Shown: positions 1-64,000 of the stretch, one piece after another
Layout of the letters: each line of letters opens with the position of its first letter
Position numbering within the stretch: the first letter of the stretch is position 1
Assembly (NCBI RefSeq): GCF_900108115.1
Contig: NZ_FTPU01000010.1
Location: 1-64,000 of the forward strand
Length of the DNA stretch: 64,000 nucleotides
Reading direction: 5' to 3'
DNA from: Epilithonimonas bovis DSM 19482
GTDB lineage: Bacteria > Bacteroidota > Bacteroidia > Flavobacteriales > Weeksellaceae
Made by a program: the position numbers and the translations under genes
Notes under the pieces: generated by a model
What the model saw: only the letters and a program-made list of their open reading frames with translations
What the model was told of the DNA's origin: nothing
The model's database searches: none

Positions 1-1
1 T

Positions 2-316
2 CCAGATTTGGAAAAAGCTTACAATTTATCCGATAAACTAAGGAAAATTTATAATCAGAACACATTAAAATCTGTAGCAATGCTCAAACTTGCCCATTGG
101 TTTAAAGATGTGGAAGAATCAGGTTTTAAATCCTTTTCAACACTTAAAAATACGATTACAAACCATTATAATGACATCCTGAATTATTTTGAAAGAAGAA
201 GTACCAATGCATCTGCAGAATCGTTTAATTCGAAAATAAAGCAATTCAGAATGCAGCTTAGAGGTGTTAAAGACAAAGTATTTTTCCTTTTCAGATTATC
301 TAAAATTTTTGCCTAG
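2..316 (+). CDS. DDE transposase, C-terminal fragment (cut by window edge)
   Basis: The reading frame is open to the left edge, so only about 104 C-terminal residues of a longer transposase are visible. The segment with NASAESFNSKIK followed by RGVKDKVFFLFRL resembles the last catalytic block of ISL3/ISAon1-like DDE transposases, in which the Glu of AESFN would be the third acidic residue. After the stop codon, the sequence tccccaaggtttgatcttg (about 319-337) may be the right terminal inverted repeat of the element, but the left end is outside the window so this cannot be confirmed. Family assignment is from motif resemblance; whether the copy is intact is unknown. Confidence 0.75.
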   Translation, partial: PDLEKAYNLSDKLRKIYNQNTLKSVAMLKLAHWFKDVEESGFKSFSTLKNTITNHYNDILNYFERRSTNASAESFNSKIKQFRMQLRGVKDKVFFLFRLSKIFA

Positions 317-357
317 TCCCCAAGGTTTGATCTTGATCCCAGAAGTATAAGCCTGAC

Positions 358-396
358 ATAAAAAAAGCGATCAATAATTGATCGCTTTCATTTTTT
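358..396. terminator. Bidirectional intrinsic terminator
   Basis: A near-perfect palindrome (aaagcgatcaat at 364-375, attgatcgcttt at 377-388) is flanked by A-runs on the left and T-runs on the right. It lies between the convergent transposase fragment and the RRM gene and fits a terminator for both. Confidence 0.8.
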
Positions 397-410
397 GTAT
401 CAGTAAGATA

Positions 411-743
411 TTACCAACGGCTTCCACCACCACGGTTTCCGCCTCTGTCGCCACCACCGTAACCACCGCCACGGTTGTTGTCAAAAGATCTTCTTGGTTT
501 TTCTTCTCTTGGTCTTGCTTCAGTTACGTTAAGAATTTTACCGCTAAATTCTTTCTGGTTCAAGGCGTCTACAGCTTGTTTTCCTTCCTCGTCGCCCATT
601 TCTACGAAACCAAATCCTTTGGATCTTCCGGTTTCTCTGTCTGTAATGATTTTTGCAGAAGAAACTTCTCCAAATTCTTCGAATAATTCCTGCAACTGAT
701 AATCTTTAGTTGCGTAATTGATGTTTGAAACAAAAATGTTCAT
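411..743 (-). CDS. RRM-domain RNA-binding protein, glycine-rich tail
   Basis: This 110-residue protein has one RNA recognition motif at about residues 1-80, with RNP2 as IFVSNI (3-8) and RNP1 as KGFGFVEM (about 42-49), followed by a basic Arg/Gly tail rich in GGGYGGG and RGG-like units. Small RRM proteins of this design in Bacteroidota and cyanobacteria are often cold-inducible and are thought to act as RNA chaperones in the cytoplasm; the role here is inferred from family only. The gene stands alone with its own terminator downstream. A TATATTTG element about 86 nt upstream suggests a fairly long 5' leader, as in cold-shock genes. Confidence 0.9.
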   Translation of the reverse strand: MNIFVSNINYATKDYQLQELFEEFGEVSSAKIITDRETGRSKGFGFVEMGDEEGKQAVDALNQKEFSGKILNVTEARPREEKPRRSFDNNRGGGYGGGDRGGNRGGGSRW

Positions 744-1054
744 TTTAAAAAAATTAAGTTATAAAAAATGTTGTTTTAAAATTATAGATTAGGAAAAACA
801 ACAAAGAGAAAGAACAAATCATTGATTTCAAATATAATTTGTCGCAAGGTACGATTATTTTTGAATTATAAAATTTATTTGTTATTAAAAATGCAAAAAC
901 CTTGTTAAATCATTATTAATCAACCTCTTTACCTTGATTCGCTTCCAGAATACGAAACCAGTCTTCCAGTGGATAGTGGCGTAAATATAATGAATTTCCT
1001 ACAAGTGTAATGGAAAGCCCTGAAACTTACATGCTAATTTCTTAAATTCGTACA
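744..1054. other. Intergenic region with a possible gene remnant (about 921-1028, minus strand)
   Basis: This 311-bp gap holds the promoters of the divergent RRM and AraC genes. At 921-1028 on the minus strand an open frame of about 35 codons reads SGLSITLVGNSLYLRHYPLE and ends with ANQGKEVD before a stop. The composition looks protein-like, with a hydrophobic stretch and then a charged end, but an in-frame stop lies just upstream and no start codon is available. It may be the 3' end of a gene deleted when the metal-resistance genes or the IS arrived. I do not recognise the family. Confidence 0.35.
829..836 (-). promoter_or_regulatory. Putative -7 promoter element (TATATTTG) for the RRM gene
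   Basis: Read on the minus strand this is TATATTTG, an exact match to the Bacteroidota -7 consensus TAnnTTTG. It lies about 86 nt before the RRM start codon. No clear -33 TTTG was seen at the right distance. Confidence 0.45.
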
Positions 1055-1630
1055 ATGAAGATCTTTATCAAAAATATGGTTTGCAGCCGCTGCATTGCTG
1101 CAGTAGACTCTATATTCAACAACATGGGTATCGATGTCAGCCAAATTTCATTAGGCGAAGCAGAGACTAAAAACCATCTTTCTGACAATACACTTAGAAA
1201 CCTGGACCTGAAACTGAAATCCATCGGCTTCGAAATTGTACAAGACGCCACGCAAAAGCTGATCGAGAAAATAAAAACATTGGTTATCCAGAAAGTATCA
1301 GAAGAAGACCTGCCCGATGATTTCGTTCTGTCACAATTCCTAAGTTCCGCATTACACAGGGATTACAGTGCCCTTTCAAAGCTTTTTTCCCAAAACGAAA
1401 ATGTCACGCTGGAGCACTATTTCATCCTCCAAAAGATCGAGAAAGTAAAAGAATTACTCCTTTACAGAGAGCGTAACCTAACGGAGATTTCCCAGAAACT
1501 AGGCTACAAAAGCGTGCAGCACCTGTCTGCGCAGTTCAGGAAGATCACAGGCTTATCTCCTACCCAGTTCCTAAACTCTAAGGAGAGAAAAAGGATTGCC
1601 CTGGATAAGATCCAAACAGAACCTGAGTAA
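1055..1630 (+). CDS. AraC-family regulator with N-terminal HMA-like metal-binding domain
   Basis: The 191-residue protein combines an HMA-like N-terminus (about residues 1-65) with an AraC-type helix-turn-helix half (about 110-185, including LTEISQKLGYKSVQHLSAQF and TGLSPTQF). The start MKIFIKNMVCSRC places a CxxC pair (Cys10, Cys13) where HMA domains bind Cu(I) or similar soft metals, but the remainder of the HMA fold is degenerate. The gene sits 90 bp upstream of a P-type metal ATPase on the same strand, which supports the inference that it senses the exported metal and controls that gene. AraC proteins usually bind as dimers near the -35 region. The sensing metal is not determined by sequence. 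Confidence 0.85.
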   Translation: MKIFIKNMVCSRCIAAVDSIFNNMGIDVSQISLGEAETKNHLSDNTLRNLDLKLKSIGFEIVQDATQKLIEKIKTLVIQKVSEEDLPDDFVLSQFLSSALHRDYSALSKLFSQNENVTLEHYFILQKIEKVKELLLYRERNLTEISQKLGYKSVQHLSAQFRKITGLSPTQFLNSKERKRIALDKIQTEPE

Positions 1631-1720
1631 AATATAAATTGTCGCGATATAACAATTTCCCATTTATTTATAAGTGATTGGCATCTATTTTTCAGAAATT
1701 TGTAGAAAGAACATACTATA

Positions 1721-4363
1721 ATGGAAAACCATCATCATAATCACGACAATCCGCATCCCGGCCAAAGAATATCACCAAGCTCTGTCTACTATTGCCCCAT
1801 GGAATGTGAGGGGGACAAACTCTATTTCAAGCCCGGCAGATGCCCGGTCTGCAATATGTTTCTGGTCCCGATAGAAGAACGGGAAGACCACAAAAACAAA
1901 CCGCAAACCTACTCAAAAACAAACCTTCCTGATAACTTCAAAGATAACATCGGCAAATATTACTGCCCTATGTTCTGCGAAGGAGATAAAGTCTACAATG
2001 AAAAGGGCGACTGCCCCGTGTGCCACATGCATCTGGAAAAAATCACGCCTGAGTTGGTTCATAATGCTGAATCTGCGGCCCACAGCCATCATCCCGACTC
2101 CCAAAAAGCAACAATTGAAACCGATAAAAACGCAGGCAAGTACTACTGCCCGATGTTTTGTGAGGGTGACAAAGTCTATGACTCCAATGTCGGCTGCCCT
2201 GTCTGCGGGATGGATCTGGTAAAGATCCCCGAAAAAAAATCGGTGCAGTACACCTGCCCTATGCATCCGCAAATCATCCGAGATGAGCCGGGCAGCTGCC
2301 CCATTTGCGGGATGGACCTGGTACCTATACCATCAAAAAACAATGACCACGAGGACGAAACTTACAAACGCTTAAGAAAAAAGTTCTGGTTGGCCCTGGG
2401 ATTTTCGGTGCCGGTATTTATCCTGTCCATGGGCGGGATGTTTATCAGCTGGCCTTTTTCGCATCAATTACAGGGGATCCTGGAACTGATACTCAGCATT
2501 CCGGTAGTTTTCTACGCAGGCTGGTTCCTGATAAAGCGTGGTTGGGTGTCCTTCAAAACCTGGAACCTCAACATGTTTTCTTTGATTGCGCTGGGCGTGG
2601 CAGCTGCATTTATTTTTAGTCTGGTGGCTTTGTTTTTCCCGCACATCCTGCCACACGAATTGGCACATGGCGGCAATGCGCCACTTTATTTCGAGTCGGT
2701 TTGTGTGATACTTACCCTCGTTATTATGGGACAGATGATGGAAGCGCGCGCCCATATGAAAACCGGGAAAGCCATCGAGGCCCTGATGAACCTTTCGCCG
2801 GATACCGCCAACCTAATCACCGACGGACAAGAGAAAAAAGTCCCTTTATCAGAAATTAAAATTAATGACATCCTACGCGTAAAACCGGGCGAAAAAATCC
2901 CTGTAGACGGCAAGATTACAGATGGCAATTCCAACGTAGACGAGTCTATGATTACCGGCGAGCCCATCCCGGTAGAGAAAAAAACAGGCGATAAAGTAAC
3001 GTCCGGCACTATTAACGGCAATGGGTCCTTCCTGATGGTCACAGAAAAAGTGGGCGACGAAACGCTGCTGTCCCAGATTATCAAAATGGTGAACGAAGCC
3101 AGCCGCAGCAAAGCCCCGATCCAGAAACTGGCTGATAAAATCTCCAAAATATTTGTTCCTGCAGTCATAGCAATAGCAATCATCACCTTTGTCCTATGGT
3201 CTGTTTTCGGGGGTGAGAACAAGATGATCTACGCATTTGTAAATGCCGTTGCCGTGCTGATTGTAGCCTGCCCCTGCGCGCTTGGCCTGGCGACACCAAT
3301 GAGCCTGATGGTAGGTATCGGGAAAGGTGCCCAAAACGGCATCCTTATCAAAAATGCCGAGGCGCTGGAAGAGATGCACAAAATCAATGTCCTGATTACT
3401 GACAAAACCGGGACGCTTACCGAAGGCAAACCAAGTCTGGACCACATCGAGACCTTTGACAATGCCGACAAAAACGATATCCTGAAACTGGCAGCTGCCC
3501 TTAACCAAAATTCGGATCACCCTTTATCCAATGCCGTTCTGGATACTTTCAAAAAAGCTCAGGCTGATCCTGCTGATATCCACTATGAGCAGGTCTCAGA
3601 CTTCGAAAACTTATCCGGGAAAGGTGTAAAGGGTATTATTGACAATCAGGAAATCCTCCTGGGTAATGAGGCCTTACTGAAACATTTTGACATCGTAATC
3701 CCAGAGGCATTACAGCAAAAAACAACACAGAGCGAAGACAAAGCCAGGACGATCTCTTACCTTGCAAAAGGCGGGAAAATCTTAGGCTTTTTAAGCTATT
3801 CTGACAATATCAAACCAAGCTCAAAACAGGCTGTTGATTATCTTCATTCTCAAAACATCCAGGTCATTATGATGACCGGCGATAACCAGCGCACGGCAAA
3901 AGCAGTGGCCGACACCCTGGGAATCCGTGATTACAAGGCCAACTGCCTGCCTGAGGACAAGATGAACGAAATCAAAAAACTGCAAAAGGAAGGTAAAATT
4001 GTAGCAATGACGGGGGATGGCATCAATGATGCACCAGCCCTGGCCCAGTCCAACATTGGGATTGCGATGGGGACCGGCAGCGATGCTGCCATAGAGAGCG
4101 CAGAGATTACACTGCTAAAGGGCGACATCTTGGGGGTTGCCAAAGCAAAAATCCTGAGCGAAAAACTATTGAAAAACATCAAACAAAACCTTTTCTTCGC
4201 CTTTATCTACAATATCCTGGGCATCCCGTTGGCGGCAGGCCTTCTCTACCCATTCTTCGGGATCTTGCTAAGCCCTATGATTGCCGCAGCAGCCATGAGC
4301 TTCAGCTCAGTATCTGTGATCCTGAACTCTCTGAGACTTAACAATGCAAAACTGGAGTTATAA
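1721..4363 (+). CDS. Copper-type P1B ATPase with four N-terminal heavy-metal-binding modules
   Basis: An 880-residue inner-membrane metal exporter of the CopA/P1B-1 type. The N-terminus begins with a His-rich run and carries four short heavy-metal-binding modules at about 23-51, 80-108, 141-169 and 177-203, each with CPM near its start and CP(V/I)C near its end; there is no standard HMA domain. The first three have the variant CPM(E/F)CEGDK with an extra Cys, and the fourth has the canonical CPMHP. The core contains the transmembrane CPC motif (about residue 517, [12 protein letters not shown]), the phosphorylation site DKTGTLTEG (Asp561), and GDGINDAP (about 766). CPC supports Cu(I) or Ag(I) export; substrate is inferred. 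It probably belongs to one unit with the HMA-AraC gene upstream. Confidence 0.93.
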
Positions 4364-5101
4364 AACAACCTGCCCCGAGAGCCTCTTGCTGGCATTAAAA
4401 ATATCATTCTGAGGCTCTCACAATTCCATAATAATACAAAAATCATCTTCTGATTAATATCACAGAGAATGCAACTTAATAACATCCAGTAAATTAGTTG
4501 TGCTCTTTGATTTTACAGATTCTGCAGTTTTATGTAAATGAAAGATAACATAGAAAAGATAAAAAGATGTGCAAACAAAATGTTTTAGCATAAAACTATA
4601 CCATTAATTCTTTTCAAAGACATATAATTAAAAATCCTCAAAATCAGAGGAATCTGCGAGAATCAAAAAATAAGGGAAACTTCACATTTTTAAAGAGTTC
4701 AGGAATACCGGATTATCCTATAGTCATAAACCCGTCATCACTTTTTATGCGTTTTTGTTGAGGTTTTCTTCGGGTATCGTTCGGGTTTTGTTCGGGAAAA
4801 GCATGCTTTTATGGGACTTCTGTGGGAGAAGACCCGAAGAAAACCCGAAGAAAACCCCAAAATCGTCTTCAGCATTATGCAATAATTGTCAGAACCGGTC
4901 AGAACCGGTCACGGGTGTTGCGGATAGGATTTTCTTTGGTACCTTAGTGCTTTTAAACGGTAAAAACAGATGCCTTGGCAACAGATTGGCTGCAGCAAAA
5001 ATACTTAGCAGGAGGCTCCTGGTTTTATAAACCAAAACAGCACCGTGGAAAATCCCACGATGCTGCTTTCAAAACAAAATAAAAAACCTAAAAAAAATTT
5101 C
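4364..5101. other. 738-bp gene-free region with inverted and direct repeats
   Basis: No convincing gene is seen. After the ATPase stop codon there is a 9-bp inverted repeat (gagagcctc 4377-4385, gaggctctc 4411-4419) that may act as a weak terminator. From about 4755 to 4860 the motif ttcgggt recurs several times and is followed by its complement as acccgaag repeats, giving an imperfect palindrome about 100 bp wide. Just after it, cagaaccggt is repeated in tandem at about 4890-4909. The words gattttacagattc (4509), cattaattcttttcaa (4602) and atctgcgagaat (4652) recur in inverted orientation in the gap near 27 kb. A 91-codon open frame runs through 4755-5030 but looks like a by-product of the repeats. 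Confidence 0.6.
5036..5070 (-). terminator. Hairpin terminator after the TonB-dependent receptor gene
   Basis: The arms agcaccgtgg (5039-5048) and ccacgatgct (5055-5064) pair with one mismatch and lie 30 bp past the stop codon of the minus-strand receptor gene. The T-tract on the minus strand is short and interrupted, so efficiency is uncertain. Confidence 0.6.
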
Positions 5102-7924
5102 TTAGAAAGAGACCGTCAACTTACTGAATACGTAGCGGCCATTCTGCCCAAACTGTGATGTAGACCTGGAGTAGATAAACTGGTCGTTATTGGTAGAAGC
5201 GGGTACGTTTTTGGTCGGATATATATCAAACAGGTTGTTGGCACCTATGGTAAGATTAAAATTCTTACTGATATCGTAGCCAATAGATAAATCGGTGATA
5301 ATTTTATCAGAAATCAGCTGATGCTCATTAGGCAGTATAATACCGTCAAAATTGGCATCTACGATATCGGCGCCCCACACTTTGCCGTAGTAGGTGTTTC
5401 GCAGGTAAAAGTTGAAGCTGTTCCAGCTTAGGTTGTTGGAAAGACTGGCTTTAACTTTTGGCACAGAATCTTCCAGATAGATCCTTGATTTCTCTGAGAA
5501 ATAAGTGGACTCATACCCCAGATTCTGTAACACAGGCGATACGTGAACATCCCCTACTTTTTGCGTTTTATTAAAATTAATCGCAAAATCGTTATTCAGT
5601 TTGATGGCACCGTTCCTGTAATTGTGGCTGATAACCACATCCAGGCCTTTGGTCTCGGTATCGATAGAGTTGGCAAAGAACTGAGCCGCATTCACGCCCA
5701 CGGCGTCAAAACGCTGCTGGATATCTGCTAAAGAAGGATTCGCTATAACCTGTGCATCAGTTGGCCTGTTGAACTGGTCTGTCAGCACAATCCGGTCATC
5801 AATCCTGATAAAATAGGCATCTGCTGTAATATTAAGATTAAGCGACGGAATTTTGTAGGTAAAACCTGTACTCAAAGATTTGGACGTTTCCTGTTTCAGT
5901 TTTGGGATCCCGAATGCCGTTGCAAAGTCAGAATCATTGCTGAAGGTTCCTACTTCTTTCAGGACACCATCTGTAAACAATGTGGAAGTTGTATTATAGT
6001 AGATTTGGTGAATCGAAGGTGCCCTGAAGCCCGTAGACCCCGCAAAACGGAAGTTAAAGTTATCGGCCAGTTTGATCCTTGAAGCCAGTTTATAATTAAA
6101 AGTTGATCCAAAATCGGAGTAATCCTCGTACCGGATGGCCGCATCTACCAGAAGCCAGTTGGTGAAGTTAAACTCTACATCGGCATAAGCGGCATAAGCA
6201 TTCCTGTTCTTGTTAGTTTTGTTAGCTTCGCGGAAGCCTGCAAAAACCTGAGATCCGCCTGCCAGAGTGTTGCCAAAGAAATCGGTTGGTTTTAAGGAAG
6301 CCGGCGTAGATGGTGTTTGGACATTGCCATTGATGTCATAAGCTGTGTAAGATGCTTCTTCGCCCGGATTGATACGGAAATTCTCGTGTCTCTGCTCACC
6401 ACCAAAAGCGACATTAATACCATCCAAAACATCAAATGACTTGCTGAAATCTAAATTAATAGTATTTTGTAAAAACTGCAGCCCACCTGCTTTGAAAGAG
6501 CTTGGCGATGCAAAACGCAAACTGGTATTGCCTGTATTTTCTATGGTATAATCAAAAGAGTTTTGCCCGAATGTGTTGCTGAGGTCTACATTCCAACCGT
6601 CCCATTGGCCTTTGATACCTGCCGACAAAGAAATATCCTGAATGAGTGTATGGATCTGAGGCAGATAACCGTCCAGATACAATCCTGTGAACGTCCTTGC
6701 CTGGTTGGGTCTTCTGTAGAAGCCTGCGGAAGAGCCATTCCTATTGGAATAGCCACCAAAGGTATAGACCTTCCAGTCATCATTCAAAGGGACTTCTATA
6801 TTGGCAAACAACTGATGGTTATTCAGTTTTGACTGACCAACCTGTTGGTTAAAATCTTTTCTGCTTTGTCCTCTGTAATCCAACTCCTGATTGGTAACAT
6901 CAGCAGACAGAATACTTTGTAAAGCAGTTATCGTATTGGCAGACTGTATCCCCGATGCAAGTGTAGAATTACTGTTTGGTGCGTTGACAGACCCAAAATA
7001 ACCAACACCCTGCGCATACTGATGGATCAGGTTTACAAAATCCTGTTCGCCCGGCGTCCCTTTCAGGTTACCAATATTATTGAAATAGGAAGAAAGATTA
7101 ACGCCGTTCTCTGCAGCTCTCTTTTCGATCGCATTGTAGGCATTGTAAAGTGTATTACTTTCTGTTCCCGCCCTTCTTGTAGGATCCCGAAACTGCGAAG
7201 ACCAGGTGATGTTATAGAAACCACCGCGTTTGCCAATCTTATTACCATAATTAAGGTCCACCTGGAACTGTTGCCCGTCATAGTTGCCGGTATGGTCATT
7301 AGCAGCCGGTGTAAGGTAACCGCCGTAGTTGAACTGCCCTGTCAGTTTTCCGGTATCCTTTTTTAGCTGGAGGTTCATCACACCGGCAATGGCATCGGAA
7401 CCGTACTGTGCAGACGCACCGTCGCGCAACACTTCGATCCTGCTGAGTGCAAAAGCCGGGATAGCATTCAGGTCTGTTCCCACAGTTCCTCTTCCCGGTG
7501 TACCATTGACATTTACCAGCGCCGAAGTATGCCTTCTTTTCCCATTGATCAATACCAAGGTCTGATCTGGCCCCAAACCTCTTAGCTGTGCCGGGTCGCT
7601 ATGGTCTGACCCATCTGCATTCGTTTGGATGGTAGAAGTAAAAGACGGTGCAATGCTATTCAGGATTTGATTGATATTGGTTTGAGGTAAACTCTGCTGA
7701 ATGTCTTTGATATTGAAGACATCTACAGGAACCGGGCTGTCAGCTTTGGAACGGCCTCCACTTCTGGAGCCTACCAGCACCACTTCATCAATCTGCTTGT
7801 CAGACACTGTGTCTTTTACCGGTTGAGCTTCCTGCGCCTGTAACAATGTGGCGCCTGAGAAGAAAACAACTGCTGCTGAAAGCACCAATCCTTTTCTGGA
7901 ATTAATAATAATTTTCTGATCCAT
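5102..7924 (-). CDS. TonB-dependent receptor under SAM-riboswitch control
   Basis: The 940-residue protein has a signal peptide (about 1-30, ending LLQAQ), a plug domain at about 60-180 (QLRGLGPDQTLVLINGKRR, then EVLRDGASAQYGSDAIAGV) and a long beta-barrel ending in an aromatic residue (KLTVSF), as expected for an outer-membrane active transporter powered by TonB-ExbBD. It lacks the N-terminal CarboxypepD-regulatory domain of SusC-type receptors. The substrate cannot be read from the sequence, but the gene is preceded by a SAM-I riboswitch and terminator, which points to uptake of methionine, a methionine precursor or another compound of sulfur metabolism. It is a single-gene unit with its own downstream hairpin. 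Receptor class is certain; substrate is inference. Confidence 0.93.
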   Translation of the reverse strand: MDQKIIINSRKGLVLSAAVVFFSGATLLQAQEAQPVKDTVSDKQIDEVVLVGSRSGGRSKADSPVPVDVFNIKDIQQSLPQTNINQILNSIAPSFTSTIQTNADGSDHSDPAQLRGLGPDQTLVLINGKRRHTSALVNVNGTPGRGTVGTDLNAIPAFALSRIEVLRDGASAQYGSDAIAGVMNLQLKKDTGKLTGQFNYGGYLTPAANDHTGNYDGQQFQVDLNYGNKIGKRGGFYNITWSSQFRDPTRRAGTESNTLYNAYNAIEKRAAENGVNLSSYFNNIGNLKGTPGEQDFVNLIHQYAQGVGYFGSVNAPNSNSTLASGIQSANTITALQSILSADVTNQELDYRGQSRKDFNQQVGQSKLNNHQLFANIEVPLNDDWKVYTFGGYSNRNGSSAGFYRRPNQARTFTGLYLDGYLPQIHTLIQDISLSAGIKGQWDGWNVDLSNTFGQNSFDYTIENTGNTSLRFASPSSFKAGGLQFLQNTINLDFSKSFDVLDGINVAFGGEQRHENFRINPGEEASYTAYDINGNVQTPSTPASLKPTDFFGNTLAGGSQVFAGFREANKTNKNRNAYAAYADVEFNFTNWLLVDAAIRYEDYSDFGSTFNYKLASRIKLADNFNFRFAGSTGFRAPSIHQIYYNTTSTLFTDGVLKEVGTFSNDSDFATAFGIPKLKQETSKSLSTGFTYKIPSLNLNITADAYFIRIDDRIVLTDQFNRPTDAQVIANPSLADIQQRFDAVGVNAAQFFANSIDTETKGLDVVISHNYRNGAIKLNNDFAINFNKTQKVGDVHVSPVLQNLGYESTYFSEKSRIYLEDSVPKVKASLSNNLSWNSFNFYLRNTYYGKVWGADIVDANFDGIILPNEHQLISDKIITDLSIGYDISKNFNLTIGANNLFDIYPTKNVPASTNNDQFIYSRSTSQFGQNGRYVFSKLTVSF

Positions 7925-7950
7925 ATATTCTAAATTTTACGTTTTTAAAT

Positions 7951-7984
7951 AAAAAAAACTTCTTCCAGACAAGTCCGAAAGAAG
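7951..7984 (-). terminator. Intrinsic terminator forming the riboswitch expression platform
   Basis: On the minus strand, cttctttcgga and tctggaagaag (7959-7984) form an 11-bp stem with two G-T pairs and a 4-nt loop, followed directly by eight T residues (7951-7958). It lies between the S-box aptamer and the receptor start codon, where a premature transcription terminator is expected. The 3' P1 strand of the aptamer (gggaag) can pair with the 5' part of this stem (cttctt), giving a plausible antiterminator. Confidence 0.88.
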
Positions 7985-8027
7985 CATTACAAAGGATATG
8001 TTTAATATATCTGTACTATCTTTTTAA

Positions 8028-8124
8028 CTTATCTTCCCTTTTTACAAAGGCTGAATGTAACACCTTACCAGAGGCAGGTTGTTAAGACTTCTGCGGGTCA
8101 GGTCCCTCGGTCTTTCTTAATAAG
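8028..8124 (-). promoter_or_regulatory. SAM-I (S-box) riboswitch aptamer
   Basis: Read on the minus strand, the element starts with cttattaag and ends with gggaagataag, which pair to form P1. Between them are the conserved S-box core blocks gagggacctgacccg, then gaagtcttaacaacc, then ggtaaggtgttacattc. These match the SAM-I consensus, including the kink-turn side and the SAM-binding core, in the right order and spacing over about 97 nt. It is followed about 43 nt later by an intrinsic terminator and then by the TonB-dependent receptor gene. In this class, SAM binding stabilises P1, frees the terminator and turns expression off. A covariance-model search (Rfam SAM family) would settle it. Confidence 0.92.
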
Positions 8125-8150
8125 TATGACAACAATTCTTAATCACAGTG

Positions 8151-8182
8151 CAAAATAATTTGAAAATTTTGAGTTATCCAAA
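8151..8182 (-). promoter_or_regulatory. Putative promoter for the riboswitch-receptor transcript
   Basis: On the minus strand, TTTG (8179-8182) is followed after 21 nt by TATTTTG (8151-8157), a one-base-short version of the Bacteroidota -7 element TAnnTTTG. This would place the transcript start about 20 nt before the S-box P1 stem. Confidence 0.4.
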
Positions 8183-8189
8183 TTTATTT

Positions 8190-8228
8190 CATACTATTTT
8201 GGTATGATAAATATCATTCATTATCATA
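8190..8228. promoter_or_regulatory. Overlapping short palindromes upstream of the DUF72 gene
   Basis: Two perfect inverted repeats overlap here: catac/gtatg (8190-8194, 8202-8206) and tatgataa/ttatcata (8203-8210, 8221-8228). They lie between the S-box promoter and the divergent DUF72 gene and could be operators, but no regulator is identified. Confidence 0.35.
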
Positions 8229-8286
8229 AAATATGTTAACAAACTGAAATTGTACCTGTTGGCACAAAAATTATTTTACATTAAAA

Positions 8287-9033
8287 ATGAAAAAATACCA
8301 TGTTGGCTGCTCCGGATTTTACAACACCGATTGGAAGGGCACACTTTACCCATCCGACGCTCAGAACAAGGACTTCTTAAAATTATATTCTCAAAGCTTC
8401 GATACCGTTGAGATCAACAGTACATTTTACAGAAAACCAACTGCTAAAACCTTACAGAAGTGGTATGATGAGACCCCCGAGCACTTCAGCTTTTATATCA
8501 AGATCCCCAAGAGCATCTCTCATTTTGGATATTCGGAGGGTAAAGGAGAAGAACTGTCTGCATTCTGTGATTATATACAACAACATATCACGGGTAAGCT
8601 GGCTGGCTTTCTCATCCAGTTTCCGGCTTCTTTTCATTGCACAGAGAGCCATATAAAATTGTTATCAGAAACATTGCCCACCAACTTCCCTATCGCAGTG
8701 GAGTTTCGGCACAGCTCCTGGTGGAATGATGAAGTATTCAGCCTGTTCAGAAATAAACAGTGGATCTTCTGCGGTGTCAGCTTTCCGGGGAAAATACCGG
8801 ATGATCTCATCATTACAAATCCAACAACAGTCTACTACCGGCTGCATGGCAAACCGACGCTTTATAAATCAGCTTATTCGGATGATTTTCTCAGTGGCAT
8901 TGCGGACAAAATAAAAGCAAATGATCAGGATTTCTATATCATGTTCAATAATACATGGGGAACAGCCGCTATAGAAAATGCCTTGTACATGAAGAAGCTG
9001 TTGGGCCGCAATATCAATAAGGAAAAAGGATAA
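8287..9033 (+). CDS. DUF72-family protein (YecE-like)
   Basis: A 248-residue cytoplasmic protein with the DUF72 pattern: an N-terminal VGCSGFYNTDWKGTLYP, then FDTVEINSTFYRKPT, FLIQFPASF, AVEFRHSSWW and a C-terminal FNNTWGTAAIENA. The DUF72 family adopts a TIM-barrel-like fold and has no settled biochemical function; some authors suggest a nucleotide- or nucleic-acid-linked role. The gene is followed 41 bp later by a sirtuin gene on the same strand, so the two are probably co-transcribed. Length is normal for the family, and the ATG start agrees with the first conserved strand. Confidence 0.9.
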   Translation: MKKYHVGCSGFYNTDWKGTLYPSDAQNKDFLKLYSQSFDTVEINSTFYRKPTAKTLQKWYDETPEHFSFYIKIPKSISHFGYSEGKGEELSAFCDYIQQHITGKLAGFLIQFPASFHCTESHIKLLSETLPTNFPIAVEFRHSSWWNDEVFSLFRNKQWIFCGVSFPGKIPDDLIITNPTTVYYRLHGKPTLYKSAYSDDFLSGIADKIKANDQDFYIMFNNTWGTAAIENALYMKKLLGRNINKEKG

Positions 9034-9074
9034 TATTAATTTTAAATTTATATTTTTAACAAAACATCCAAGGC

Positions 9075-9770
9075 ATGAAGAAAAAACTGGTGGTACTGTC
9101 CGGCGCGGGCATCTCTGCAGAAAGTGGTATCAGCACCTTCCGGGATCATAACGGGCTATGGGAAAACCATCGGATAGAAGATGTGGCCACCCCGGAAGGC
9201 TTTGCGAAAAACCCTCAGCTGGTACTGGATTTTTACAACCTCCGGCGAAAACAGCTAAAGGATGTACAGCCTAATGAAGCGCACAAAATACTGGCACAGC
9301 TGCAGGATGAGTTTGAGGTTCACATTATTACTCAAAATGTGGATGACCTGCATGAGCGTGCAGGATCTTCCAACATTATACACCTGCATGGCGAACTGAA
9401 AAAGGTCAGGTCCTCTGCACACGAAGATCACATCATGATTTGGGAAAATGATATTAATATAGGTGATCTTCACGCAGACGGTTCTCAGCTGCGCCCACAT
9501 ATCGTTTGGTTTGGAGAGATGGTGCCACAGATGGACCATGCCATTGCAACAGCTTCCGGCGCAGACCTCTTTCTGGTAATCGGAACGTCGATGCAGGTCT
9601 ATCCGGCGGCTTCCCTTGTGCAATATGTCCCGGCAACATGCGAAATTTTTGTCATCGATCCACAACCGGCAAATACCGTTTCTTTCACCAAAAAAGAAAA
9701 TTATTACCGTACAACTGCCACGGAAGGCATGAGGAAGCTGAGAGAAGATTTATTAAAAAACTATACTTAA
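9075..9770 (+). CDS. Sirtuin (NAD-dependent protein deacylase), zinc-cysteine-less
   Basis: The 231-residue protein carries the sirtuin NAD-binding motifs GAGISAESGISTFRD (about 10-24), QNVDDLHERAG (87-97) and the catalytic His in HLHGEL (His105). Tyr54 and Arg57 in YNLR match the YxxR pair that lets SIRT5/CobB-type enzymes accept succinyl, malonyl or glutaryl lysine. The zinc-ribbon cysteines of ordinary sirtuins are absent; the protein has only one Cys, near residue 198. Function as a deacylase is therefore supported by NAD and acyl-pocket motifs but the small domain must be stabilised without zinc. It follows DUF72 in the same direction. Confidence 0.9.
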   Translation: MKKKLVVLSGAGISAESGISTFRDHNGLWENHRIEDVATPEGFAKNPQLVLDFYNLRRKQLKDVQPNEAHKILAQLQDEFEVHIITQNVDDLHERAGSSNIIHLHGELKKVRSSAHEDHIMIWENDINIGDLHADGSQLRPHIVWFGEMVPQMDHAIATASGADLFLVIGTSMQVYPAASLVQYVPATCEIFVIDPQPANTVSFTKKENYYRTTATEGMRKLREDLLKNYT

Positions 9771-9898
9771 TGATAGTTTACACAACAACGACTTACAACC
9801 ACCGGTAAAGAAAAACTTATAGCGCAATAACGGATTGATGATTATAAGTTTTGCTAATTTTGTAAATTCAAAAGATTAATATAAATAAAATACAAATA

Positions 9899-11410
9899 AT
9901 GCAGATAGAAATAAGAAAGCTAAGTGTAGATGATTATGAAGAATTGGATGAAGCCATGCAAAAAGCTTATCCTGACATTGATGACAATACATGGAGCAAA
10001 CGGAATATCCAAAAACTAACATCCATCTTTGCGGACGGCCAGATCTGCATCCTGGTGAATGGCAAGTTGGCAGCAGCGGCATTGTCTATTATTGTACAGT
10101 ACGAGCTGTTCAGCGATCAGCATACTTATACGGAGATTACTGGTAATGAGACCTTCAACACGCATAGCAATAACGGGAATGTACTCTATGGGATCGAGGT
10201 TTTTGTAGATCCGGAATTTCGTTCGCTAAGGCTGGGGAGACGATTGTATGATGCGCGTAAAGAGCTCTGCGAGATCCTGAATCTCAAATCAATCATCATT
10301 GGCGGCAGGATCCCGAATTATCACCTGCACAGCAAAGAGCTCACTCCCAGAGAATATATTAACAAGGTAAGGAATAAAGAGATCTATGACCCTGTTCTCA
10401 GTTTCCAGCTCAGCAATAATTTTTCACCGGTTAAAATCCTGAAAGGCTACCTAAAAGGCGATACAGAATCCGAAGAATACGCAGTACTATTGCAATGGAA
10501 CAACATCTACTACACCGCCAAGAAAAACACCATGCAGGACAGCGTCATCCGCCTGGGGCTGGTGCAGTGGCAAATGAGACCACTGAAGGACCTGGAAGAT
10601 TTTTATAAACAAGTTGAGTTTTTTGTGGACGCTGTAGCCGGCTATGAGTCGGATTTTTGTCTTTTCCCGGAGCTTTTCAATACGCCTCTTCTGGCGCCTT
10701 TTAATCATCTTAACGAGCGTGAGTCTATGGAGAAACTCTCTGAGCTTACTGGTGAAATCAAGGAAAAAATATCCGGATTTGCCGTGAGTTACAACGTAAA
10801 TATCATCTCCGGCAGTATGCCAATCCTGGAAGACGGCAAGCTCTACAACGTGAGTTACCTGATGCACCGCGATGGTAAAATAGACGAATTCCGCAAAATA
10901 CACATTACACCCAATGAACGCCGATATTATGGTATGGTAGGCGGTGATGAGATCAAGGTTTTTGATACAGACTGCGGAAAAGTCGGGATTATCATCTGTT
11001 ACGATGTAGAATTCCCGGAACTTCCACGGCTCCTGGCAGACCAGGGCATGAAAATCCTTTTTGTACCATACCTTACCGATACGCAAAATGCCTATACTAG
11101 GGTAAGACACTGTGCCGCAGCCCGAGCTATAGAAAACGAATGCTATGTTGCTATTGCAGGATGTGTGGGTAACTTACCGGGCGTTAATAATATGGATATT
11201 CAGTTTGGGCAGGCAACAGTCTTTACACCTTCGGATTTTGCTTTCCCATCCAATGCCATCAAAGGTGAAGCCACGCCTAATACAGAGATGACACTGATAG
11301 TAGATGTGGACCTTAACCTTCTGAAAGAGCTGCACTACAACGGTGCCGTAAAAACATTGACAGACCGCAGACAGGATCTTTATGATGTATATATTAGGAA
11401 CCAAAATTAA
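9899..11410 (+). CDS. GNAT acetyltransferase / carbon-nitrogen hydrolase fusion
   Basis: This 503-residue protein joins an N-terminal GNAT acetyltransferase-like domain (about 1-200; the acetyl-CoA loop is near EFRSLRLGRRLYDARKELC) to a C-terminal nitrilase-superfamily domain (about 218-495). The hydrolase triad is visible: Glu in LFPELFNTP (about 258), Lys in FRKIHITPNERRYYG (about 332) and Cys in GIIICYDVEFPEL (about 367). Fusions of this kind are widespread in Bacteroidota and some other bacteria, but their substrate is not established; release of ammonia or an amide followed by acetylation is one idea. Cytoplasmic, with no signal peptide. It is monocistronic, 128 bp after the sirtuin gene. 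Confidence 0.9.
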   Translation: MQIEIRKLSVDDYEELDEAMQKAYPDIDDNTWSKRNIQKLTSIFADGQICILVNGKLAAAALSIIVQYELFSDQHTYTEITGNETFNTHSNNGNVLYGIEVFVDPEFRSLRLGRRLYDARKELCEILNLKSIIIGGRIPNYHLHSKELTPREYINKVRNKEIYDPVLSFQLSNNFSPVKILKGYLKGDTESEEYAVLLQWNNIYYTAKKNTMQDSVIRLGLVQWQMRPLKDLEDFYKQVEFFVDAVAGYESDFCLFPELFNTPLLAPFNHLNERESMEKLSELTGEIKEKISGFAVSYNVNIISGSMPILEDGKLYNVSYLMHRDGKIDEFRKIHITPNERRYYGMVGGDEIKVFDTDCGKVGIIICYDVEFPELPRLLADQGMKILFVPYLTDTQNAYTRVRHCAAARAIENECYVAIAGCVGNLPGVNNMDIQFGQATVFTPSDFAFPSNAIKGEATPNTEMTLIVDVDLNLLKELHYNGAVKTLTDRRQDLYDVYIRNQN

Positions 11411-11490
11411 CAGGCTGACTCTGATTTTTAAATAAAATTCAGTTTAACATTGGATGGATTCTGTTATCTAATCCTCAATACAAACCAATA

Positions 11491-12282
11491 ATGAAAAAAA
11501 ACTTATATTGTGGCTGTGGGACTTTTATTTTCGGTCTCTGCCAATGCACAATTGCTGGACGTTTTTAAGTCAGCTGTTAAAAACCAAACCGGTGTAGACC
11601 TGTCCAAAGTTGGTCAAAAAAATACAACTACCAGCACTACCTCGACACCGCAGACCACTGCAGACCTTAGCAGTCTGACAAGCTCGCAAATATCTTCCGG
11701 GTTAAAAGAAGCACTCAGCATGGGTGTCACAGAAGGTGTTAAAAAACTAGGAGTTACCGATGGTTTTTACAAAAATGAAATGGTAAAAATCCTAATGCCG
11801 GAGAAACTGAGAAAATCGATACAACCCTGAGGAGTATCGGGCTGGGAAGTCTGGCAGACCAGGGCGTAAAATTATTAAACCGTGCAGCAGAAGATGCCGT
11901 TACAGAAGCGGCACCAATCTTTGCCAACGCCATCACCACGATAACCATTACCGATGCTAAGAATATTCTGCTGGGTAGTGATAATGCCGCAACCAGCTAC
12001 CTGCAGACCAAAACACAAAGCCAATTGTTCTCTGCATTCGAGCCAAAAGTTCAGGCATCTTTGGGAAAAGTGGGTGCAGATACTGTCTGGAAAAACATTA
12101 TTTCAAAATACAATACGTTTACCGGACAGGCTGTAACAACAGATCTTAATGAGTACGTTACTACAGAAACCATCAACGGGGTGTTCAAAATGGTAGCAGA
12201 AAAAGAAAGTGGAATCCGTAATAATTCGGCTTTGCGCACAACCTCTCTATTAGAAAAGGTTTTCGGTGCCGTGAAAAAATAA
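11491..12282 (+). pseudogene. DUF4197 protein gene with two compensating frameshifts
   Basis: The gene would encode about 263 residues but is broken in two places. The ATG at 11491 is followed by eight A residues (11494-11501); removing one A gives a convincing signal peptide, MKKTYIVAVGLLFSVSANAQ, joined to the frame that runs from about 11510. A second break lies near 11803-11812, where one base appears missing: the first frame ends at 11830, and the good sequence (KIDTTLRSIGLGSLADQGVK, through to FGAVKK) continues in another frame to 12282. DUF4197 proteins are exported, of unknown function. The two shifts cancel in length, so both sequencing error in a homopolymer and true decay are possible. 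The rest of the coding sequence looks conserved. Confidence 0.8.
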
Positions 12283-12304
12283 GGACAGATTGCTAAACAA
12301 AAAG

Positions 12305-12333
12305 AGCTTCCTGAGTGGGAAGCTTTTTTTTTT
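12305..12333 (+). terminator. Intrinsic terminator after the DUF4197 gene
   Basis: Stem agcttcc (12305-12311) pairs with ggaagct (12318-12324) and is followed by a run of ten T residues. It ends just before the convergent holin-like gene. Confidence 0.85.
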
Positions 12334-12676
12334 AATCGTTAGTCTCAAAAAAGGTAGAGAAAAGCGATGTTACCAGCGATAGCAGTATACTGAACAATAA
12401 TGCCCACCAGAAGCCATCCACATACATACTATCCATAAAATAATCGGTAAGGAGAATAATCAGCGCATTGATAACAAAGGAAAAAAGCCCCAAGGTTACA
12501 ATGGTGATTGGCAATGACAAGATGGATAGGATTGGCCTTACAAATACGTTGAGAATACCCAGCAGAATGGCAAAGATAATGGTGGAACCAAACGAGTCAA
12601 AATGGACACCGGTAAGGATCTTACTCAATAAAAATGCAGAGATTGCAGTAATTAGCAAACGGATAATGAAGTTCAT
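12332..12676 (-). CDS. Phage-holin-4 family small membrane protein
   Basis: The protein (114 residues from the ATG at 12676, MNFIIRLLITAISAFLL) is almost entirely hydrophobic with four predicted membrane segments at about 4-22, 29-48, 55-76 and 88-108, separated by the loop around VRPILSILSLPITIV. This pattern matches the phage-holin-4_2 / DUF family of inner-membrane proteins that is common in bacterial chromosomes and not linked to prophage. An upstream extension of 12 codons with a non-ATG region is possible, but it lacks the hydrophobic start. No lysis genes are nearby, so a phage role is unlikely. Function unknown. Confidence 0.85.
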   Translation of the reverse strand: MNFIIRLLITAISAFLLSKILTGVHFDSFGSTIIFAILLGILNVFVRPILSILSLPITIVTLGLFSFVINALIILLTDYFMDSMYVDGFWWALLFSILLSLVTSLFSTFFETND

Positions 12677-12721
12677 AGTTTGATGTTTTATTAATATTGT
12701 CGGTCTATCCAAAAATCAGAC

Positions 12722-13345
12722 CTAATTTTTCGACTTTTGATAAAGTTTTATCTCCATATACTGGAAGTCCTTCTCATTCTGCAATTTATCAGAAATTAAA
12801 ATCCCGGAAAGATGATCTATCTCGTGTTGCAGAATCACCGCTGTAAAGCCTTCCACCATTTCGTCATGTTTCTTGTTGTCCAAATCATAATATTCCAGCC
12901 GAATACTATAACTCCTGTAGAACTGATCCCGAAAATTATCGATCGACAGATCGCCTTCCGGTCCTTTGTTTAAAAGCTGCGAACGCCAGATAATTACTGG
13001 ATTGATAAAATACTCTACCGGAAAATCGGTTTTATCAAACCGCTGTACCAAAACAACCCTCCTGTTAATACCAACCTGTGGAGCCGCAATCCCCACACCA
13101 CCGTCTGTTGCAGAAAGTGCCGCTCGCATCCTTTGGATAAGTATGGGCAACGTCTTATCTTTTGGAGAAATCGTTTCTGACTGGTTAAGTAAAACCTTGT
13201 GCTGTGCCTCATTATCGGTTTGATATATTGGCAATGCAGTTTTGTTATCACCAGAGAGAATGAGCTGTTTTTCTTCTTTGCTGAATTTTTGTGAAAACAG
13301 CGATGTAGAGACGCTTAAGAGCAGTACGATAGTAAAATTGCGCAT
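12722..13345 (-). CDS. Exported peptide-deformylase-like protein (Cys ligand replaced by Asp)
   Basis: The 207-residue product starts at the ATG at 13345 with a signal peptide (MRNFTIVLLLSVSTSLFSQ). It has deformylase motif 1 GVGIAAPQ (83-90) and motif 3 HEIDH (174-178), but motif 2 reads EGDLS (130-134) where the family has EGCLS, so the metal-binding Cys is Asp132. A longer frame begins at 13462, but a TATCTTTG promoter element at 13364-13371 lies between the two starts and supports the shorter one. Cytosolic deformylase removes formyl groups from nascent proteins; an exported copy cannot do so. The role is unknown and could be a different amidase or peptidase activity. Confidence 0.82.
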   Translation of the reverse strand: MRNFTIVLLLSVSTSLFSQKFSKEEKQLILSGDNKTALPIYQTDNEAQHKVLLNQSETISPKDKTLPILIQRMRAALSATDGGVGIAAPQVGINRRVVLVQRFDKTDFPVEYFINPVIIWRSQLLNKGPEGDLSIDNFRDQFYRSYSIRLEYYDLDNKKHDEMVEGFTAVILQHEIDHLSGILISDKLQNEKDFQYMEIKLYQKSKN

Positions 13346-13363
13346 GGTAATAATTTTTGTTTC

Positions 13364-13371
13364 CAAAGATA
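13364..13371 (-). promoter_or_regulatory. Putative -7 element (TATCTTTG) for the deformylase-like gene
   Basis: On the minus strand this reads TATCTTTG, matching TAnnTTTG, with its last base 18 nt before the ATG at 13345. It helps choose the start codon. Confidence 0.5.
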
Positions 13372-13513
13372 AAAAATTGTTGACAGAGCAGGATAAAAAT
13401 ATTGAAGGCTGTAAAAATTGTTCTTCAGGAAACCTGGCGGACAAGACAATAATTGAGAACAAAATAAAAACTATAACTCAGATTATTGGTATAGTTTCTT
13501 AGATATATAATGA

Positions 13514-14152
13514 TCAGTTGGCCAAGGAACGGTAGATAGACAACTGATGATTGGTAATAACCATTTCGCCTTTTTCCAGGCCAGAGACAATGTATATTGT
13601 AGAAAGGTTATGATTAAGAAGTTTTATTTCCCTGATCCTGATATCGGTTTGTGATTTGTAGACCACAACAAAATATCTGTTTTTATCCTTAATCACTGCT
13701 TTGGCAGGTAACGCCAAGGCCAGAGTCTCCTTTTTTCTTGATAACCGAACTTCCAATGCTTCGCTAGGCTCCGAAACCTTTACAGGATTAATGCATCTGG
13801 CCATGGCGAGGCTCATCGGTCTTCCTGCAGAGGCATCTGTTTTCTCAATCACTGCGTTGACTTTCTGTTGCGGATGATTAGGAGAAATTACTTGTACAGT
13901 ATCGCCAACTTTTATCTTACCAGGATCATTTGGACTGATACGGAGTGTAACATGCAGTCTGCTTTTGTCCAGGACGCCAGTATATTGATAATCATCTTCA
14001 ATACTTGATAATGCTGCCTTGGCAAACGTTGTACTCTTGAGCATTGCATTGCTGAGTTCAAAACCTTTTTCTAATTTTGGAGCAGGTTTTTCCTTTTGGG
14101 AACAGGAGAAAAGAGCCAGCAACAGCACCAATGCCGTGAGTAAGTTTTTCAT
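13514..14152 (-). CDS. Shortened RND-efflux adaptor-like lipoprotein
   Basis: A 212-residue lipoprotein (lipobox LFSC at about 14-17, then SQKEKPAPK). The N-terminal segment FELSNAMLKSTTFAKA and the C-terminal half (a beta-barrel-like region and ALPAKAVIKDKNRYFVVVYK, GLEKGEMVITNHQLSIY) match CzcB-like periplasmic adaptors of Bacteroidota. However, the family is usually about 350 residues; the lipoyl and alpha-hairpin domains between them are absent. Neither an RND pump nor an outer-membrane TolC-like partner is in the window. It could be a natural small accessory protein or an internally deleted gene. Three 11-bp-phased TTAAGTT repeats lie 57 bp upstream, so it is probably controlled by the nearby two-component system. 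Confidence 0.75.
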   Translation of the reverse strand: MKNLLTALVLLLALFSCSQKEKPAPKLEKGFELSNAMLKSTTFAKAALSSIEDDYQYTGVLDKSRLHVTLRISPNDPGKIKVGDTVQVISPNHPQQKVNAVIEKTDASAGRPMSLAMARCINPVKVSEPSEALEVRLSRKKETLALALPAKAVIKDKNRYFVVVYKSQTDIRIREIKLLNHNLSTIYIVSGLEKGEMVITNHQLSIYRSLAN

Positions 14153-14208
14153 TGTTCTTTTTTCTTGTGATTTTGGAAATCCAAAATTGAAAAAATCAAA
14201 TTAAAACC

Positions 14209-14237
14209 AACTTAAATGCAACTTAAAAAAAACTTAA
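14209..14237 (-). promoter_or_regulatory. Triple direct repeat TTAAGTT with 11-bp period, probable response-regulator operator
   Basis: On the plus strand aacttaa occurs at 14209-14215, 14220-14226 and 14231-14237, exactly 11 bp apart; on the minus strand it reads TTAAGTT three times. Direct repeats of 6-7 bp with 11-bp phasing are typical of OmpR/PhoB-type binding sites. They lie 57 bp upstream of the adaptor-like gene, and an OmpR-type regulator is encoded 1.6 kb away. Confidence 0.65.
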
Positions 14238-14431
14238 TTGTCAGCCGAAGATAATTATTGAAAGCAATTACACATATTAACGACTTGATTTACAAAAATT
14301 TAAATACTGCAATAACACACTTCAACCAATATAAAGCTCCAACAAATTTTCAGGGAGTTCCTTGATTCAAAGTAATTCTTAGATCAAATTCTCGCAAAAC
14401 TAATTCTCCTTAAACTATGGTTTGTGCAGTT

Positions 14432-15811
14432 TTAATAATCCTCAGAATATTTGCTAAAGACCAATGTAAAAAGATTTTGATTCATGGCGCTGGCGGAGTA
14501 AGTGATTTCTGCTTTATGGTACTCCAGTATCCTTTTCACAATTCTAAGGCCAAGCCCAGACCCTGTCCGGTTCTGAGAATTGCTGCCCCGCATAAAAGCG
14601 TCAAAAAGGCGGTCGCGCTCTTCTTCCGCAATTACAGACCCATTAGAAAAGACCTTGATAATAATACTGTAATCGGTTTCCCGGATAACAATGTCAGCTT
14701 CATTATCCACCGAGTACAGCGCCGCATTTTTAAAAAGATTAATAAAAGTGATCTCCAACAGAGATTGCACACCTTTTATGGTAAGATCCGCATCGGCAAT
14801 ACTCTCATTGTCGATCTGAAAATCGATCTTGAAGCCTGGGAAGTTGCGGTGGACTACCTCAAAGGCATCAAAAACGACCTCATCTATCCGAACATCTTCA
14901 AAAACACTGGCTATGGCCTCTTTATCAAATTTTGACAGCAACAGCAGCGACTGTGTAAGATCTGACAACTGATAAACATCCTGCAGCATCTGCGTGAGTG
15001 TATATCTTGTTTTGGGCGAGTGATCTTCCAGCTGAATAAGGTTTTCCAGCTGGAACGCCATCCTGGTGAGCGGTGTGCGCATCTCATGTGCCGCACTGGA
15101 GTTGAAATCTTTCTGCGACTGGAAAACATCGTTAAGACGGCTTGTCATCAAATTAAAAGACTTAGCCAGAACGCCAATCTCATCATGCGAATTGGGCACC
15201 TGTACAGGGATTGTGAGCTCATGAACCGTAATATTGGACATATCAGACTCCAGCGTCTCCAGCGGTTGCAGGAATTTTGAAACCAGATAATAGCTGAAAA
15301 ACCAGATGAGCAAAATGCTGACAAAGTAGCATGAAACCAAAATATACTCCAGAAAAGCCAGCTTAGACTGTCCGGTGACATCTTTGGCACTGGTGAGAAT
15401 GTAATAGTTTTGCCCATTAATATTCCGCAGGGCAGCATAGATCTCGGGAACCGAATTCTCTATATAAATTGTTTTTTCAGAATCCAGCCGGTTGAGAAGG
15501 TTCTCATCCCAGCTGACCTTTTTGTCTTTGAGTGTGCTGTGGATCAGTTTTTTTTGACCATTGAAGATCATGATGGTTTCATTCAGAAGGACATTATCAG
15601 AATTTTCATCAAAAAACAAAGGTGCTTCTTTCTCAAAATCGTCAGACTTTGCTATAAAACTAACCGTAAACACCAGCCTTTTCTGAAAACGTTCCCGAAA
15701 CTCATCTCTCCGAAAATCGCGGAACGAGACGTATATCACAAACATCATCACCCCAAAAATAATGGAGAATGCGATGCTGAGACTAATGGCTATTTTGCGT
15801 TTGAGAGACAT
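14432..15811 (-). CDS. Sensor histidine kinase, HAMP type
   Basis: A 459-residue inner-membrane sensor. It has a first membrane segment at about 8-28, a periplasmic sensor domain of about 120 residues, and a second membrane segment at about 150-175. A HAMP-like linker follows (FLQPLETLESDMSNITV...), then the H box SAAHEMRTPLTRMAF (His near residue 242), the N box NLFKNAALYS and the G box GSGLGLRIVKRIL. It lies 37 bp downstream of its response regulator gene. Its ligand is unknown; the same layout in Bacteroidota often goes with metal or envelope stress efflux genes, which fits the adaptor-like gene that follows it. Confidence 0.93.
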   Translation of the reverse strand: MSLKRKIAISLSIAFSIIFGVMMFVIYVSFRDFRRDEFRERFQKRLVFTVSFIAKSDDFEKEAPLFFDENSDNVLLNETIMIFNGQKKLIHSTLKDKKVSWDENLLNRLDSEKTIYIENSVPEIYAALRNINGQNYYILTSAKDVTGQSKLAFLEYILVSCYFVSILLIWFFSYYLVSKFLQPLETLESDMSNITVHELTIPVQVPNSHDEIGVLAKSFNLMTSRLNDVFQSQKDFNSSAAHEMRTPLTRMAFQLENLIQLEDHSPKTRYTLTQMLQDVYQLSDLTQSLLLLSKFDKEAIASVFEDVRIDEVVFDAFEVVHRNFPGFKIDFQIDNESIADADLTIKGVQSLLEITFINLFKNAALYSVDNEADIVIRETDYSIIIKVFSNGSVIAEEERDRLFDAFMRGSNSQNRTGSGLGLRIVKRILEYHKAEITYSASAMNQNLFTLVFSKYSEDY

Positions 15812-15848
15812 GCTGAAATTAATAAATGATCAGATCAATGATAACCTG

Positions 15849-16526
15849 TTAAAGCGGGCTAAGGTAATAACCGAAACCAGGCCTGGTATGGATCAATTTT
15901 GTTTTGAAGTTTTTATCAATCTTCTTCCTGAGAAAGTTGATGTACACTTCTATAGCATTATTAGTAGACTGAAACTGGTTTTTCCACACTTCGTCAGAAA
16001 TATATTGCTTGGACAGCGTACGGCCGTTGGCTCTTGCAAGCAGCTCCAGCAGTTGAAATTCTTTTACCGTCAACACAATCTCCTCGCCGCCGCGGAACAC
16101 CTTGCTGTCCTCGGGATATATGATCAGGTCATCTACTACAATTTTTTCCTTCTCATCTGATTTGGGTGTTATCTTGCGCAAATGCGAATTGATCCTTAGC
16201 AGCAGTTCTTCCAACAAAAAGGGTTTTACCAGGTAATCATCTGCAGCCCTGAGGAAAGCTTCTTTTTTTTCCTCGATACCATCGTAGGCTGAGATAATGA
16301 TAATCGGCGTGTCGGCATTGGTCTCACGTATTTTTTTACAGATATCCAAACCATTGATCTTAGGGACATTGATATCCAACAAGAAAATATCGTACTTTTT
16401 TGCTGAAAACAATTCCAGGAATTTCTCACCATCGTCCGCAATGTCTGTTTTGACCGATCGGGATCCCAGGAAAAGCGCAATCTCTGATGACAAAACCGGA
16501 TCGTCCTCTAAAAGTAAAGTCTGCAT
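15849..16526 (-). CDS. OmpR-family response regulator
   Basis: The 225-residue protein has a receiver domain (about 1-115) with acidic pair Glu/Asp at 7-9, phosphoacceptor Asp51 in FLLDINVPKING, Ser79 and Lys101 in YLVKPF, then a winged-helix Trans_reg_C domain (about 130-222) with VFRGGEEIVLTVKEFQLLEL and the recognition region ending TRPGFGYYL. It is transcribed first in a unit with the histidine kinase. The probable binding site is the 11-bp-phased TTAAGTT triplet in front of the adaptor-like gene; this is inference from spacing alone. Confidence 0.94.
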   Translation of the reverse strand: MQTLLLEDDPVLSSEIALFLGSRSVKTDIADDGEKFLELFSAKKYDIFLLDINVPKINGLDICKKIRETNADTPIIIISAYDGIEEKKEAFLRAADDYLVKPFLLEELLLRINSHLRKITPKSDEKEKIVVDDLIIYPEDSKVFRGGEEIVLTVKEFQLLELLARANGRTLSKQYISDEVWKNQFQSTNNAIEVYINFLRKKIDKNFKTKLIHTRPGFGYYLSPL

Positions 16527-16697
16527 GGATTAAATTTTATACAAATATGAGAAAAAGTATTTTGGAAAATCTGTAAAATTAATACGTCTTCGCCATATCT
16601 GCAGGAATAATCAGATTAAATTCTGTCGGAATAAAATCCTTTTCGGGTAAGGACAGTACAGGCTTTTCTGATTCAAAGACTGAGATAACCGCGATTT

Positions 16698-17450
16698 TCA
16701 GGTTCGGTTTTTTTTCTTCAGGTACCAGTATATTCCGCCATATTGCTTGCTGTGGTAATCACCGCTGTAATGGATAAAAGTGGTACCGGGACGCAGGTTT
16801 AGAAAAATCGATTCTGCCATCGTAGCATCTTTAACCGCCTGTGCAGAGACAAAATTCATCAGCTTCATCTCGTCAACATGGTCGCCCATCAGGAATTTCA
16901 TTTCTTTGTAACCCGGCGTTTCCAGCGTCACCTCTATTGGTAATTTGGCGATATAATTTTTTTCATTTTCGGGTAAGTTATTTAAGCTGCCAATTCCGTT
17001 TTTTGAAGTTTGGGATGCGTATTTTCTTGGGACATTGGTTGCAATGAAACTCAGTTTTTTCTCTTTTGCAAAATCCAGCAAAGGCCTGTAATCGGTCTCA
17101 TAATTTTTCCAAAGCCTTACGGAATCTTTTAGATTTTTGGCTTCGATTTTTCCCGCGAGGTAAGAATAAAGAGCGGGCTGATTATCTCGCTCAAACATCT
17201 CGGCTCCCAAAATAACCTGACCTTTTTTCTTCTCGAACAAAGCCTCGGTTATTCTTTTCTCCAGCCAGTGATTAATCGAATTGTCATGATGCTCACCAAT
17301 CAGAACCACATCATAGCCTGCCAAATCCCTGATAAGATCTTTAGGAGAATCCTCTTTAGATTTCTTATTATAAAACTTATAAGCATCAAAATCCTGAGCA
17401 TTCAGAACACTTAAATTAATCATCAAAATTAAAAGCAATAACTTATTCAT
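16698..17450 (-). CDS. ChaN-family iron/heme-binding protein, frameshifted near its C-terminus
   Basis: The product has a signal peptide (MNKLLLLILMINLSVLNAQ, from the ATG at 17450) and ChaN motifs VVLIGEHHDNSINHWLEKR and ILGAEMFERD, with HYSGDYHSKQYGG near the end. ChaN proteins bind heme and are iron-regulated lipoprotein-like factors. The frame stops at 16698 just after a run of eight A residues on the coding strand; adding one A lets it continue to 16579 with a good sequence (KKPNLKIAVISVFESEKPVL, ending PADMAKTY). The likely full gene is therefore 16579-17450, about 290 residues. It is the last gene of the heme-uptake cluster. Confidence 0.82.
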   Translation of the reverse strand: MNKLLLLILMINLSVLNAQDFDAYKFYNKKSKEDSPKDLIRDLAGYDVVLIGEHHDNSINHWLEKRITEALFEKKKGQVILGAEMFERDNQPALYSYLAGKIEAKNLKDSVRLWKNYETDYRPLLDFAKEKKLSFIATNVPRKYASQTSKNGIGSLNNLPENEKNYIAKLPIEVTLETPGYKEMKFLMGDHVDEMKLMNFVSAQAVKDATMAESIFLNLRPGTTFIHYSGDYHSKQYGGIYWYLKKKNRT

Positions 17451-17529
17451 AGACAATGAAATAAAACAGCCGTTATCAAGTCAATTATAACTCTAAAACG
17501 GCTTTGGATTAATAATAATTATTTTGTTA

Positions 17530-18552
17530 TTACAAAGCTGCAACCAGCTCTTTCCATTCCTGGAGTTCGGGATTTCCTGGTTTTCTTTTGCCGAAAAACT
17601 GAACAATAAAATCACCATTTTTATTGAAAACTTCTACCGAAGTCACCTCACCATCCTCAGTCGGTTTTTTGGTAATCCAGGTTTCAGCAATTTTTGTCGT
17701 ATCCAAGTGAAGGTTGAAATCCGGATCCATCACGTTGAACCATTGCTGGTGCCAAAGTGTCTTTTTCACCTCACCTGTATGAATCTGAATAATCCCTCTG
17801 TTGCCGACAAAAACCATAATTGGAACATGTTTTTCAGAAGCATCTTCCAACAGGTTGACGACTTTTGAATTATCAATTTTTTCCGCATAACCTTCTGGCG
17901 CCAGCCTCAGCGCCTGCGTTCTGCTAACACCAAATTTCCTGGTCATCATAAAAAAATCGTGGGTATCCTTCAGATCTTTCCATGCCTGTTGGAATCCGGA
18001 GATATCAATCTCAGTATCCGGTTTCTCAGCAGGTTTTTCAGCAATTGGTTCTGTGATAATTTCAGGAGACTGCTCTTCGGCTTTGTATTGTTCTGTTAAA
18101 GCATCAAATTCGGCCTCATTGCTTTTATTAGTCAAATAAATCTTGTGAAGCGCCAGGCCATCTTTGCCAAAAAATTGAAAACTTTTTCTGTCACCTTCCA
18201 CCACAGCAAATCCAAATTTCCAAGAATTAAGGAATATCCTTAGATCTATATCCTCACCCACAAACACCTGCCCATGCGAATTGGTGAAATCCGGGTTTTG
18301 ATAAATACCCTTTCTCTCATGCACACATTCGTCATTTCTGGTCAGGGCCATTACTTTACCTAATTTCTCAATCTCCTGTAGAAGTGCAGCAAATTCCGGT
18401 TTAAGAACAGTAACGCCTTCGCCTACATTGGTTGCCAAAAGTTCTGCTTCGCTAACGCCTAATTCCTGTGCTGCATTTCTTATTCTAAGATGAGGATTCC
18501 CGGTCTTCAGAGCTTCCCATTTTTCTTTTAAATTATTGATTAAAGTGCTCAT
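17530..18552 (-). CDS. hmuS: HemS/HmuS-like hemin-handling protein
   Basis: A 340-residue cytoplasmic protein made of two related ChuX/HemS domains, the first at about 1-160 and the second at about 185-335; LKEKWEALKTGNPHLRIRNA and FQQAWKDLKDTHDFFMMTRKFG are the matching starts of the two repeats. HemS/HmuS proteins receive heme after import and store, transfer or degrade it. The gene lies between the heme ABC ATPase gene and chaN on the same strand, as expected for the last cytoplasmic step in the pathway. Whether it degrades heme or only binds it cannot be read from sequence. Confidence 0.9.
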   Translation of the reverse strand: MSTLINNLKEKWEALKTGNPHLRIRNAAQELGVSEAELLATNVGEGVTVLKPEFAALLQEIEKLGKVMALTRNDECVHERKGIYQNPDFTNSHGQVFVGEDIDLRIFLNSWKFGFAVVEGDRKSFQFFGKDGLALHKIYLTNKSNEAEFDALTEQYKAEEQSPEIITEPIAEKPAEKPDTEIDISGFQQAWKDLKDTHDFFMMTRKFGVSRTQALRLAPEGYAEKIDNSKVVNLLEDASEKHVPIMVFVGNRGIIQIHTGEVKKTLWHQQWFNVMDPDFNLHLDTTKIAETWITKKPTEDGEVTSVEVFNKNGDFIVQFFGKRKPGNPELQEWKELVAAL

Positions 18553-18621
18553 ATTAATTTATTTTTGATTGTTATCTAATATTATATCGTCAATTCTACA
18601 GGCGACGCAGTTCTAATTTAC

Positions 18622-19398
18622 CTACCCAAATAAAATCATGGTATCCTGATGCACAGGATGTTTGCATATCGTACAGGGGAAATTATACGCGCTGCTGATC
18701 ATGTCCTGTGTAAAAACCTCTGACGGAGAGCCATAAGATAAAACTTCGCCATTACCCATTAGCAAAATCTTATCTGCAAAACGTGCAGCCAGATTCAGGT
18801 CATGCAGAACCACAATGGCGCTGTTATTCTGTTGCGTGAATTTTTTGATTAATTCTAATGTTTTGTACTGATGCTTGATATCGAGATTGTTAAGAGGTTC
18901 ATCCAAAAACAAAAGCCTGTGAGCAACATCATTATCCAGTTGAGCCAGGACTCTCGCAAGGTGTACCCTTTGCTTTTCTCCACCGGAAAGCGAGTTGTAA
19001 TCTCTGTTTTGGAGGTGTGTAACATCGGTCTCTGCCATCGATTTTTCAGCAGACTTTACATCTTCTGAATGAGGCTGAGAATTAAAATAAGGATAACGCC
19101 CCATCATCACCACATCTTTTACCACAAGCGGAATATCCTGTGCATTGTGCTGGGAAAATTTGGCTTTATGCCGGGCTAATTCTTCCAGGCTCCAGGTGGA
19201 AAGGATTTTTTCTTTGAAAAAAATATCCTGCTTTTTATCGGTTTTGATTTCATTAGCGAGCACATTCAACAAGCTGGATTTCCCGGCACCATTAGGGCCA
19301 ACAATCGCCAGAAACTCACCATAACCTACATTGATATCAACCCCGTTCAGGATGCTGACTTTCTGATTCTGATAATTAATCTGATGGGCTTTTATCAT
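18622..19398 (-). CDS. hmuV: Heme ABC transporter ATP-binding protein
   Basis: This 258-residue ATPase has Walker A GPNGAGKSSLL (about 34-44), the Q-loop region SQHNAQDIPLVV, the signature LSGGEKQRVHLARVL, Walker B LLFLDEPLNNLD and the switch His in VLHDLNLAARFAD. It matches the FecE/HmuV group that powers BtuCD-type importers. The start codon overlaps the stop of the permease gene by 4 bp, so the two are translationally coupled. It acts on the cytoplasmic face of the inner membrane with HmuU. Confidence 0.94.
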   Translation of the reverse strand: MIKAHQINYQNQKVSILNGVDINVGYGEFLAIVGPNGAGKSSLLNVLANEIKTDKKQDIFFKEKILSTWSLEELARHKAKFSQHNAQDIPLVVKDVVMMGRYPYFNSQPHSEDVKSAEKSMAETDVTHLQNRDYNSLSGGEKQRVHLARVLAQLDNDVAHRLLFLDEPLNNLDIKHQYKTLELIKKFTQQNNSAIVVLHDLNLAARFADKILLMGNGEVLSYGSPSEVFTQDMISSAYNFPCTICKHPVHQDTMILFG

Positions 19399-20435
19399 CT
19401 TAGATTATTTTTGAATTTCAACAAAATAGCAATAAAAATCGGCCCGCCCATCACTGCTGTTAAAATACCAATCGGCAATTCTGACGGGGCAACAATTGTC
19501 CTGCTGAGCGTATCGGCAAACAACAACAAAATGCTGCCGCAAATGGCTGATAGTGGCAGGATAAAATGATAATCAGACCGGAATAACAGCCTTAGAATGT
19601 ATGGGACAATCAGCCCTACAAAGCCTATCGTCCCGGAAAAAGCCACACAGGTCCCCACCATCAATGCTGTGAGAACAACAATCTGCTTTTTTAGCCCTTC
19701 TACATTAATCCCCAGGTGCTGTGCATCTTTTTCGCCCAACATCATGGCATTCAGAGCTTTTCCCTTGGGCAGTAAGATGAAATATGAAATGACTAAAACA
19801 GCAAATAAAATAGCGTTTTTTGTCCAGGTGGCCGCAGCCAGACTGCCGAGATTCCAAAATGTGAGGTCTCTCAACTGGTCGTCTTTGGATATGTAAATCA
19901 GCATCCCTGTAATGGCAAAGCCAATGGCTGTAATAGCCACACCACTTAAAAGCATCATCACGACATTGGTTTTTCCGCCTGAAGTTGAAATCCTGTAAAC
20001 CAAAATCATGGATAACAGCGCACCAACAAATGCTGAGATGCTCACCAGAGAAAACCGCATCCACTCCGGAAGGAAATCCTGAAATGTATGCCCCAGAACG
20101 ATGGCTATAGCCGCCAAAAGTGTCGCACCAGAGGTTAAACCAATCAGATCGCCGGTTGCCAAAGGATTTTTAAACATCCCCTGAAGGCTGGTTCCCGAAA
20201 CGGCTAACATACTGCCAATTAGCACTGCCATAATGATCCGCGAAGCCCGTACCTCCCAAATAACATATTTCTCACTGAGAGAAAGAGAAGAATCATTGGT
20301 TATGAATCTCCAAAACACATCGTAGGAAGACAGTTTCCCAAAATCATAAACACCAATATCTAATGACAAAACCATCATCAGCACCAAAAGTATGATGCCG
20401 ATGATGGTGTAAAATGTAAGACTTTTTGATTTCAA
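19395..20435 (-). CDS. hmuU: Heme/iron ABC transporter permease (FecCD family)
   Basis: A 346-residue inner-membrane permease with about ten hydrophobic segments and the family blocks GSMLAVSGTSLQGMFKNPLA, FVGLIVPYILRLL and ELPIGILTAVMGGPIFIAIL (each as seen in BtuC/FecCD permeases). It imports heme from the periplasmic binding protein HmuT and is energised by HmuV. The gene overlaps hmuV by 4 bp and follows hmuT after a 118-bp gap. Confidence 0.94.
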   Translation of the reverse strand: MKSKSLTFYTIIGIILLVLMMVLSLDIGVYDFGKLSSYDVFWRFITNDSSLSLSEKYVIWEVRASRIIMAVLIGSMLAVSGTSLQGMFKNPLATGDLIGLTSGATLLAAIAIVLGHTFQDFLPEWMRFSLVSISAFVGALLSMILVYRISTSGGKTNVVMMLLSGVAITAIGFAITGMLIYISKDDQLRDLTFWNLGSLAAATWTKNAILFAVLVISYFILLPKGKALNAMMLGEKDAQHLGINVEGLKKQIVVLTALMVGTCVAFSGTIGFVGLIVPYILRLLFRSDYHFILPLSAICGSILLLFADTLSRTIVAPSELPIGILTAVMGGPIFIAILLKFKNNLR

Positions 20436-20553
20436 AATACTTTATTTTCCCATAGTTCTACCTATGGTAATTGATATTAAACCCTTTGGTTCTTTTATCT
20501 CTTTTCACAGGATTACCATCCTGTGCTTTGTTAAATCAGCTCTTCGAGATTGT

Positions 20554-21435
20554 TTATTTGGAAGAGTCGATTAATAATTTGTTTAAGCCCAATGCCGCTT
20601 CTCCGACTCTTGGCCCGAAGGACGAAAGTAATCCGCCATCCAAAGCGATGATTTTTTTGTTTTTACCAGCATTAGTCTGGGAAACGCCAGGCATTTTGAG
20701 AGCACCTTCTAATCCGCCAGAACCCTGCAGTCCGCTTGTAAAGAACAAAAGTACATCAGGATTAGCCTGAACAACCGCCTCTGGCGTTAAAGGCTTGAAA
20801 TCCTCGAAACCATTGGCAGCATTTTGTCCGCCTGCGATCTCTATCATATTAGCCATTGGTGTATTTTTACCTGCAACCATCAGCATATTGCCTCTGGCGT
20901 AGATGAAAAGGACTTTTGGTTTCTTGGCAATAGGCTGAATTTGTTTTACGTCAGCATCAATTTTATCATTCAGTTTTTGATAATCTGTATTCCCCAACGC
21001 TTTAGCAACCTGCTCAATCAGTTTTTTGGTTCCGTCGATTGTAAATTCCTGATGGAAAACTTCCGACTTGATTCCTGAAGATTTGATCTTTGCCAACAAA
21101 TCCTGATTTACATCTTTATCAGACGCTACAATCAAGGTTGGGTTAAGCGCCATAATAGGCTCAATCGTCATAGAACGAACATGCCCAAGGTCTTTAGCTG
21201 TTGCTTTCAGACTCTCCGGATAGGTGCTTGTAACATCAGTCCCAACGATCTCTTTCTCATGGCCAAGGGCTGCAACGATCTCTGTAACACCCCCACTGAT
21301 ACTGACAATTTTTTGGTTAGAAACAGGATTCTCTGTTTGTGTTTCATTAGCAACAACGGCTTTTGTATCCTCTTTTTTACAGGAAACGCCGGCTAAAAGT
21401 ATTGCTGATAATACAGCTAATTTTATATTTTTCAT
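20554..21435 (-). CDS. hmuT: Hemin-binding periplasmic lipoprotein
   Basis: The 293-residue protein has a lipobox (LLAGVSC, Cys about 19) and the class III binding-protein fold: IVSISGGVTEIVAALGHEKEIVGTD at its N-terminal lobe and a long linker helix, followed by LFIYARGNMLMVAGKNTP. It should capture heme delivered through the outer membrane and hand it to HmuU. It lies directly upstream of hmuU in the same cluster. Heme specificity is inferred from the neighbours; B12 or siderophore proteins share the fold. Confidence 0.92.
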   Translation of the reverse strand: MKNIKLAVLSAILLAGVSCKKEDTKAVVANETQTENPVSNQKIVSISGGVTEIVAALGHEKEIVGTDVTSTYPESLKATAKDLGHVRSMTIEPIMALNPTLIVASDKDVNQDLLAKIKSSGIKSEVFHQEFTIDGTKKLIEQVAKALGNTDYQKLNDKIDADVKQIQPIAKKPKVLFIYARGNMLMVAGKNTPMANMIEIAGGQNAANGFEDFKPLTPEAVVQANPDVLLFFTSGLQGSGGLEGALKMPGVSQTNAGKNKKIIALDGGLLSSFGPRVGEAALGLNKLLIDSSK

Positions 21436-21466
21436 AAGTTATTGTATTAATGTTTATCTACTATTT

Positions 21467-22585
21467 TTAAAGTGGTTCATATTCGAACTGGGGATGTCCT
21501 CTTTCACCGGTTTTATCGTCTGACATCTTATTGAAACGCAGTTTGAACATAAAACCTTCGGCATCTTTAATAATGAAAAAAACGTTACCCTGAATATGCG
21601 GGCTGCTGCCACCCGGTACTGCCGTCACACGCCAGTTACTGCCAATCGCTCTCTGGTCATTAAAGATAAATTTGACTGCGTCAACATCCTTCATTTTATA
21701 ATTGGCATAAAACTGATCCATATTCTGCCCGGCAGGGACATTTACCTGATAAGCGCCCACTCCGTCTGTGATGTTGGTAATCACATAATCTGCATAAAAA
21801 TAACTTCCCGCACTCTCGGTACCGCTAAAGACTTCGTTGGTAAATGTTGTAAAGGCGATATCCCAGTTTTTTTTCCTGGGTTGTATCATCACCTCTTTTG
21901 CATTTTCTAAACTGAAAAAATTAAAATTGTAATCCGGATTTTTGGTAATAATATATTCCTGATGTTGTGTTGCATTGAGGTCGGCAAATTTAATTTTATA
22001 GCCAGTGGTTCCGTTCCTGATGATCTGCATCTTTTTCCAACCTCTGGTATCCCCTGCCAGCAAAGCAGAACCCGGAGCAATAACGGAATTGGCATCTGCA
22101 AGTTTTCTTCCCATATTCACAAGATAGATTGGGTTATCGCTCTCTTTTTCGCTAACGGGCGCAATGCCTGTTGTCTGTGTGAGAAACATGCCATTTGGAT
22201 TATCAACATATTGAAGATTGGATACATCGAAAGTCCCCAACTGCACAAGGTCCATCAGCGAGGTAAGATCCGAGGACTTCACCGCATCAATATCATTGGC
22301 ATTAGGTATTTTACCTACCGCCATTGCTATAGAGCCATTGATAACCACACGATACTCATCGCCGGTATAAAATCCAAGATCCCAGTCTGTTCTCAGATTT
22401 TGAGAAGGTTTGTCCGGCGCTGTAAGATCTATCCAAACCTGATTTTGCTCTCTTGCACCGCCTACTACAGGATCCACAACGTCTCCCGTGATTGGCAATA
22501 CTGCAACTGGGTCTTCATCCGCAGGCAGACAGGATTGCGTTATATTGGCTAGAGCAGCTATGAAAAGTATCTTGATTAGTCTCAT
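21467..22585 (-). CDS. hmuY: HmuY-family heme-binding lipoprotein
   Basis: A 372-residue protein with a lipobox (ANITQSC) and two or more HmuY-like beta-rich repeats; characteristic patches are NQVWIDLTAPDKPSQ, RTDWDLGFYTGDEY and RKKNWDIAFTTFTNEVFSG. HmuY of Porphyromonas gingivalis is a surface hemophore that extracts heme from host proteins and passes it to the HmuR receptor. Here hmuY is 9 bp downstream of the receptor gene on the same strand, so they are co-transcribed. It is probably tethered to the outer membrane by lipid. Heme ligands (His or Met pair) could not be assigned with confidence. Confidence 0.88.
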   Translation of the reverse strand: MRLIKILFIAALANITQSCLPADEDPVAVLPITGDVVDPVVGGAREQNQVWIDLTAPDKPSQNLRTDWDLGFYTGDEYRVVINGSIAMAVGKIPNANDIDAVKSSDLTSLMDLVQLGTFDVSNLQYVDNPNGMFLTQTTGIAPVSEKESDNPIYLVNMGRKLADANSVIAPGSALLAGDTRGWKKMQIIRNGTTGYKIKFADLNATQHQEYIITKNPDYNFNFFSLENAKEVMIQPRKKNWDIAFTTFTNEVFSGTESAGSYFYADYVITNITDGVGAYQVNVPAGQNMDQFYANYKMKDVDAVKFIFNDQRAIGSNWRVTAVPGGSSPHIQGNVFFIIKDAEGFMFKLRFNKMSDDKTGERGHPQFEYEPL

Positions 22586-22594
22586 AATTTGTTT

Positions 22595-24706
22595 TTAGAA
22601 TTGATAAGTTAATCTGGCCAGGTAGCTTCTTCCGTAGAAAGAGAGCCTACTGGTGGTGGTAGAATGGCCTTGTGATGATAAGGTTGTATCATTAAGATTA
22701 GTTACATCAAATATATTCTTAACACCCAGAGAAAACTCCAGATGATTGTTGTAAAAAGGCTGACTGATGATAAAATCCATCATACTGAATGACTGGACGG
22801 TTCCTATGTCAAACACAGGGTTTTTTATGTCGCCGGAGTTTCTGTATTTTTTTTCTTCACCATTAAATTTGTAAAAAAGTGAAAACTGAGTATCCCAGTT
22901 TTTCAGCCTGTAATTAGCGTTGGCTCCTGCCTGAAAATAATAGTTGATATCGGACGGGGCCGATTTTTCATCAAACTTTTGGGAAACGCCATTTAACGAA
23001 GCTCTTACCCCAAATGACAACCTGTTGACCTGAAAATTAGCATCAGCAGACAGCATCATATTTCTGTAATAATCCAAATTGTAATATCTGTAGGTGCTGG
23101 AATTAACATCCATCAAAATCATATCGATTTTGTCTTTCACATCCACATATAGAAAATTGGTATTGTAATTGATCTTCCAGCTTCCCGTATTAGTCAACAC
23201 GTGGTTCCAGAACAGGCCGAACGTTCTGCCCTTTTCCGGTGTTAGATCAGGATTACCCTGTAAATCGTGATTGATATTTACAAAATAGGTATATAACTCG
23301 TCATAAGTAGGATAACGGTTGGCGGTTCCAAACGAGGCGCGGATATCCGAATGGGCAGAAGTCCTGTATTTTGCTGTAGCCGAATAATTAAACTGATTGT
23401 TAAAGCTGTCGTTAAGGGATAGTCTGGCACCTGACCGAATTGATAATTTATCTGTGATATTCCACTCCGCTGATAAAAAATTAGAGTAGGTAAAGATCTT
23501 TCTTTTGATTGTATTACCATCAAATTCGCCGGCAATCAGGGAGGCATAACCACTGGTATGATCCAACTCATAACCTAACTGAAAATCAAAAGTCCTGTTA
23601 TTGAGAAAGTTACTGAACATCCCTCTGGAATAGATCACATTGGTTTTGTAATAAGACTGTTCCTGGTTCTCATTTAAAATCTGTCTGTTTGGGACATCGT
23701 AGCCATAGTCAAAGTATTTCCTGTCTTGGCTTTGGTACGAGAAATCACCGTTATAGCGGATATTCCCAAGTTTTGATTGTATGTTGAACTGGTGAATCCA
23801 TCGGTCTGTATTATATTCCCGGTCTGTGGCAAGATAAGTAGCGCCTCCGTTGCCGTCATTCAGAGGTTTTCTCTCAGCATCCGGGCTGTAGTAGTAGAAT
23901 TTTTCTTTGAGATAAGAGAGCTTATAGAAGAATGTGGTATTATTTTTTGAGTATTTGATAAGCGCACTGCCATCCAGCTGATCTTTTGGGTTCCAGTCGT
24001 ATCCTCTTTTATCTGTAGGTGTTGTATAAAAAAATTTGTAACCGTTCTTACCACCTTCGTATCCATTAAAATCATTATGATTGAAATTAATATTCGCAAA
24101 CCAGTTTTTATCCAGGTTATAGTCAATATTAATATTTTGGATATGTCTGCCCTTACCTTTTTTTCGGATATCGTAAGTATCCCTTACAGTCTCTTCCTGC
24201 ACCAATGCTCTAAGGCTGATTTTTTTGGATGCATTTTTTCTTGTGATAATATTAATAATACCAGCCAAAGCACCATTACCATACTCTACACCCATACTGC
24301 CCTGCACTACCTCTATCCTTTCCACATTGCTGATGGTAAGCTTGGTAAGATCTATATTGCTGCCCAGCCCTGTATCACCAACCACCGGGATATTATCTAT
24401 CAGGATCTTGACATAGCTGCCATCCAGGCCCATAATATTTGCAGTAGAGTTGCCGGAAGTTGTATCAGGAATGATGAGAATATTAAGACTTTGATTGAGA
24501 ACATCTGCCACATTGGTCGCTGCCATATTTTTGATCTGTTCTGCATTGATAACCTCTACCTTGTACATCGACTTGTTGACAGACTGGGGATTGTACTGCC
24601 CGGTCAAAACAACTTCTTCAATATTTTTCTGGCCAAGAGAATCTTTTTGCGCAAAAGCATAACTGATTGCCAAGAGTGCTGCCACAGACATTATCTTCCT
24701 ATTCAT
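22595..24706 (-). CDS. TonB-dependent heme receptor (HmuR-like)
   Basis: A roughly 703-residue outer-membrane receptor from the ATG at 24706 (signal peptide MNRKIMSVAALLAISYAFAQ). The plug domain lies at about 30-150 with GLDGSYVKILIDNIPVVGD and VEVVQGSMGVEYGNGALAG, and the barrel ends with LARLTYQF. It heads a cluster for heme import, so heme uptake is the best guess; the conserved FRAP/NPNL motif and His residues of heme receptors were not confirmed. An in-frame alternative start lies six codons upstream. It is divergent from a second HmuY-like gene, and the shared region has Fur-like boxes. Confidence 0.9.
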   Translation of the reverse strand: MNRKIMSVAALLAISYAFAQKDSLGQKNIEEVVLTGQYNPQSVNKSMYKVEVINAEQIKNMAATNVADVLNQSLNILIIPDTTSGNSTANIMGLDGSYVKILIDNIPVVGDTGLGSNIDLTKLTISNVERIEVVQGSMGVEYGNGALAGIINIITRKNASKKISLRALVQEETVRDTYDIRKKGKGRHIQNINIDYNLDKNWFANINFNHNDFNGYEGGKNGYKFFYTTPTDKRGYDWNPKDQLDGSALIKYSKNNTTFFYKLSYLKEKFYYYSPDAERKPLNDGNGGATYLATDREYNTDRWIHQFNIQSKLGNIRYNGDFSYQSQDRKYFDYGYDVPNRQILNENQEQSYYKTNVIYSRGMFSNFLNNRTFDFQLGYELDHTSGYASLIAGEFDGNTIKRKIFTYSNFLSAEWNITDKLSIRSGARLSLNDSFNNQFNYSATAKYRTSAHSDIRASFGTANRYPTYDELYTYFVNINHDLQGNPDLTPEKGRTFGLFWNHVLTNTGSWKINYNTNFLYVDVKDKIDMILMDVNSSTYRYYNLDYYRNMMLSADANFQVNRLSFGVRASLNGVSQKFDEKSAPSDINYYFQAGANANYRLKNWDTQFSLFYKFNGEEKKYRNSGDIKNPVFDIGTVQSFSMMDFIISQPFYNNHLEFSLGVKNIFDVTNLNDTTLSSQGHSTTTSRLSFYGRSYLARLTYQF

Positions 24707-24721
24707 AGAAAAAAATTTTTG

Positions 24722-24787
24722 CAAATATAAAATTTTATTTAGAATGATTAAAAATAATTATATACTTTTGTAGAACAATTCTAAATA
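24722..24787. promoter_or_regulatory. Divergent promoters with two Fur-box-like palindromes
   Basis: Box 1 (24737-24755, atttagaatgattaaaaat) and box 2 (24768-24786, ttgtagaacaattctaaat) each approximate the 9-1-9 palindrome ATTTAGAAT-N-ATTCTAAAT described for Fur in several bacteria, and their outer arms together form a perfect tatttagaat/attctaaata pair. Box 2 overlaps TACTTTTG (24763-24770), a -7 element for the plus-strand gene. On the minus strand, TATATTTG (24722-24729) is a -7 element for the receptor gene. Iron-dependent repression of both genes is the natural reading. Confidence 0.6.
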
Positions 24788-24813
24788 ACGTTTTTAAAAT
24801 TTATAATCTAAAA

Positions 24814-26100
24814 ATGAAAACAAAACTACTTTTGGCAAGTTTACTTGCTTTTACAGTTAATCAAACTGTGCTTTCACAAACAGACGAACTGGGTTACACA
24901 CAAGTTGAACTTACCATGGGGTCCAATTATTCCAACAGGGTATTTTTTGATCTTTCTGCTAACAATATAGTTTCCCAGCCGGCAACCGGATGGGATATTG
25001 CATTTTACAGAAACTCATCTATGTCTTTTGGAGAACGAGTTAACGATGCTAATAACGTTTTGGTTTATCAGGTATCCGCCGATCCCGCAGCATTTGATAC
25101 TGTAACACCGGCAGATAAAGGCAACTGGGGAACTCCGCTTTACAATCCTGATCAGACCACAGCTCTGGAAGACGGCGCGTTTGACAATGCGACCCTTTTA
25201 CCTGCAAGCAACTTTAATTTCGGTTGGGGTAGCTATGACATTGCCACCCACAAAATTATAGGGAAAGTGGTTTTTGTGCTGGATTATGGTAATGAAAACT
25301 ATTATAAATTCTTCATTAATGAATATTATGGTGGCTATACCTTTAAGTACGCCAAATGGAATGGGACTTCCTGGGATGCAACCCAGACTAGAACAGTGCC
25401 AAGCGGAACCGATGATGCATTTTTCAACTACTTCTCTTTTGCTACAGGCGAAAAAGTTGCTAATCTGGAACCTGCTAAAGCTAACTGGGATCTGATGTTT
25501 ACAAGATACTGGACTTTCTACGGCGGGCAGCAGATGTACAGATTGTCAGGTGTTATACAATCACCTAACGTAAGTGTTGCTTATGTAAAACCAGAGACTC
25601 AGGCTACATCAACATTTACTGCACCAGCTTCCACAGCCTATTCCAAAAACATAACAACCATTGGGCATTCGTGGAAACCAACAACAGGTGTTTACTCAGA
25701 TGTCGTATACTATGTAAAAGAAGGAAGTACATACTACAGACTTTACTTTACAGCTAACGGTGGCGCTACTACAGGTAATATGTTCTTCAAATACAAAAAT
25801 GTAACCGGAGAAATGGCAGTAGCCGATTTTGGTAAAAAAGGAAGTTTTGGTATCTATCCTAATCCTACTAAAGAGGACAAAAAAGTTAACATTCTTATTG
25901 ATATCAAAGATGCCGCTTCTAAAAACGGTAATGTAGAAATCTTTGATCTTTCAGGAAAAAAAGTTTTTGAAACCGCTATTGCCAATCAAACCGGTTTCTC
26001 AGCAAAAGAACTTGACCTTAGCAGATTATCATCAGGCGTATATATTGTGAAGATCAACTATGGCGGACAAACTGAATCCAAAAAGTTAATCATTAAGTAA
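24814..26100 (+). CDS. HmuY-like protein with T9SS C-terminal sorting domain
   Basis: The 428-residue protein starts with a signal peptide (MKTKLLLASLLAFTVNQTVLSQ). The middle (about 35-330) contains two HmuY-like beta domains with patterns such as GWDIAFYRNSS and KANWDLMFTRYW. The C-terminal about 80 residues form a T9SS type A sorting domain (GIYPNPTKED, VEIFDLSGKKVFE, LSSGVYIVKI). It is therefore predicted to be secreted or surface-attached through the type IX system. Its position divergent from the hmuR cluster, sharing Fur-like boxes, points to a secreted hemophore that complements the lipid-anchored HmuY. Function is inference; domain layout is seen. Confidence 0.88.
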   Translation: MKTKLLLASLLAFTVNQTVLSQTDELGYTQVELTMGSNYSNRVFFDLSANNIVSQPATGWDIAFYRNSSMSFGERVNDANNVLVYQVSADPAAFDTVTPADKGNWGTPLYNPDQTTALEDGAFDNATLLPASNFNFGWGSYDIATHKIIGKVVFVLDYGNENYYKFFINEYYGGYTFKYAKWNGTSWDATQTRTVPSGTDDAFFNYFSFATGEKVANLEPAKANWDLMFTRYWTFYGGQQMYRLSGVIQSPNVSVAYVKPETQATSTFTAPASTAYSKNITTIGHSWKPTTGVYSDVVYYVKEGSTYYRLYFTANGGATTGNMFFKYKNVTGEMAVADFGKKGSFGIYPNPTKEDKKVNILIDIKDAASKNGNVEIFDLSGKKVFETAIANQTGFSAKELDLSRLSSGVYIVKINYGGQTESKKLIIK

Positions 26101-26127
26101 ATTATATTTCTAATTTTATTCTTTACG

Positions 26128-26156
26128 AGCCACCTTCGGGTGGCTTTTATTTTTTT
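26128..26156 (+). terminator. Intrinsic terminator after the HmuY-T9SS gene
   Basis: Stem agccacc (26128-26134) and ggtggct (26139-26145) with a ttcg loop, followed by tttattttttt. The T-tract also contains the -33 TTTG of the next promoter. Confidence 0.85.
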
Positions 26157-26185
26157 GTAAATTGGTAAAATAATGAGTATTTTTG
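26154..26185 (+). promoter_or_regulatory. Putative lipB promoter (TTTG - 20 nt - TATTTTTG)
   Basis: TTTG (26154-26157) is followed after 20 nt by TATTTTTG (26178-26185), an exact match to the Bacteroidota -33/-7 pattern. The -33 element is embedded in the preceding terminator T-tract. The predicted start of transcription is about 12 nt before the GTG start codon at 26205. Confidence 0.6.
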
Positions 26186-26204
26186 TGAAAATAATGCAAC
26201 CGCA

Positions 26205-26921
26205 GTGAACACTCTTATCAATAAAAAAGTAGCCTTTCAGGATTTAGGAACCCAAGATTATCAACCAACGTGGGACTATCAGGAAGAATTACTGAAAAAA
26301 AACCTAGAAACCAAAATATCCAACAGAGAGCATCCGGAAAATCAGAAAATGACCGATAACCATCTGCTTTTTGTAGAACATCCGCACGTCTATACGCTTG
26401 GTAAAAGCGGACATGAGGAAAATCTCCTTGCCAATCAGGATAAACTGAAAGAAATCAACGCGACCTATGTAAAAGTGAACCGTGGTGGCGACATTACCTA
26501 TCACGGTTTTGGCCAGATTGTAGGATACCCCATCTTGGATCTTGAAAATTTTTATACAGATATCCACCGCTATATGCGTGATCTGGAAGAAGTCATTATC
26601 CGTACCATTGCAGAATATGGCCTAAAGGGTGAGCGCTCACAGGGTGAAACCGGCGTTTGGCTGGATGTGGGAAAACCATACGCCAGAAAAATTTGTGCTA
26701 TGGGCGTAAAAGCGTCCCGATGGGTTACCATCCACGGATTTGCCCTGAATGTAAATACCGACATGAAGTATTTTGAGTACATCATCCCTTGCGGAATTAC
26801 CGATAAACAAGTCACTTCGTTAAAAAGAGAACTGGAAAAAGATGTAGATATTGAAGAGGTGAAAAGCAAAATCAAAAAACACTTTACAGATGTTTTTGAT
26901 TGCGAACTGATTGGTAATTGA
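26205..26921 (+). CDS. lipB: Octanoyl-[acyl carrier protein]:protein transferase
   Basis: A 238-residue cytoplasmic enzyme that moves the octanoyl group from acyl carrier protein to the lipoyl domains of 2-oxoacid dehydrogenases and GcvH. LipB signatures are VEHPHVYTLGKSGHEENLL, RGGDITYHGFGQIVGYPILD and KICAMGVKASRWVTIHGFALN, with the catalytic Cys in IIPCGI. The start is a GTG. It stands alone behind its own promoter. In this genome window gcvP provides a system that uses lipoylated GcvH, though far away. Confidence 0.94.
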   Translation: MNTLINKKVAFQDLGTQDYQPTWDYQEELLKKNLETKISNREHPENQKMTDNHLLFVEHPHVYTLGKSGHEENLLANQDKLKEINATYVKVNRGGDITYHGFGQIVGYPILDLENFYTDIHRYMRDLEEVIIRTIAEYGLKGERSQGETGVWLDVGKPYARKICAMGVKASRWVTIHGFALNVNTDMKYFEYIIPCGITDKQVTSLKRELEKDVDIEEVKSKIKKHFTDVFDCELIGN

Positions 26922-27211
26922 TCAATGATTATTTGAGATATATTAATAATTAGAGGTCATAAGATATCATGATATCAACAAATATTCTTTATTTAAATGA
27001 TTTCTGATTATTTCTAATTCTCGCAGATACTCAAATTTGAATCTGTAAAATCTGCCTCATCAGCGATGAATTATATTTTTCAGTTTGTAATTAAGTTATG
27101 ATCTCTTTTAATAATTATCACGCATCAACTTAATTATTGAAAAGAATTAATGATAGATTTTTAGATTAAAACAGCTTGATTGAAGCCTTTATCTATTATT
27201 TTTTCATCTAG
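26922..27211. other. 290-bp AT-rich gap with words shared with the 4.5-kb gap
   Basis: No gene is seen. Three words recur, in inverted orientation, from the gap at 4.5 kb: atctgcgagaat (here 27017-27028), gattttacagattc (27039-27052) and cattaattcttttcaa (27137-27152). This fits a degenerate dispersed intergenic repeat of the kind common in Flavobacteriia. Confidence 0.55.
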
Positions 27212-28567
27212 TTACATCGTCATCCCGATATCTATCCCTTTTATTTTTCTGTAGAGGTCGGTAGCATAATTATCCGTCATGCCGGAGACAAAATCAACAA
27301 CGCCCAAAACTTTCTGATAGTCTGATCCTTCTTCATAGAAAAACTGCTTTGGAAGGAGTTTCAGGGCTTTTTTATCATAAGACTTTCTTGCCTCAGTTGA
27401 CTTAAGGATAGATGGGATAAAATGATCCAGCAATTCATACATTACATTATAACCGGCATTCTCAATCTCCACAACCGCGCGGTGATTGTAAATTTTCTCA
27501 ATAGAAAACTGCTCTATGTCCTGCAGCGTTTTGTTTTCTGATTTATAGATATCCAACAGGCCTTTATCCAGATTACCATCAAAAATAAGGCTGAGATTAG
27601 ACTTGTAAAGTTCTACCGATTTGTTGATCAAAGCATTGATCACCTTAGCTCTCAGATAAGATATTTTTTCGTTTTCATTACTGATGGAATCCAGCTTACG
27701 CTCTACCCTGCTGATATCATCGGTCTCAGATTTAACAAGTTCATAAAAAAGATTTTTACAATCTGCGGTAGACACAATCCCAAGCCGGTGTGCATCCTCC
27801 ATATCAATGATATTATAGCAAATATCATCCGCTGCTTCTACGAGCCAAACAAAGGGATGCCTCTTAAAAATGTAAGGATCCTGACTCTCAGAAATCAAAT
27901 TGGTACCGCTTGCAATCTGTAGGAAAATATCTTTCTCATTCTGGAAAAATCCAAATTTTTTACGGTGCAGGACGCCCTTCTTTTTCGCAATGGCTTCGCA
28001 GGGATATTTGGCAATACTCGCCAAAGTAGTCAGCGTCAACTGCGTTCCGCCGGCATCTTTCCCTTGCTGTTGTTGTGCCAAAACTCTTATAGCATTGGCA
28101 TTCCCTTCAAAATTAACCAAATCTGACCACTCTTTTTCGTGGAATTTTGATTTTAAATCCACTTCGTTTCTGTCAAAGTAGCTGGCAATGGCATCTTCGC
28201 CGGAGTGCCCAAAAGCGGGGTTGCCAATATCATGACAAAGGCAGGCTGCAGCTATCACATTACCTAAATTATGAAGATAAAAATTCTGAGAATCATCATT
28301 AAGATCATGGATAAAATGATCATGGATAAACTCACCAATGATACTGCCCAAACTGCGCCCTACGGACGAAACTTCCAGCGAATGCGTCAGGCGGTTATGC
28401 ACAAAAACACTGCCCGGAAGCGGAAAAACCTGGGTTTTGTTCTGCAGCCTCCTGAATGCTGACGAAAAAATAATCCTGTCAAAATCCCTTTGGAAATCTG
28501 TCCTGGAAGCTTTTGTACGCGGATTATTTCCCGTCCTTTGGTTTGTAAAAATAGTGTTGAGATCCAT
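27212..28567 (-). CDS. dgt: dGTP triphosphohydrolase (HD domain)
   Basis: The 451-residue protein has the HD motif set of deoxyguanosinetriphosphate triphosphohydrolases: RRLQNKTQVFPLP, RLTHSLEVSSVGRSLG with the first His, CHDIGNPAFGHSGEDAI with the HD pair, and later LVEAADDICYNIIDMEDA. The enzyme hydrolyses dGTP to deoxyguanosine and triphosphate and affects dNTP balance and phage defence in some bacteria. It is divergent from the DNA glycosylase gene with a 72-bp gap. Substrate range (dGTP or all dNTPs) is not determined. Confidence 0.93.
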   Translation of the reverse strand: MDLNTIFTNQRTGNNPRTKASRTDFQRDFDRIIFSSAFRRLQNKTQVFPLPGSVFVHNRLTHSLEVSSVGRSLGSIIGEFIHDHFIHDLNDDSQNFYLHNLGNVIAAACLCHDIGNPAFGHSGEDAIASYFDRNEVDLKSKFHEKEWSDLVNFEGNANAIRVLAQQQQGKDAGGTQLTLTTLASIAKYPCEAIAKKKGVLHRKKFGFFQNEKDIFLQIASGTNLISESQDPYIFKRHPFVWLVEAADDICYNIIDMEDAHRLGIVSTADCKNLFYELVKSETDDISRVERKLDSISNENEKISYLRAKVINALINKSVELYKSNLSLIFDGNLDKGLLDIYKSENKTLQDIEQFSIEKIYNHRAVVEIENAGYNVMYELLDHFIPSILKSTEARKSYDKKALKLLPKQFFYEEGSDYQKVLGVVDFVSGMTDNYATDLYRKIKGIDIGMTM

Positions 28568-28639
28568 ATCGAGGTCAAAAATAAGGGATATTTTATTTTT
28601 AGCGGAATAATATTTGATTTTTCAATAAAAAATATCGCT

Positions 28640-29374
28640 ATGCCAGAAGGTCCATCCATTCTTTTGATGAAAGACAACCTCAGTCAATTTGTAGGAAAAA
28701 AAGTTCTTGAAGCCGCAGGATCTTCGATCCCTGATAAAAAACAACTGGTAGGCAAAATACTTAAGGAAATAAGGCTGTACGGCAAACAAACCTACCTGAT
28801 ACTGGATGATTGCTGCATCAGGATCCATCTGTTGATGTTTGGGTCTTATGAGGTTGATGAGCAGACCAAACCCGACAAAAATCTGCGGTTGGCCTTAAGC
28901 TTTAAAAATGGTAAAGCCTATTTCTACACCTGCTCTGTAAAGCTTTTGCCACTTGATATTTTGAAAACCATCGATTGGGAAGCCGACGTAATGAGCGATA
29001 TCTGGAATCCTGAAAAAGCCAAACAAAAACTAAAAGCCAGCCCCGACATGATGGTTTGTGATGCACTGCTGGATCAGGAGATTTTCTCCGGCGTAGGCAA
29101 TATTATTAAGAATGAAGTTTTGTTCAGAATTGGGGTGCATCCTGAAAGTGTGACTGGTCATTTGCCTGCTGCAAAACTCAATGCGCTGATCTCGGAAGCT
29201 AGAATTTACAGCTTCGACTTCCTGAAATGGAAATCTAACAATACTCTTAAAAAACACTGGCAGGCCTATCACCAAAAAACCTGCCCAATCTGCGGAAAAC
29301 CCCTCACCAGCAAAATAACCGGAAAATCAAAACGCAACAGTTTCTTCTGCGAGACGGATCAAAAACTGTATTGA
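28640..29374 (+). CDS. Fpg/Nei-family DNA glycosylase with degenerate zinc finger
   Basis: The 244-residue product starts at the ATG at 28640 because catalytic Pro2 and Glu3 (MPEGPSILLMK) must be at the N-terminus; a longer frame upstream from 28490 would hide them. The H2TH region contains LLDQEIFSGVGNIIKNEVL. The C-terminal zinc finger has CPIC then FFCETDQ: the fourth Cys of the usual CxxC pair is Asp. Family members excise oxidised pyrimidines or purines. Whether zinc is still bound is uncertain. It is divergent from dgt, and a bidirectional terminator separates it from ppc. Confidence 0.9.
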   Translation: MPEGPSILLMKDNLSQFVGKKVLEAAGSSIPDKKQLVGKILKEIRLYGKQTYLILDDCCIRIHLLMFGSYEVDEQTKPDKNLRLALSFKNGKAYFYTCSVKLLPLDILKTIDWEADVMSDIWNPEKAKQKLKASPDMMVCDALLDQEIFSGVGNIIKNEVLFRIGVHPESVTGHLPAAKLNALISEARIYSFDFLKWKSNNTLKKHWQAYHQKTCPICGKPLTSKITGKSKRNSFFCETDQKLY

Positions 29375-29403
29375 ATTTTTCAATACTCTACTTCCACAAA
29401 CCA

Positions 29404-29436
29404 ATACGCCTCAGCAATGCTGAGGCGTATGTTTTT
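29404..29436. terminator. Bidirectional terminator between fpg-like gene and ppc
   Basis: atacgcctcagca (29404-29416) pairs with tgctgaggcgtat (29418-29430), then gtttttt follows on the plus strand. It separates two convergent genes. Confidence 0.85.
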
Positions 29437-29450
29437 TATGATCAGAAAAG

Positions 29451-31997
29451 TTATGCAGAGTTTCTGCTGGCATTGATATTCCCAAACAGAGAGCGCATCA
29501 CCAGTTTTTCATAAGTGTCGCGATCACCTTCATTCTTTTGTAGTTTGATGAGTGCGTACTGCTGAATACTAAGGAGCGGCAAAACGATTTTTTCTCTGAT
29601 TTTCACAGATTTTCTGTTCAGTGGTTCTTCCTGCATCAGGATTTTGTAACCCGTCAGTTCCAGCATCATTTCCTTAGACAGTTCAAATTCTGAGAACAGG
29701 ACATTCCAAAATTCACCAAACTTGGGGTTATTTCTCATGTAATAAGTGAGCGGGAAATAAGTCTTGTTCATAGACATCATAGAATTCAGCACCAGAGTTT
29801 TGAAGAAATCAGAACCTTTGTAAAGTGCCTCAACCTCATCAAACCTTCCTTGGTCTTTCAATGATTTTAAGGCAAATCCAAATCCAAAAAAGCCCGGAAC
29901 ATTCTGTTTCAGCTGCGCCCAAGATCCTACAAAAGGGATAGCGCGCAGATCTTCAAATTTGAGCTCAGATCCTGCGCCGCGTTTGCTTGGGCGGCTGCCA
30001 ATATTGGTACGCCCATAATACTCCAGCGTGCTCATCTCCTGCAGATAAGGGACGAACATTGGATGTGCTTTGAGGTCAGAATATTTTTTGTAACTGATGT
30101 CTGCTAATTCTGTAATCAGTTGCCTCTCATGTTTATCCAGATCTTTTTTATGACTTTTGAAGACATCATTTTCTATACCGGCTGTCAACAACTGCTCAAA
30201 ATTGAATTTGGCCTGGTCTTTATTTCCAAAGACACTGGTAATGGTTTGCCCTTGTATGGTCAGCTCAATCTGATTGTTGGCAATTGTATTGCCTTGCGAG
30301 GCGTAAAAATCATGGGTTTTGCCGCCACCTCTTGCAGGCGGGCCGCCGCGGCCGTCAAAGAAAATAACTTTTACATCATTATCTTCCGATATTTTGGTCA
30401 GTTTCTCTTTGGAAGTATAGATTTGCCAGTTGGCTTTCAGATAGCCACCGTCTTTGGTACCATCAGAAAATCCCAGCATAATAATCTGTTTGTTGTGTCT
30501 TTTCTTTAGATGCTTTTGGTAGACAGGGTCATTGTATAAGGTTTTCATCACTTCCTCAGACTTATCCAAACCTTCCATCGTTTCGAACAATGGCACAATA
30601 TCGATATTGATTTCATGTTCAGCATATCCACAGAGCCTCATCATAACATAGACATTCATCACATCTTTGACCTCATCAGAATTTGAAATAATATAACGGT
30701 GCATACCTCTTTCACCGTTATTGTCTTGAATTTTCCTGATATTATAAATACTCTTCAACGTTTCACAGGTCATTTCGTCCTCAAAATCTCCGGGATTAAG
30801 CGTGGCGCTACTGCTCAAAAGAAATTCTATTTTCTCATCCGGTGTTTTGGCATCAGCTGGTAAACCAGAAACTTTTGTATAAATATCATCCATCACTTTT
30901 TGATGAATCCTGCTATCCTGACGGATATCCAAGGTGGCGAAGTGCGTCCCAAAAATCCTTACCCTATCCCGGTAATCATCAATCACATCACGGAAAAGAC
31001 CGTTATGTTCCTCCACCAGTATTTTTTCAGCCTCGTTGAGCTGAGAAATAATTTCATCGGCAGAAATCTTAATCTCTTTCTGAAAAATAGCAGCGTAGAT
31101 AGTCTTGCTAAGAGTATCCAAAATATCAGAAACTCCACGAAAACTCAGTCGGCGTCTGACAATTTTAAGATGCCCATAATAATCTTTGAGAATAGAAATC
31201 CGCAGTTCTTCGGCCACTTGTAACGTAATATCCGCAGTCACAAATGGGTTACCATCGCGGTCGCCACCCGGCCAAAATCCTAACTGGATAATATCCGGAT
31301 TGGGCGTAAAGTTAGAAGTCCCGAAAACCTGTTTGATTTTTTTATAAAGCTCACCAATACTCTGGTAATAGACATAGCGCAGGTAATAGATAATGCTCAT
31401 AGCCTCATCCAGCGGTGTTGGCCGTTCTTTGTTAACGAAAGGTGTTTTGCCCAATTGCTGAAGCAAAGTATCGATCTGAGTGACTGAATCATGAATAATT
31501 GCATCTCTCAAATCATGGATAATGCGCTGCACGGCATTAGGATAAAACTGGGTCGGGTGCGCTGTAAACACAATCTTGATGGCAAAATCATCCATCTTTT
31601 TGCGGATCGCCGTCAGGTGGTACTCCTGTGTCGCCCTGTCATACATATTGAGAATAGTTCCCGTATCGGTCTCATGATGCAGCTGCTGAAACGCCGCATC
31701 CTCTATACTGTCAAACAGTACAACCTGTCGTTCTATATACTGGATAATTTTAAAAAGCAATTCGGTTTTCTGCTCTTCGGTTTCCAGATCGGTATGTTTC
31801 TGAAAAAACTCTTCCACAATATCTTCCGGAGATTTCCCAAGCTGGTAACCCTCTCTGCTTTCCTCGTAGAGAAAAGGAAGAAGCATCCCGATATTCGTCA
31901 TTTTATCATACGGCAAACTCATAAAGAGAGAATTGTAGATTTGAAATTTGTTTTCTACAATCTGCCGGAATTTTTCAATTTTCTGATCATTTAGCAT
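29451..31997 (-). CDS. ppc: Phosphoenolpyruvate carboxylase
   Basis: An 848-residue enzyme that makes oxaloacetate from PEP and bicarbonate. Conserved motifs include the catalytic-His block VFTAHPTQFYPNAVQ, FWPGGDRDGNPFVTAD, GFSDGTKDGGYLKANW and the mobile loop region RGGPPARGGGKTHD. The sequence is typical of the Bacteroidota-type PEPC clade, a little shorter than the E. coli enzyme. It is transcribed alone. A TACATTTG -7 element lies only 4 nt before the start codon, so the mRNA may be leaderless. Confidence 0.95.
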   Translation of the reverse strand: MLNDQKIEKFRQIVENKFQIYNSLFMSLPYDKMTNIGMLLPFLYEESREGYQLGKSPEDIVEEFFQKHTDLETEEQKTELLFKIIQYIERQVVLFDSIEDAAFQQLHHETDTGTILNMYDRATQEYHLTAIRKKMDDFAIKIVFTAHPTQFYPNAVQRIIHDLRDAIIHDSVTQIDTLLQQLGKTPFVNKERPTPLDEAMSIIYYLRYVYYQSIGELYKKIKQVFGTSNFTPNPDIIQLGFWPGGDRDGNPFVTADITLQVAEELRISILKDYYGHLKIVRRRLSFRGVSDILDTLSKTIYAAIFQKEIKISADEIISQLNEAEKILVEEHNGLFRDVIDDYRDRVRIFGTHFATLDIRQDSRIHQKVMDDIYTKVSGLPADAKTPDEKIEFLLSSSATLNPGDFEDEMTCETLKSIYNIRKIQDNNGERGMHRYIISNSDEVKDVMNVYVMMRLCGYAEHEINIDIVPLFETMEGLDKSEEVMKTLYNDPVYQKHLKKRHNKQIIMLGFSDGTKDGGYLKANWQIYTSKEKLTKISEDNDVKVIFFDGRGGPPARGGGKTHDFYASQGNTIANNQIELTIQGQTITSVFGNKDQAKFNFEQLLTAGIENDVFKSHKKDLDKHERQLITELADISYKKYSDLKAHPMFVPYLQEMSTLEYYGRTNIGSRPSKRGAGSELKFEDLRAIPFVGSWAQLKQNVPGFFGFGFALKSLKDQGRFDEVEALYKGSDFFKTLVLNSMMSMNKTYFPLTYYMRNNPKFGEFWNVLFSEFELSKEMMLELTGYKILMQEEPLNRKSVKIREKIVLPLLSIQQYALIKLQKNEGDRDTYEKLVMRSLFGNINASRNSA

Positions 31998-32001
31998 ATA
32001 A

Positions 32002-32009
32002 CAAATGTA
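32002..32009 (-). promoter_or_regulatory. ppc -7 element (TACATTTG) abutting the start codon
   Basis: Read on the minus strand this is TACATTTG (TAnnTTTG). Its final G is 4 nt before the A of the ATG at 31997, which would place the transcription start at or inside the start codon. Confidence 0.45.
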
Positions 32010-32064
32010 AGAGATAAACTTTTAACCTCAATAGACAGAAATGTTATTTTTACCTTAAAATCAA

Positions 32065-32093
32065 GAAAAAAGAGAAGTTATTGCTAACTTCTC
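32065..32093 (-). terminator. Intrinsic terminator after ssb
   Basis: gagaagtta (32072-32080) and taacttctc (32085-32093) with a ttgc loop; on the minus strand the stem is followed by ttttttcttg. It ends the ssb transcript. Confidence 0.85.
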
Positions 32094-32102
32094 CTCTTCG
32101 CA

Positions 32103-32435
32103 TCACTTGTTACCTAACAGGAGAAGTTCTTCTATCCTGATTTCTGTAATTGTTCTTTTAGCTCCATCCTTATCCTCATAAGACCGATAGGTGAGTTTTC
32201 CCTCTATGGCGATCTCTTTCCCTTTTGGGACATATTTTTCCAGGATTTCGGCTGTTTTGCCATAAGCAGCAAGGTTATGCCACTGGGTTTCTTCCACCTT
32301 TTCACCATTAGAATTGGTATAATAATCATTGGTTGCCAGCGTAACGGTCGCTTTGCGGTTCCCGTTCTCAAAATTAAAGATTTCTACATCTTTGCCTGTG
32401 TGACCAATTAATGTCACTTTGTTTCTTAACGACAT
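32103..32435 (-). CDS. ssb: Single-stranded DNA-binding protein, short form
   Basis: A 110-residue OB-fold protein starting at the ATG at 32435 (MSLRNKVTLIGHTGKDVEI). Typical SSB segments are ATVTLATNDYYTNSNGEKVE, TQWHNLAAYGKTAEILEKY and IEGKLTYRSYEDKDG. It ends at IRIEELLLLGNK and lacks the flexible linker and the acidic tip (DDIPF-like) that recruits repair and replication proteins. It is therefore probably a second, accessory SSB. A hairpin (aaaaccgg 32465-32472, ccggtttt 32491-32498) lies in its upstream region. Confidence 0.92.
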   Translation of the reverse strand: MSLRNKVTLIGHTGKDVEIFNFENGNRKATVTLATNDYYTNSNGEKVEETQWHNLAAYGKTAEILEKYVPKGKEIAIEGKLTYRSYEDKDGAKRTITEIRIEELLLLGNK

Positions 32436-32800
32436 AATAAATTGTTTTTTGAAATTAGACATTTAAAACCGGATTCTGTTGTCGTGTTTCCCGGTTTTCC
32501 TGATGCAAAGTTTCAAAACAGTGGAAAAAAGATTCGGTTAAAAAGTATTTATATCCGTTTGTAAGCGTTTGTAAACGAATATTTATATTAATCTAAATTT
32601 ATATTAAAATTATTTTTAACTTAGAATAAGATTATAACCCTCTATTTTCCAGGTCATTTGGTGATAATTACCAAATGGTCATTTTGAGTAAAGATTAAAA
32701 TCAATGTTTTTAAAAAAAATTAATATCTGAATTATTTTAAATACTGAATAAAGATTTCTGCAAATATTTTATAAAACTTATATCCTAAAACAAAAACACC
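32436..32800. other. 365-bp divergent intergenic region between ssb and the zinc-ribbon gene
   Basis: No gene is seen. It contains the ssb leader hairpin (32465-32498), a short block with repeated gtttgtaa around 32559-32580, and a perfect 8-bp inverted repeat catttggt/accaaatg (32655-32677) with a 7-bp spacer that could be a regulator-binding site. The rest is very AT-rich. Confidence 0.5.
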
Positions 32801-33157
32801 ATGGAGAACTTAACATGCCCGGAATGTGGCGACAAAATCGTCGGTAGATCTGATAAAAAATTCTGTTCTGATGCCTGCCGCAATGCATTCAATAACAAGC
32901 AGAACAAAACCACCACCAACTTTATGCGGAATGTAAATAACAAACTCCGCAAAAATTACCGTATCCTTTCTGAAAATAACCCGGAAGGAAAAACAAAAAT
33001 CAGCCGCCAAAAACTTCTATCTGCCGGTTTTGACTTTGATTTTGTAACACAGCCCGTTACCTATAAGAATGGCGCCCAGTATTTTTTTGTATATGACCAG
33101 GGTTACAAAATGCTTGATAACGACTGGATCCTGCTGGTAAAAAAACAAAATGAATAA
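32801..33157 (+). CDS. Small zinc-ribbon protein of unknown function
   Basis: A 118-residue protein with an N-terminal zinc ribbon: CPECGDKIVGRSDKKFCSDA carries CPEC (6-9) and CSDAC (22-26). This resembles DUF2116-like ribbons followed by a conserved basic region. The C-terminal half ends with FFVYDQGYKMLDNDWILLVK. Homologues are common in Flavobacteriia as unnamed proteins; I do not recognise a named function. It is probably a nucleic-acid- or protein-binding factor. It has its own divergent promoter region with a palindrome. Confidence 0.75.
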   Translation: MENLTCPECGDKIVGRSDKKFCSDACRNAFNNKQNKTTTNFMRNVNNKLRKNYRILSENNPEGKTKISRQKLLSAGFDFDFVTQPVTYKNGAQYFFVYDQGYKMLDNDWILLVKKQNE

Positions 33158-33269
33158 CCACAAAAAATGCAACTCCTCCAATATAAAACTGACATTTTTT
33201 ATTGGAAAAATTGCATTACGTCTGCAATCAAAAAGACAGATGAATTGTAATCAGATCAATTAAAAGACA

Positions 33270-34019
33270 TTATTTCTTTCTGAAAAACAAAGATCTGTTG
33301 TATTCATAATTCATTCTGGCAATATTGAGTACCGATATACCTTGTGGACATTCTACTTCGCAAGCCTCAGTATTAGAGCAGTGCCCAAAATGTTCGGCAT
33401 CCATCTGATTCACCATATTCAGGACACGCTCATCCCGCTCCTCCTTCCCTTGTGGCAACAGTACCATATGGGTAATTTTAGCCGACGTAAACAAAGCGGC
33501 ACTACCATTTTTGCAGGTCGCCACGCAGGCACCACAACCAATACACGCCGCCGAATCAAAGGCTTCCTCCGCAGTTTTGTGTGTTACGGCAATGGCTGTA
33601 GCATCAGGCGCCTGACCCGTATTAATAGAAACAAAGCCTCCGGAAGAGATAATCCTGTCAAAGGCAGAACGGTCTACCTTCAGGTCTTTTTTCACAGGGA
33701 AAGCTTCTGCCCGGAAGGGTTCTATCACAATAGTCTCGCCATCTTTGAAAGAACGAAGATGCAACTGGCAGGTCGTCGTATGTTTGAGAGGGCCATGCGC
33801 AATGCCGTTAATCATCATACCACACTGGCCACAAATCCCTTCGCGGCAGTCGTGATCAAATTCTACAGGTTCTTCGTTACTTAAAATCAGTTTTTCGTTC
33901 AGTGTATCCAGCATCTCCAGAAAAGACATGTTGGCGTTTAGATCTTTCAGATCATAATTGACCAATTTACCCTCGGACTGGCGGTCTTTCTGTCTCCATA
34001 TTTTAAGATGTAAATCCAT
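33270..34019 (-). CDS. sdhB: Succinate dehydrogenase/fumarate reductase iron-sulfur subunit
   Basis: The 249-residue subunit has the N-terminal 2Fe-2S ligands in HDCREGICGQCGMM followed by a further Cys, and two C-terminal clusters: CIGCGACVATCKNG for [4Fe-4S] and CSNTEACEVECPQG for the rest. It passes electrons from SdhA flavin to the cytochrome b subunit. Last gene of the porin-dass-sdhC-sdhA-sdhB operon, with 6 bp to sdhA. Confidence 0.95.
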   Translation of the reverse strand: MDLHLKIWRQKDRQSEGKLVNYDLKDLNANMSFLEMLDTLNEKLILSNEEPVEFDHDCREGICGQCGMMINGIAHGPLKHTTTCQLHLRSFKDGETIVIEPFRAEAFPVKKDLKVDRSAFDRIISSGGFVSINTGQAPDATAIAVTHKTAEEAFDSAACIGCGACVATCKNGSAALFTSAKITHMVLLPQGKEERDERVLNMVNQMDAEHFGHCSNTEACEVECPQGISVLNIARMNYEYNRSLFFRKK

Positions 34020-34025
34020 AATTTT

Positions 34026-35942
34026 CTATTTATAGCTTCTAACTGTAGGTTGTATTTCTTCAAAAACCAAAGGCTCTTTAACAAGCTCCGGCTCGTTATT
34101 TTCTCCTGTCCACGCCCAAGCGGATATAAACTGGTAATGTACATCATCACGCAAGGCTTCACCATCCGGTGTCTGATACTCTTCGCGGAAGTGCGCACCG
34201 CAGGATTCATTTCTTGTCAGGGCATCGTAACACATCAGCTCACCAATCTCAAAATAGTCTGCCACACGGCCGGCTTTTTCCAGTTCGGCATTCATTGCAT
34301 TACCGGATCCTGAGACTTTGACATCTTTGTAAAACTCTTCTTTCAGTTTTCTAATTTCAGCAATGGCATAGCGCAGGCCTTCGGCATTCCTTGCCAATCC
34401 GCAATAATCATAAAGCAGCTTACCCAATGTTTTATGGAAATAATCCACCGTTTTTGTCCCATTAATATTAATAAACTGATCGATCTGCTGTCTTACATTT
34501 TTCTCTGCTTCATCAAATTCCGGAGTATCCGATGCTATTTTACCTGTCCTGATCTCATTGGCCAGATAATTGGCAATGGTATAAGGCGCAATAAAATAAC
34601 CGTCTACAGAAGCCTGCAACAAAGAATTGGCACCCAATCGGTTGGCACCGTGATCTGCAAAATTAGCTTCACCCAAAGCAAATAAACCAGGCACAGTCGT
34701 CATCAACTCATAATCTACCCACAAACCACCCATCGAGAAATGGGCACTTGGCGAAATCATCATCGGCTGCTTGTAGGCATCATATCCGGTAATCTTGAGA
34801 TACATATCGAAGAGGTTGCCATATTTCTCCTGAATTTTGTTCTTGCCCTGCTCTTTGATAGCTTTGGAAAAATCGAGATACACGGCATTTTTAAGTGGCC
34901 CAATACCATAACCGGCATCAATTCTTTCTTTGGCAGCGCGGGAAGAGATGTCTCTTGGCGCAAGGTTACCAAATGCCGGATAACGGCGTTCCAGATAATA
35001 ATCACGTTCATTTTCCGGAATGGTATTAGGATCTCTGGCATCGTCTTTTTTCATGGGAACCCAGATTCTGCCATCGTTTCTCAGGGATTCTGACATTAAC
35101 GTTAATTTGGATTGATAATCTCCGGATTGTGGTAAACATGTGGGATGGATCTGAATCCAGCTTGGCGAAGCCATCAGCGCCCCTTTTTTATGCGCCCGCC
35201 AGATTGCTGAGCCATTACACCCCATGGCCAGTGTTGACAGGTAATAGATTTTGCCATATCCGCCCGTGGCCAGGATTACGGTGTGGGCAGCATGCCTCTC
35301 CAACTCGCCGGTATCCAGATTCCGGGCAATGATGCCTCGTGCTTTGCCATCTACAACAACCAGGTCAAGCATCTCGTGCCTGGAGAAAAGCTGCACGCTT
35401 TTTTTACCAATCTGCCTTTGCAAAGCCTGATAAGCTCCCAAAAGCAACTGTTGCCCGGTCTGCCCTCTTGCATAAAAGGTCCTGCTGACCTGCACACCAC
35501 CAAAGGAACGGTTATTAAGATAACCACCATATTCCCGCCCAAACGGGACGCCCTGCGCAACAGCCTGGTCTATCAGGTTGAGTGAACATTCTGCCATACG
35601 GTAAACATTAGCTTCCCTGGCGCGGAAATCACCACCTTTTATGGTATCCACAAACATCCGGTAAACACTGTCGCCATCATTTTTATAATTTTTAGCCGCG
35701 TTTACGCCACCCTGCGCAGCAACTGAGTGTGCTCTTCTGGGACTATCCTGGAAACAGAATGATTTTACATTATAGCCCATCTCGCCCAGAGATGCTGCAA
35801 TGGAACTGCCTGCCAGACCTGTACCCACAACAATAACATCCAGCTTTTTCCGGTTGGCAGGATTTACAATTTTGGCTGTTTTTTTATAATTGGCCCATTT
35901 ATGTTCAAGAGGGCCTTCTGGTATTTTTGAGTTTAGAATCAT
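34026..35942 (-). CDS. sdhA: Succinate dehydrogenase/fumarate reductase flavoprotein
   Basis: A 638-residue flavoprotein with the FAD dinucleotide fold [20 protein letters not shown], the covalent-FAD His in [15 protein letters not shown] and active-site segments HPTCLPQSG and [13 protein letters not shown]. It oxidises succinate to fumarate or the reverse. The length and the single-cytochrome context match the Bacteroidota/epsilon-type complex. Located at the cytoplasmic face of the inner membrane with SdhB and SdhC. Direction of catalysis cannot be decided by sequence. Confidence 0.95.
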
Positions 35943-35954
35943 AATTTTTCATTT

Positions 35955-36611
35955 TTATTTGGCTGTAAAAAAGACATAAACAGGCATGATCGCAAAACCA
36001 AGACTGATAATCACGGCATAAGCAACAGCAGCTTTATGAAACCACTTTACATACTTGGGATGAAACAGGCCCAATGTTCGGGTTGCACTGTAAATGCCAT
36101 GAATAAGGTGGTAACACAAAGCAATCATAGATAATACATAAATAACCACATACCACCATTCTTTGAAAACAGTAACAACCAGAATGTAAAGATCCTTATT
36201 CCCATTACTATCGAGTGGAATGCTACCAAATTTGTAAACATACCAGAAATTCTGAAAATGAATCACCAGAAAAATCAAGAGTATCGTACCCAGAATCCCC
36301 ATATTGCGTGAATACCATTTGCTGGCTCTTGCACGGCGGTCATTTTGATAATTACCTTGTGTTTTTCTATTCTTGATTGTAATAATCAGGCCGTCCACAG
36401 CATGTAAAATAATACTGGCGTACAACACATAAGAAACAATCTTGATAATAATATTGCCTGATAAAAAATGGGAATAGGTGTTAAACTGTAAATGAGCCTG
36501 CTCCTGCGGAAGAAACAGCTGCAGGTTTCCCAGAAAGTGTATCAGAAGGAAAAAACTTAAGAAAAGCCCCGTAAGGCACATAAGCATTTTCCTGGATAAT
36601 GTAGATAGCAT
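35955..36611 (-). CDS. sdhC: Succinate dehydrogenase cytochrome b subunit
   Basis: A 218-residue membrane protein with five hydrophobic segments and His residues in LLIHFLGNLQLF, IILHAVDGLII, FLVIHFQNFWY and CYHLIHGIYSA that can ligate two b hemes. Such a single large cytochrome b anchors SdhAB and reacts with menaquinone in Bacteroidota. It lies 12 bp upstream of sdhA in the operon. Confidence 0.93.
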   Translation of the reverse strand: MLSTLSRKMLMCLTGLFLSFFLLIHFLGNLQLFLPQEQAHLQFNTYSHFLSGNIIIKIVSYVLYASIILHAVDGLIITIKNRKTQGNYQNDRRARASKWYSRNMGILGTILLIFLVIHFQNFWYVYKFGSIPLDSNGNKDLYILVVTVFKEWWYVVIYVLSMIALCYHLIHGIYSATRTLGLFHPKYVKWFHKAAVAYAVIISLGFAIMPVYVFFTAK

Positions 36612-36627
36612 AATTTTGTTTTAAAGA

Positions 36628-38058
36628 TTAATAATAACCAAGAACTTTCATCCAAAGTCCGCCTACAACCATATAAATGATAAGCAGGACCACACCAATT
36701 TCTAAGCCCCGAAGCCACCAGGCTTTAAGATCCACATAACCGCTTCCGAAGAAAACTGGCGCCGGGCCGTGACCATACTGTGTAAGAACGCCATAAATTG
36801 AACCCACAAACCCAAGCATCATAGCCAGCAACATTGGCGGCACACCTACCGCTACACCTACGCCCAACAGCGCTGCGTACATGGCTGCAACGTGTGCTGT
36901 TGCACTGGCGAATATATAGTGGCTGAAAAAGTAAACAATAACAATGACCGGAAATGCCACCTGCCAACTCAAACCGGATATTTCTGTTTTGATAAGGCCA
37001 CTGAACCAGCCTATAAACCCAAGATCATTCAGTGAACTGGCCATCATCACAAGCACTGCAAACCAAACAATGGTGTCCCATGCTCCTTTTTCGGATTTTA
37101 CATCTTCCCAGGTCAGTACAGAAGTTAACAATAACAAAGTAAGCCCCATAAAAGCAGTGGTAGTAGCATCAATAGACAACGCACCTCCAAAAATCCAAAG
37201 CCCTAAAAGAATGAAGAACGCGAGAAGCATCAGCCATTCATTTTTAGAAATTGGCCCCATCTCTTTCAGTTTTTGTGAAGCTACTTTGGGCGCGTCTTCT
37301 GTTTTTTTGAGTTCAGGCGGATAAAGTTTGTATAAAACAAATGGCACTACAAAGAAAGCTACCAGGCCTGGCAGAAAACCAGCTTCGGCCCACGACATCC
37401 ATGTGATGTTAATCCCCAGATTGGCTGCAAACTTTTGGCACATCGGGTTACTGGCAGTCCCAGTTAAAAACATAGACGAGGCTATCAGATTCATATAATA
37501 ACTATTCAACGTTAAAAACGAACCGAGTTTCCTGTGCGTTTCTTCTTTGTCCGGCAGCGAGCCAAAGTTAATGGCCATAGACTTCATAATCGGGTAAATG
37601 ATACCACCGCCACGTGCAGTATTACTTGGTATAGCCGGCGCAAGGCATAGATCTGCAAGCCCCAACCCGTAGGCCAAACCGAGAGAGCTTTTACCAAAAA
37701 TACGGATAAAGAGAAAAGCAATCCTGTTGCCCAAACCAGTTTTGATAAAACCTCTGGCAATAAAAAACGAAATCCCTATAAGCCAAATCACTTTATCACC
37801 AAAGCCTGTTAATGCTTTTGTAATCGACTTGCCGGCATCACCCGGCGCTAATACCTGTGTAAGCGCCGTAACGCCTAAAGCAAGCATACACATCGTTCCC
37901 ATCGGTGCCGCTTTGAGGATAATCCCCAAAATAGTGGCTGCAAAAATCGCAAACAGGTGCCAGGCATCTTCTGTAACGCCTTTAGGTACCGGAATAAACC
38001 ATAATAAAACCGCAATGGCAATTGTAATGGCTACATTTCTGATGTTAATTTCTTTCAT
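36628..38058 (-). CDS. DASS-family dicarboxylate/sodium symporter
   Basis: The 476-residue protein has about twelve hydrophobic segments and both repeats of the divalent-anion:sodium symporter family: the first SNT motif in PAIPSNTARGGG and the second motif region GTASNPMC, then HYIFASATAHVAAMYAALL. SLC13/DASS transporters carry succinate, malate, fumarate or related anions. Its place directly upstream of sdhCAB and downstream of a porin gene argues that C4-dicarboxylates are the substrate. Sulfate or tricarboxylate cannot be excluded. Confidence 0.9.
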   Translation of the reverse strand: MKEINIRNVAITIAIAVLLWFIPVPKGVTEDAWHLFAIFAATILGIILKAAPMGTMCMLALGVTALTQVLAPGDAGKSITKALTGFGDKVIWLIGISFFIARGFIKTGLGNRIAFLFIRIFGKSSLGLAYGLGLADLCLAPAIPSNTARGGGIIYPIMKSMAINFGSLPDKEETHRKLGSFLTLNSYYMNLIASSMFLTGTASNPMCQKFAANLGINITWMSWAEAGFLPGLVAFFVVPFVLYKLYPPELKKTEDAPKVASQKLKEMGPISKNEWLMLLAFFILLGLWIFGGALSIDATTTAFMGLTLLLLTSVLTWEDVKSEKGAWDTIVWFAVLVMMASSLNDLGFIGWFSGLIKTEISGLSWQVAFPVIVIVYFFSHYIFASATAHVAAMYAALLGVGVAVGVPPMLLAMMLGFVGSIYGVLTQYGHGPAPVFFGSGYVDLKAWWLRGLEIGVVLLIIYMVVGGLWMKVLGYY

Positions 38059-38079
38059 GATAATGATTGTATTAATCGG

Positions 38080-39234
38080 TTAAAATCTGCTTTGTACCTG
38101 TATTATAAAAAGATTGTTGTTGTACTGCGTTGTATTAGGCGTCTGGTTTTTGTATCGGTCAAACTGCATCCCCAACTGGATTCTTGCACCATAATCTTTG
38201 AGGAACTCCAAGCCCAGCATTGGTGTAATGGTTTGCCTTGGATTAGAATTAATTTTATAATTCGTATCCAGATATTCATAACGGCAGGAGAACTCAAATG
38301 CACTTAAGTTTTTATGATGAATCTCATACCTCAAATTAGGAAGAAAATAAATCCCTCTAATCTGATAATCATTGATATTAGACGATCTTAAAGCCGGATC
38401 CAATGCGTAATAAAGAACATGATTGGTGCCTTGTTTGGCTTCCAGCTGCATGTCCAGACTCCATTTGGGATCAAATTGGACTAATGATGTCAGATCGGCG
38501 CCCAGCGCATATACTTTGTGAGAAGATACTTCTCCCACGCCACCGTTAAGCCCCAGGTTGAGCCCGTATTTTTTCACCAGGCCAAAAACCAGCCTTGTAG
38601 AATATTGCTTACCATTATCGCTGTCGTTAATCTGATTTTTACCATTACCATTCACCACAGACACGGCATACTTGAACGGCATGTTACCCAACTTTAGCTG
38701 GCCGTTGGCAGAGAGGCCAATCTGAAAACTCGTCCATCCCAATTTTCCAAATTCGGTATATTGGTTAGACCAGTTCAGGGATTTTATTATATCAATCGGA
38801 TAAGTCTCCTCTATCCCAAACCATGGACGGAATTGCCCTGCCGTAATGGAGAGTTTTGGGCTGAAGGTATATTTCAAATAAGCATTCTCCAATACTCTGG
38901 ATTTGGGGTCGTTTTTAAAATCTGCCAAATTGGCTAATACTACCACATTAGTCCTTTTGCTGATCTTCGCCTGCATCTGCACCCGCATATACTTAATCAG
39001 GAACGTGTTATCTGTGCCGCTTTGGTCTACATGATGCAGGCCATTAACATCTACATCTTTTGTAAGACTCTCCACATAACGCGCCTGAAAAAGGCCCTTG
39101 AACTGAAACTGCGGATATTTTACCACCTCTTTGGGTTCCTCAACTTTGGAACTGTCTGTGGTTTGTGATTTAGAAACTGCAAAAAACAGTAAAAGAATAG
39201 AGATAAAACCTTTTTTAAGAACATTGGATTTCAT
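38080..39234 (-). CDS. OprO/OprP-like outer-membrane porin
   Basis: A 384-residue protein with a signal peptide (about 1-24, ending FAVSKSQ), a short linker and a beta-barrel of alternating residues ending in an aromatic C-terminus (FIIQVQSRF). The pattern matches phosphate-selective-porin-like (OprO/P) proteins in Bacteroidota. As first gene of an operon with a dicarboxylate transporter and succinate dehydrogenase, it likely admits C4-dicarboxylates to the periplasm; that is inference. A TATCTTTG -7 element lies about 130 nt upstream. Confidence 0.85.
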   Translation of the reverse strand: MKSNVLKKGFISILLLFFAVSKSQTTDSSKVEEPKEVVKYPQFQFKGLFQARYVESLTKDVDVNGLHHVDQSGTDNTFLIKYMRVQMQAKISKRTNVVVLANLADFKNDPKSRVLENAYLKYTFSPKLSITAGQFRPWFGIEETYPIDIIKSLNWSNQYTEFGKLGWTSFQIGLSANGQLKLGNMPFKYAVSVVNGNGKNQINDSDNGKQYSTRLVFGLVKKYGLNLGLNGGVGEVSSHKVYALGADLTSLVQFDPKWSLDMQLEAKQGTNHVLYYALDPALRSSNINDYQIRGIYFLPNLRYEIHHKNLSAFEFSCRYEYLDTNYKINSNPRQTITPMLGLEFLKDYGARIQLGMQFDRYKNQTPNTTQYNNNLFIIQVQSRF

Positions 39235-39681
39235 AAGGTTCGATTGTTTTTATATGGTTAATAGATAAGGCTTAATCGAAAACAGCTATTAATTATTTTT
39301 AATTAATCTAAACAAATTATGATATTATGCATAATCAATAACCTTAATCGTTATATTTTAATCAAAGATAATGATTAATTGTTTTATGTCATAAATTTAA
39401 AAAATAATTTAACTATTTACAATCCTATATTAGTTTTAAAATTAATATTATGTTAAAAATCATCTAAATTATATTAAAACTGAATCAAAAAAAACTATCT
39501 ATTCAAAAATCAATAGATGTAGGTTATCAGAAAAAAAAATGTGATATGTTTTATAAATCTCTATCGGAATTTCATTTTATCAAAAAAATTGATGGTAATA
39601 GAAAAATAATTGAAGGAAAAACAAGATTTTGGCGTCATATTGATTGACTATCCTAATCGGTCAAAAAATATTTTCTCTTTT
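39235..39681. other. 447-bp AT-rich divergent promoter region
   Basis: No gene is seen between the porin operon and the MBL hydrolase. On the minus strand TATCTTTG at 39363-39370 matches the -7 consensus and is the best candidate for the porin-dass-sdh operon, leaving a 5' leader of about 120 nt. The remainder is low-complexity AT-rich sequence. An upstream TTG start at 39610 for the MBL gene is possible but less likely. Confidence 0.45.
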
Positions 39682-40764
39682 ATGATTTACATTATCTTAA
39701 TACTGTTGGTTTTAGCCATTTATCTCTATAATCATCCTGTTTTTGGAGGAAAAGCCGAAGGAAAAAGGCTTATGAGGATAAAACAGTCTCCCAATTACAA
39801 CAATGGCACATTCCGGAATCTAAGCCCCACACCTGCATTGGCAGAAGGTTACAGCATGCCACAGGTCATGTGGCAATTTTTAACAGACAAAACATCTCAC
39901 AAAAGGCCAGACCATATGCTGCCTTCCAAAAAAACCAATCTTAAAGACCAACCTGTTGACGATGATTTCCTGGTTTGGATGGGACATTCTTCTTATTATT
40001 TTCAGTTAGATAAGAAGCGCTTCCTTGTAGATCCTGTTTTCAGCGGGAATGCCTCACCCATCCCCGGAACTACGAAAGCGTTTGCTGGTTCGGATATCTA
40101 TAATGCCGATGATTTTCCTCCTATTGACTTTCTTATCATCTCACATGACCATTATGACCATCTGGATTATAAAACGATTAAAGAATTAAAGCCTAAAATC
40201 AATAAGGTGATTTGTGGATTAGGCGTGGGTGCCCACTTTGAACGATGGGGCTTTGACGAAGATCAGATTATCGAGCTGGACTGGTATGATGAGGCAGAAT
40301 TAGCAAAAGATTTCAGGATCATTTCTACGCCAGCCAGGCATTTTTCCGGCAGAAGGTTTAGAAGGAATAATACGCTGTGGGCTTCCTACGTTCTTGAGAG
40401 TCCCGGAAAAAGGATTTTCATTGGTGGTGACAGCGGTTATGATGTCCATTTTAAAGAAATTGGTGAAAAATATGGCCCTTTTGACTGGGCCATCCTAGAA
40501 AACGGACAGTATAACGAGAAATGGCGTTACATCCATACATTGCCCAATGAATTTGTGAAAGTTGCAGAAGATCTTAATGTGAAAAATGTTTTGCCAGTCC
40601 ACTCAGGGAAGTTTGCTTTGGCACAACACCCGTGGACAGAGCCTTTGCAAAAAGTATGCGATAACTGCGCTCAGGAAAAGTTCAATCTTTACACGCCCCT
40701 TATTGGTGAAAAACTAAACCTCAACAGCGAGCCACAAACATTCACGCATTGGTGGAACGATTAA
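39682..40764 (+). CDS. Membrane-anchored MBL-fold metallohydrolase
   Basis: The 360-residue protein (from the ATG at 39682) starts with one membrane segment (MIYIILILLVLAIYLYNH) and continues as a metallo-beta-lactamase fold with the HxHxDH motif in ISHDHYDHLDY, a later His in TPARHFSGR and GGDSGYDVHFKE. The layout resembles NAPE-PLD/UlaG-like hydrolases. The substrate is unknown; lipid or phosphodiester hydrolysis is one possibility. A TTG start 24 codons upstream (39610) is possible but would bury the membrane segment. A hairpin terminator follows. Confidence 0.88.
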   Translation: MIYIILILLVLAIYLYNHPVFGGKAEGKRLMRIKQSPNYNNGTFRNLSPTPALAEGYSMPQVMWQFLTDKTSHKRPDHMLPSKKTNLKDQPVDDDFLVWMGHSSYYFQLDKKRFLVDPVFSGNASPIPGTTKAFAGSDIYNADDFPPIDFLIISHDHYDHLDYKTIKELKPKINKVICGLGVGAHFERWGFDEDQIIELDWYDEAELAKDFRIISTPARHFSGRRFRRNNTLWASYVLESPGKRIFIGGDSGYDVHFKEIGEKYGPFDWAILENGQYNEKWRYIHTLPNEFVKVAEDLNVKNVLPVHSGKFALAQHPWTEPLQKVCDNCAQEKFNLYTPLIGEKLNLNSEPQTFTHWWND

Positions 40765-40767
40765 CAA

Positions 40768-40800
40768 AAAGCCTCTCCATTTAAGGAGAGGCTTTGTTAT
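40768..40800. terminator. Bidirectional terminator between MBL gene and gcvP
   Basis: aaagcctctcc (40768-40778) pairs with ggagaggcttt (40785-40795). A-rich on one side and T-rich on the other, between convergent genes. Confidence 0.85.
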
Positions 40801-40883
40801 ATCAGACCAGGAATCCAGACATGAGAATCAGCTCTTAGCCTGCTCAACTATCTTTCAACAGTCTGTTATCTTTTTGTCAAGCA

Positions 40884-43742
40884 CTACATATACGCTTCTA
40901 TAGGCTCACAGGTACAGACAAGATTTCTGTCGCCATAGGCTTCATCAATTCTTGACACCGTTGCAAAGAATTTGTGTGTACGCACCCATTCCAGCGGATA
41001 CGCTGCTTTTTCTCTGCCATACGGTTTATCCCAGTTGTCAGAGATAACGACCTGCTCGGTATGAGGTGCATTCTTAAGGACATTGTTATCTTTATCCGCA
41101 TCACCGTTGGCAATCTCTTCAATCTCCTTTTTGATATTAATTAGCGCTTCAGCAAAACGTTCTATCTCCTCTTTACTTTCGGATTCTGTAGGCTCTATCA
41201 TCAGAGTACCAGCAACAGGGAAACTGACAGTTGGTGCATGGTAACCATAGTCCATCAGCCTTTTTGCAACATCGGCAACCTCAATCCCCAAAGATTTGAA
41301 CTGGCGGAAGTCAACAATACACTCATGGGCTACCCTGCCATTTTCGTTGGCATAAAGAATAGGGAAATGCTCAGCCAAAATCTCTTTCAGATAATTGGCA
41401 TTCAGGATGGCATACTCGGTGGCTTTTTTAAGTCCCGATGTCCCCAGCATTTTAATATAAGCATATGAGATATTAAGAATCAACCCGGAACCATAAGGCG
41501 CAGCTGAAATCCCGTCAATAGCATCTTTGGTACCTACAGGAATATTAGCGTTGGTTGGTAAAAACGGAACCAAATGCTCTGCCACACAGATGGGGCCTAC
41601 GCCCGGCCCACCGCCACCATGCGGGATTGCAAAGGTTTTGTGCAGATTCAGGTGGCAGACATCTGCCCCTATATTCCCCGGGCTTGTATAGCCGACCTGT
41701 GCATTCATATTGGCACCATCCATATAAACCTGGCCGCCATGCTCGTGAATCAGTTTTGTAATCTCCTTGATATTGGCATCAAAAAAACCATAGGTAGAAG
41801 GATAAGTAATCATAACAGCCGCAAGGTTTGCAGAATGCTGCTCGGCTTTTGCTTTGAGATCCTCAAAATCAATCTCACCATTTTCCAGGTTTTTAACCAC
41901 TACAATTTTCATCCCGGCCATGGCTGCAGAAGCCGGATTGGTACCATGTGCCGACTGTGGGATAAGAACAATATTACGATGGCCTTCTCCTCTGTTTTTA
42001 TGGTATTCGCGGATCACCATCAGACCGGAATATTCGCCTTGGGCACCGGAATTAGGCTGCAAAGAAGTGCCTGCAAAGCCTGTGATCTCTGCCAGGTCTT
42101 TCTCCAGCTGTTTGATCATCAGCTGATAACCGCCGGCCTGCTCTGTAGGTACAAACGGATGGATGCTGCCCCATTCTGCCCATGATAAAGGGATCATTTC
42201 GGTAGCGGCATTCAGTTTCATCGTACAGGAACCCAGGGAAATCATAGAATGGGTCAAAGACAAATCTTTTCTTTCCAGGCGTTTGATATACCGCATCAGT
42301 TCTGTCTCTGTATGGTATTTGTTGAAAACTTCTTCCGTAAGGATTTCGTCTGTCCTCAGCAACTCAGCCGGGATCGAATATTCTTCTTTAAGCGTCAGTT
42401 TATACCCTTGTTTTGCTTTGAACTGGGCAAAGGCATCAACTAATTTATTCAGTTTTTCTACCGTAGTCGTTTCATTGATAGAGATGCTTACAATTCCCTG
42501 AGAGAAGTAATTAAGGTTAATCTTCTGATCTCTCATCTTCATTCTCAAAGAGGTTTTCTCTTCCTCATGGAGCCTGAACTTTACCGTATCAAAAACCGGC
42601 TCGTCTACAATATCATATCCCAAGATCCTGAGTGCATCTGCAAGGGCATTGGTTTTATAATGGATCTGATCCGCAATAAAGTTGAGGCCTTTTGGCCCGT
42701 GGTAGACGGCATACATCCCTGCCATAACAGCCAGCAGGACCTGGGCTGTACAGATGTTGGATGTTGCTTTTTCTCTTTTGATATGCTGCTCTCTGGTTTG
42801 CAGTGCCATTCTCAACGCGCGTCTGCCGTACACATCCTGCGAAACACCAATGATCCTTCCCGGGATGTCTCTTTTGTAATCGTCTTTGCAGGCAAAAAAG
42901 GCAGCATGAGGCCCGCCATATCCCATCGGGATCCCAAATCTCTGCGTGGTGCCCACGGCACAGTCAGCACCCATGGTTGCCGGTGATTTTAACTTCACCA
43001 ATGCCATTGGGTCACAGGCTACAACAACCTGAAGATCAAATCCTTTAGCCGAAGCGATAAAATCGGTATAATCCAGGACAATACCGTTTTTGCCCGGGTA
43101 CTGCAACAGGATCCCAAAATAAGAATCGTTGAACTGATGACTGGCGTGATTGCCTACAATAATATCAATACCCAACCCTTCTGCTTTGGTTTTGAGCACA
43201 GAAATCGTTTGTGGTAAAACAAGGTCCGACACAAAGAACTTAATCGCATTATCTTTTTTCTGCGCTTTGCTTCTGTTATTGAAAAACATGTGCATTGCTT
43301 CTGCCGCAGCGGTAGCCTCATCCAGAAGAGACGCATTAGCCATCGGGAAACCGGTAAGGTCACAAATAACGGTCTGGAAATTAAGGAGCGCCTCCAGCCT
43401 GCCCTGGGCAATCTCTGCCTGATACGGCGTATAGGCGGTGTACCAGCTTGGGTTTTCCAGAATATTTCTCTGGATTGGCGAAGGCAAAATAGTGTTAAAA
43501 TATCCAAAACCAATGTAGGTATCAAAATCTACATTTTTAGTTGCCAGATCTTTAGAATGCAAAAGCATCTCATATTCAGAAAGTGGCTCTGCGAGCTCCA
43601 GCTCTTTCTGCAATCTTATACTGTGAGGAATGGTTTGAGAAATGAGTTCATCGATACTGCTAACACCGATTTTGTTTAGCATTTCCACTTTATCAGCTTC
43701 GTTGAGGCTGATATGGCGGTTGACAAATTGCTGTGTGTTCAT
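40884..43742 (-). CDS. gcvP: Glycine dehydrogenase (decarboxylating), P protein
   Basis: A 952-residue fused P1/P2 protein that decarboxylates glycine with PLP and transfers the aminomethyl group to lipoyl-GcvH. Visible landmarks are GFGYFNTILPSPIQRNIL near the N-terminus, YQAEIAQGRLEALLNFQT and the PLP-Lys block LNLHKTFAIPHGGGGPGVGP near residue 700. Normal family length. It is not clustered with gcvT or gcvH. A dense series of rarer words is not seen; composition is higher in GC than the phytase region next door. Confidence 0.95.
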   Translation of the reverse strand: MNTQQFVNRHISLNEADKVEMLNKIGVSSIDELISQTIPHSIRLQKELELAEPLSEYEMLLHSKDLATKNVDFDTYIGFGYFNTILPSPIQRNILENPSWYTAYTPYQAEIAQGRLEALLNFQTVICDLTGFPMANASLLDEATAAAEAMHMFFNNRSKAQKKDNAIKFFVSDLVLPQTISVLKTKAEGLGIDIIVGNHASHQFNDSYFGILLQYPGKNGIVLDYTDFIASAKGFDLQVVVACDPMALVKLKSPATMGADCAVGTTQRFGIPMGYGGPHAAFFACKDDYKRDIPGRIIGVSQDVYGRRALRMALQTREQHIKREKATSNICTAQVLLAVMAGMYAVYHGPKGLNFIADQIHYKTNALADALRILGYDIVDEPVFDTVKFRLHEEEKTSLRMKMRDQKINLNYFSQGIVSISINETTTVEKLNKLVDAFAQFKAKQGYKLTLKEEYSIPAELLRTDEILTEEVFNKYHTETELMRYIKRLERKDLSLTHSMISLGSCTMKLNAATEMIPLSWAEWGSIHPFVPTEQAGGYQLMIKQLEKDLAEITGFAGTSLQPNSGAQGEYSGLMVIREYHKNRGEGHRNIVLIPQSAHGTNPASAAMAGMKIVVVKNLENGEIDFEDLKAKAEQHSANLAAVMITYPSTYGFFDANIKEITKLIHEHGGQVYMDGANMNAQVGYTSPGNIGADVCHLNLHKTFAIPHGGGGPGVGPICVAEHLVPFLPTNANIPVGTKDAIDGISAAPYGSGLILNISYAYIKMLGTSGLKKATEYAILNANYLKEILAEHFPILYANENGRVAHECIVDFRQFKSLGIEVADVAKRLMDYGYHAPTVSFPVAGTLMIEPTESESKEEIERFAEALINIKKEIEEIANGDADKDNNVLKNAPHTEQVVISDNWDKPYGREKAAYPLEWVRTHKFFATVSRIDEAYGDRNLVCTCEPIEAYM

Positions 43743-43836
43743 TTATAAACTTTAGATTAGATTTTTACTAAAAAGGTTCGTAAAAATACTAATTTTAAAA
43801 GAACTGAGCAATGAATAGCATCGAAAATGAATATCC

Positions 43837-44838
43837 CTATTCCCTATCAGAAAGGTAGTTTTTAAGATGAAAATCAATACTTTCGGCAACCGGGATAAAG
43901 TGATAGCTCAATACATCTGTAATTTTTTTGTTTGAGATGCGCGAGTCTGACTTTACCGCCTCCACATTAGACCGGTTCAGCAGCTTAAGCCCCGGCACAA
44001 GCCAGCCCAAGAGCGTCCCAATAATTGGTGCCAAATCAAGGAAAAAAGGAGCGATGATCCTGGCGCGGCGCAGACCTTCTGCCTGCCTTACCTGATCCGA
44101 AATCTTCTGGTATTTGTAATTTTCTGAACTAATAATAAACCGCTCACCAAAGGTATTTTTAGCCATTAGCGCAATGGCCGTCTTTGCCACATCGCGGACA
44201 TCCACATAAGACGTGCCACCCGGGAAAGTTACAGGCAATGCAGACTTGGCCATCAGGTCCCCGCTGCTGCTGCCCCAGTTTCCGGAGCCTATAATCAGTC
44301 CCGGATTGATAATAATGGTATTAAGGCCTTCGGCAGATGCCCTCCAGACTTCCATCTCAGACAGATGCTTGGAAATCGCGTAGCCGGAGTGTTGCAGCTT
44401 TGGGTTAAAATCAGAGTTTTCATCCATCATCCCGGCTTCATTATAACCATCCAATACCGCAATAGAACTTACAAAAAGGAACTTTTTAACCTTGGTACTG
44501 TCTATAGCGTACAGCAGATTTTTGGTACCTTCTATATTGGTTTTAAAAAGTTCTTTATCGTCTCTGGGGTTGAAACTGACTTTTGCAGCACAATGGTACA
44601 CCTCATCTACACCTTTCAAAGCCTCCTGAAGAGACTCGATAGATTCGAAATCGGTATCAATCCATTGGATTTTATCGAAATAAAAATCCGGCTTATCTGT
44701 ATAAAAACGATAGGACGCTCTTACTTCTTTCAGATTGCTAGAAGGTCTTTTTGTTGCGCGAACTTCTTTTCCTTGCTTTAAAAGTTCAAGAACAAACACT
44801 CTTCCGAGTATTCCTGTAGCGCCGGTGACTAAAACCAT
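43837..44838 (-). CDS. NAD-dependent epimerase/dehydratase family protein
   Basis: A 333-residue extended SDR with the nucleotide-binding motif VTGATGILGRVFVLELLKQG, DEVYHCAAKVSFNP, the Ser-Tyr-x3-Lys catalytic set in SGYAISKHLSE, and NPGLIIGSGNWG. It resembles dihydroflavonol reductase-like and epimerase-like oxidoreductases. Substrate unknown. It lies alone between gcvP and the phytase gene; TATATTTG at 44844-44851 is 5 nt from the start codon. Confidence 0.88.
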   Translation of the reverse strand: MVLVTGATGILGRVFVLELLKQGKEVRATKRPSSNLKEVRASYRFYTDKPDFYFDKIQWIDTDFESIESLQEALKGVDEVYHCAAKVSFNPRDDKELFKTNIEGTKNLLYAIDSTKVKKFLFVSSIAVLDGYNEAGMMDENSDFNPKLQHSGYAISKHLSEMEVWRASAEGLNTIIINPGLIIGSGNWGSSSGDLMAKSALPVTFPGGTSYVDVRDVAKTAIALMAKNTFGERFIISSENYKYQKISDQVRQAEGLRRARIIAPFFLDLAPIIGTLLGWLVPGLKLLNRSNVEAVKSDSRISNKKITDVLSYHFIPVAESIDFHLKNYLSDRE

Positions 44839-44843
44839 ATGTG

Positions 44844-44851
44844 CAAATATA
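44844..44851 (-). promoter_or_regulatory. Epimerase -7 element (TATATTTG) next to the ATG
   Basis: On the minus strand this is TATATTTG, with only 5 nt between its G and the ATG at 44838. A leaderless or nearly leaderless mRNA is predicted. Confidence 0.45.
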
Positions 44852-44897
44852 GCGAAATTGTAGATTTATGAAATGATTTTTAATCACATAAAATAAG

Positions 44898-44930
44898 AAA
44901 AGCTGCATTATTTACCAATGCAGCTTTTGT
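44898..44930. terminator. Intrinsic terminator after the phytase gene
   Basis: aaagctgcat (44898-44907) pairs with atgcagcttt (44918-44927); on the minus strand the stem is followed by cttattttatg. It lies downstream of phytase and upstream of the epimerase gene. Confidence 0.8.
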
Positions 44931-44958
44931 GTAAGAATTTCAGATAATCCTCTTGTTT

Positions 44959-45990
44959 TTATTTTTTATTTTGTTGTGCCAAAATAAGAGCTTCTATATC
45001 TCTCCAATCGTAGATGTGAAAAACTTTTCCGTTGCTCATTGCTACAAACATACCTTTAGGAAAATCTGGTCCAAAATTAACATTACTAACATCCGATCCA
45101 TCACTTTCTTTAGTAGAAACTGGTATGATAGCAATCCTTTGGTATGTATTTTTATTAGTATCTCCTTCACGTCTATAGACATTAAAAGTATTGGCTTGCT
45201 GATCTGAGACCAAAATATAACCTGTTTTCTCACCTGTTGGATAAATAGAAATCCCTTCGATATCTGATTTGAAATCATTGGTACCAAATAAAGCTAATTG
45301 TTCATTAGAAGCTGATGGATCTGCATTATATTTATGAATCCCGTATTGTTCATCAGAATAATATATTACTCCCAAAGCATCATCTACTGCAATAGATTCT
45401 ATTTCTTTTTTACCTGAGTATTCGCCAAACTTACGAACGAGCTCTCCAATTACTTGTCCATTACCATCATCTTTCAGTAGATATTGATACAAATACGAGC
45501 CAGAAGGTCCTGTTTTTCTCCCAACAACTGCATAAATTTGTTGTGTTGCAGGGTTTTTATATAATGCAATACCCATTGGACTTTTTTGATCGCTATCTTC
45601 GAAAACAGAAATCCCTCCGTTATCTATTGGTTTTAGATCTGGCACCGAAAAAACACGTATTTTGTTAGTTTCGCGCTCTGTAAATACAGCGATATCCATT
45701 TTTTTACCACCTACTTCTAATCCATATTCTACATCAATGTTGTTGGGACGTTGTATCCCCAAAACTTTATTTACAATCTTACCTTTTAAATCGTAAACAT
45801 AAATCCCTCCATTGGTTTCTTTGTCTGTACCTAAAATTAAACTTTTGGAGGCATCTTGTGGATTAATCCAAAATGCTGGATCATCTGTATCAAACTGAAC
45901 TTTTTGTGTTTTATAAACTGGTTTAACCTTCATAGATGTACATTGTACCATCAAAAAAGAAACCGAAGCTATCAATAATATCTTTTTCAT
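44959..45990 (-). CDS. Beta-propeller phytase, lipoprotein
   Basis: A 343-residue protein with a lipobox-like start (SVSFLMVQCTS) and the six-bladed beta-propeller phytase pattern: DDPAFWINPQDASKSLILG, KIVNKVLGIQRPNNIDVEYG, and KFGEYSGKKEIESIAVDDA with the acidic residues that bind Ca2+ and phytate. The enzyme would release phosphate from phytate at the cell surface or in the periplasm. It overlaps the receptor gene by one base (TAATG), so translation is coupled. The GC content of this gene is clearly lower than that of gcvP. Confidence 0.9.
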   Translation of the reverse strand: MKKILLIASVSFLMVQCTSMKVKPVYKTQKVQFDTDDPAFWINPQDASKSLILGTDKETNGGIYVYDLKGKIVNKVLGIQRPNNIDVEYGLEVGGKKMDIAVFTERETNKIRVFSVPDLKPIDNGGISVFEDSDQKSPMGIALYKNPATQQIYAVVGRKTGPSGSYLYQYLLKDDGNGQVIGELVRKFGEYSGKKEIESIAVDDALGVIYYSDEQYGIHKYNADPSASNEQLALFGTNDFKSDIEGISIYPTGEKTGYILVSDQQANTFNVYRREGDTNKNTYQRIAIIPVSTKESDGSDVSNVNFGPDFPKGMFVAMSNGKVFHIYDWRDIEALILAQQNKK

Positions 45991-48821
45991 TAAAAATCGA
46001 ATTTTAGTCCTACGTTGTATCTTGGTTTATAATATTCCATTTGCATTGTTCTGTTCTTTTCGCCTTGGTAATATCTTAATGGTTGATTGGTAAGATTATT
46101 AGCTTCAACAAAGAATCTTATTTTTTCTGTGATGGCATAAGATACGTTAGCGTCTAAGAAGGTTTGTTTATCATAGTAACGGTCATCAAAAGCAACACCT
46201 CCAATCTCATCTAAATAAGAAGCTGTATAGTTAAGCGATACACGCGCGGAGAATCTTTTGTTTTCCCAAGATAAGGACGAGTTAAACATATGTGGTGCTG
46301 TTCCTGGCAACATAAGACCTTCTCTTTGTACATCATCTCCTACAATACCTTTGGCTTTGGAATGTGTATAAGTATAATTGGCATAAATCCCAAAATAACT
46401 AAGAAAACCAGGTAGAAAATCTAGTTGTCTCTGCAAAGCAACTTCAAAACCATAAACGTCTACACTTTGTCCGTTTCTGGCTTGTGAAAATACGTAGGTG
46501 TTATCTGCTCCCAAATCATTAGCGAGATCAGGAAACTGTTGTGTAAACTTGTCTCTTGTAAAATTTTGATCGATGTAATTAAAGATAAATTTATTAATCT
46601 TTTTGTAAAAACCACCAATTGATATTAATCCCACTGATTTGAAATAGTACTCTCCCATTACATCGAAGTTATGAGCATAAGAAGCTTTCAAATCTGGATT
46701 ACCTGCATGTATTTGTGCATCTTCTCCTGGTGTAATATTCACAAATGGAGACAAATTGTAATAACCTGGTCTTGCCAAAGAAGTTGTATAAGCAGCCCTA
46801 AGAACCATATCATCTGTTGGCGTATACTTGAAGGTAATGCTTGGCAAATAATTGGTATAGTCGTTTTTGATTTTTCTCTCACCTTCTAACATTACATCAT
46901 CATCTTCGGTTTTGGTGATATTACCAGTATACTCTGTGTGGGTATTTTCTAAACGAAGACCTGCAATGAAAGAAAAATCATCCGTAATATTTTGGTCCCA
47001 ACGGATATATCCAGCATAGATTTGCTCTTTGGCTTTGTAATTTACGCCTAGATATTCTGCAGGATTACTTTCTGAAGAAAACATTCCTGTATTGTATAAA
47101 TCCAAATTGCCTAATAATTGTTTTGATGCAAAATATCCTGGGATATACTTGCTATTTGGAGACCAATTTTTACCATCCCAATAGACTGGATTAATTTTAT
47201 CCATTGTGGCTAAGCTGGTGTTGGCATCGGTTGGAGTATAGTCATTAAAACTGTTCTCTCTTTCTTTTTGTTTGATTCTTGTTTTTGCTCCAAATCTCAA
47301 TCTGCCTTTTTGCTCTGATATGATATTAAGCGGAATTCTAAGATCTACTTTCCCCGTAATCTCATCTTCATAAGTATGACCAAACTGCTCCGTAAGTGTT
47401 CGGAATTTAAAGGATTTGAGTGTAGGTTCTGTTGTTGGCGTTAGTAATGGTTCTTTCTCACTATCATAACCAGAAAGTGCTACTCCCTTTGACTGATAAT
47501 CTATATAACGTTCATTAGGGCGGTCTTCGGACGCTCGTGAATAACCTCCAGACCAATTTAATTGTAGCTGAGAACCCAACAAATGTTCACCATTGATAAA
47601 ATAGTTTTGCATAATCTGGCGTTCTAGCCTTGCCGCTTTACTTTTATCAGTATCTATACCACCTTTGGTTTGTGCTCTAAGATCAGCTTTGTAACCAGTA
47701 ATAAGACTTTCATCTGTTTTGTCGTAGATAGGTGTAACTTTATTAAATCTCAGTCTATACCTATTTTCCCAATCGTCTCGCCAGTTATAAACAGCACCAG
47801 CTTTGATGATATTTTTATCATTAATTTTAAAATCAAAATTAGCCCCTAAACTTTTACGCTCTCTTCTTACATCATATTTGCGAATATCCATCTCTCTGAT
47901 GTAAGCATTACCAAATTTATCTTGCGCCCAAACACCTTCTACATTATCAGACCCATAATCTTGATTATTATAAGAACCGTTGAAAACAAACCCAAATTTT
48001 TTACCAAAATAACGGTTACCATACATAAAAGCTGTATTACTAGATACTTTATCTCTAATAGGATTATAACCCCCAGCCGCGGTAAGAGATATTCTTTCTT
48101 TGTTTGGTGCAGTTCTTGTGATGAGATTTACGGAGCCTCCAATGGCGTCTGCATCCATATCTGGCGTTAAGGTTTTGTTAACTTCGATAAGTTGAATCAT
48201 ATCGGAAGGAATTAGATCCATCTGAACTCGTCTATTATTACCTTCTGCTGACGGAATTCTGTTTCCATTGAGAGTAACTGAGTTAAGTTCTGGAGCCAAA
48301 CCTCTAATAATAATATCTCTAGCTTCACCTTGGTCATTTTGCATCGTAATCCCAGGTACTCGTTTTAAAGCATCTCCGATATTAGAATCCGGAAATTTCC
48401 CTACCTGATCAGACGAAACAATATTGGTGATATTAGAATTATTTTTCTGCGTATTTAGGGCTCTAGCTTGGTTTTGTCTGCTAATACCAAGAAGCCGAAC
48501 CTCTTTTATTGTAGTTGATTTATTTTTATCAAACAAAACATCTACGCTAGTATTATTCTCGGATTTCACAACTACTGTTGATTGCTGACTGCCATAACCA
48601 ATATAATCTACGGTTAGCGTATAGGTTCCTTCTGGAACATTAAGGAAGACATAATCGCCTGTAGCATCAGATATTGTGTAATAATTACCAGGTGTTAAAG
48701 TTAGTTTTGCCCCAGGCAAAGGAATTTGGTTACTATCATTAATAATCCCAGAGATACTACCTTTTTGCGCAAACACAAAAACTGTTGCACAAAAAAGTAC
48801 AGTTGTAATAAGCTTTTTCAT
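45990..48821 (-). CDS. TonB-dependent receptor paired with phytase
   Basis: A 943-residue receptor with a signal peptide (ending VFVFAQ), a CarboxypepD-regulatory-like domain (about 20-110, IINDSNQIPLPGAKLTLTPG), a plug domain (GDALKRVPGITMQNDQGEA; SDMIQLIEVNKTLTPDMDAD) and a barrel ending KPRYNVGLKFDF. The domain order matches TonB-dependent receptors that bring in large or bulky ligands. It is the first gene of a two-gene unit with the phytase, so the likely cargo is phytate, an inositol phosphate or a product; this is inference. Lower GC than its neighbours. Confidence 0.92.
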   Translation of the reverse strand: MKKLITTVLFCATVFVFAQKGSISGIINDSNQIPLPGAKLTLTPGNYYTISDATGDYVFLNVPEGTYTLTVDYIGYGSQQSTVVVKSENNTSVDVLFDKNKSTTIKEVRLLGISRQNQARALNTQKNNSNITNIVSSDQVGKFPDSNIGDALKRVPGITMQNDQGEARDIIIRGLAPELNSVTLNGNRIPSAEGNNRRVQMDLIPSDMIQLIEVNKTLTPDMDADAIGGSVNLITRTAPNKERISLTAAGGYNPIRDKVSSNTAFMYGNRYFGKKFGFVFNGSYNNQDYGSDNVEGVWAQDKFGNAYIREMDIRKYDVRRERKSLGANFDFKINDKNIIKAGAVYNWRDDWENRYRLRFNKVTPIYDKTDESLITGYKADLRAQTKGGIDTDKSKAARLERQIMQNYFINGEHLLGSQLQLNWSGGYSRASEDRPNERYIDYQSKGVALSGYDSEKEPLLTPTTEPTLKSFKFRTLTEQFGHTYEDEITGKVDLRIPLNIISEQKGRLRFGAKTRIKQKERENSFNDYTPTDANTSLATMDKINPVYWDGKNWSPNSKYIPGYFASKQLLGNLDLYNTGMFSSESNPAEYLGVNYKAKEQIYAGYIRWDQNITDDFSFIAGLRLENTHTEYTGNITKTEDDDVMLEGERKIKNDYTNYLPSITFKYTPTDDMVLRAAYTTSLARPGYYNLSPFVNITPGEDAQIHAGNPDLKASYAHNFDVMGEYYFKSVGLISIGGFYKKINKFIFNYIDQNFTRDKFTQQFPDLANDLGADNTYVFSQARNGQSVDVYGFEVALQRQLDFLPGFLSYFGIYANYTYTHSKAKGIVGDDVQREGLMLPGTAPHMFNSSLSWENKRFSARVSLNYTASYLDEIGGVAFDDRYYDKQTFLDANVSYAITEKIRFFVEANNLTNQPLRYYQGEKNRTMQMEYYKPRYNVGLKFDF

Positions 48822-48933
48822 TTAGATTTATTTGCGGACAAAAATAAGATTGCGCTCTTCTAAACTTATTAATACAACTTAAATCATATAATAATTCTAT
48901 TAAAATTAAATATCAATAGGATTTAATAAATAA

Positions 48934-48977
48934 TTTTCAATCAATTTATCTTTCATCTTGGATAAATTGATTGAAAA
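48934..48977 (-). terminator. Perfect 17-bp hairpin downstream of the small membrane gene
   Basis: ttttcaatcaatttatc (48934-48950) and gataaattgattgaaaa (48961-48977) are perfect inverted copies with a 10-nt loop. On the minus strand they are followed by ttatttatt. It probably ends the 49005-49235 transcript and insulates the receptor promoter. Confidence 0.65.
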
Positions 48978-49004
48978 ATTTACAAAATTTGCTGAGTGAT
49001 CAAG

Positions 49005-49235
49005 TTAAGTCTGTTTCTTTCTTTTGAAAATCTGAAGCAAAAGAAAACAATTCAAAACAGAATAAGCTAGAATTACACCAATGAAAAACCAAAAACTTCT
49101 ACCTTCCAAAAACCATTCTCCATTTCCAGAAAACGAATCTCTGAGAGCGAAAAACATCAGCACAATCAAAAACAGATTGATGACAACAGAAAAAATCAAA
49201 ATGATTTTATAAATGGTTTCTTGGTATTTTTTCAT
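49005..49235 (-). CDS. Small two-helix membrane protein of unknown function
   Basis: A 76-residue protein with hydrophobic segments at about 9-29 and 48-69 and a basic end (KRKKQT). No known domain is recognised. Its low GC content fits the surrounding block. The perfect hairpin downstream, and an AT-rich upstream region containing a flavobacterial-style repeat, are the only other features. It may be a real gene of unknown role. Confidence 0.6.
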   Translation of the reverse strand: MKKYQETIYKIILIFSVVINLFLIVLMFFALRDSFSGNGEWFLEGRSFWFFIGVILAYSVLNCFLLLQIFKRKKQT

Positions 49236-49276
49236 TTAGGAATTACAAAGATACTTCAAAGTTTTTTATAATTTAA

Positions 49277-49346
49277 AACCACATAGACACATAGAGATGA
49301 TTCTTTTCAGCTTAATTAGAATTTAAATCTATGTTTCTATATGGTT
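49277..49346. repeat. Imperfect inverted repeat (AACCACATAGACACATAG arms)
   Basis: Left arm aaccacatagacacatag (49277-49294) and right arm ctatgtttctatatggtt (49329-49346) pair with two mismatches. A related element with AACCACAAAAGTCACAAAAG arms occurs at 63030-63181. Both look like members of a dispersed intergenic repeat group seen in Flavobacteriia. Confidence 0.55.
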
Positions 49347-49353
49347 AATATTC

Positions 49354-50130
49354 TTAATTCTGTAAAAATTCTTTCACAGCCGCATTGAAATCAACAGGAT
49401 TATTAGCCTGAACCCAATGTTCTGCATTTTTGATTTTGATGAGTTTGTAATTCGGGAATTGTTGTCTGATGAGAAACTCGTCTTGTGGAAGAATATAATT
49501 GGAATTAGCTCCGGCAATGAACAAAGTCGGACCACCAAAAACACCGAATTTAATTGCATTAGAAACAAACTCAGTATATTTTGAAGCCAAAGTTTCAAGA
49601 TTGAATCTCCAAGCTAATTTTTTATCCTCTGTCCAGTACAGGTTTTTCATCAGGAACTGAATCACAAACTTCTCGTGAATGTATTCGCCTAAAACGTTTT
49701 CAACATCCTGTCTTGATTCAACCTTATTAAAATCCACAGATTGCAACGCTTTGATGATTCCCTGATGATGCGGAGGATAAGCCTTGGGGGAAATATCTGC
49801 AACAATTAGTTTTTCAACTCTTTCAGGAAAGTTAATGGCGAATTGCATCACCGCTTTTCCACCTAATGAATGTCCTAATAGATTGGCTTTTTGAATGTTA
49901 TGAGCGTCAAGATAATTCAGAATATCATTCGCCAAATCATCATGTGTCATAGAATCTGAATGAAAACTACGACCGTGATTTCTTAAATCCAACAAATGCG
50001 TCGGCATCAATTCTCCAAATTCTTTCCCAAAACTTCCCCAATTATCCAGCATTCCGAACAATCCATGAAAAACCAAAAGTGGCGTTTCTGTTCTTTCTTC
50101 TCCGTATATTTTTGAATGTAAAATGTCCAT
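49354..50130 (-). CDS. Alpha/beta-fold hydrolase (YbfF-like esterase)
   Basis: A 258-residue protein with the alpha/beta-hydrolase core: PLLVFHGLFGMLDNWGS (oxyanion HG), LDLRNHGRSFHSDS, nucleophile elbow LLGHSLGGKAVMQFA, acid residue region near LFIAGANSNYI and the catalytic His in NAEHWVQANNP. It resembles acyl-CoA esterase YbfF and related enzymes. It lies 16 bp downstream of pdxJ on the same strand, so the two may be co-transcribed. Substrate not known. Lower GC than pdxJ. Confidence 0.9.
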   Translation of the reverse strand: MDILHSKIYGEERTETPLLVFHGLFGMLDNWGSFGKEFGELMPTHLLDLRNHGRSFHSDSMTHDDLANDILNYLDAHNIQKANLLGHSLGGKAVMQFAINFPERVEKLIVADISPKAYPPHHQGIIKALQSVDFNKVESRQDVENVLGEYIHEKFVIQFLMKNLYWTEDKKLAWRFNLETLASKYTEFVSNAIKFGVFGGPTLFIAGANSNYILPQDEFLIRQQFPNYKLIKIKNAEHWVQANNPVDFNAAVKEFLQN

Positions 50131-50146
50131 TATTTTATTTTTTAAA

Positions 50147-50866
50147 TTACCATTTTGCCAGGCGTTTCAGATAAGCCTGGATGGTATTTTCCAGTCCCAT
50201 GTATAGGGCTTCCGAGATCAGGGCGTGGCCGATGGATACCTCCAGCAGGTTGGGGATATTGTCGGCAAAGTATTGGAGGTTATCAAGGCTGAGATCGTGC
50301 CCCGCATTGATCCCCAGGCCATACTCCCCGGCGGCTACTGCGGTCTCAAAATAAGCTTTGACGGCCTGCTCTTTATCTTTGGGATAATGCCTGGCATAAG
50401 CCTCTGTATACAGTTCTATCCTGTCGGTTCCGGTTGCCGCTGCAGACTGCACCATCGCGGGATTGGGGTCAAGAAAAATGGAAGTCCTGATGCCCGCCTC
50501 TTTAAACTCCGCAATCACCCCTTTTAGAAAATCAAAATGCTTTTCGCAGTCCCACCCGGCATTAGACGTAATGGCATCATCAGCGTCGGGAACCAGAGTT
50601 ACCTGGTCTGGCTTTACATCCAAAACCATATCAATAAATGGCCTGTGAGGATTGCCTTCTATATTAAACTCGGTGGTTACAAGTGGTTTGAGGTCATAGA
50701 CATCCTTCCTGGTGATATGCCGCTCATCCGGCCTTGGGTGGATAGTGATACCCTGGGCGCCAAACCGCTGGGCATCTACTGCTATCTGGGTTACACTGGG
50801 CACATCGCCGCCTCTGGCATTGCGCAGGGTTGCAATCTTGTTGATATTGACACTTAATTTTGTCAT
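50147..50866 (-). CDS. pdxJ: Pyridoxine 5'-phosphate synthase
   Basis: A 239-residue TIM-barrel enzyme that forms pyridoxine 5'-phosphate from 1-deoxyxylulose 5-phosphate and 3-amino-2-oxopropyl phosphate. Signatures: [54 protein letters not shown] and [14 protein letters not shown]. It is the first gene before the hydrolase in a likely two-gene unit. The gene is higher in GC than the hydrolase. Confidence 0.95.
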
Positions 50867-51001
50867 AGTTATAATGGATAAATGATAATTAACGGTTAAT
50901 AAATAACAGGTGTACAGAGGATGAATGGATGGATGACAGGACTTATACTGACTGTTTTGCCCTGGTTCTTTTATCTCATGGCTTATCTACTGCTCCTGAT
51001 G

Positions 51002-52258
51002 CTAAGCCTTCTGTACCACCTCCAGCTCAAACTTCTTGGCGGCAGCCAGCAGATGGTCAAAGATATCAGACTGGATGGCCTCGTACTTGGTAGTATCAGC
51101 TTCGGTGGCGAAACAGTAGATCTCCAGCGGCAGGCCTTCGGGCGAGCTTTGCAGCTGCCTGACGAGGATCAGTTCTTTTTGATCGATCTTGCCACTGCTT
51201 TTAAGATAATTCTGCACATACTTCCGGAAAACGCCTATGTTGGTCAGCTGGTTACCGTTGATGATCTCGTCGGGATTATCCATGGCAGCGCGTTCTTTCT
51301 TGATTTCGGCTTCCTTGTTGTTGATATAAGTCTGTATAAGGTTTATTTTTTTTAGCCTGGCCATGAGCTCGTCATCTACAAAATTGAGCGATTTCATATT
51401 AAACACAATCGACTTCTTGATCCGCCTGGTGTTCTCGTCTGAAATAACCTGGTAATTACGGATCTCGGTGCTTAGCAGATCATAAGTAGGGATGGTGGAT
51501 ATGGTTTTGTCAAAATTTTTGATCTTGGTTGTCAGCAGGCCAATATCCTCGATATACCCCTCTATACTGTATTTGGGGATTGCAATCCAGTCGCCTACTT
51601 TCATGTTACGGGACGTGGCCACATTCAGCCCGGTCACAAATCCCAGGATCGTATCGCGGAAGACCAGTACCATAATAGCCGTAATGGCTCCCAGGCTACC
51701 AATGATGGTGGTACTGTTAATCCCGAAAATCACGCAGATCCCAATGACCGAGAAGATGAAAATCCCTACGATTTTTACGGTTTCTGATACGGTTCTGATG
51801 GCAAAGTTCCTGTAATAATCTTTTTTGATAAGGCTGTAGTAGCCAAAAGCCCTTAGTGAGCGGAATGCCAGGCCGGCAATAACCAGTACCATGGCAAAAT
51901 TGATCATCCTCTCGGAGAAAAGCGTTGTTTTTTTGAGGTAGCCCAAAAAGATGGAAGTCTGTACCGAGCCGGCAATCAGCAGTGCAAAAAGATGGGCAAA
52001 CGAGTTGGTAATCTTGGCATGCTGTATCGACTTCATCACAGGGTACCGCTCTTCGTTACGGAAAAGCCTAAAGATGGAATTAATGCAGATCTTAAAGATA
52101 AAATCGAAGATCAAATAGGTGAAAAGAATCAGAAGAATCTTTGTAGCCACCTGGAAGAACAAGCTTAACCCGTCGGGAAAGTGCGCTCCTATGTAATAAA
52201 ACAGACCTTCTGTAATATCCTGAATAAAATCTTTGGTATCTTTTAACTGGTCATTCAT
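51002..52258 (-). CDS. Mechanosensitive ion channel (MscS family, YbdG-like)
   Basis: A 418-residue protein with about five membrane segments in the first 190 residues and an MscS domain at about 190-300 (GSLGAITAIMVLVFRDTILG, FVTGLNVATSRNMKVGDWIA, DIGLLTTKIKNFDKTISTIP). It has a longer C-terminal region than E. coli MscS and resembles YbdG/MscM types that adapt to osmotic downshift. TAATTTTG at 52264-52271 is 5 nt from the start codon and could give a leaderless message. Divergent from the DUF456 gene. Confidence 0.9.
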   Translation of the reverse strand: MNDQLKDTKDFIQDITEGLFYYIGAHFPDGLSLFFQVATKILLILFTYLIFDFIFKICINSIFRLFRNEERYPVMKSIQHAKITNSFAHLFALLIAGSVQTSIFLGYLKKTTLFSERMINFAMVLVIAGLAFRSLRAFGYYSLIKKDYYRNFAIRTVSETVKIVGIFIFSVIGICVIFGINSTTIIGSLGAITAIMVLVFRDTILGFVTGLNVATSRNMKVGDWIAIPKYSIEGYIEDIGLLTTKIKNFDKTISTIPTYDLLSTEIRNYQVISDENTRRIKKSIVFNMKSLNFVDDELMARLKKINLIQTYINNKEAEIKKERAAMDNPDEIINGNQLTNIGVFRKYVQNYLKSSGKIDQKELILVRQLQSSPEGLPLEIYCFATEADTTKYEAIQSDIFDHLLAAAKKFELEVVQKA

Positions 52259-52320
52259 CCTGACAAAATTATGAAATGAATTTTTTATATCTTTAAAAAA
52301 TAATTGTTTATTCCAAATAT

Positions 52321-52809
52321 ATGGATTCTGTTATTATTGATATTGTGGCTTTGGCGCTTCTGGTAATTGGCCTGCTGGGGACCTTTCTCCCGGTTTTGCC
52401 CGGCCTTTTGCTGAGCATATGCGGTGTACTGATCTTCAAATTTGGTACCGATAACCAGATGCCGATGCTCTATGTATGGATCTTTGCGGCATTAACGGTG
52501 ATCTCCACAGTTATCAATTACATTATACCTGCCAGAACCAATAAAAAGTATGGCGGCACGCGCTATGGCAGCATAGGCTCGTTTGTAGGGACGCTTGCCG
52601 GGCTTTTTTTTATCCCTGTCCCTTTTGGTTTTTTGATCGGCATGCTCCTGGGTGTTTTTATCGGGGAACTGCTGCATGACATCAACGACAGGAAAAAAGC
52701 CTTTAACTCGATGAAAGGGGCTTTTATTGGTTTTGTTTATGGTACGGGATTTAATTTTATGGTAGGTTTGGCAATGCTTTTGGTGGTTGCCTATTATATT
52801 TTCTTCTAA
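52321..52809 (+). CDS. DUF456-family membrane protein
   Basis: A 162-residue protein with several hydrophobic segments; VIGLLGTFLPVLPGLLLSI and GSFVGTLAGLFFIPVPFGFL match the Gly/Pro-rich pattern of DUF456 inner-membrane proteins. Function unknown. It is divergent from the mechanosensitive channel gene. Length is normal for the family. The gene is followed by a small lipoprotein gene 97 bp downstream. Confidence 0.88.
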   Translation: MDSVIIDIVALALLVIGLLGTFLPVLPGLLLSICGVLIFKFGTDNQMPMLYVWIFAALTVISTVINYIIPARTNKKYGGTRYGSIGSFVGTLAGLFFIPVPFGFLIGMLLGVFIGELLHDINDRKKAFNSMKGAFIGFVYGTGFNFMVGLAMLLVVAYYIFF

Positions 52810-52906
52810 AACGAATACGATGAAATGGCCATCATTTGAAACCCCAAACACCAATGAAAATTACGTTAACCCCTTATAACCTTTGGAAAAAAATAAATAA
52901 CGGACT

Positions 52907-53311
52907 ATGAAAATCAGGATATTATTATTTGCCTGCCTGTTTCTACTCATCAGTTGCAGGACACAGACCACAGCACCAGTCGCCAACAATAATACGGTAA
53001 CGATTGAGATTAATAAAAAGGTAACAATACCCAACGCCAATATCACCCTGGAGTTTGCCAATATCCTGGAAGACAGCCGGTGCCCGGCCAATGTCAACTG
53101 TGTCTGGCAAGGCATTGCGATACTGGATATCCACGCCACTTCCAAACAGGCGCCTGCCAATTTTGAGCTCGCCACAAGGGATTTTGAACCCAAAAAGGCC
53201 AGCCAGTCTTTTAGCTATGCAGGCTATCGGTTTACCCTGCAAAGCCTTACCGCCCAGCCCGGCAGTAAAGATAAAACACCCATTGCCACTATTGGCTACA
53301 CTAAGGAATAA
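52907..53311 (+). CDS. Small lipoprotein of unknown function
   Basis: A 134-residue protein with a lipobox LLISC (Cys17) and a mature part rich in beta structure (VTIEINKKVTIPNANITLEF, then EDSRCPANVNCVWQGIAILD). The Cys pair in SRCPANVNC may form a disulfide. No named domain is recognised. It is convergent with ung with a 21-bp gap. Confidence 0.75.
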   Translation: MKIRILLFACLFLLISCRTQTTAPVANNNTVTIEINKKVTIPNANITLEFANILEDSRCPANVNCVWQGIAILDIHATSKQAPANFELATRDFEPKKASQSFSYAGYRFTLQSLTAQPGSKDKTPIATIGYTKE

Positions 53312-53332
53312 TCCGGTTTCCCGGCCTGAAGT

Positions 53333-53977
53333 TTATCCCCAGACTATTTCCCTCTTGCCTTTGCTTCTCAGGTAATCGTTGATTTTAGAAAATGGTTTGC
53401 TGTCAAAAAACCCTCTGTAAACAGAGAACGGCGACGGATGGGCAGACTGTATGATATGATGTTTTTGCTGATCTATCAGCGCTGCTTTCTTCTGTGCAAA
53501 GGCTCCCCAAAGCACAAAAACCACATTGGTTTTCTTATCAGATATTTGCTGAATAATATAATCTGTAAACTGTTCCCACCCCAGATCTTTGTGGGAATTG
53601 GGCTGATGGGCCTGCACCGTCAAAGTGGCATTAAGAAGCAGGACCCCCTGTTTTGCCCAATCCTGCAAATCTTTGTTTTTGCGATCGATACCGGTATCCG
53701 ATTTTAGTTCTGTAAAAATGTTTTTGAGTGAAGGCGGTGCCGTCACACTCTCTGAAACCGAAAAACAAAGTCCATTAGCCTGGCCATCATTATGATAAGG
53801 GTCCTGGCCAATGATAACCACCTCGATATCATCAAATTCGGTTAATTCCAAAGCCCTGAAAATTTCGTTTTTTGGCGGAAAACATGGCGCAGTATTGTAC
53901 TCATATTTCACTTTAGCCCAAAGATTCTTAAAATAATCACTTTCTTTTATTGGTTGCAGTACTTCTGTCCAGGTCAT
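53333..53977 (-). CDS. ung: Uracil-DNA glycosylase (family 1)
   Basis: A 214-residue enzyme that removes uracil from DNA. Motifs: VVIIGQDPYHNDGQANGLCF (catalytic Asp in GQDPYH), LLLNATLTVQAHQPNSHKDLG, and HPSPFSVYRGF with the catalytic His. Cytoplasmic. TAATTTTG at 53991-53998 is a plausible -7 element 13 nt upstream. Confidence 0.96.
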   Translation of the reverse strand: MTWTEVLQPIKESDYFKNLWAKVKYEYNTAPCFPPKNEIFRALELTEFDDIEVVIIGQDPYHNDGQANGLCFSVSESVTAPPSLKNIFTELKSDTGIDRKNKDLQDWAKQGVLLLNATLTVQAHQPNSHKDLGWEQFTDYIIQQISDKKTNVVFVLWGAFAQKKAALIDQQKHHIIQSAHPSPFSVYRGFFDSKPFSKINDYLRSKGKREIVWG

Positions 53978-54225
53978 CTTTTATTTTTTACAAAATTAGA
54001 GGATTACAATTATAATGCAAAAGAAACAGGTTGCACTTTATTATTAATAAGCAGATGAAAAAAAACAGCATAAGGATAAAAGACATGCCATCCACCTGTT
54101 TTATCTTAAAGGTGAATCAGGTTATGTTCTGCCACTTAACAATAAAATCTATTCATAATAGTATCTTTCAAAATACCAGAGCAGAAAGAATCCTGCTTTT
54201 TTTAAAAGAGATTTGTGCAATTTAT

Positions 54226-54233
54226 TATCTTTG
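54226..54233 (+). promoter_or_regulatory. Putative -7 element (TATCTTTG) for the M1 peptidase gene
   Basis: TATCTTTG matches TAnnTTTG and lies 82 nt upstream of the start codon at 54316. No strong -33 TTTG is at the expected spacing. Confidence 0.45.
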
Positions 54234-54315
54234 CAGGGCAATTGTGTCGTGAAGAGGCATTTGTCAAATTTCAATTATTAGTTTAATTTTAACCAATAAT
54301 CTGCAACAATTAAAA

Positions 54316-55950
54316 ATGAAAAAACTATTACTTCTTTCTGTCTTAATATCAGGGTTGTCTGCTGCGCAGTTCTTTGACACACCAGAAACATTTACCAAAA
54401 CCGATTCTCTGAAAGGGTCTAATACCAGATACAGGAATTTTTGGGACGTCAAAAAATATGATATTGTTGTAGAGCCGGATTTCTCTGCCAAAAGCATCAA
54501 AGGGCATAATAAAATAAGTATCGTCATTGAGAAGGATATTAAAAACCCAACCTTCCAGATTGACCTGCAGCAGCCTATGAAGGCGGATCAAATCAAAGCA
54601 AGTTTTCCTGTCGCGGATCAGAAGCCGGATGGTGATTTTATATTCATTACTGCCAAGAAAACTTTTAAAAAGGGTGAAAAGCATTTTATAGATATTACTT
54701 TTTCCGGACAGCCGGTTATTGCAAAAAATGCACCTTGGGACGGTGGCTGGGTTTTTACCAAAGATAAAAACGGCAACCCCTGGATGACTGCTGCCGACGA
54801 AGGGATTGGGGCAAGCATCTGGCTGCCAACCAAAGATATCTGGAGTGATGAGCCGGATCATGGCATTAGTTTCAAAATCATTACCCCAAAAGATCTGGTA
54901 GGTGTCGCTAACGGAAGGTTGATAAAAGAAGAAAATATAGGAGATAAAAAATCCTGGCTATGGGAAGTGAAGAATCCAATCAATGCGTATTCGATAATCC
55001 CGTCCATCGGGAAGTATGTTAATTTTAAAGAAACCTTCAATGGCGAAAAAGGCAAGCTGGACCTGGACTATTGGGTTTTGGATTATAACCTGGACAAAGC
55101 GAAAAAGCAGTTTGAACAGGTAAAACCAATGCTCAAATCTTTTGAATACTGGTTTGGGCCCTACCCGTTCTATGAAGATTCTTATAAACTGGTAGAGTCG
55201 CCACACCTCGGGATGGAGCATCAGAGCAATGTTGCTTACGGCAACCGTTACATGAATGGCTACCTGGGCAACGACCTTTCGGAAACCGGAGTTGGGCTAA
55301 AGTGGGATTACATCATTATTCACGAGTCCGGGCATGAATGGTTTGCCAATAATATTACTGCTAAGGACCAGGCCGATATGTGGATCCATGAGTCATTTAC
55401 AGACTACTCTGAGACGTTGTACATAGAAAGTTTGTGGGGAAAAGACGACGCCAACCGGTATGTACAGGGCTTAAGGAATAAAATCCAAAATGATAAGCCT
55501 ATTATTGGTCAATACGGCGTAAGGAACGAAGGCAGCGGCGATATGTACTACAAAGGTGCCAATATGATCCATACCATCCGGCAGATCATTAATAATGATG
55601 AGAAATTCCGCCAAATCCTGAGAGGCCTTAACAAGGATTTTTACCATAAGACCGTTACAACCGCTCAGGTAGAGGATTACATCATCAAAAAATCCGGGAG
55701 AGACCTGTCAACAGTTTTTAAACAATATTTGAGAACTACAAAGATACCTACGCTGGAATATAAACAAAACGGTAATCAGTTGTCCTATAGATGGACCAAC
55801 GCCATCAACGGGCTCAAGCTTCCCATTCGCCTATCCGACGGGCAGGAACTGAAACCAACAGACCAATGGCAAACTGCAACGCTGAAATCGGATAAACCAG
55901 CAGAAGTAGACAAAAATTATTACATTTTTACCAAAAAGATAACTGAATAA
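54316..55950 (+). CDS. M1-family metallopeptidase, exported
   Basis: A 544-residue peptidase with a short signal peptide (MKKLLLLSVLISGLSAAQFF), a beta-rich N-terminal domain (about 40-220) and a gluzincin catalytic domain with HESGHEWFANN and the downstream zinc ligand in HESFTDYSETLY. The GXMEN-like region is SPHLGMEHQSNVAYG. It is predicted to act in the periplasm or outside as an aminopeptidase. It is monocistronic and followed by a strong hairpin. Confidence 0.92.
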   Translation: MKKLLLLSVLISGLSAAQFFDTPETFTKTDSLKGSNTRYRNFWDVKKYDIVVEPDFSAKSIKGHNKISIVIEKDIKNPTFQIDLQQPMKADQIKASFPVADQKPDGDFIFITAKKTFKKGEKHFIDITFSGQPVIAKNAPWDGGWVFTKDKNGNPWMTAADEGIGASIWLPTKDIWSDEPDHGISFKIITPKDLVGVANGRLIKEENIGDKKSWLWEVKNPINAYSIIPSIGKYVNFKETFNGEKGKLDLDYWVLDYNLDKAKKQFEQVKPMLKSFEYWFGPYPFYEDSYKLVESPHLGMEHQSNVAYGNRYMNGYLGNDLSETGVGLKWDYIIIHESGHEWFANNITAKDQADMWIHESFTDYSETLYIESLWGKDDANRYVQGLRNKIQNDKPIIGQYGVRNEGSGDMYYKGANMIHTIRQIINNDEKFRQILRGLNKDFYHKTVTTAQVEDYIIKKSGRDLSTVFKQYLRTTKIPTLEYKQNGNQLSYRWTNAINGLKLPIRLSDGQELKPTDQWQTATLKSDKPAEVDKNYYIFTKKITE

Positions 55951-55982
55951 TCCTTACTAAGCTTTATCCGTTACAGCCTTTA

Positions 55983-56022
55983 AACAACAAAACTCCCGCG
56001 ATTGCGGGAGTTTTGTTGTTTA
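55983..56022. terminator. Bidirectional terminator with 17-bp stem
   Basis: aacaacaaaactcccgc (55983-55999) and gcgggagttttgttgtt (56004-56020) form a perfect 17-bp stem with a gatt loop between the convergent M1 peptidase and T9SS protein genes. Confidence 0.9.
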
Positions 56023-56041
56023 AAGGAATTTGTTTTAGAAT

Positions 56042-56731
56042 TTAATTCTTAATAAATTTAAACTCGTTGACAGTTCCGGATGTCGAAATCACCTGGTAGA
56101 TATAAGTGCCGGCTCTCATATCGCTGAGATCTGTTTTCTCTGTAAACCCACCTGATTTTACAAGTTGACCAGCCATATTATAAATCCTGTAGGATTCTGC
56201 TTTTATGCCTGAAACCGTCAAAATATCTTTAACCGGATTAGGGAAAAACTGAATTTTATTGGCATGATTATCCAAAACAGCCAGTGTGCTGGTGTGTACA
56301 TCGCCGGTCATCGTAGAATTAGCTGTGGTAAGATTGCCGCCACACGCGCCTGCAGTTACCGCTGTATTCTCTACCCATGTCCCAACATTCGCAGCGGGTG
56401 GATTGGTTGCTGTGGCATTTCCTCCGGAATTATAAAAAATAAGGTAAGGATTCACAAAATCACCATTTCCACTGTCTGCGATAAACTCCCAACGGTTTTC
56501 AGCAGAATTAAACTCTATCTTAAACTCACAAGTTCCCAAACCGCCACATGGCTGATCACCATCTACGGGAGAAGTAATATAAATGCCTTTGCCATTCGCA
56601 TCAGAAGAAGCTTTGTTAAATACGAATAACTGATCTTCAAAAAGAGGCGTACACCCCTTGAAATCGATGGTCTGTGCAGAAACAGCTATTGCTGAAACCA
56701 TACAAAATATTATAAAGTACTTTTTCTCCAT
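56042..56731 (-). CDS. T9SS-sorted exported protein
   Basis: A 229-residue protein with a signal peptide (MEKKYFIIFCMVSAIAVSAQ), a Cys-containing N-terminal domain (GCTPLFEDQLFVFNK, PCGGLGTCEFKIEF, ADSGNGDFVNPYLIFY) of unknown type, and a C-terminal T9SS type A domain (FFPNPVKDILTVSG, YRIYNMAGQLVKSG, MRAGTYIYQVIS). Gene order places it 4 bp after the tail-collar gene, so they are co-transcribed. The N-terminal domain is not recognised. Confidence 0.85.
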   Translation of the reverse strand: MEKKYFIIFCMVSAIAVSAQTIDFKGCTPLFEDQLFVFNKASSDANGKGIYITSPVDGDQPCGGLGTCEFKIEFNSAENRWEFIADSGNGDFVNPYLIFYNSGGNATATNPPAANVGTWVENTAVTAGACGGNLTTANSTMTGDVHTSTLAVLDNHANKIQFFPNPVKDILTVSGIKAESYRIYNMAGQLVKSGGFTEKTDLSDMRAGTYIYQVISTSGTVNEFKFIKN

Positions 56732-56735
56732 AGCA

Positions 56736-57353
56736 TTAATCTCTTGACGGATAGACTCCTTCTAACGCAATAATGCACTTAAGGGTAAGATACGGTTGCA
56801 TATTAGGATGAGGTTGATTACCACCTGAGGGAGAAACTATTGGAGGGGTCATTGGTACAATAACTGCAGCGGGACTTCCCGGCGCAACCAACGAAGCATC
56901 GTAATATTCCTTATCTAAAACCTTGGTATTTGCAGGTATAGCATTAGTTGGCAAATTTGTATTACCTTCCGCAGTCGTCCCATTCATTACAGTTGTATGT
57001 GTATGGGCAGGCATTTGACCTGGTAGTAAGGTTACACTTTCTGTTCCTCCCTGTTCTCCCAAAACTCTTGAAGAAAGTCCAGCTCCTTGCCCATTGTGTA
57101 CCAAGACCCTGCCTCTCATATCCGGCAGCGCAAACGTAGTTTGCCCATCTCCACCGTAAGTGGTTCCTAATAAAGAAAAAAGAGCTGTGTTCTGTGCAAT
57201 AGACATCATCTGTCCATTACATTCTGCCCAGCCTTTTGGTGCGAAATTATATGGAACAAAAGCAATTTGTCCTAAAAAAGGTAGAAATTGCGCTGACATT
57301 TTTGTAGAGAAAAGACCACAAATTGTCATTAACACAAAAGATAATTTTTTCAT
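56736..57353 (-). CDS. Exported phage-tail-collar-domain protein
   Basis: A 205-residue protein with a signal peptide (MKKLSFVLMTICGLFSTKMSAQ) and a tail-collar domain: GQIAFVPYNFAPKGWAECNG, then LFSLLGTTYGGDGQTTFALP, MRGRVLVHNGQG, PGQMPAHTHT and NMQPYLTLKCIIALEG. Collar domains are known from phage tail fibres and from bacterial microcystin-dependent/MdpB-like exported proteins. No other phage genes are nearby, so this is probably a host surface protein. It is the first of two genes with the T9SS protein. Confidence 0.85.
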   Translation of the reverse strand: MKKLSFVLMTICGLFSTKMSAQFLPFLGQIAFVPYNFAPKGWAECNGQMMSIAQNTALFSLLGTTYGGDGQTTFALPDMRGRVLVHNGQGAGLSSRVLGEQGGTESVTLLPGQMPAHTHTTVMNGTTAEGNTNLPTNAIPANTKVLDKEYYDASLVAPGSPAAVIVPMTPPIVSPSGGNQPHPNMQPYLTLKCIIALEGVYPSRD

Positions 57354-57561
57354 TGGATTAAATTTTTAATTAGTATAATATTTAGACAACAAAATTAAAT
57401 GTATACGATACAATTGCGTAAAAAAGAAGGGGGACAAATTGGGGACAAATGATTTTACAAATAAACTACACTGATAAATAACACTTTACCATTTTGAGTG
57501 TATTTAAAAATAACGACTATTTTTTATTGTGAATCCAAATAGCATTACATTAGAAAATAAA

Positions 57562-57591
57562 AAGCCCGGTCATTTTACAATTCCCGGACTT
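57562..57591 (-). terminator. Intrinsic terminator after guaA
   Basis: On the minus strand aagtccgg and ccgggctt form an 8-bp stem (57562-57569, 57584-57591, one G-T pair), followed by ttttattttc. Confidence 0.75.
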
Positions 57592-57606
57592 TCATTTTTC
57601 CTATTT

Positions 57607-59136
57607 TTATTCCCATTCTATGGTTGCAGGTGGTTTTGAACTAATATCGTATGCCACTCTGTTGATTCCTCTCACTTCGTTGATAATCCTGCTGGAAACG
57701 GTGTCCAGAAACTCATAAGGCAGTCGGCTCCAGGTTGCAGTCATAAAGTCGATCGTATTGGCAGAACGTACCACCGCAGTATATTCATAGGTTCTCTCAT
57801 CACCCATTACACCGACAGATTTTACCGGCAATAGTACGACAAAAGCCTGAGAGACTTTCTCATAAAGACCATTTTTATACAACTCCTGGATGAAGATATC
57901 GTCCGCTTCCTGCAATATTCTCACTTTTTCTGCGTCTACGGCTCCTAAAATACGGATACCCAATCCCGGGCCCGGAAAAGGATGCCTGTACACCAAATGA
58001 TGCGGAATACCTAGCTCCTCGCCCACTTTTCTTACTTCATCTTTGAACAATTCTCTTAGAGGTTCCAGTAATTCAAACTCCATTTCTTCAGGAAGTCCGC
58101 CTACGTTATGATGCGATTTGATAACAGCAGAAGGCCCGTTAACAGACTGCGATTCGATAACATCAGGATAGATTGTTCCCTGTGCCAGGAATTTTGCGCC
58201 TTCTATTTTGTGAGATTCTTCATCAAAAACATGTACAAACTCATTACCGATGATTTTACGTTTCTGTTCGGGATCATCTATACCAGCCAGTTTTGAAAGA
58301 AAGCGCTCCGAAGCGTCAATCAGTTTGATATTAAGATGAAAATGTTCGCCATAATTCTCCATGACTTTCTGCGCTTCATCTTTTCTCAAAAGCCCGGTAT
58401 CTACAAAGATACAAGTCAGCTGATCACCAATAGCTTTATGAATCAATACAGCAGCAACAGAAGAATCTACACCGCCGGAAAGCCCAAGAATCACTTTTTG
58501 GCTACCCACTTTTTCTTTGATCTCGGCAACTGTTTTTTCTATATAATTGGTTAGTTTCCAGTTTTTATCGGCTTTACAAATCCCGAAAACGAAATTCTCC
58601 AGCATTTTCCCTCCTTCTTCGGAATGAGAAACTTCCGGATGAAACTGGACACCATAGATCTTCTTATCAGGATTAGAAATGGCTGCGATGACACCCGATT
58701 TGGCATTCAGTTCAAAACCTTGCGGCAATGCTGCAACCTCGTCAAAATGGCTCATCCAAATAATAGAGTTCTGGCTAACGCCTTTTAACAAATGGTTTTC
58801 TTTGATAATGTCCAGATGGGCTTTGCCATATTCGCCTTTTTCGCCTTTTGCCACTTTTCCGCCTAAAAGGTGGGCTGTCAACTGCATCCCATAGCAGATC
58901 CCAAGAACAGGAATCCCCTGTTCGTACAATTCTTTTTCTACGAGATGAGCATTTTCTGCGTTGACAGAGCTTGGCCCTCCGGAAAGTATAATTCCTTTTG
59001 GCTTTTTTGCCAATATATCCGATAGTGGTGTATTGAATGGCAATATCTCCGAATAGACCTCCATCTCACGGATTCTTCTCCCTATTAACTGATTGTATTG
59101 TGAACCGAAGTCTAAAATGATAATTCCGTTTTGCAT
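57607..59136 (-). CDS. guaA: GMP synthase (glutamine-hydrolysing)
   Basis: A 509-residue enzyme converting XMP to GMP. The class I amidotransferase domain has the nucleophile in LGICYGMQLTAHLLGG and the His-Glu pair in FHPEVSHSEEGG; the ATP-PPase domain has GLSGGVDSSVAAVL and the C-terminal dimer domain ends PPATIEWE. Unusually, its upstream region holds two microsatellite arrays beginning 11 bp before the start codon. It is near purD, another purine gene, but they are separated by a 304-bp repeat-rich gap. Confidence 0.96.
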   Translation of the reverse strand: MQNGIIILDFGSQYNQLIGRRIREMEVYSEILPFNTPLSDILAKKPKGIILSGGPSSVNAENAHLVEKELYEQGIPVLGICYGMQLTAHLLGGKVAKGEKGEYGKAHLDIIKENHLLKGVSQNSIIWMSHFDEVAALPQGFELNAKSGVIAAISNPDKKIYGVQFHPEVSHSEEGGKMLENFVFGICKADKNWKLTNYIEKTVAEIKEKVGSQKVILGLSGGVDSSVAAVLIHKAIGDQLTCIFVDTGLLRKDEAQKVMENYGEHFHLNIKLIDASERFLSKLAGIDDPEQKRKIIGNEFVHVFDEESHKIEGAKFLAQGTIYPDVIESQSVNGPSAVIKSHHNVGGLPEEMEFELLEPLRELFKDEVRKVGEELGIPHHLVYRHPFPGPGLGIRILGAVDAEKVRILQEADDIFIQELYKNGLYEKVSQAFVVLLPVKSVGVMGDERTYEYTAVVRSANTIDFMTATWSRLPYEFLDTVSSRIINEVRGINRVAYDISSKPPATIEWE

Positions 59137-59146
59137 ATTTATAATT

Positions 59147-59200
59147 GATAGTTGATAGTTGATAGTTGATAGTTGATAGTTGATAGTTGATAGTTGATAG
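59147..59200. repeat. Heptanucleotide microsatellite (gatagtt)7
   Basis: Seven perfect copies of gatagtt (59147-59195) plus a partial gatag, starting 11 bp upstream of the guaA ATG at 59136. Located where the guaA promoter or leader should be. Confidence 0.95.
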
Positions 59201-59205
59201 CGAAA

Positions 59206-59275
59206 TTAATTCTTAATTCTTAATTCTTAATTCTTAATTCTTAATTCTTAATTCTTAATTCTTAATTCTTAATTC
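59206..59275. repeat. Heptanucleotide microsatellite (ttaattc)10
   Basis: Ten perfect copies of ttaattc (59206-59275) followed by a degenerate copy, five bases from the gatagtt array. The same unit length in both arrays suggests slipped-strand expansion. Confidence 0.95.
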
Positions 59276-59295
59276 TTAATTTAATATATGAATTG

Positions 59296-59399
59296 CCAAC
59301 TAGCCCCGATAGAAGCGGCATCCTTTTTTTGCGAGGCGGCGGAGCGTAGCGGAGCTGACCGAGTAAAAAAAGATATAGCGGATAGCGGGAAATAGCTCC
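59296..59399. repeat. REP-like GC-rich imperfect palindrome
   Basis: An approximately 104-bp element: gccccgatagaagcggcatc followed by a T-run, a GC-rich core (gcgaggcggcggagcgtagc...) and an A-run with gatatagcggatagcggga. The two ends are imperfect inverted copies. The composition is far from the local AT-rich background. Similar elements are, as far as I recall, common in Flavobacteriia intergenic regions; a genome search would confirm. Confidence 0.6.
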
Positions 59400-59440
59400 A
59401 AAAATAAAAAAGACGCTGGTTGCCCAACATCTTTTTATAT

Positions 59441-60679
59441 TTAGAATTTTGCAATATCATCGCGGTAAAAGGCGTAGTCAAAATCGACTGGCACAACATC
59501 TTCGTAAACTTTTTTCCGAGCCTCCTCGAAGGTATCGCCCAGAGCAACGAGGTTCAGGACGCGGCCACCCGAAGAAACAATTGTGTCTCCTCTGTAATCT
59601 GCACCGGCATACAGCAACATGCTGTTTTTCACCTTATCAGCGCCGGTAATCTCGAAGCCTGTTTCAAAGTTTTTGGGATAACCACCAGAGCAAACAACCA
59701 GGCATACTGCTTTTTTATTTTTGAATTTAAGTTCCAGTTCACGGCCATTGAGGCAGTCATCTATAAGATCCAAAAGATTGTTTTCTAAAAGCGGTAACAG
59801 TACCTGAGTCTCGGGATCACCTAATCTCATATTGTACTCCAGAAGATAAGTCCCGTTTTTGGTAACCATTAATCCAAAGAAAATAAAACCTTTAAAGTTG
59901 AGGGCTTCTTTTTTAAGTCCTTCTACTGTTGGATTCATAATATTCTGAACAAAATCCTTGTAGTTCTCGTCCGAAAACTCCGGGCTTGGCGCAGCAGAAC
60001 CCATACCACCTGTGTTAGGGCCTTTGTCGCCGTTTCCGGCTTTTTTATAATCTTTTACAGGAATACACGGGAACAGCTTTTCACCGTTGGAGAAAGCAAT
60101 GATTGAGGCCTCAAATCCATGAAGGAATTCTTCTATAACGACCTTGATCCCGGCATCTCCATAGATTCTTCTGATCATAAAATCGTGGATGGTGCTCTCA
60201 GCTTCTTCCAGGTTTTCGGCAATCACCACGCCTTTTCCACCGGCAAGCCCGCTGGCTTTGATAACCACAGGATAATTGTGGTGTTGCAGGTGATCTTTGG
60301 CTTCTGCATAAGAATCAAAAACAATAGCCTTAGCCGTTTTGATATTATTATCCAACATAAATTTTTTGGAAAAAGCCTTGCTGCCTTCCAAAGACGCTGC
60401 TTTTTTGGACGGGCCAAAAACTTTGAGATCTACTTTTTTGAACTCGTCTACAATACCGTCTACAAGCGTAGCTTCGGGACCAACAATGGTAAGATCAACT
60501 TTGTTTTTAAGCGCAAACTCTTTAAGTGCCACAATATCTGTCTCACTGATATTTTCTCCCAACTTCTGGGTAGTGGCATTTCCGGGAGCAAAAAACATCT
60601 TTGTAACTCTGCTGTCCTCGCTTAGTTTTATAGCCAAAGCCGATGCTCGGCCGCCATTTCCAACAATAAGTAATCTCAT
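59441..60679 (-). CDS. purD: Phosphoribosylamine-glycine ligase
   Basis: A 412-residue ATP-grasp enzyme of purine synthesis. Motifs: LLIVGNGGRASALAIKLSED, TIVGPEATLVDGIVDEF, VIKASGLAGGKGVVIAENLE, DYKKAGNGDKGPNTGGMGSA and LEYNMRLGDPETQVLLP. Acts in the cytoplasm, forming GAR from PRA, glycine and ATP. Neighbour guaA uses the same pathway's end product but lies beyond the repeat gap; the two are probably transcribed separately. Confidence 0.96.
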   Translation of the reverse strand: MRLLIVGNGGRASALAIKLSEDSRVTKMFFAPGNATTQKLGENISETDIVALKEFALKNKVDLTIVGPEATLVDGIVDEFKKVDLKVFGPSKKAASLEGSKAFSKKFMLDNNIKTAKAIVFDSYAEAKDHLQHHNYPVVIKASGLAGGKGVVIAENLEEAESTIHDFMIRRIYGDAGIKVVIEEFLHGFEASIIAFSNGEKLFPCIPVKDYKKAGNGDKGPNTGGMGSAAPSPEFSDENYKDFVQNIMNPTVEGLKKEALNFKGFIFFGLMVTKNGTYLLEYNMRLGDPETQVLLPLLENNLLDLIDDCLNGRELELKFKNKKAVCLVVCSGGYPKNFETGFEITGADKVKNSMLLYAGADYRGDTIVSSGGRVLNLVALGDTFEEARKKVYEDVVPVDFDYAFYRDDIAKF

Positions 60680-60840
60680 TTGTTAATATTTAAAGTTTTG
60701 TCCTTTGGCCAATATATGCTTCTATTTTGGCATCCGGTAATATTTATGTTTATTTTGAAGTTCCAAATTTAAGTTTTTTTGCGGACAAATCTAACACCCT
60801 TTTTATGGAAATTTCTTAAAAAAAATATAAAATTAATGCT

Positions 60841-61557
60841 TTAAGAAGGCAACTTCATAGGAACTTCCATTAATAAGATTTCAGAATTTTCTTCAGCTTC
60901 CAGTACAAAACTTTCTGTATCCCAAATACCTAAACCGTCTCTCTCATCCAGTATTTGGTTGGCTATTTTCGCTTTTCCTTTGATTACAAAAACGTATACG
61001 CCATTACCGGATTTATGCATTGCATATTCTTTAGAAAAACCTTTGTCAAACCTTGCCAGATTAAACCAAGCATCCTGATGAATCCACACGCCGGCATCAT
61101 CCGGATTTGGGGACATAATCTGCTGAAAATCGTTCTGAACCGCATTTTCTTCGATATTGATTTGGTCGTATCTTGGCGTAACATCGGTTTTGTTAGGGAT
61201 AATCCAGATTTGTAAGAATTTGACAGGTTTTTCATTCGCATTTTCCTCGCTGTGCATAATACCTGTTCCGGCAGACATCACCTGGATATCGCCTTCTTTG
61301 ATCACTCCGGAATTACCCATATTATCGCCGTGTCTCAACTCGCCCTCTAACGGAATCGAAATAATCTCCATATCGCGGTGTGGATGTCTCCCGAACACCA
61401 TTCCGCCTTCTACATAATCATCATTCAGGACTCGTAGAACTCCAAAATGCATTCTGTCTGGATTGTGGTAATTGGCAAAACTGAATGTGTGATGGCTTTT
61501 TAACCAACCGTGATTGGCGTAACCTCTGCTCTCTGATTTGTGATATACTGTTTTCAT
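60841..61557 (-). CDS. Pirin-family protein
   Basis: A 238-residue bicupin with the pirin core HHTFSFANYHNPDRMHFGVL, the metal ligands in FGRHPHRDMEIISIPLEG and the later His/Glu of IMHSEENANEKPVKFLQIW. Some bacterial pirins act as quercetinases or redox-sensitive cofactors; the role here is unknown. Cytoplasmic. Monocistronic. Confidence 0.92.
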   Translation of the reverse strand: MKTVYHKSESRGYANHGWLKSHHTFSFANYHNPDRMHFGVLRVLNDDYVEGGMVFGRHPHRDMEIISIPLEGELRHGDNMGNSGVIKEGDIQVMSAGTGIMHSEENANEKPVKFLQIWIIPNKTDVTPRYDQINIEENAVQNDFQQIMSPNPDDAGVWIHQDAWFNLARFDKGFSKEYAMHKSGNGVYVFVIKGKAKIANQILDERDGLGIWDTESFVLEAEENSEILLMEVPMKLPS

Positions 61558-61644
61558 TTTAAATTGATTTAATTGTTAGACTTTTTGTTAATACAAATTT
61601 CCAGCTTTTAACATCTTTGCGCATTGATGTACGGTAAGAACGAA

Positions 61645-61672
61645 AAAACTCCGATGCTTGTCGGAGTTTTGT
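61645..61672 (-). terminator. Intrinsic terminator after ilvA
   Basis: aaaactccga (61645-61654) and tcggagtttt (61661-61670) form a 10-bp stem with a 6-nt loop; on the minus strand the stem is followed by ttcgttc after its terminal T residues. Confidence 0.75.
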
Positions 61673-61740
61673 ATTGTTAACGCAGAGCTTTTACTAACTG
61701 ATCTGTCTGTTTTAAGGCGAAAGATTTTTCTTTGTTAAAA

Positions 61741-63009
61741 TTAAACAAGCATATTCAGAACATCCGGATTGTCATTAAGGTAAGATTCAAAGTAACCAAG
61801 TTTTTGCATTCTTTGTTTAAGGCCTTCAAAATCATTTGGGTTAGAAAGTTCGATTCCAACAATGGCCAGCGCCGTTTCTCGCGAGTTTTTCTTGGTATAT
61901 TCAAAATGAGTGATATCATCATCAGAGCCCAGCACGTTTAGCACAAAATCTTTCAGAGAACCCGGGCGCTGCGGGAATTTCACCAGGAAATAATGCTTCA
62001 AACCCTTGTAGAGCAATGCGCGTTCTTTGATCTCCTCCATCCTGGTAATATCATTGTTGCTCCCGCTAACGATGCAGACTACAGTTTTGCCTTTAATCTG
62101 CTCCCTGTACTGCTCCAATGCCGAAATAGACAAAGCTCCGGCCGGTTCCAAAACGATCGCGTCTTTATTATACATCTGCAGGATGACATCGCAAACTTTG
62201 CCTTCATCAACCGAAATACAGTCCGCCAGCGCATTTTTACAGATTTCAAAAGTCAGGTCCCCAACTTTTTTTACCGCAGCACCATCCACAAAACCGTCGA
62301 TTTCCGGTAATTCTGTATTGAGATTATGATCAATGGACGTTTTCATCGAAGGTGCACCTTTTGGTTCCACGCCAATCAGTTTTGTATCTTTTGAAAGCTC
62401 TTTAAAAACCGTTGAAATGCCCGAAGCTAAACCACCGCCGCCAATCGGGATGAAAACAAAATCAATATTTTCTTTGTTCTGTTCCAGAATTTCCAAAGCC
62501 AAAGTGGCCTGTCCTTCAATAATCTGAACATCATCAAAAGGATGGATAAACGCCGCTCCCGTAGATTTGGCAAAATCCAAAGCCGCATTTTTGGAGGCAT
62601 CAAAAGTATCTCCAACTAATTTGATTTCGGCAAAATTTCCACCGAACATTTCGACCTGTTCCAGTTTTTGCTTCGGCGTGGTCACCGGCATAAAAATCGT
62701 CCCTTTAATTTGAAGTTGTTTACACGAAAAAGCGACGCCCTGAGCGTGATTTCCGGCACTGGCACAGACAATTCCGTCCGAAATTCCGCCTTCATTAAAA
62801 AGGCTTTTGATTTTATTGTAAGCACCCCGCAATTTGTACGACCTTACCGGCTGCAGGTCTTCCCTTTTGAGGAAAATATTAGCTCCAAACTTTTCTGACA
62901 ACCGGGCGTTGTATTGCAGAGGTGTGTAATTCACGACATTTTCTATGCTTTCCCGGGCTTCTTTTACTGCTTCCAGGGTTGGAAATATGAGCGTTCCGTT
63001 CATCTTCAT
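61741..63009 (-). CDS. ilvA: Threonine ammonia-lyase
   Basis: A 422-residue PLP enzyme converting threonine to 2-oxobutanoate for isoleucine synthesis. Motifs: PLP-Lys block REDLQPVRSYKLRGAYNKI, ASAGNHAQGVAFSC, IPIGGGGLASGISTVF, and a C-terminal ACT-like regulatory region of about 85 residues (YFLVKFPQRPGSLKDFVL...). It is of the single-ACT type. No other branched-chain genes are near. Confidence 0.94.
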   Translation of the reverse strand: MKMNGTLIFPTLEAVKEARESIENVVNYTPLQYNARLSEKFGANIFLKREDLQPVRSYKLRGAYNKIKSLFNEGGISDGIVCASAGNHAQGVAFSCKQLQIKGTIFMPVTTPKQKLEQVEMFGGNFAEIKLVGDTFDASKNAALDFAKSTGAAFIHPFDDVQIIEGQATLALEILEQNKENIDFVFIPIGGGGLASGISTVFKELSKDTKLIGVEPKGAPSMKTSIDHNLNTELPEIDGFVDGAAVKKVGDLTFEICKNALADCISVDEGKVCDVILQMYNKDAIVLEPAGALSISALEQYREQIKGKTVVCIVSGSNNDITRMEEIKERALLYKGLKHYFLVKFPQRPGSLKDFVLNVLGSDDDITHFEYTKKNSRETALAIVGIELSNPNDFEGLKQRMQKLGYFESYLNDNPDVLNMLV

Positions 63010-63029
63010 TTATAATTTTTATTTTTTAA

Positions 63030-63181
63030 AACCACAAAAGTCACAAAAGATATTATTTTTATTAAAGTTCAAGTAATTGAAAATAAAAAGTTCACAAAAC
63101 GTTCATCATTTTCACATTCTTTTTTGTAAACTTTAAGAACATGTTTTTAAAGCTTAAAAAACTTTTATGTCTTTTGTGGTT
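63030..63181. repeat. Imperfect inverted repeat (AACCACAAAAGTCACAAAAG arms)
   Basis: Left arm aaccacaaaagtcacaaaag (63030-63049) and right arm cttttatgtcttttgtggtt (63162-63181) pair with two mismatches; the right arm includes part of the stop codon of the ABC gene. It resembles the element at 49277-49346. Confidence 0.55.
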
Positions 63182-64000
63182 AAATGATTTTCATTTCGTT
63201 AATTTTTGTTTTTCCTTTTTCCAGAACAAGTTTGTGACTGAGTTTTTTGGGTAATTGAGATTCAAAATGGCCTACATAAATCAACGATTGCCCCTGATTG
63301 GCCAAATCATCAATCACCTGATTAAAATATTGCGTCTGTTCGTTATCCATTCCCTGACAAGGCTCGTCGAGAATCAGGAGTTTTGGTTTTTTAATCAATG
63401 TTCTGGCGAGTAAAGCCAGGCGCTGTTTTCCAAGTGGTAAAGTGTTTAATTTCCTGTTTTTATCTTCTTTCAAATCGAAAAAATAAAGAATCTGCTCCAG
63501 CTGTTGCTGCTGGTCAAAACTGAGTTTCTGATACAAACTCATCGAATCAAAAAAACCGGAAGCGATGGTTTGGCCGACAGTCGCATTCATATCAAAATAC
63601 CAATGCAGTTCGGGCGAAATCATCCCGATTTTTTCTTTGATGTCCCAGATACTTTCGCCACTTCCCCGCTTTTGCCCAAAAAGATAAATTTCATTGGCAT
63701 AAGCCTGCGGGTGATCACCATTCAGCAGACTCAACAAGGTTGATTTCCCCGAGCCGTTGTGACCCTGCAACAGCCATTGCTCCCCGGAATTCACTTCCCA
63801 GTCGATATTTTTCAGGACCTGTTTTTCGCCATAGGAAACATTGATATTCTTTAACCGGATGAGGCTTTCCTTTTCACTTTCCTGATTATTCTGAAGGAAA
63901 AAAGGCAACGGTTTTGGTGTTCTTTCTTCGCCTTTGGAAAAGTCTTTTGGCGAATTACGATGAAACAATTTCCCGTTTTTTATTTCTACAAAATACTGAA
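63180..64000 (-). CDS. ModF/PhrA-like double ABC ATPase, C-terminal part (cut by window edge)
   Basis: The frame is open to the right edge, so the start is outside the window; about 273 residues are visible. They include one ABC domain: Walker A GHNGSGKSTLLSLLNG, a degenerate signature LPLGKQRLALLARTL (the usual LSGGQ replaced), Walker B LLILDEPCQGMD and the switch His in IYVGHFESQ. The preceding residues (SPKDFSKGEERTPKP) look like the linker after a first ABC domain, so a duplicated ModF/PhrA-like soluble ATPase is likely. No permease is adjacent. Function unknown. Confidence 0.85.
   Translation of the reverse strand, partial: QYFVEIKNGKLFHRNSPKDFSKGEERTPKPLPFFLQNNQESEKESLIRLKNINVSYGEKQVLKNIDWEVNSGEQWLLQGHNGSGKSTLLSLLNGDHPQAYANEIYLFGQKRGSGESIWDIKEKIGMISPELHWYFDMNATVGQTIASGFFDSMSLYQKLSFDQQQQLEQILYFFDLKEDKNRKLNTLPLGKQRLALLARTLIKKPKLLILDEPCQGMDNEQTQYFNQVIDDLANQGQSLIYVGHFESQLPKKLSHKLVLEKGKTKINEMKII

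Follow-up and report, generated by a model that had tools for sequence, protein, structure and literature searches.

The window, i.e. the whole stretch of 64,000 nucleotides analysed here (contig NZ_FTPU01000010.1 of Epilithonimonas bovis DSM 19482), encodes a TonB-dependent receptor (TBDR), which we call type A, and a SAM-I riboswitch lies in the leader of this gene (Table 1). The first-pass annotation, made from the letters alone, had placed a 940-residue receptor 3′ of a riboswitch, and this was confirmed: the ORF has that length and carries both a Plug domain (PF07715, 72.6 bits) and a TonB_dep_Rec_b-barrel domain (PF00593, 100.2 bits). Its ATG follows the aptamer end after 101 nt. Since the flanking genes, encoding a P-type ATPase and a DUF72 protein, are on the opposite strand, the receptor is presumably transcribed alone, and it has no permease neighbour. 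The ATPase contains four HMBD heavy-metal-binding stretches. Elsewhere in the window, we found a Flavo-1 RNA (RF01705, 68.9 bits) between guaA (57607-59136, minus strand) and the next minus-strand ORF. In addition, a PF02333 phytase gene and the gene of a CarboxypepD_reg-type TBDR overlap by one base and are likely a phytate-use pair, and a third cluster perhaps serves dicarboxylate import and use.

Table 1. Positions of the features at the receptor locus, elsewhere in the window and in three type B loci
Feature	Position	Strand	Basis
TonB-dependent receptor, type A, 940 aa	7924-5102	minus	ORF + Pfam
SAM-I (S-box) riboswitch aptamer, P1-P4 and loop-P2/J3-4 pseudoknot	8126-8026	minus	Rfam RF00162
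Intrinsic terminator hairpin, 12 bp, 4-nt loop, then U-run	7985-7958	minus	
Candidate Bacteroidota-type promoter: TTTG 8182-8179, 21-nt spacer, TATTTTG 8157-8151	8182-8151	minus	
Candidate operator: TGATATTTATCA palindrome overlapping TCATAC-N7-GTATGA	8216-8189	minus	
Copper-type metal P-type ATPase, downstream of the receptor	1721-4363	plus	
DUF72 gene, upstream, divergent	start 8287	plus	
Flavo-1 RNA	59298-59396	plus	RF01705
Phytase and CarboxypepD_reg-type TBDR	44959-48821	minus	PF02333 (phytase)
Fumarate-reductase-like flavoprotein, Na_sulph_symp-family symporter, Porin_O_P protein	34026-39234	minus	
SAM-I, type B TonB receptor and LAT-like permease unit	L407 5708-9456	minus	
SAM-I, type B TonB receptor and LAT-like permease unit	L408 4554-8291	minus	
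SAM-I, type B TonB receptor and LAT-like permease unit	L405 288-4062	plus	

The Pfam and NCBIfam matches of the type A receptor include neither a CarboxypepD_reg domain nor the SusC signature (TIGR04056/TIGR04057), and a SusD partner is absent as well, so that all three marks of a SusC/RagA receptor are missing. NCBIfam returned only siderophore, haem and B12 receptor models, all below cutoff; against the BtuB models, the receptor scored 54.5 vs 599.7 bits (TIGR01779) and 38.4 vs 836 (PRK10641). By sequence, the nearest solved structures are PirA, FepA, PfeA and Cir, with matches that span the plug only. A structure model of moderate confidence (mean pLDDT 68.8) had PirA, PfeA, FepA, Cir and BtuB as top Foldseek matches at 12-16% identity, and neither the model nor these matches narrowed the substrate. 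Between barrel strands, a helix-rich insert of about 100 residues is predicted (residues about 260-358). The same genome encodes a 57% paralog of the receptor, which is without a SAM site.

For the aptamer, the RF00162 match has 70.8 bits, where the gathering score is 44.4 bits, and an E-value of 1.5e-14 in the search of the window; model positions 1-108 are all covered. This covariance-model search agrees with the first-pass annotation, which had put an S-box aptamer at 8028-8124, at most two bases off at each end. To count covariation, we used 41 aptamers (39 distinct) and 6 helices: 97.8% of the cells were paired (slid controls 38-48%) and 17 of 29 pairs were changed on both sides, the pseudoknot included. 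The loop-P2/J3-4 pseudoknot alone was 96.8% paired, with changes on both sides in 3 of its 4 pairs. All helices of the aptamer and the pseudoknot are therefore supported by the pair counts. When the leader was folded in full, the minimum-energy structure did not include the aptamer and was no better than those of shuffled sequences (z -0.24).

The aptamer is followed by an intrinsic terminator (-13.6 kcal/mol). An 11-bp stem with eight T's had been described before; the terminator and its U-run were found again, but the stem has 12 bp. A terminator scan of this region alone gave 5 candidates vs a shuffle mean of 3.7 (sd 1.8), a small excess, and the terminator is convincing because it is conserved across leaders rather than from that scan. 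A hairpin with a U-run is present in all 24 SAM-linked type A leaders (20 of Epilithonimonas and 4 of Elizabethkingia), and the Elizabethkingia hairpin differs in sequence from that of Epilithonimonas. Furthermore, an antiterminator, in which the terminator 5′ arm pairs with bases of the P1 3′ strand or directly behind it, is predicted in 13 of the 20 Epilithonimonas leaders, including that of the window; in two of the 13, the pairing bases come just after the P1 strand. We had expected a universal antiterminator, and this was rejected, because it was predicted in neither the other 7 Epilithonimonas leaders nor any of the 4 Elizabethkingia leaders; thus we do not claim it as conserved. The candidate promoter, about 25 nt 5′ of the aptamer, resembles what we take to be the Bacteroidota consensus, and with small tolerances its pattern recurs in 21 of the 24 SAM-linked leaders.

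Conservation of the riboswitch-receptor pair

The window's genome (3.35 Mb) has two SAM-I sites. The other one heads a metX-hom-metZ-metH-metF cluster, which encodes MetX, homoserine dehydrogenase, an O-succinylhomoserine sulfhydrylase-like MetZ, two MetH parts and MetF. Among the 23 genomes of the genus, 20 have a type A ortholog (the window's receptor counted; 82-86% identity to it), and a SAM-I site lies directly 5′ of the receptor in 20/20. The arrangement is therefore not due to chance. Each of the three genomes without the receptor (G002, G013 and G019) has one SAM site, and the receptor-type site is absent.

To look outside the genus, we scanned 62 named loci encoding type A relatives with a covariance model built in this analysis. 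A SAM site was found 5′ of the receptor in 19 of them, namely in all 16 Epilithonimonas-type loci (80-84% identity) and all 3 Elizabethkingia loci. The 16 consist of Epilithonimonas and a few records that carry the label Chryseobacterium or Flavobacteriaceae and fall among them in the receptor protein tree, which was built with 20 of the 43 type A rows of Chryseobacterium. None of these 43 Chryseobacterium loci has a SAM site 5′ of its type A ortholog. In a second genome collection, upstream stretches contained a SAM site in 4/4 Elizabethkingia (g42) orthologs, and in none of 57 Chryseobacterium (g39), 4 g45 and 2 g2 leaders nor in the single leaders of g10, g6 and g13, the g13 stretch being shortened by a contig end. 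At least 79 orthologs outside the genus reach 66% identity or more; upstream sequence covers 70, eight more are not covered, and one is a fragment. The two collections overlap in species, so that their counts should not be added.

The first-pass annotation had proposed a survey of other genomes for the same pair, and had held that homologues consistently found without the riboswitch would speak against it. The pair does recur, both in the genus (20/20) and in Elizabethkingia (4/4). Homologues without the switch are what we found in Chryseobacterium (0/43) and g45 (0/4), but not in Epilithonimonas and Elizabethkingia.

Receptor types B and C

In 20 Weeksellaceae genomes, we classified the gene downstream of 51 SAM sites by BLAST to reference genes from these loci. 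There were 33 sites heading met genes, 17 heading TBDRs, and one heading neither, which scored below the Rfam cut-off. Because the genomes were chosen partly for having 3-4 SAM sites each, the share of 17 in 51 should not be taken as a rate for the whole family. One of these TBDR sites (L146) lies in a short locus and was assigned to type A from ortholog and upstream data. SusC receptors accounted for 8 of the 51 sites. Meanwhile, in 30 other Bacteroidota genomes, 79 SAM sites were distributed over 64 met genes, 3 SusC receptors and 12 others, a BLAST class that may conceal sulfur genes (one resembles MetE by eye).

Type B receptors have about 815 aa, about 120 residues fewer than type A, and are 43-44% identical to it. 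Within 7-63 nt they are followed by the gene of an amino-acid permease (PF13520), whose closest PDB relatives are transporters of the b0,+AT, LAT2 and xCT type. Each of the 14 type B loci read, from three genera (six of Chryseobacterium, four of g40 and four of g35; examples in Table 1), combines SAM-I, receptor and permease, and we regard this unit as a candidate methionine import operon. As a possible inner-membrane counterpart of type A, this permease was sought in the 23 Epilithonimonas genomes, and no ortholog was found: at E 1e-30 there were only three matches, at 29% identity. Epilithonimonas homologs of 41-43% identity (L385-L388) were rejected as orthologs of the SAM-linked type B receptor, since they branch far from it in the tree; their best SAM-model match had 17 bits (E 0.073).

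Type C consists of a SusC receptor (TIGR04056, 782 bits) and a SusD-family lipoprotein, and occurs in Chryseobacterium and Elizabethkingia. The three SusC sites outside the Weeksellaceae set belong to one genus of family f17 (two sites) and to family f23 (one site). The f23 site has a gap of 502 nt and scored 44 bits with our model, which is weak, and 68.2 bits with Rfam. A lipoprotein-like gene follows SusC in all three loci, and only that of f23 has a SusD match (30% over 138 residues).

In a tree of the aptamers, type A and type C aptamers formed one clade (98/96), adjoined by the Elizabethkingia metY aptamer, and the metX/metH aptamers formed a separate clade (100/99). Those of type B and of the f17 SusC receptor were placed elsewhere with weaker support. 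This tree has 22 rows and 105 columns, and its resolution is low. Such a grouping would be expected if type A and SusCD loci had come by their leader through copying from one to the other and if type B had independently recruited a different one.

The pair had also been suggested to mark a methionine-uptake system in Bacteroidota. This idea gains from the recurrence of SAM-controlled type B/permease units and SusCD pairs; the type A genes of Chryseobacterium and g45, which are without the switch, complicate it.

Some further SAM-linked loci were also observed. In Elizabethkingia L412 (6718-12499, minus strand), three POT-family-like peptide transporter genes and a thioredoxin-like gene, identified by eye, lie beside the SAM-controlled receptor, before the riboswitch. 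In three g16 loci (L019, L324 and L327), the best SAM-I site heads a gene for a protein of 338-366 aa with a signal-like start, which is not a met reference gene. In two other families, SAM-I sites (L342 and L358) precede genes that by eye are PAPS-reductase-like, which would link SAM to sulfate assimilation.

Candidate operators in the receptor leaders

A search of 420 loci and the window (421 sequences, 2.43 Mb, redundancy included) gave 85 occurrences of the palindrome AGTCTA-N9-TAGACT, always with a spacing of 9, although 7-11 was allowed. All 85 copies are in receptor leaders, either of riboswitch-less type A (Chryseobacterium and g45; for example L248 3911-3931) or of SAM-controlled type C (Chryseobacterium). 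Sixty permuted half-sites, as a control, gave a mean of 1.1 matches and a maximum of 14. At 11-12 of 12 matching positions, the palindrome was present in the type A leaders of all 43 named and all 57 second-collection Chryseobacterium orthologs and of 4/4 g45, vs 6 of 3958 random 300-nt stretches; it was found in none of the 19 named SAM-linked leaders nor in g42 (0/3), g10 (0/1), g2 (0/2) and g6 (0/1). At 10 matches, it also occurs outside leaders, and in the window there is no site at 10 or more.

As for the other receptor types, the palindrome is present in all six Chryseobacterium SAM-controlled type C leaders, and two Elizabethkingia type C leaders have fewer than 10 of 12 matches. Weaker versions (11 and 10 of 12) precede the f17 SusCD sites, and a 10/12 variant lies upstream of a SAM-linked cysteine-desulfurase-like gene (L316). 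Six Chryseobacterium type B leaders reach 11/12, with the second half overlapping the aptamer 5′ end, which may be chance, and the four g40 type B loci have ACTCTA-N9-TAGAGT. By their leader sequences, type A receptors in which the switch was lost or never present thus share a putative operator with SAM-controlled importers. Since the switch-less type A leaders of Chryseobacterium and g45 carry this conserved element, the riboswitch link looks replaced and not simply absent, and control of type A seems to have been exchanged between riboswitch and putative operator.

The window's leader has a different candidate operator (Table 1), situated just upstream of the -33 box, and the divergent gene that starts at 8287 may be controlled from it as well. 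Its TGATATTTATCA palindrome resembles by eye what we presume to be a Fur box. The overlapping element recurs as TCATAC-N7-GT(A/G)(T/G)GA in 13 of the 20 leaders of the genus, and a similar TCATAC-N7-GTAGGA is found upstream of the SAM-controlled metY sites in G004, G011 and G017. In addition, 14 of the 19 named SAM-linked leaders have the 14-mer ATGATATTTATCAT without a mismatch, two more have it with two mismatches, and the three Elizabethkingia leaders with four; within one mismatch, it is present in 8/8 type C leaders vs 0/1827 random stretches. Among the fetched loci, the exact 13-mer TGATATTTATCAT occurs in SAM-linked receptor leaders only.

Regulation, substrate and known systems

Our genome comparisons demonstrate, at the level of sequence, the aptamer, the terminator, their pairing with the receptor and the recurrence of the switch with types B and C; we infer that the aptamer binds SAM. 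When SAM is plentiful, its binding would stabilise P1, the terminator would form, and the receptor would not be made. When SAM is low, P1 would open, the region of its 3′ strand would pair with the terminator 5′ arm, and the receptor would be transcribed. This direction (off at high SAM) is the one expected by analogy with the riboswitch family, and repression of the receptor by SAM appears well supported by comparison. Most likely, what the receptor carries through the outer membrane is methionine, a peptide that contains it or another of its precursors, and the receptor would be one of several SAM-controlled outer-membrane importers in the family (types A, B and C). In our judgement, it is probable that the SAM-I leader terminates transcription at high SAM and that the receptor imports a methionine source as a member of this importer set. 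For type A itself, the best inference is that it imports methionine or a related compound.

Methionine or a methionine source is proposed as the substrate because of the set of co-controlled genes. This reading is favoured because the other SAM-I site of the same genome heads met genes, type B carries an amino-acid permease, type A and type C aptamers form a clade, switch-less type A shares the putative type C operator of Chryseobacterium, and the genome's own cobalamin riboswitch precedes another TBDR. Type B, with its permease, fits uptake of a free amino acid, and the SusCD pairs would fit uptake of peptides. However, the same reading is weakened by the Chryseobacterium orthologs without a riboswitch, the lack of a type B permease ortholog in the genus, a plug and fold most like those of iron-siderophore receptors, an antiterminator that is not universal, the further palindrome in the leader, and a thiamine case in Bacteroides thetaiotaomicron that is described below.

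B12 offers the best rival, because MetH is present in all genomes of the genus and MetJ controls btuB elsewhere. Type A would then import cobalamin or another cobamide for MetH, and SAM shortage would raise B12 import, as in the MetJ-btuB case. MetH (PF02965) was found in 23/23 genomes and lies within the SAM-headed cluster of the window's genome, BtuB is among the fold matches of the receptor, and btuB is listed in the core MetJ regulon in the available text of that study (PMC4239095). However, 22 of the 23 genomes have a cobalamin riboswitch match, and since that of the window's genome heads a different TBDR (L212), B12 uptake seems separately controlled. In addition, MetH is also encoded in the three genomes that lack the receptor, the score of type A against the B12-receptor model TIGR01779 is far too low (see above), and an amino-acid permease belongs to the related type B system. 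We consider cobamide import unlikely.

An improbable alternative is that type A is a siderophore or metal-chelate receptor, controlled mainly by a metal-responsive repressor at the upstream palindrome, with a SAM layer that reports on methionine or Fe-S metabolism. The nearest solved relatives (PirA, FepA, PfeA and Cir, by sequence and fold, at 14-16% identity) and the presumed Fur-box likeness of TGATATTTATCA point this way, but the sequence matches are confined to the plug, which is the most alike part among TBDRs, and they say little on the ligand. Furthermore, the restriction of the 13-mer to SAM-linked receptor leaders among the fetched loci speaks against this alternative, and type B with its amino-acid permease fits it poorly. 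Even less credible is SAM as a general nutrient signal for a receptor whose substrate is unrelated to methionine, e.g. sugars or general peptides: three unlike receptor types carry the switch and SusCD pairs mostly import glycans or peptides, but 33 of the 51 SAM sites in the same 20 genomes head methionine genes, and the type B operon includes the amino-acid permease.

Returning to methionine import, a wider picture can be drawn from the same sequences, on which we are evenly divided. Weeksellaceae and some other Bacteroidota may have a dedicated SAM-sensing regulon for acquisition of methionine or methionine peptides through the outer membrane with three importers, in which control of type A was swapped between the riboswitch (Epilithonimonas and Elizabethkingia) and the AGTCTA-N9-TAGACT operator with its putative regulator (Chryseobacterium and g45) and the Chryseobacterium SusCD pair has both.

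Methionine entry in Gram-negative bacteria is generally attributed to porins and inner-membrane transporters such as MetNIQ. If our reading is true, an energised, SAM-controlled route for methionine through the outer membrane would be new. It would also suggest a substrate to be tested with orphan TonB receptors and an annotation rule for others, since any genome can be scanned for SAM-I sites. Furthermore, if one gene is under a riboswitch in one genus and under a presumed protein-binding operator in a related one, this would be a clean example from nature of one control replacing another, and the AGTCTA-N9-TAGACT operator provides a handle on its putative regulator.

Among the matches listed in a search of the open-access literature, none reports a SAM riboswitch with a TonB, SusC or outer-membrane receptor, which does not prove absence. 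In Bacteroidota, the known targets of SAM-I (RF00162) are metX, metY, metH and similar genes, unlike the TBDR here; the aptamer family is the same, and in this genus both kinds of target are found within one genome. In the available text of one study, S-boxes were described from Bacteroidetes/Chlorobi metagenome fragments, and all annotated targets but one were previously known (PMC2211319). The main text of a large RNA-regulon survey that covers Bacteroidaceae, as available, contains neither "TonB" nor "outer membrane" (PMC3766115).

MetJ is SAM-responsive. In gammaproteobacteria it controls btuB and methionine transporters, according to the available text of the regulon study, the main text of which does not use the word "TonB" (PMC4239095). 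Both there and here, a methionine regulator would act on outer-membrane uptake, and MetJ also acts on inner-membrane methionine transport. However, the MetJ case involves a protein repressor, a B12 receptor and another phylum.

Riboswitch-controlled TBDRs are already known for B12 and thiamine, as far as the available text describes them (PMC5613172). B12 transporters of Bacteroidota are under B12 riboswitches (PMC5613172), i.e. a cofactor-sensing riboswitch before a TBDR, as also seen in the window's genome; here both the riboswitch class and the receptor are others, and type A falls far below the B12-receptor model. For B. thetaiotaomicron, the same text reports a TPP riboswitch on the TBDR gene OMthi, on pnuT and on a biosynthetic operon; the transporter genes showed no significant change of expression with thiamine, and single transporter deletions were without growth effect, a phenotype appearing only in combined deletions (PMC5613172). 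Because of this case, a riboswitch before a TBDR is not by itself proof of regulation. We found here a known aptamer and a known receptor class in a new combination with several instances, and, on the text available, OMthi and PnuT are the closest worked case: in both systems an end-product riboswitch precedes a TBDR, and a permease and a biosynthetic operon are also switched, whereas the ligand there is TPP and here would be SAM, and the window's receptor is without a known permease partner.
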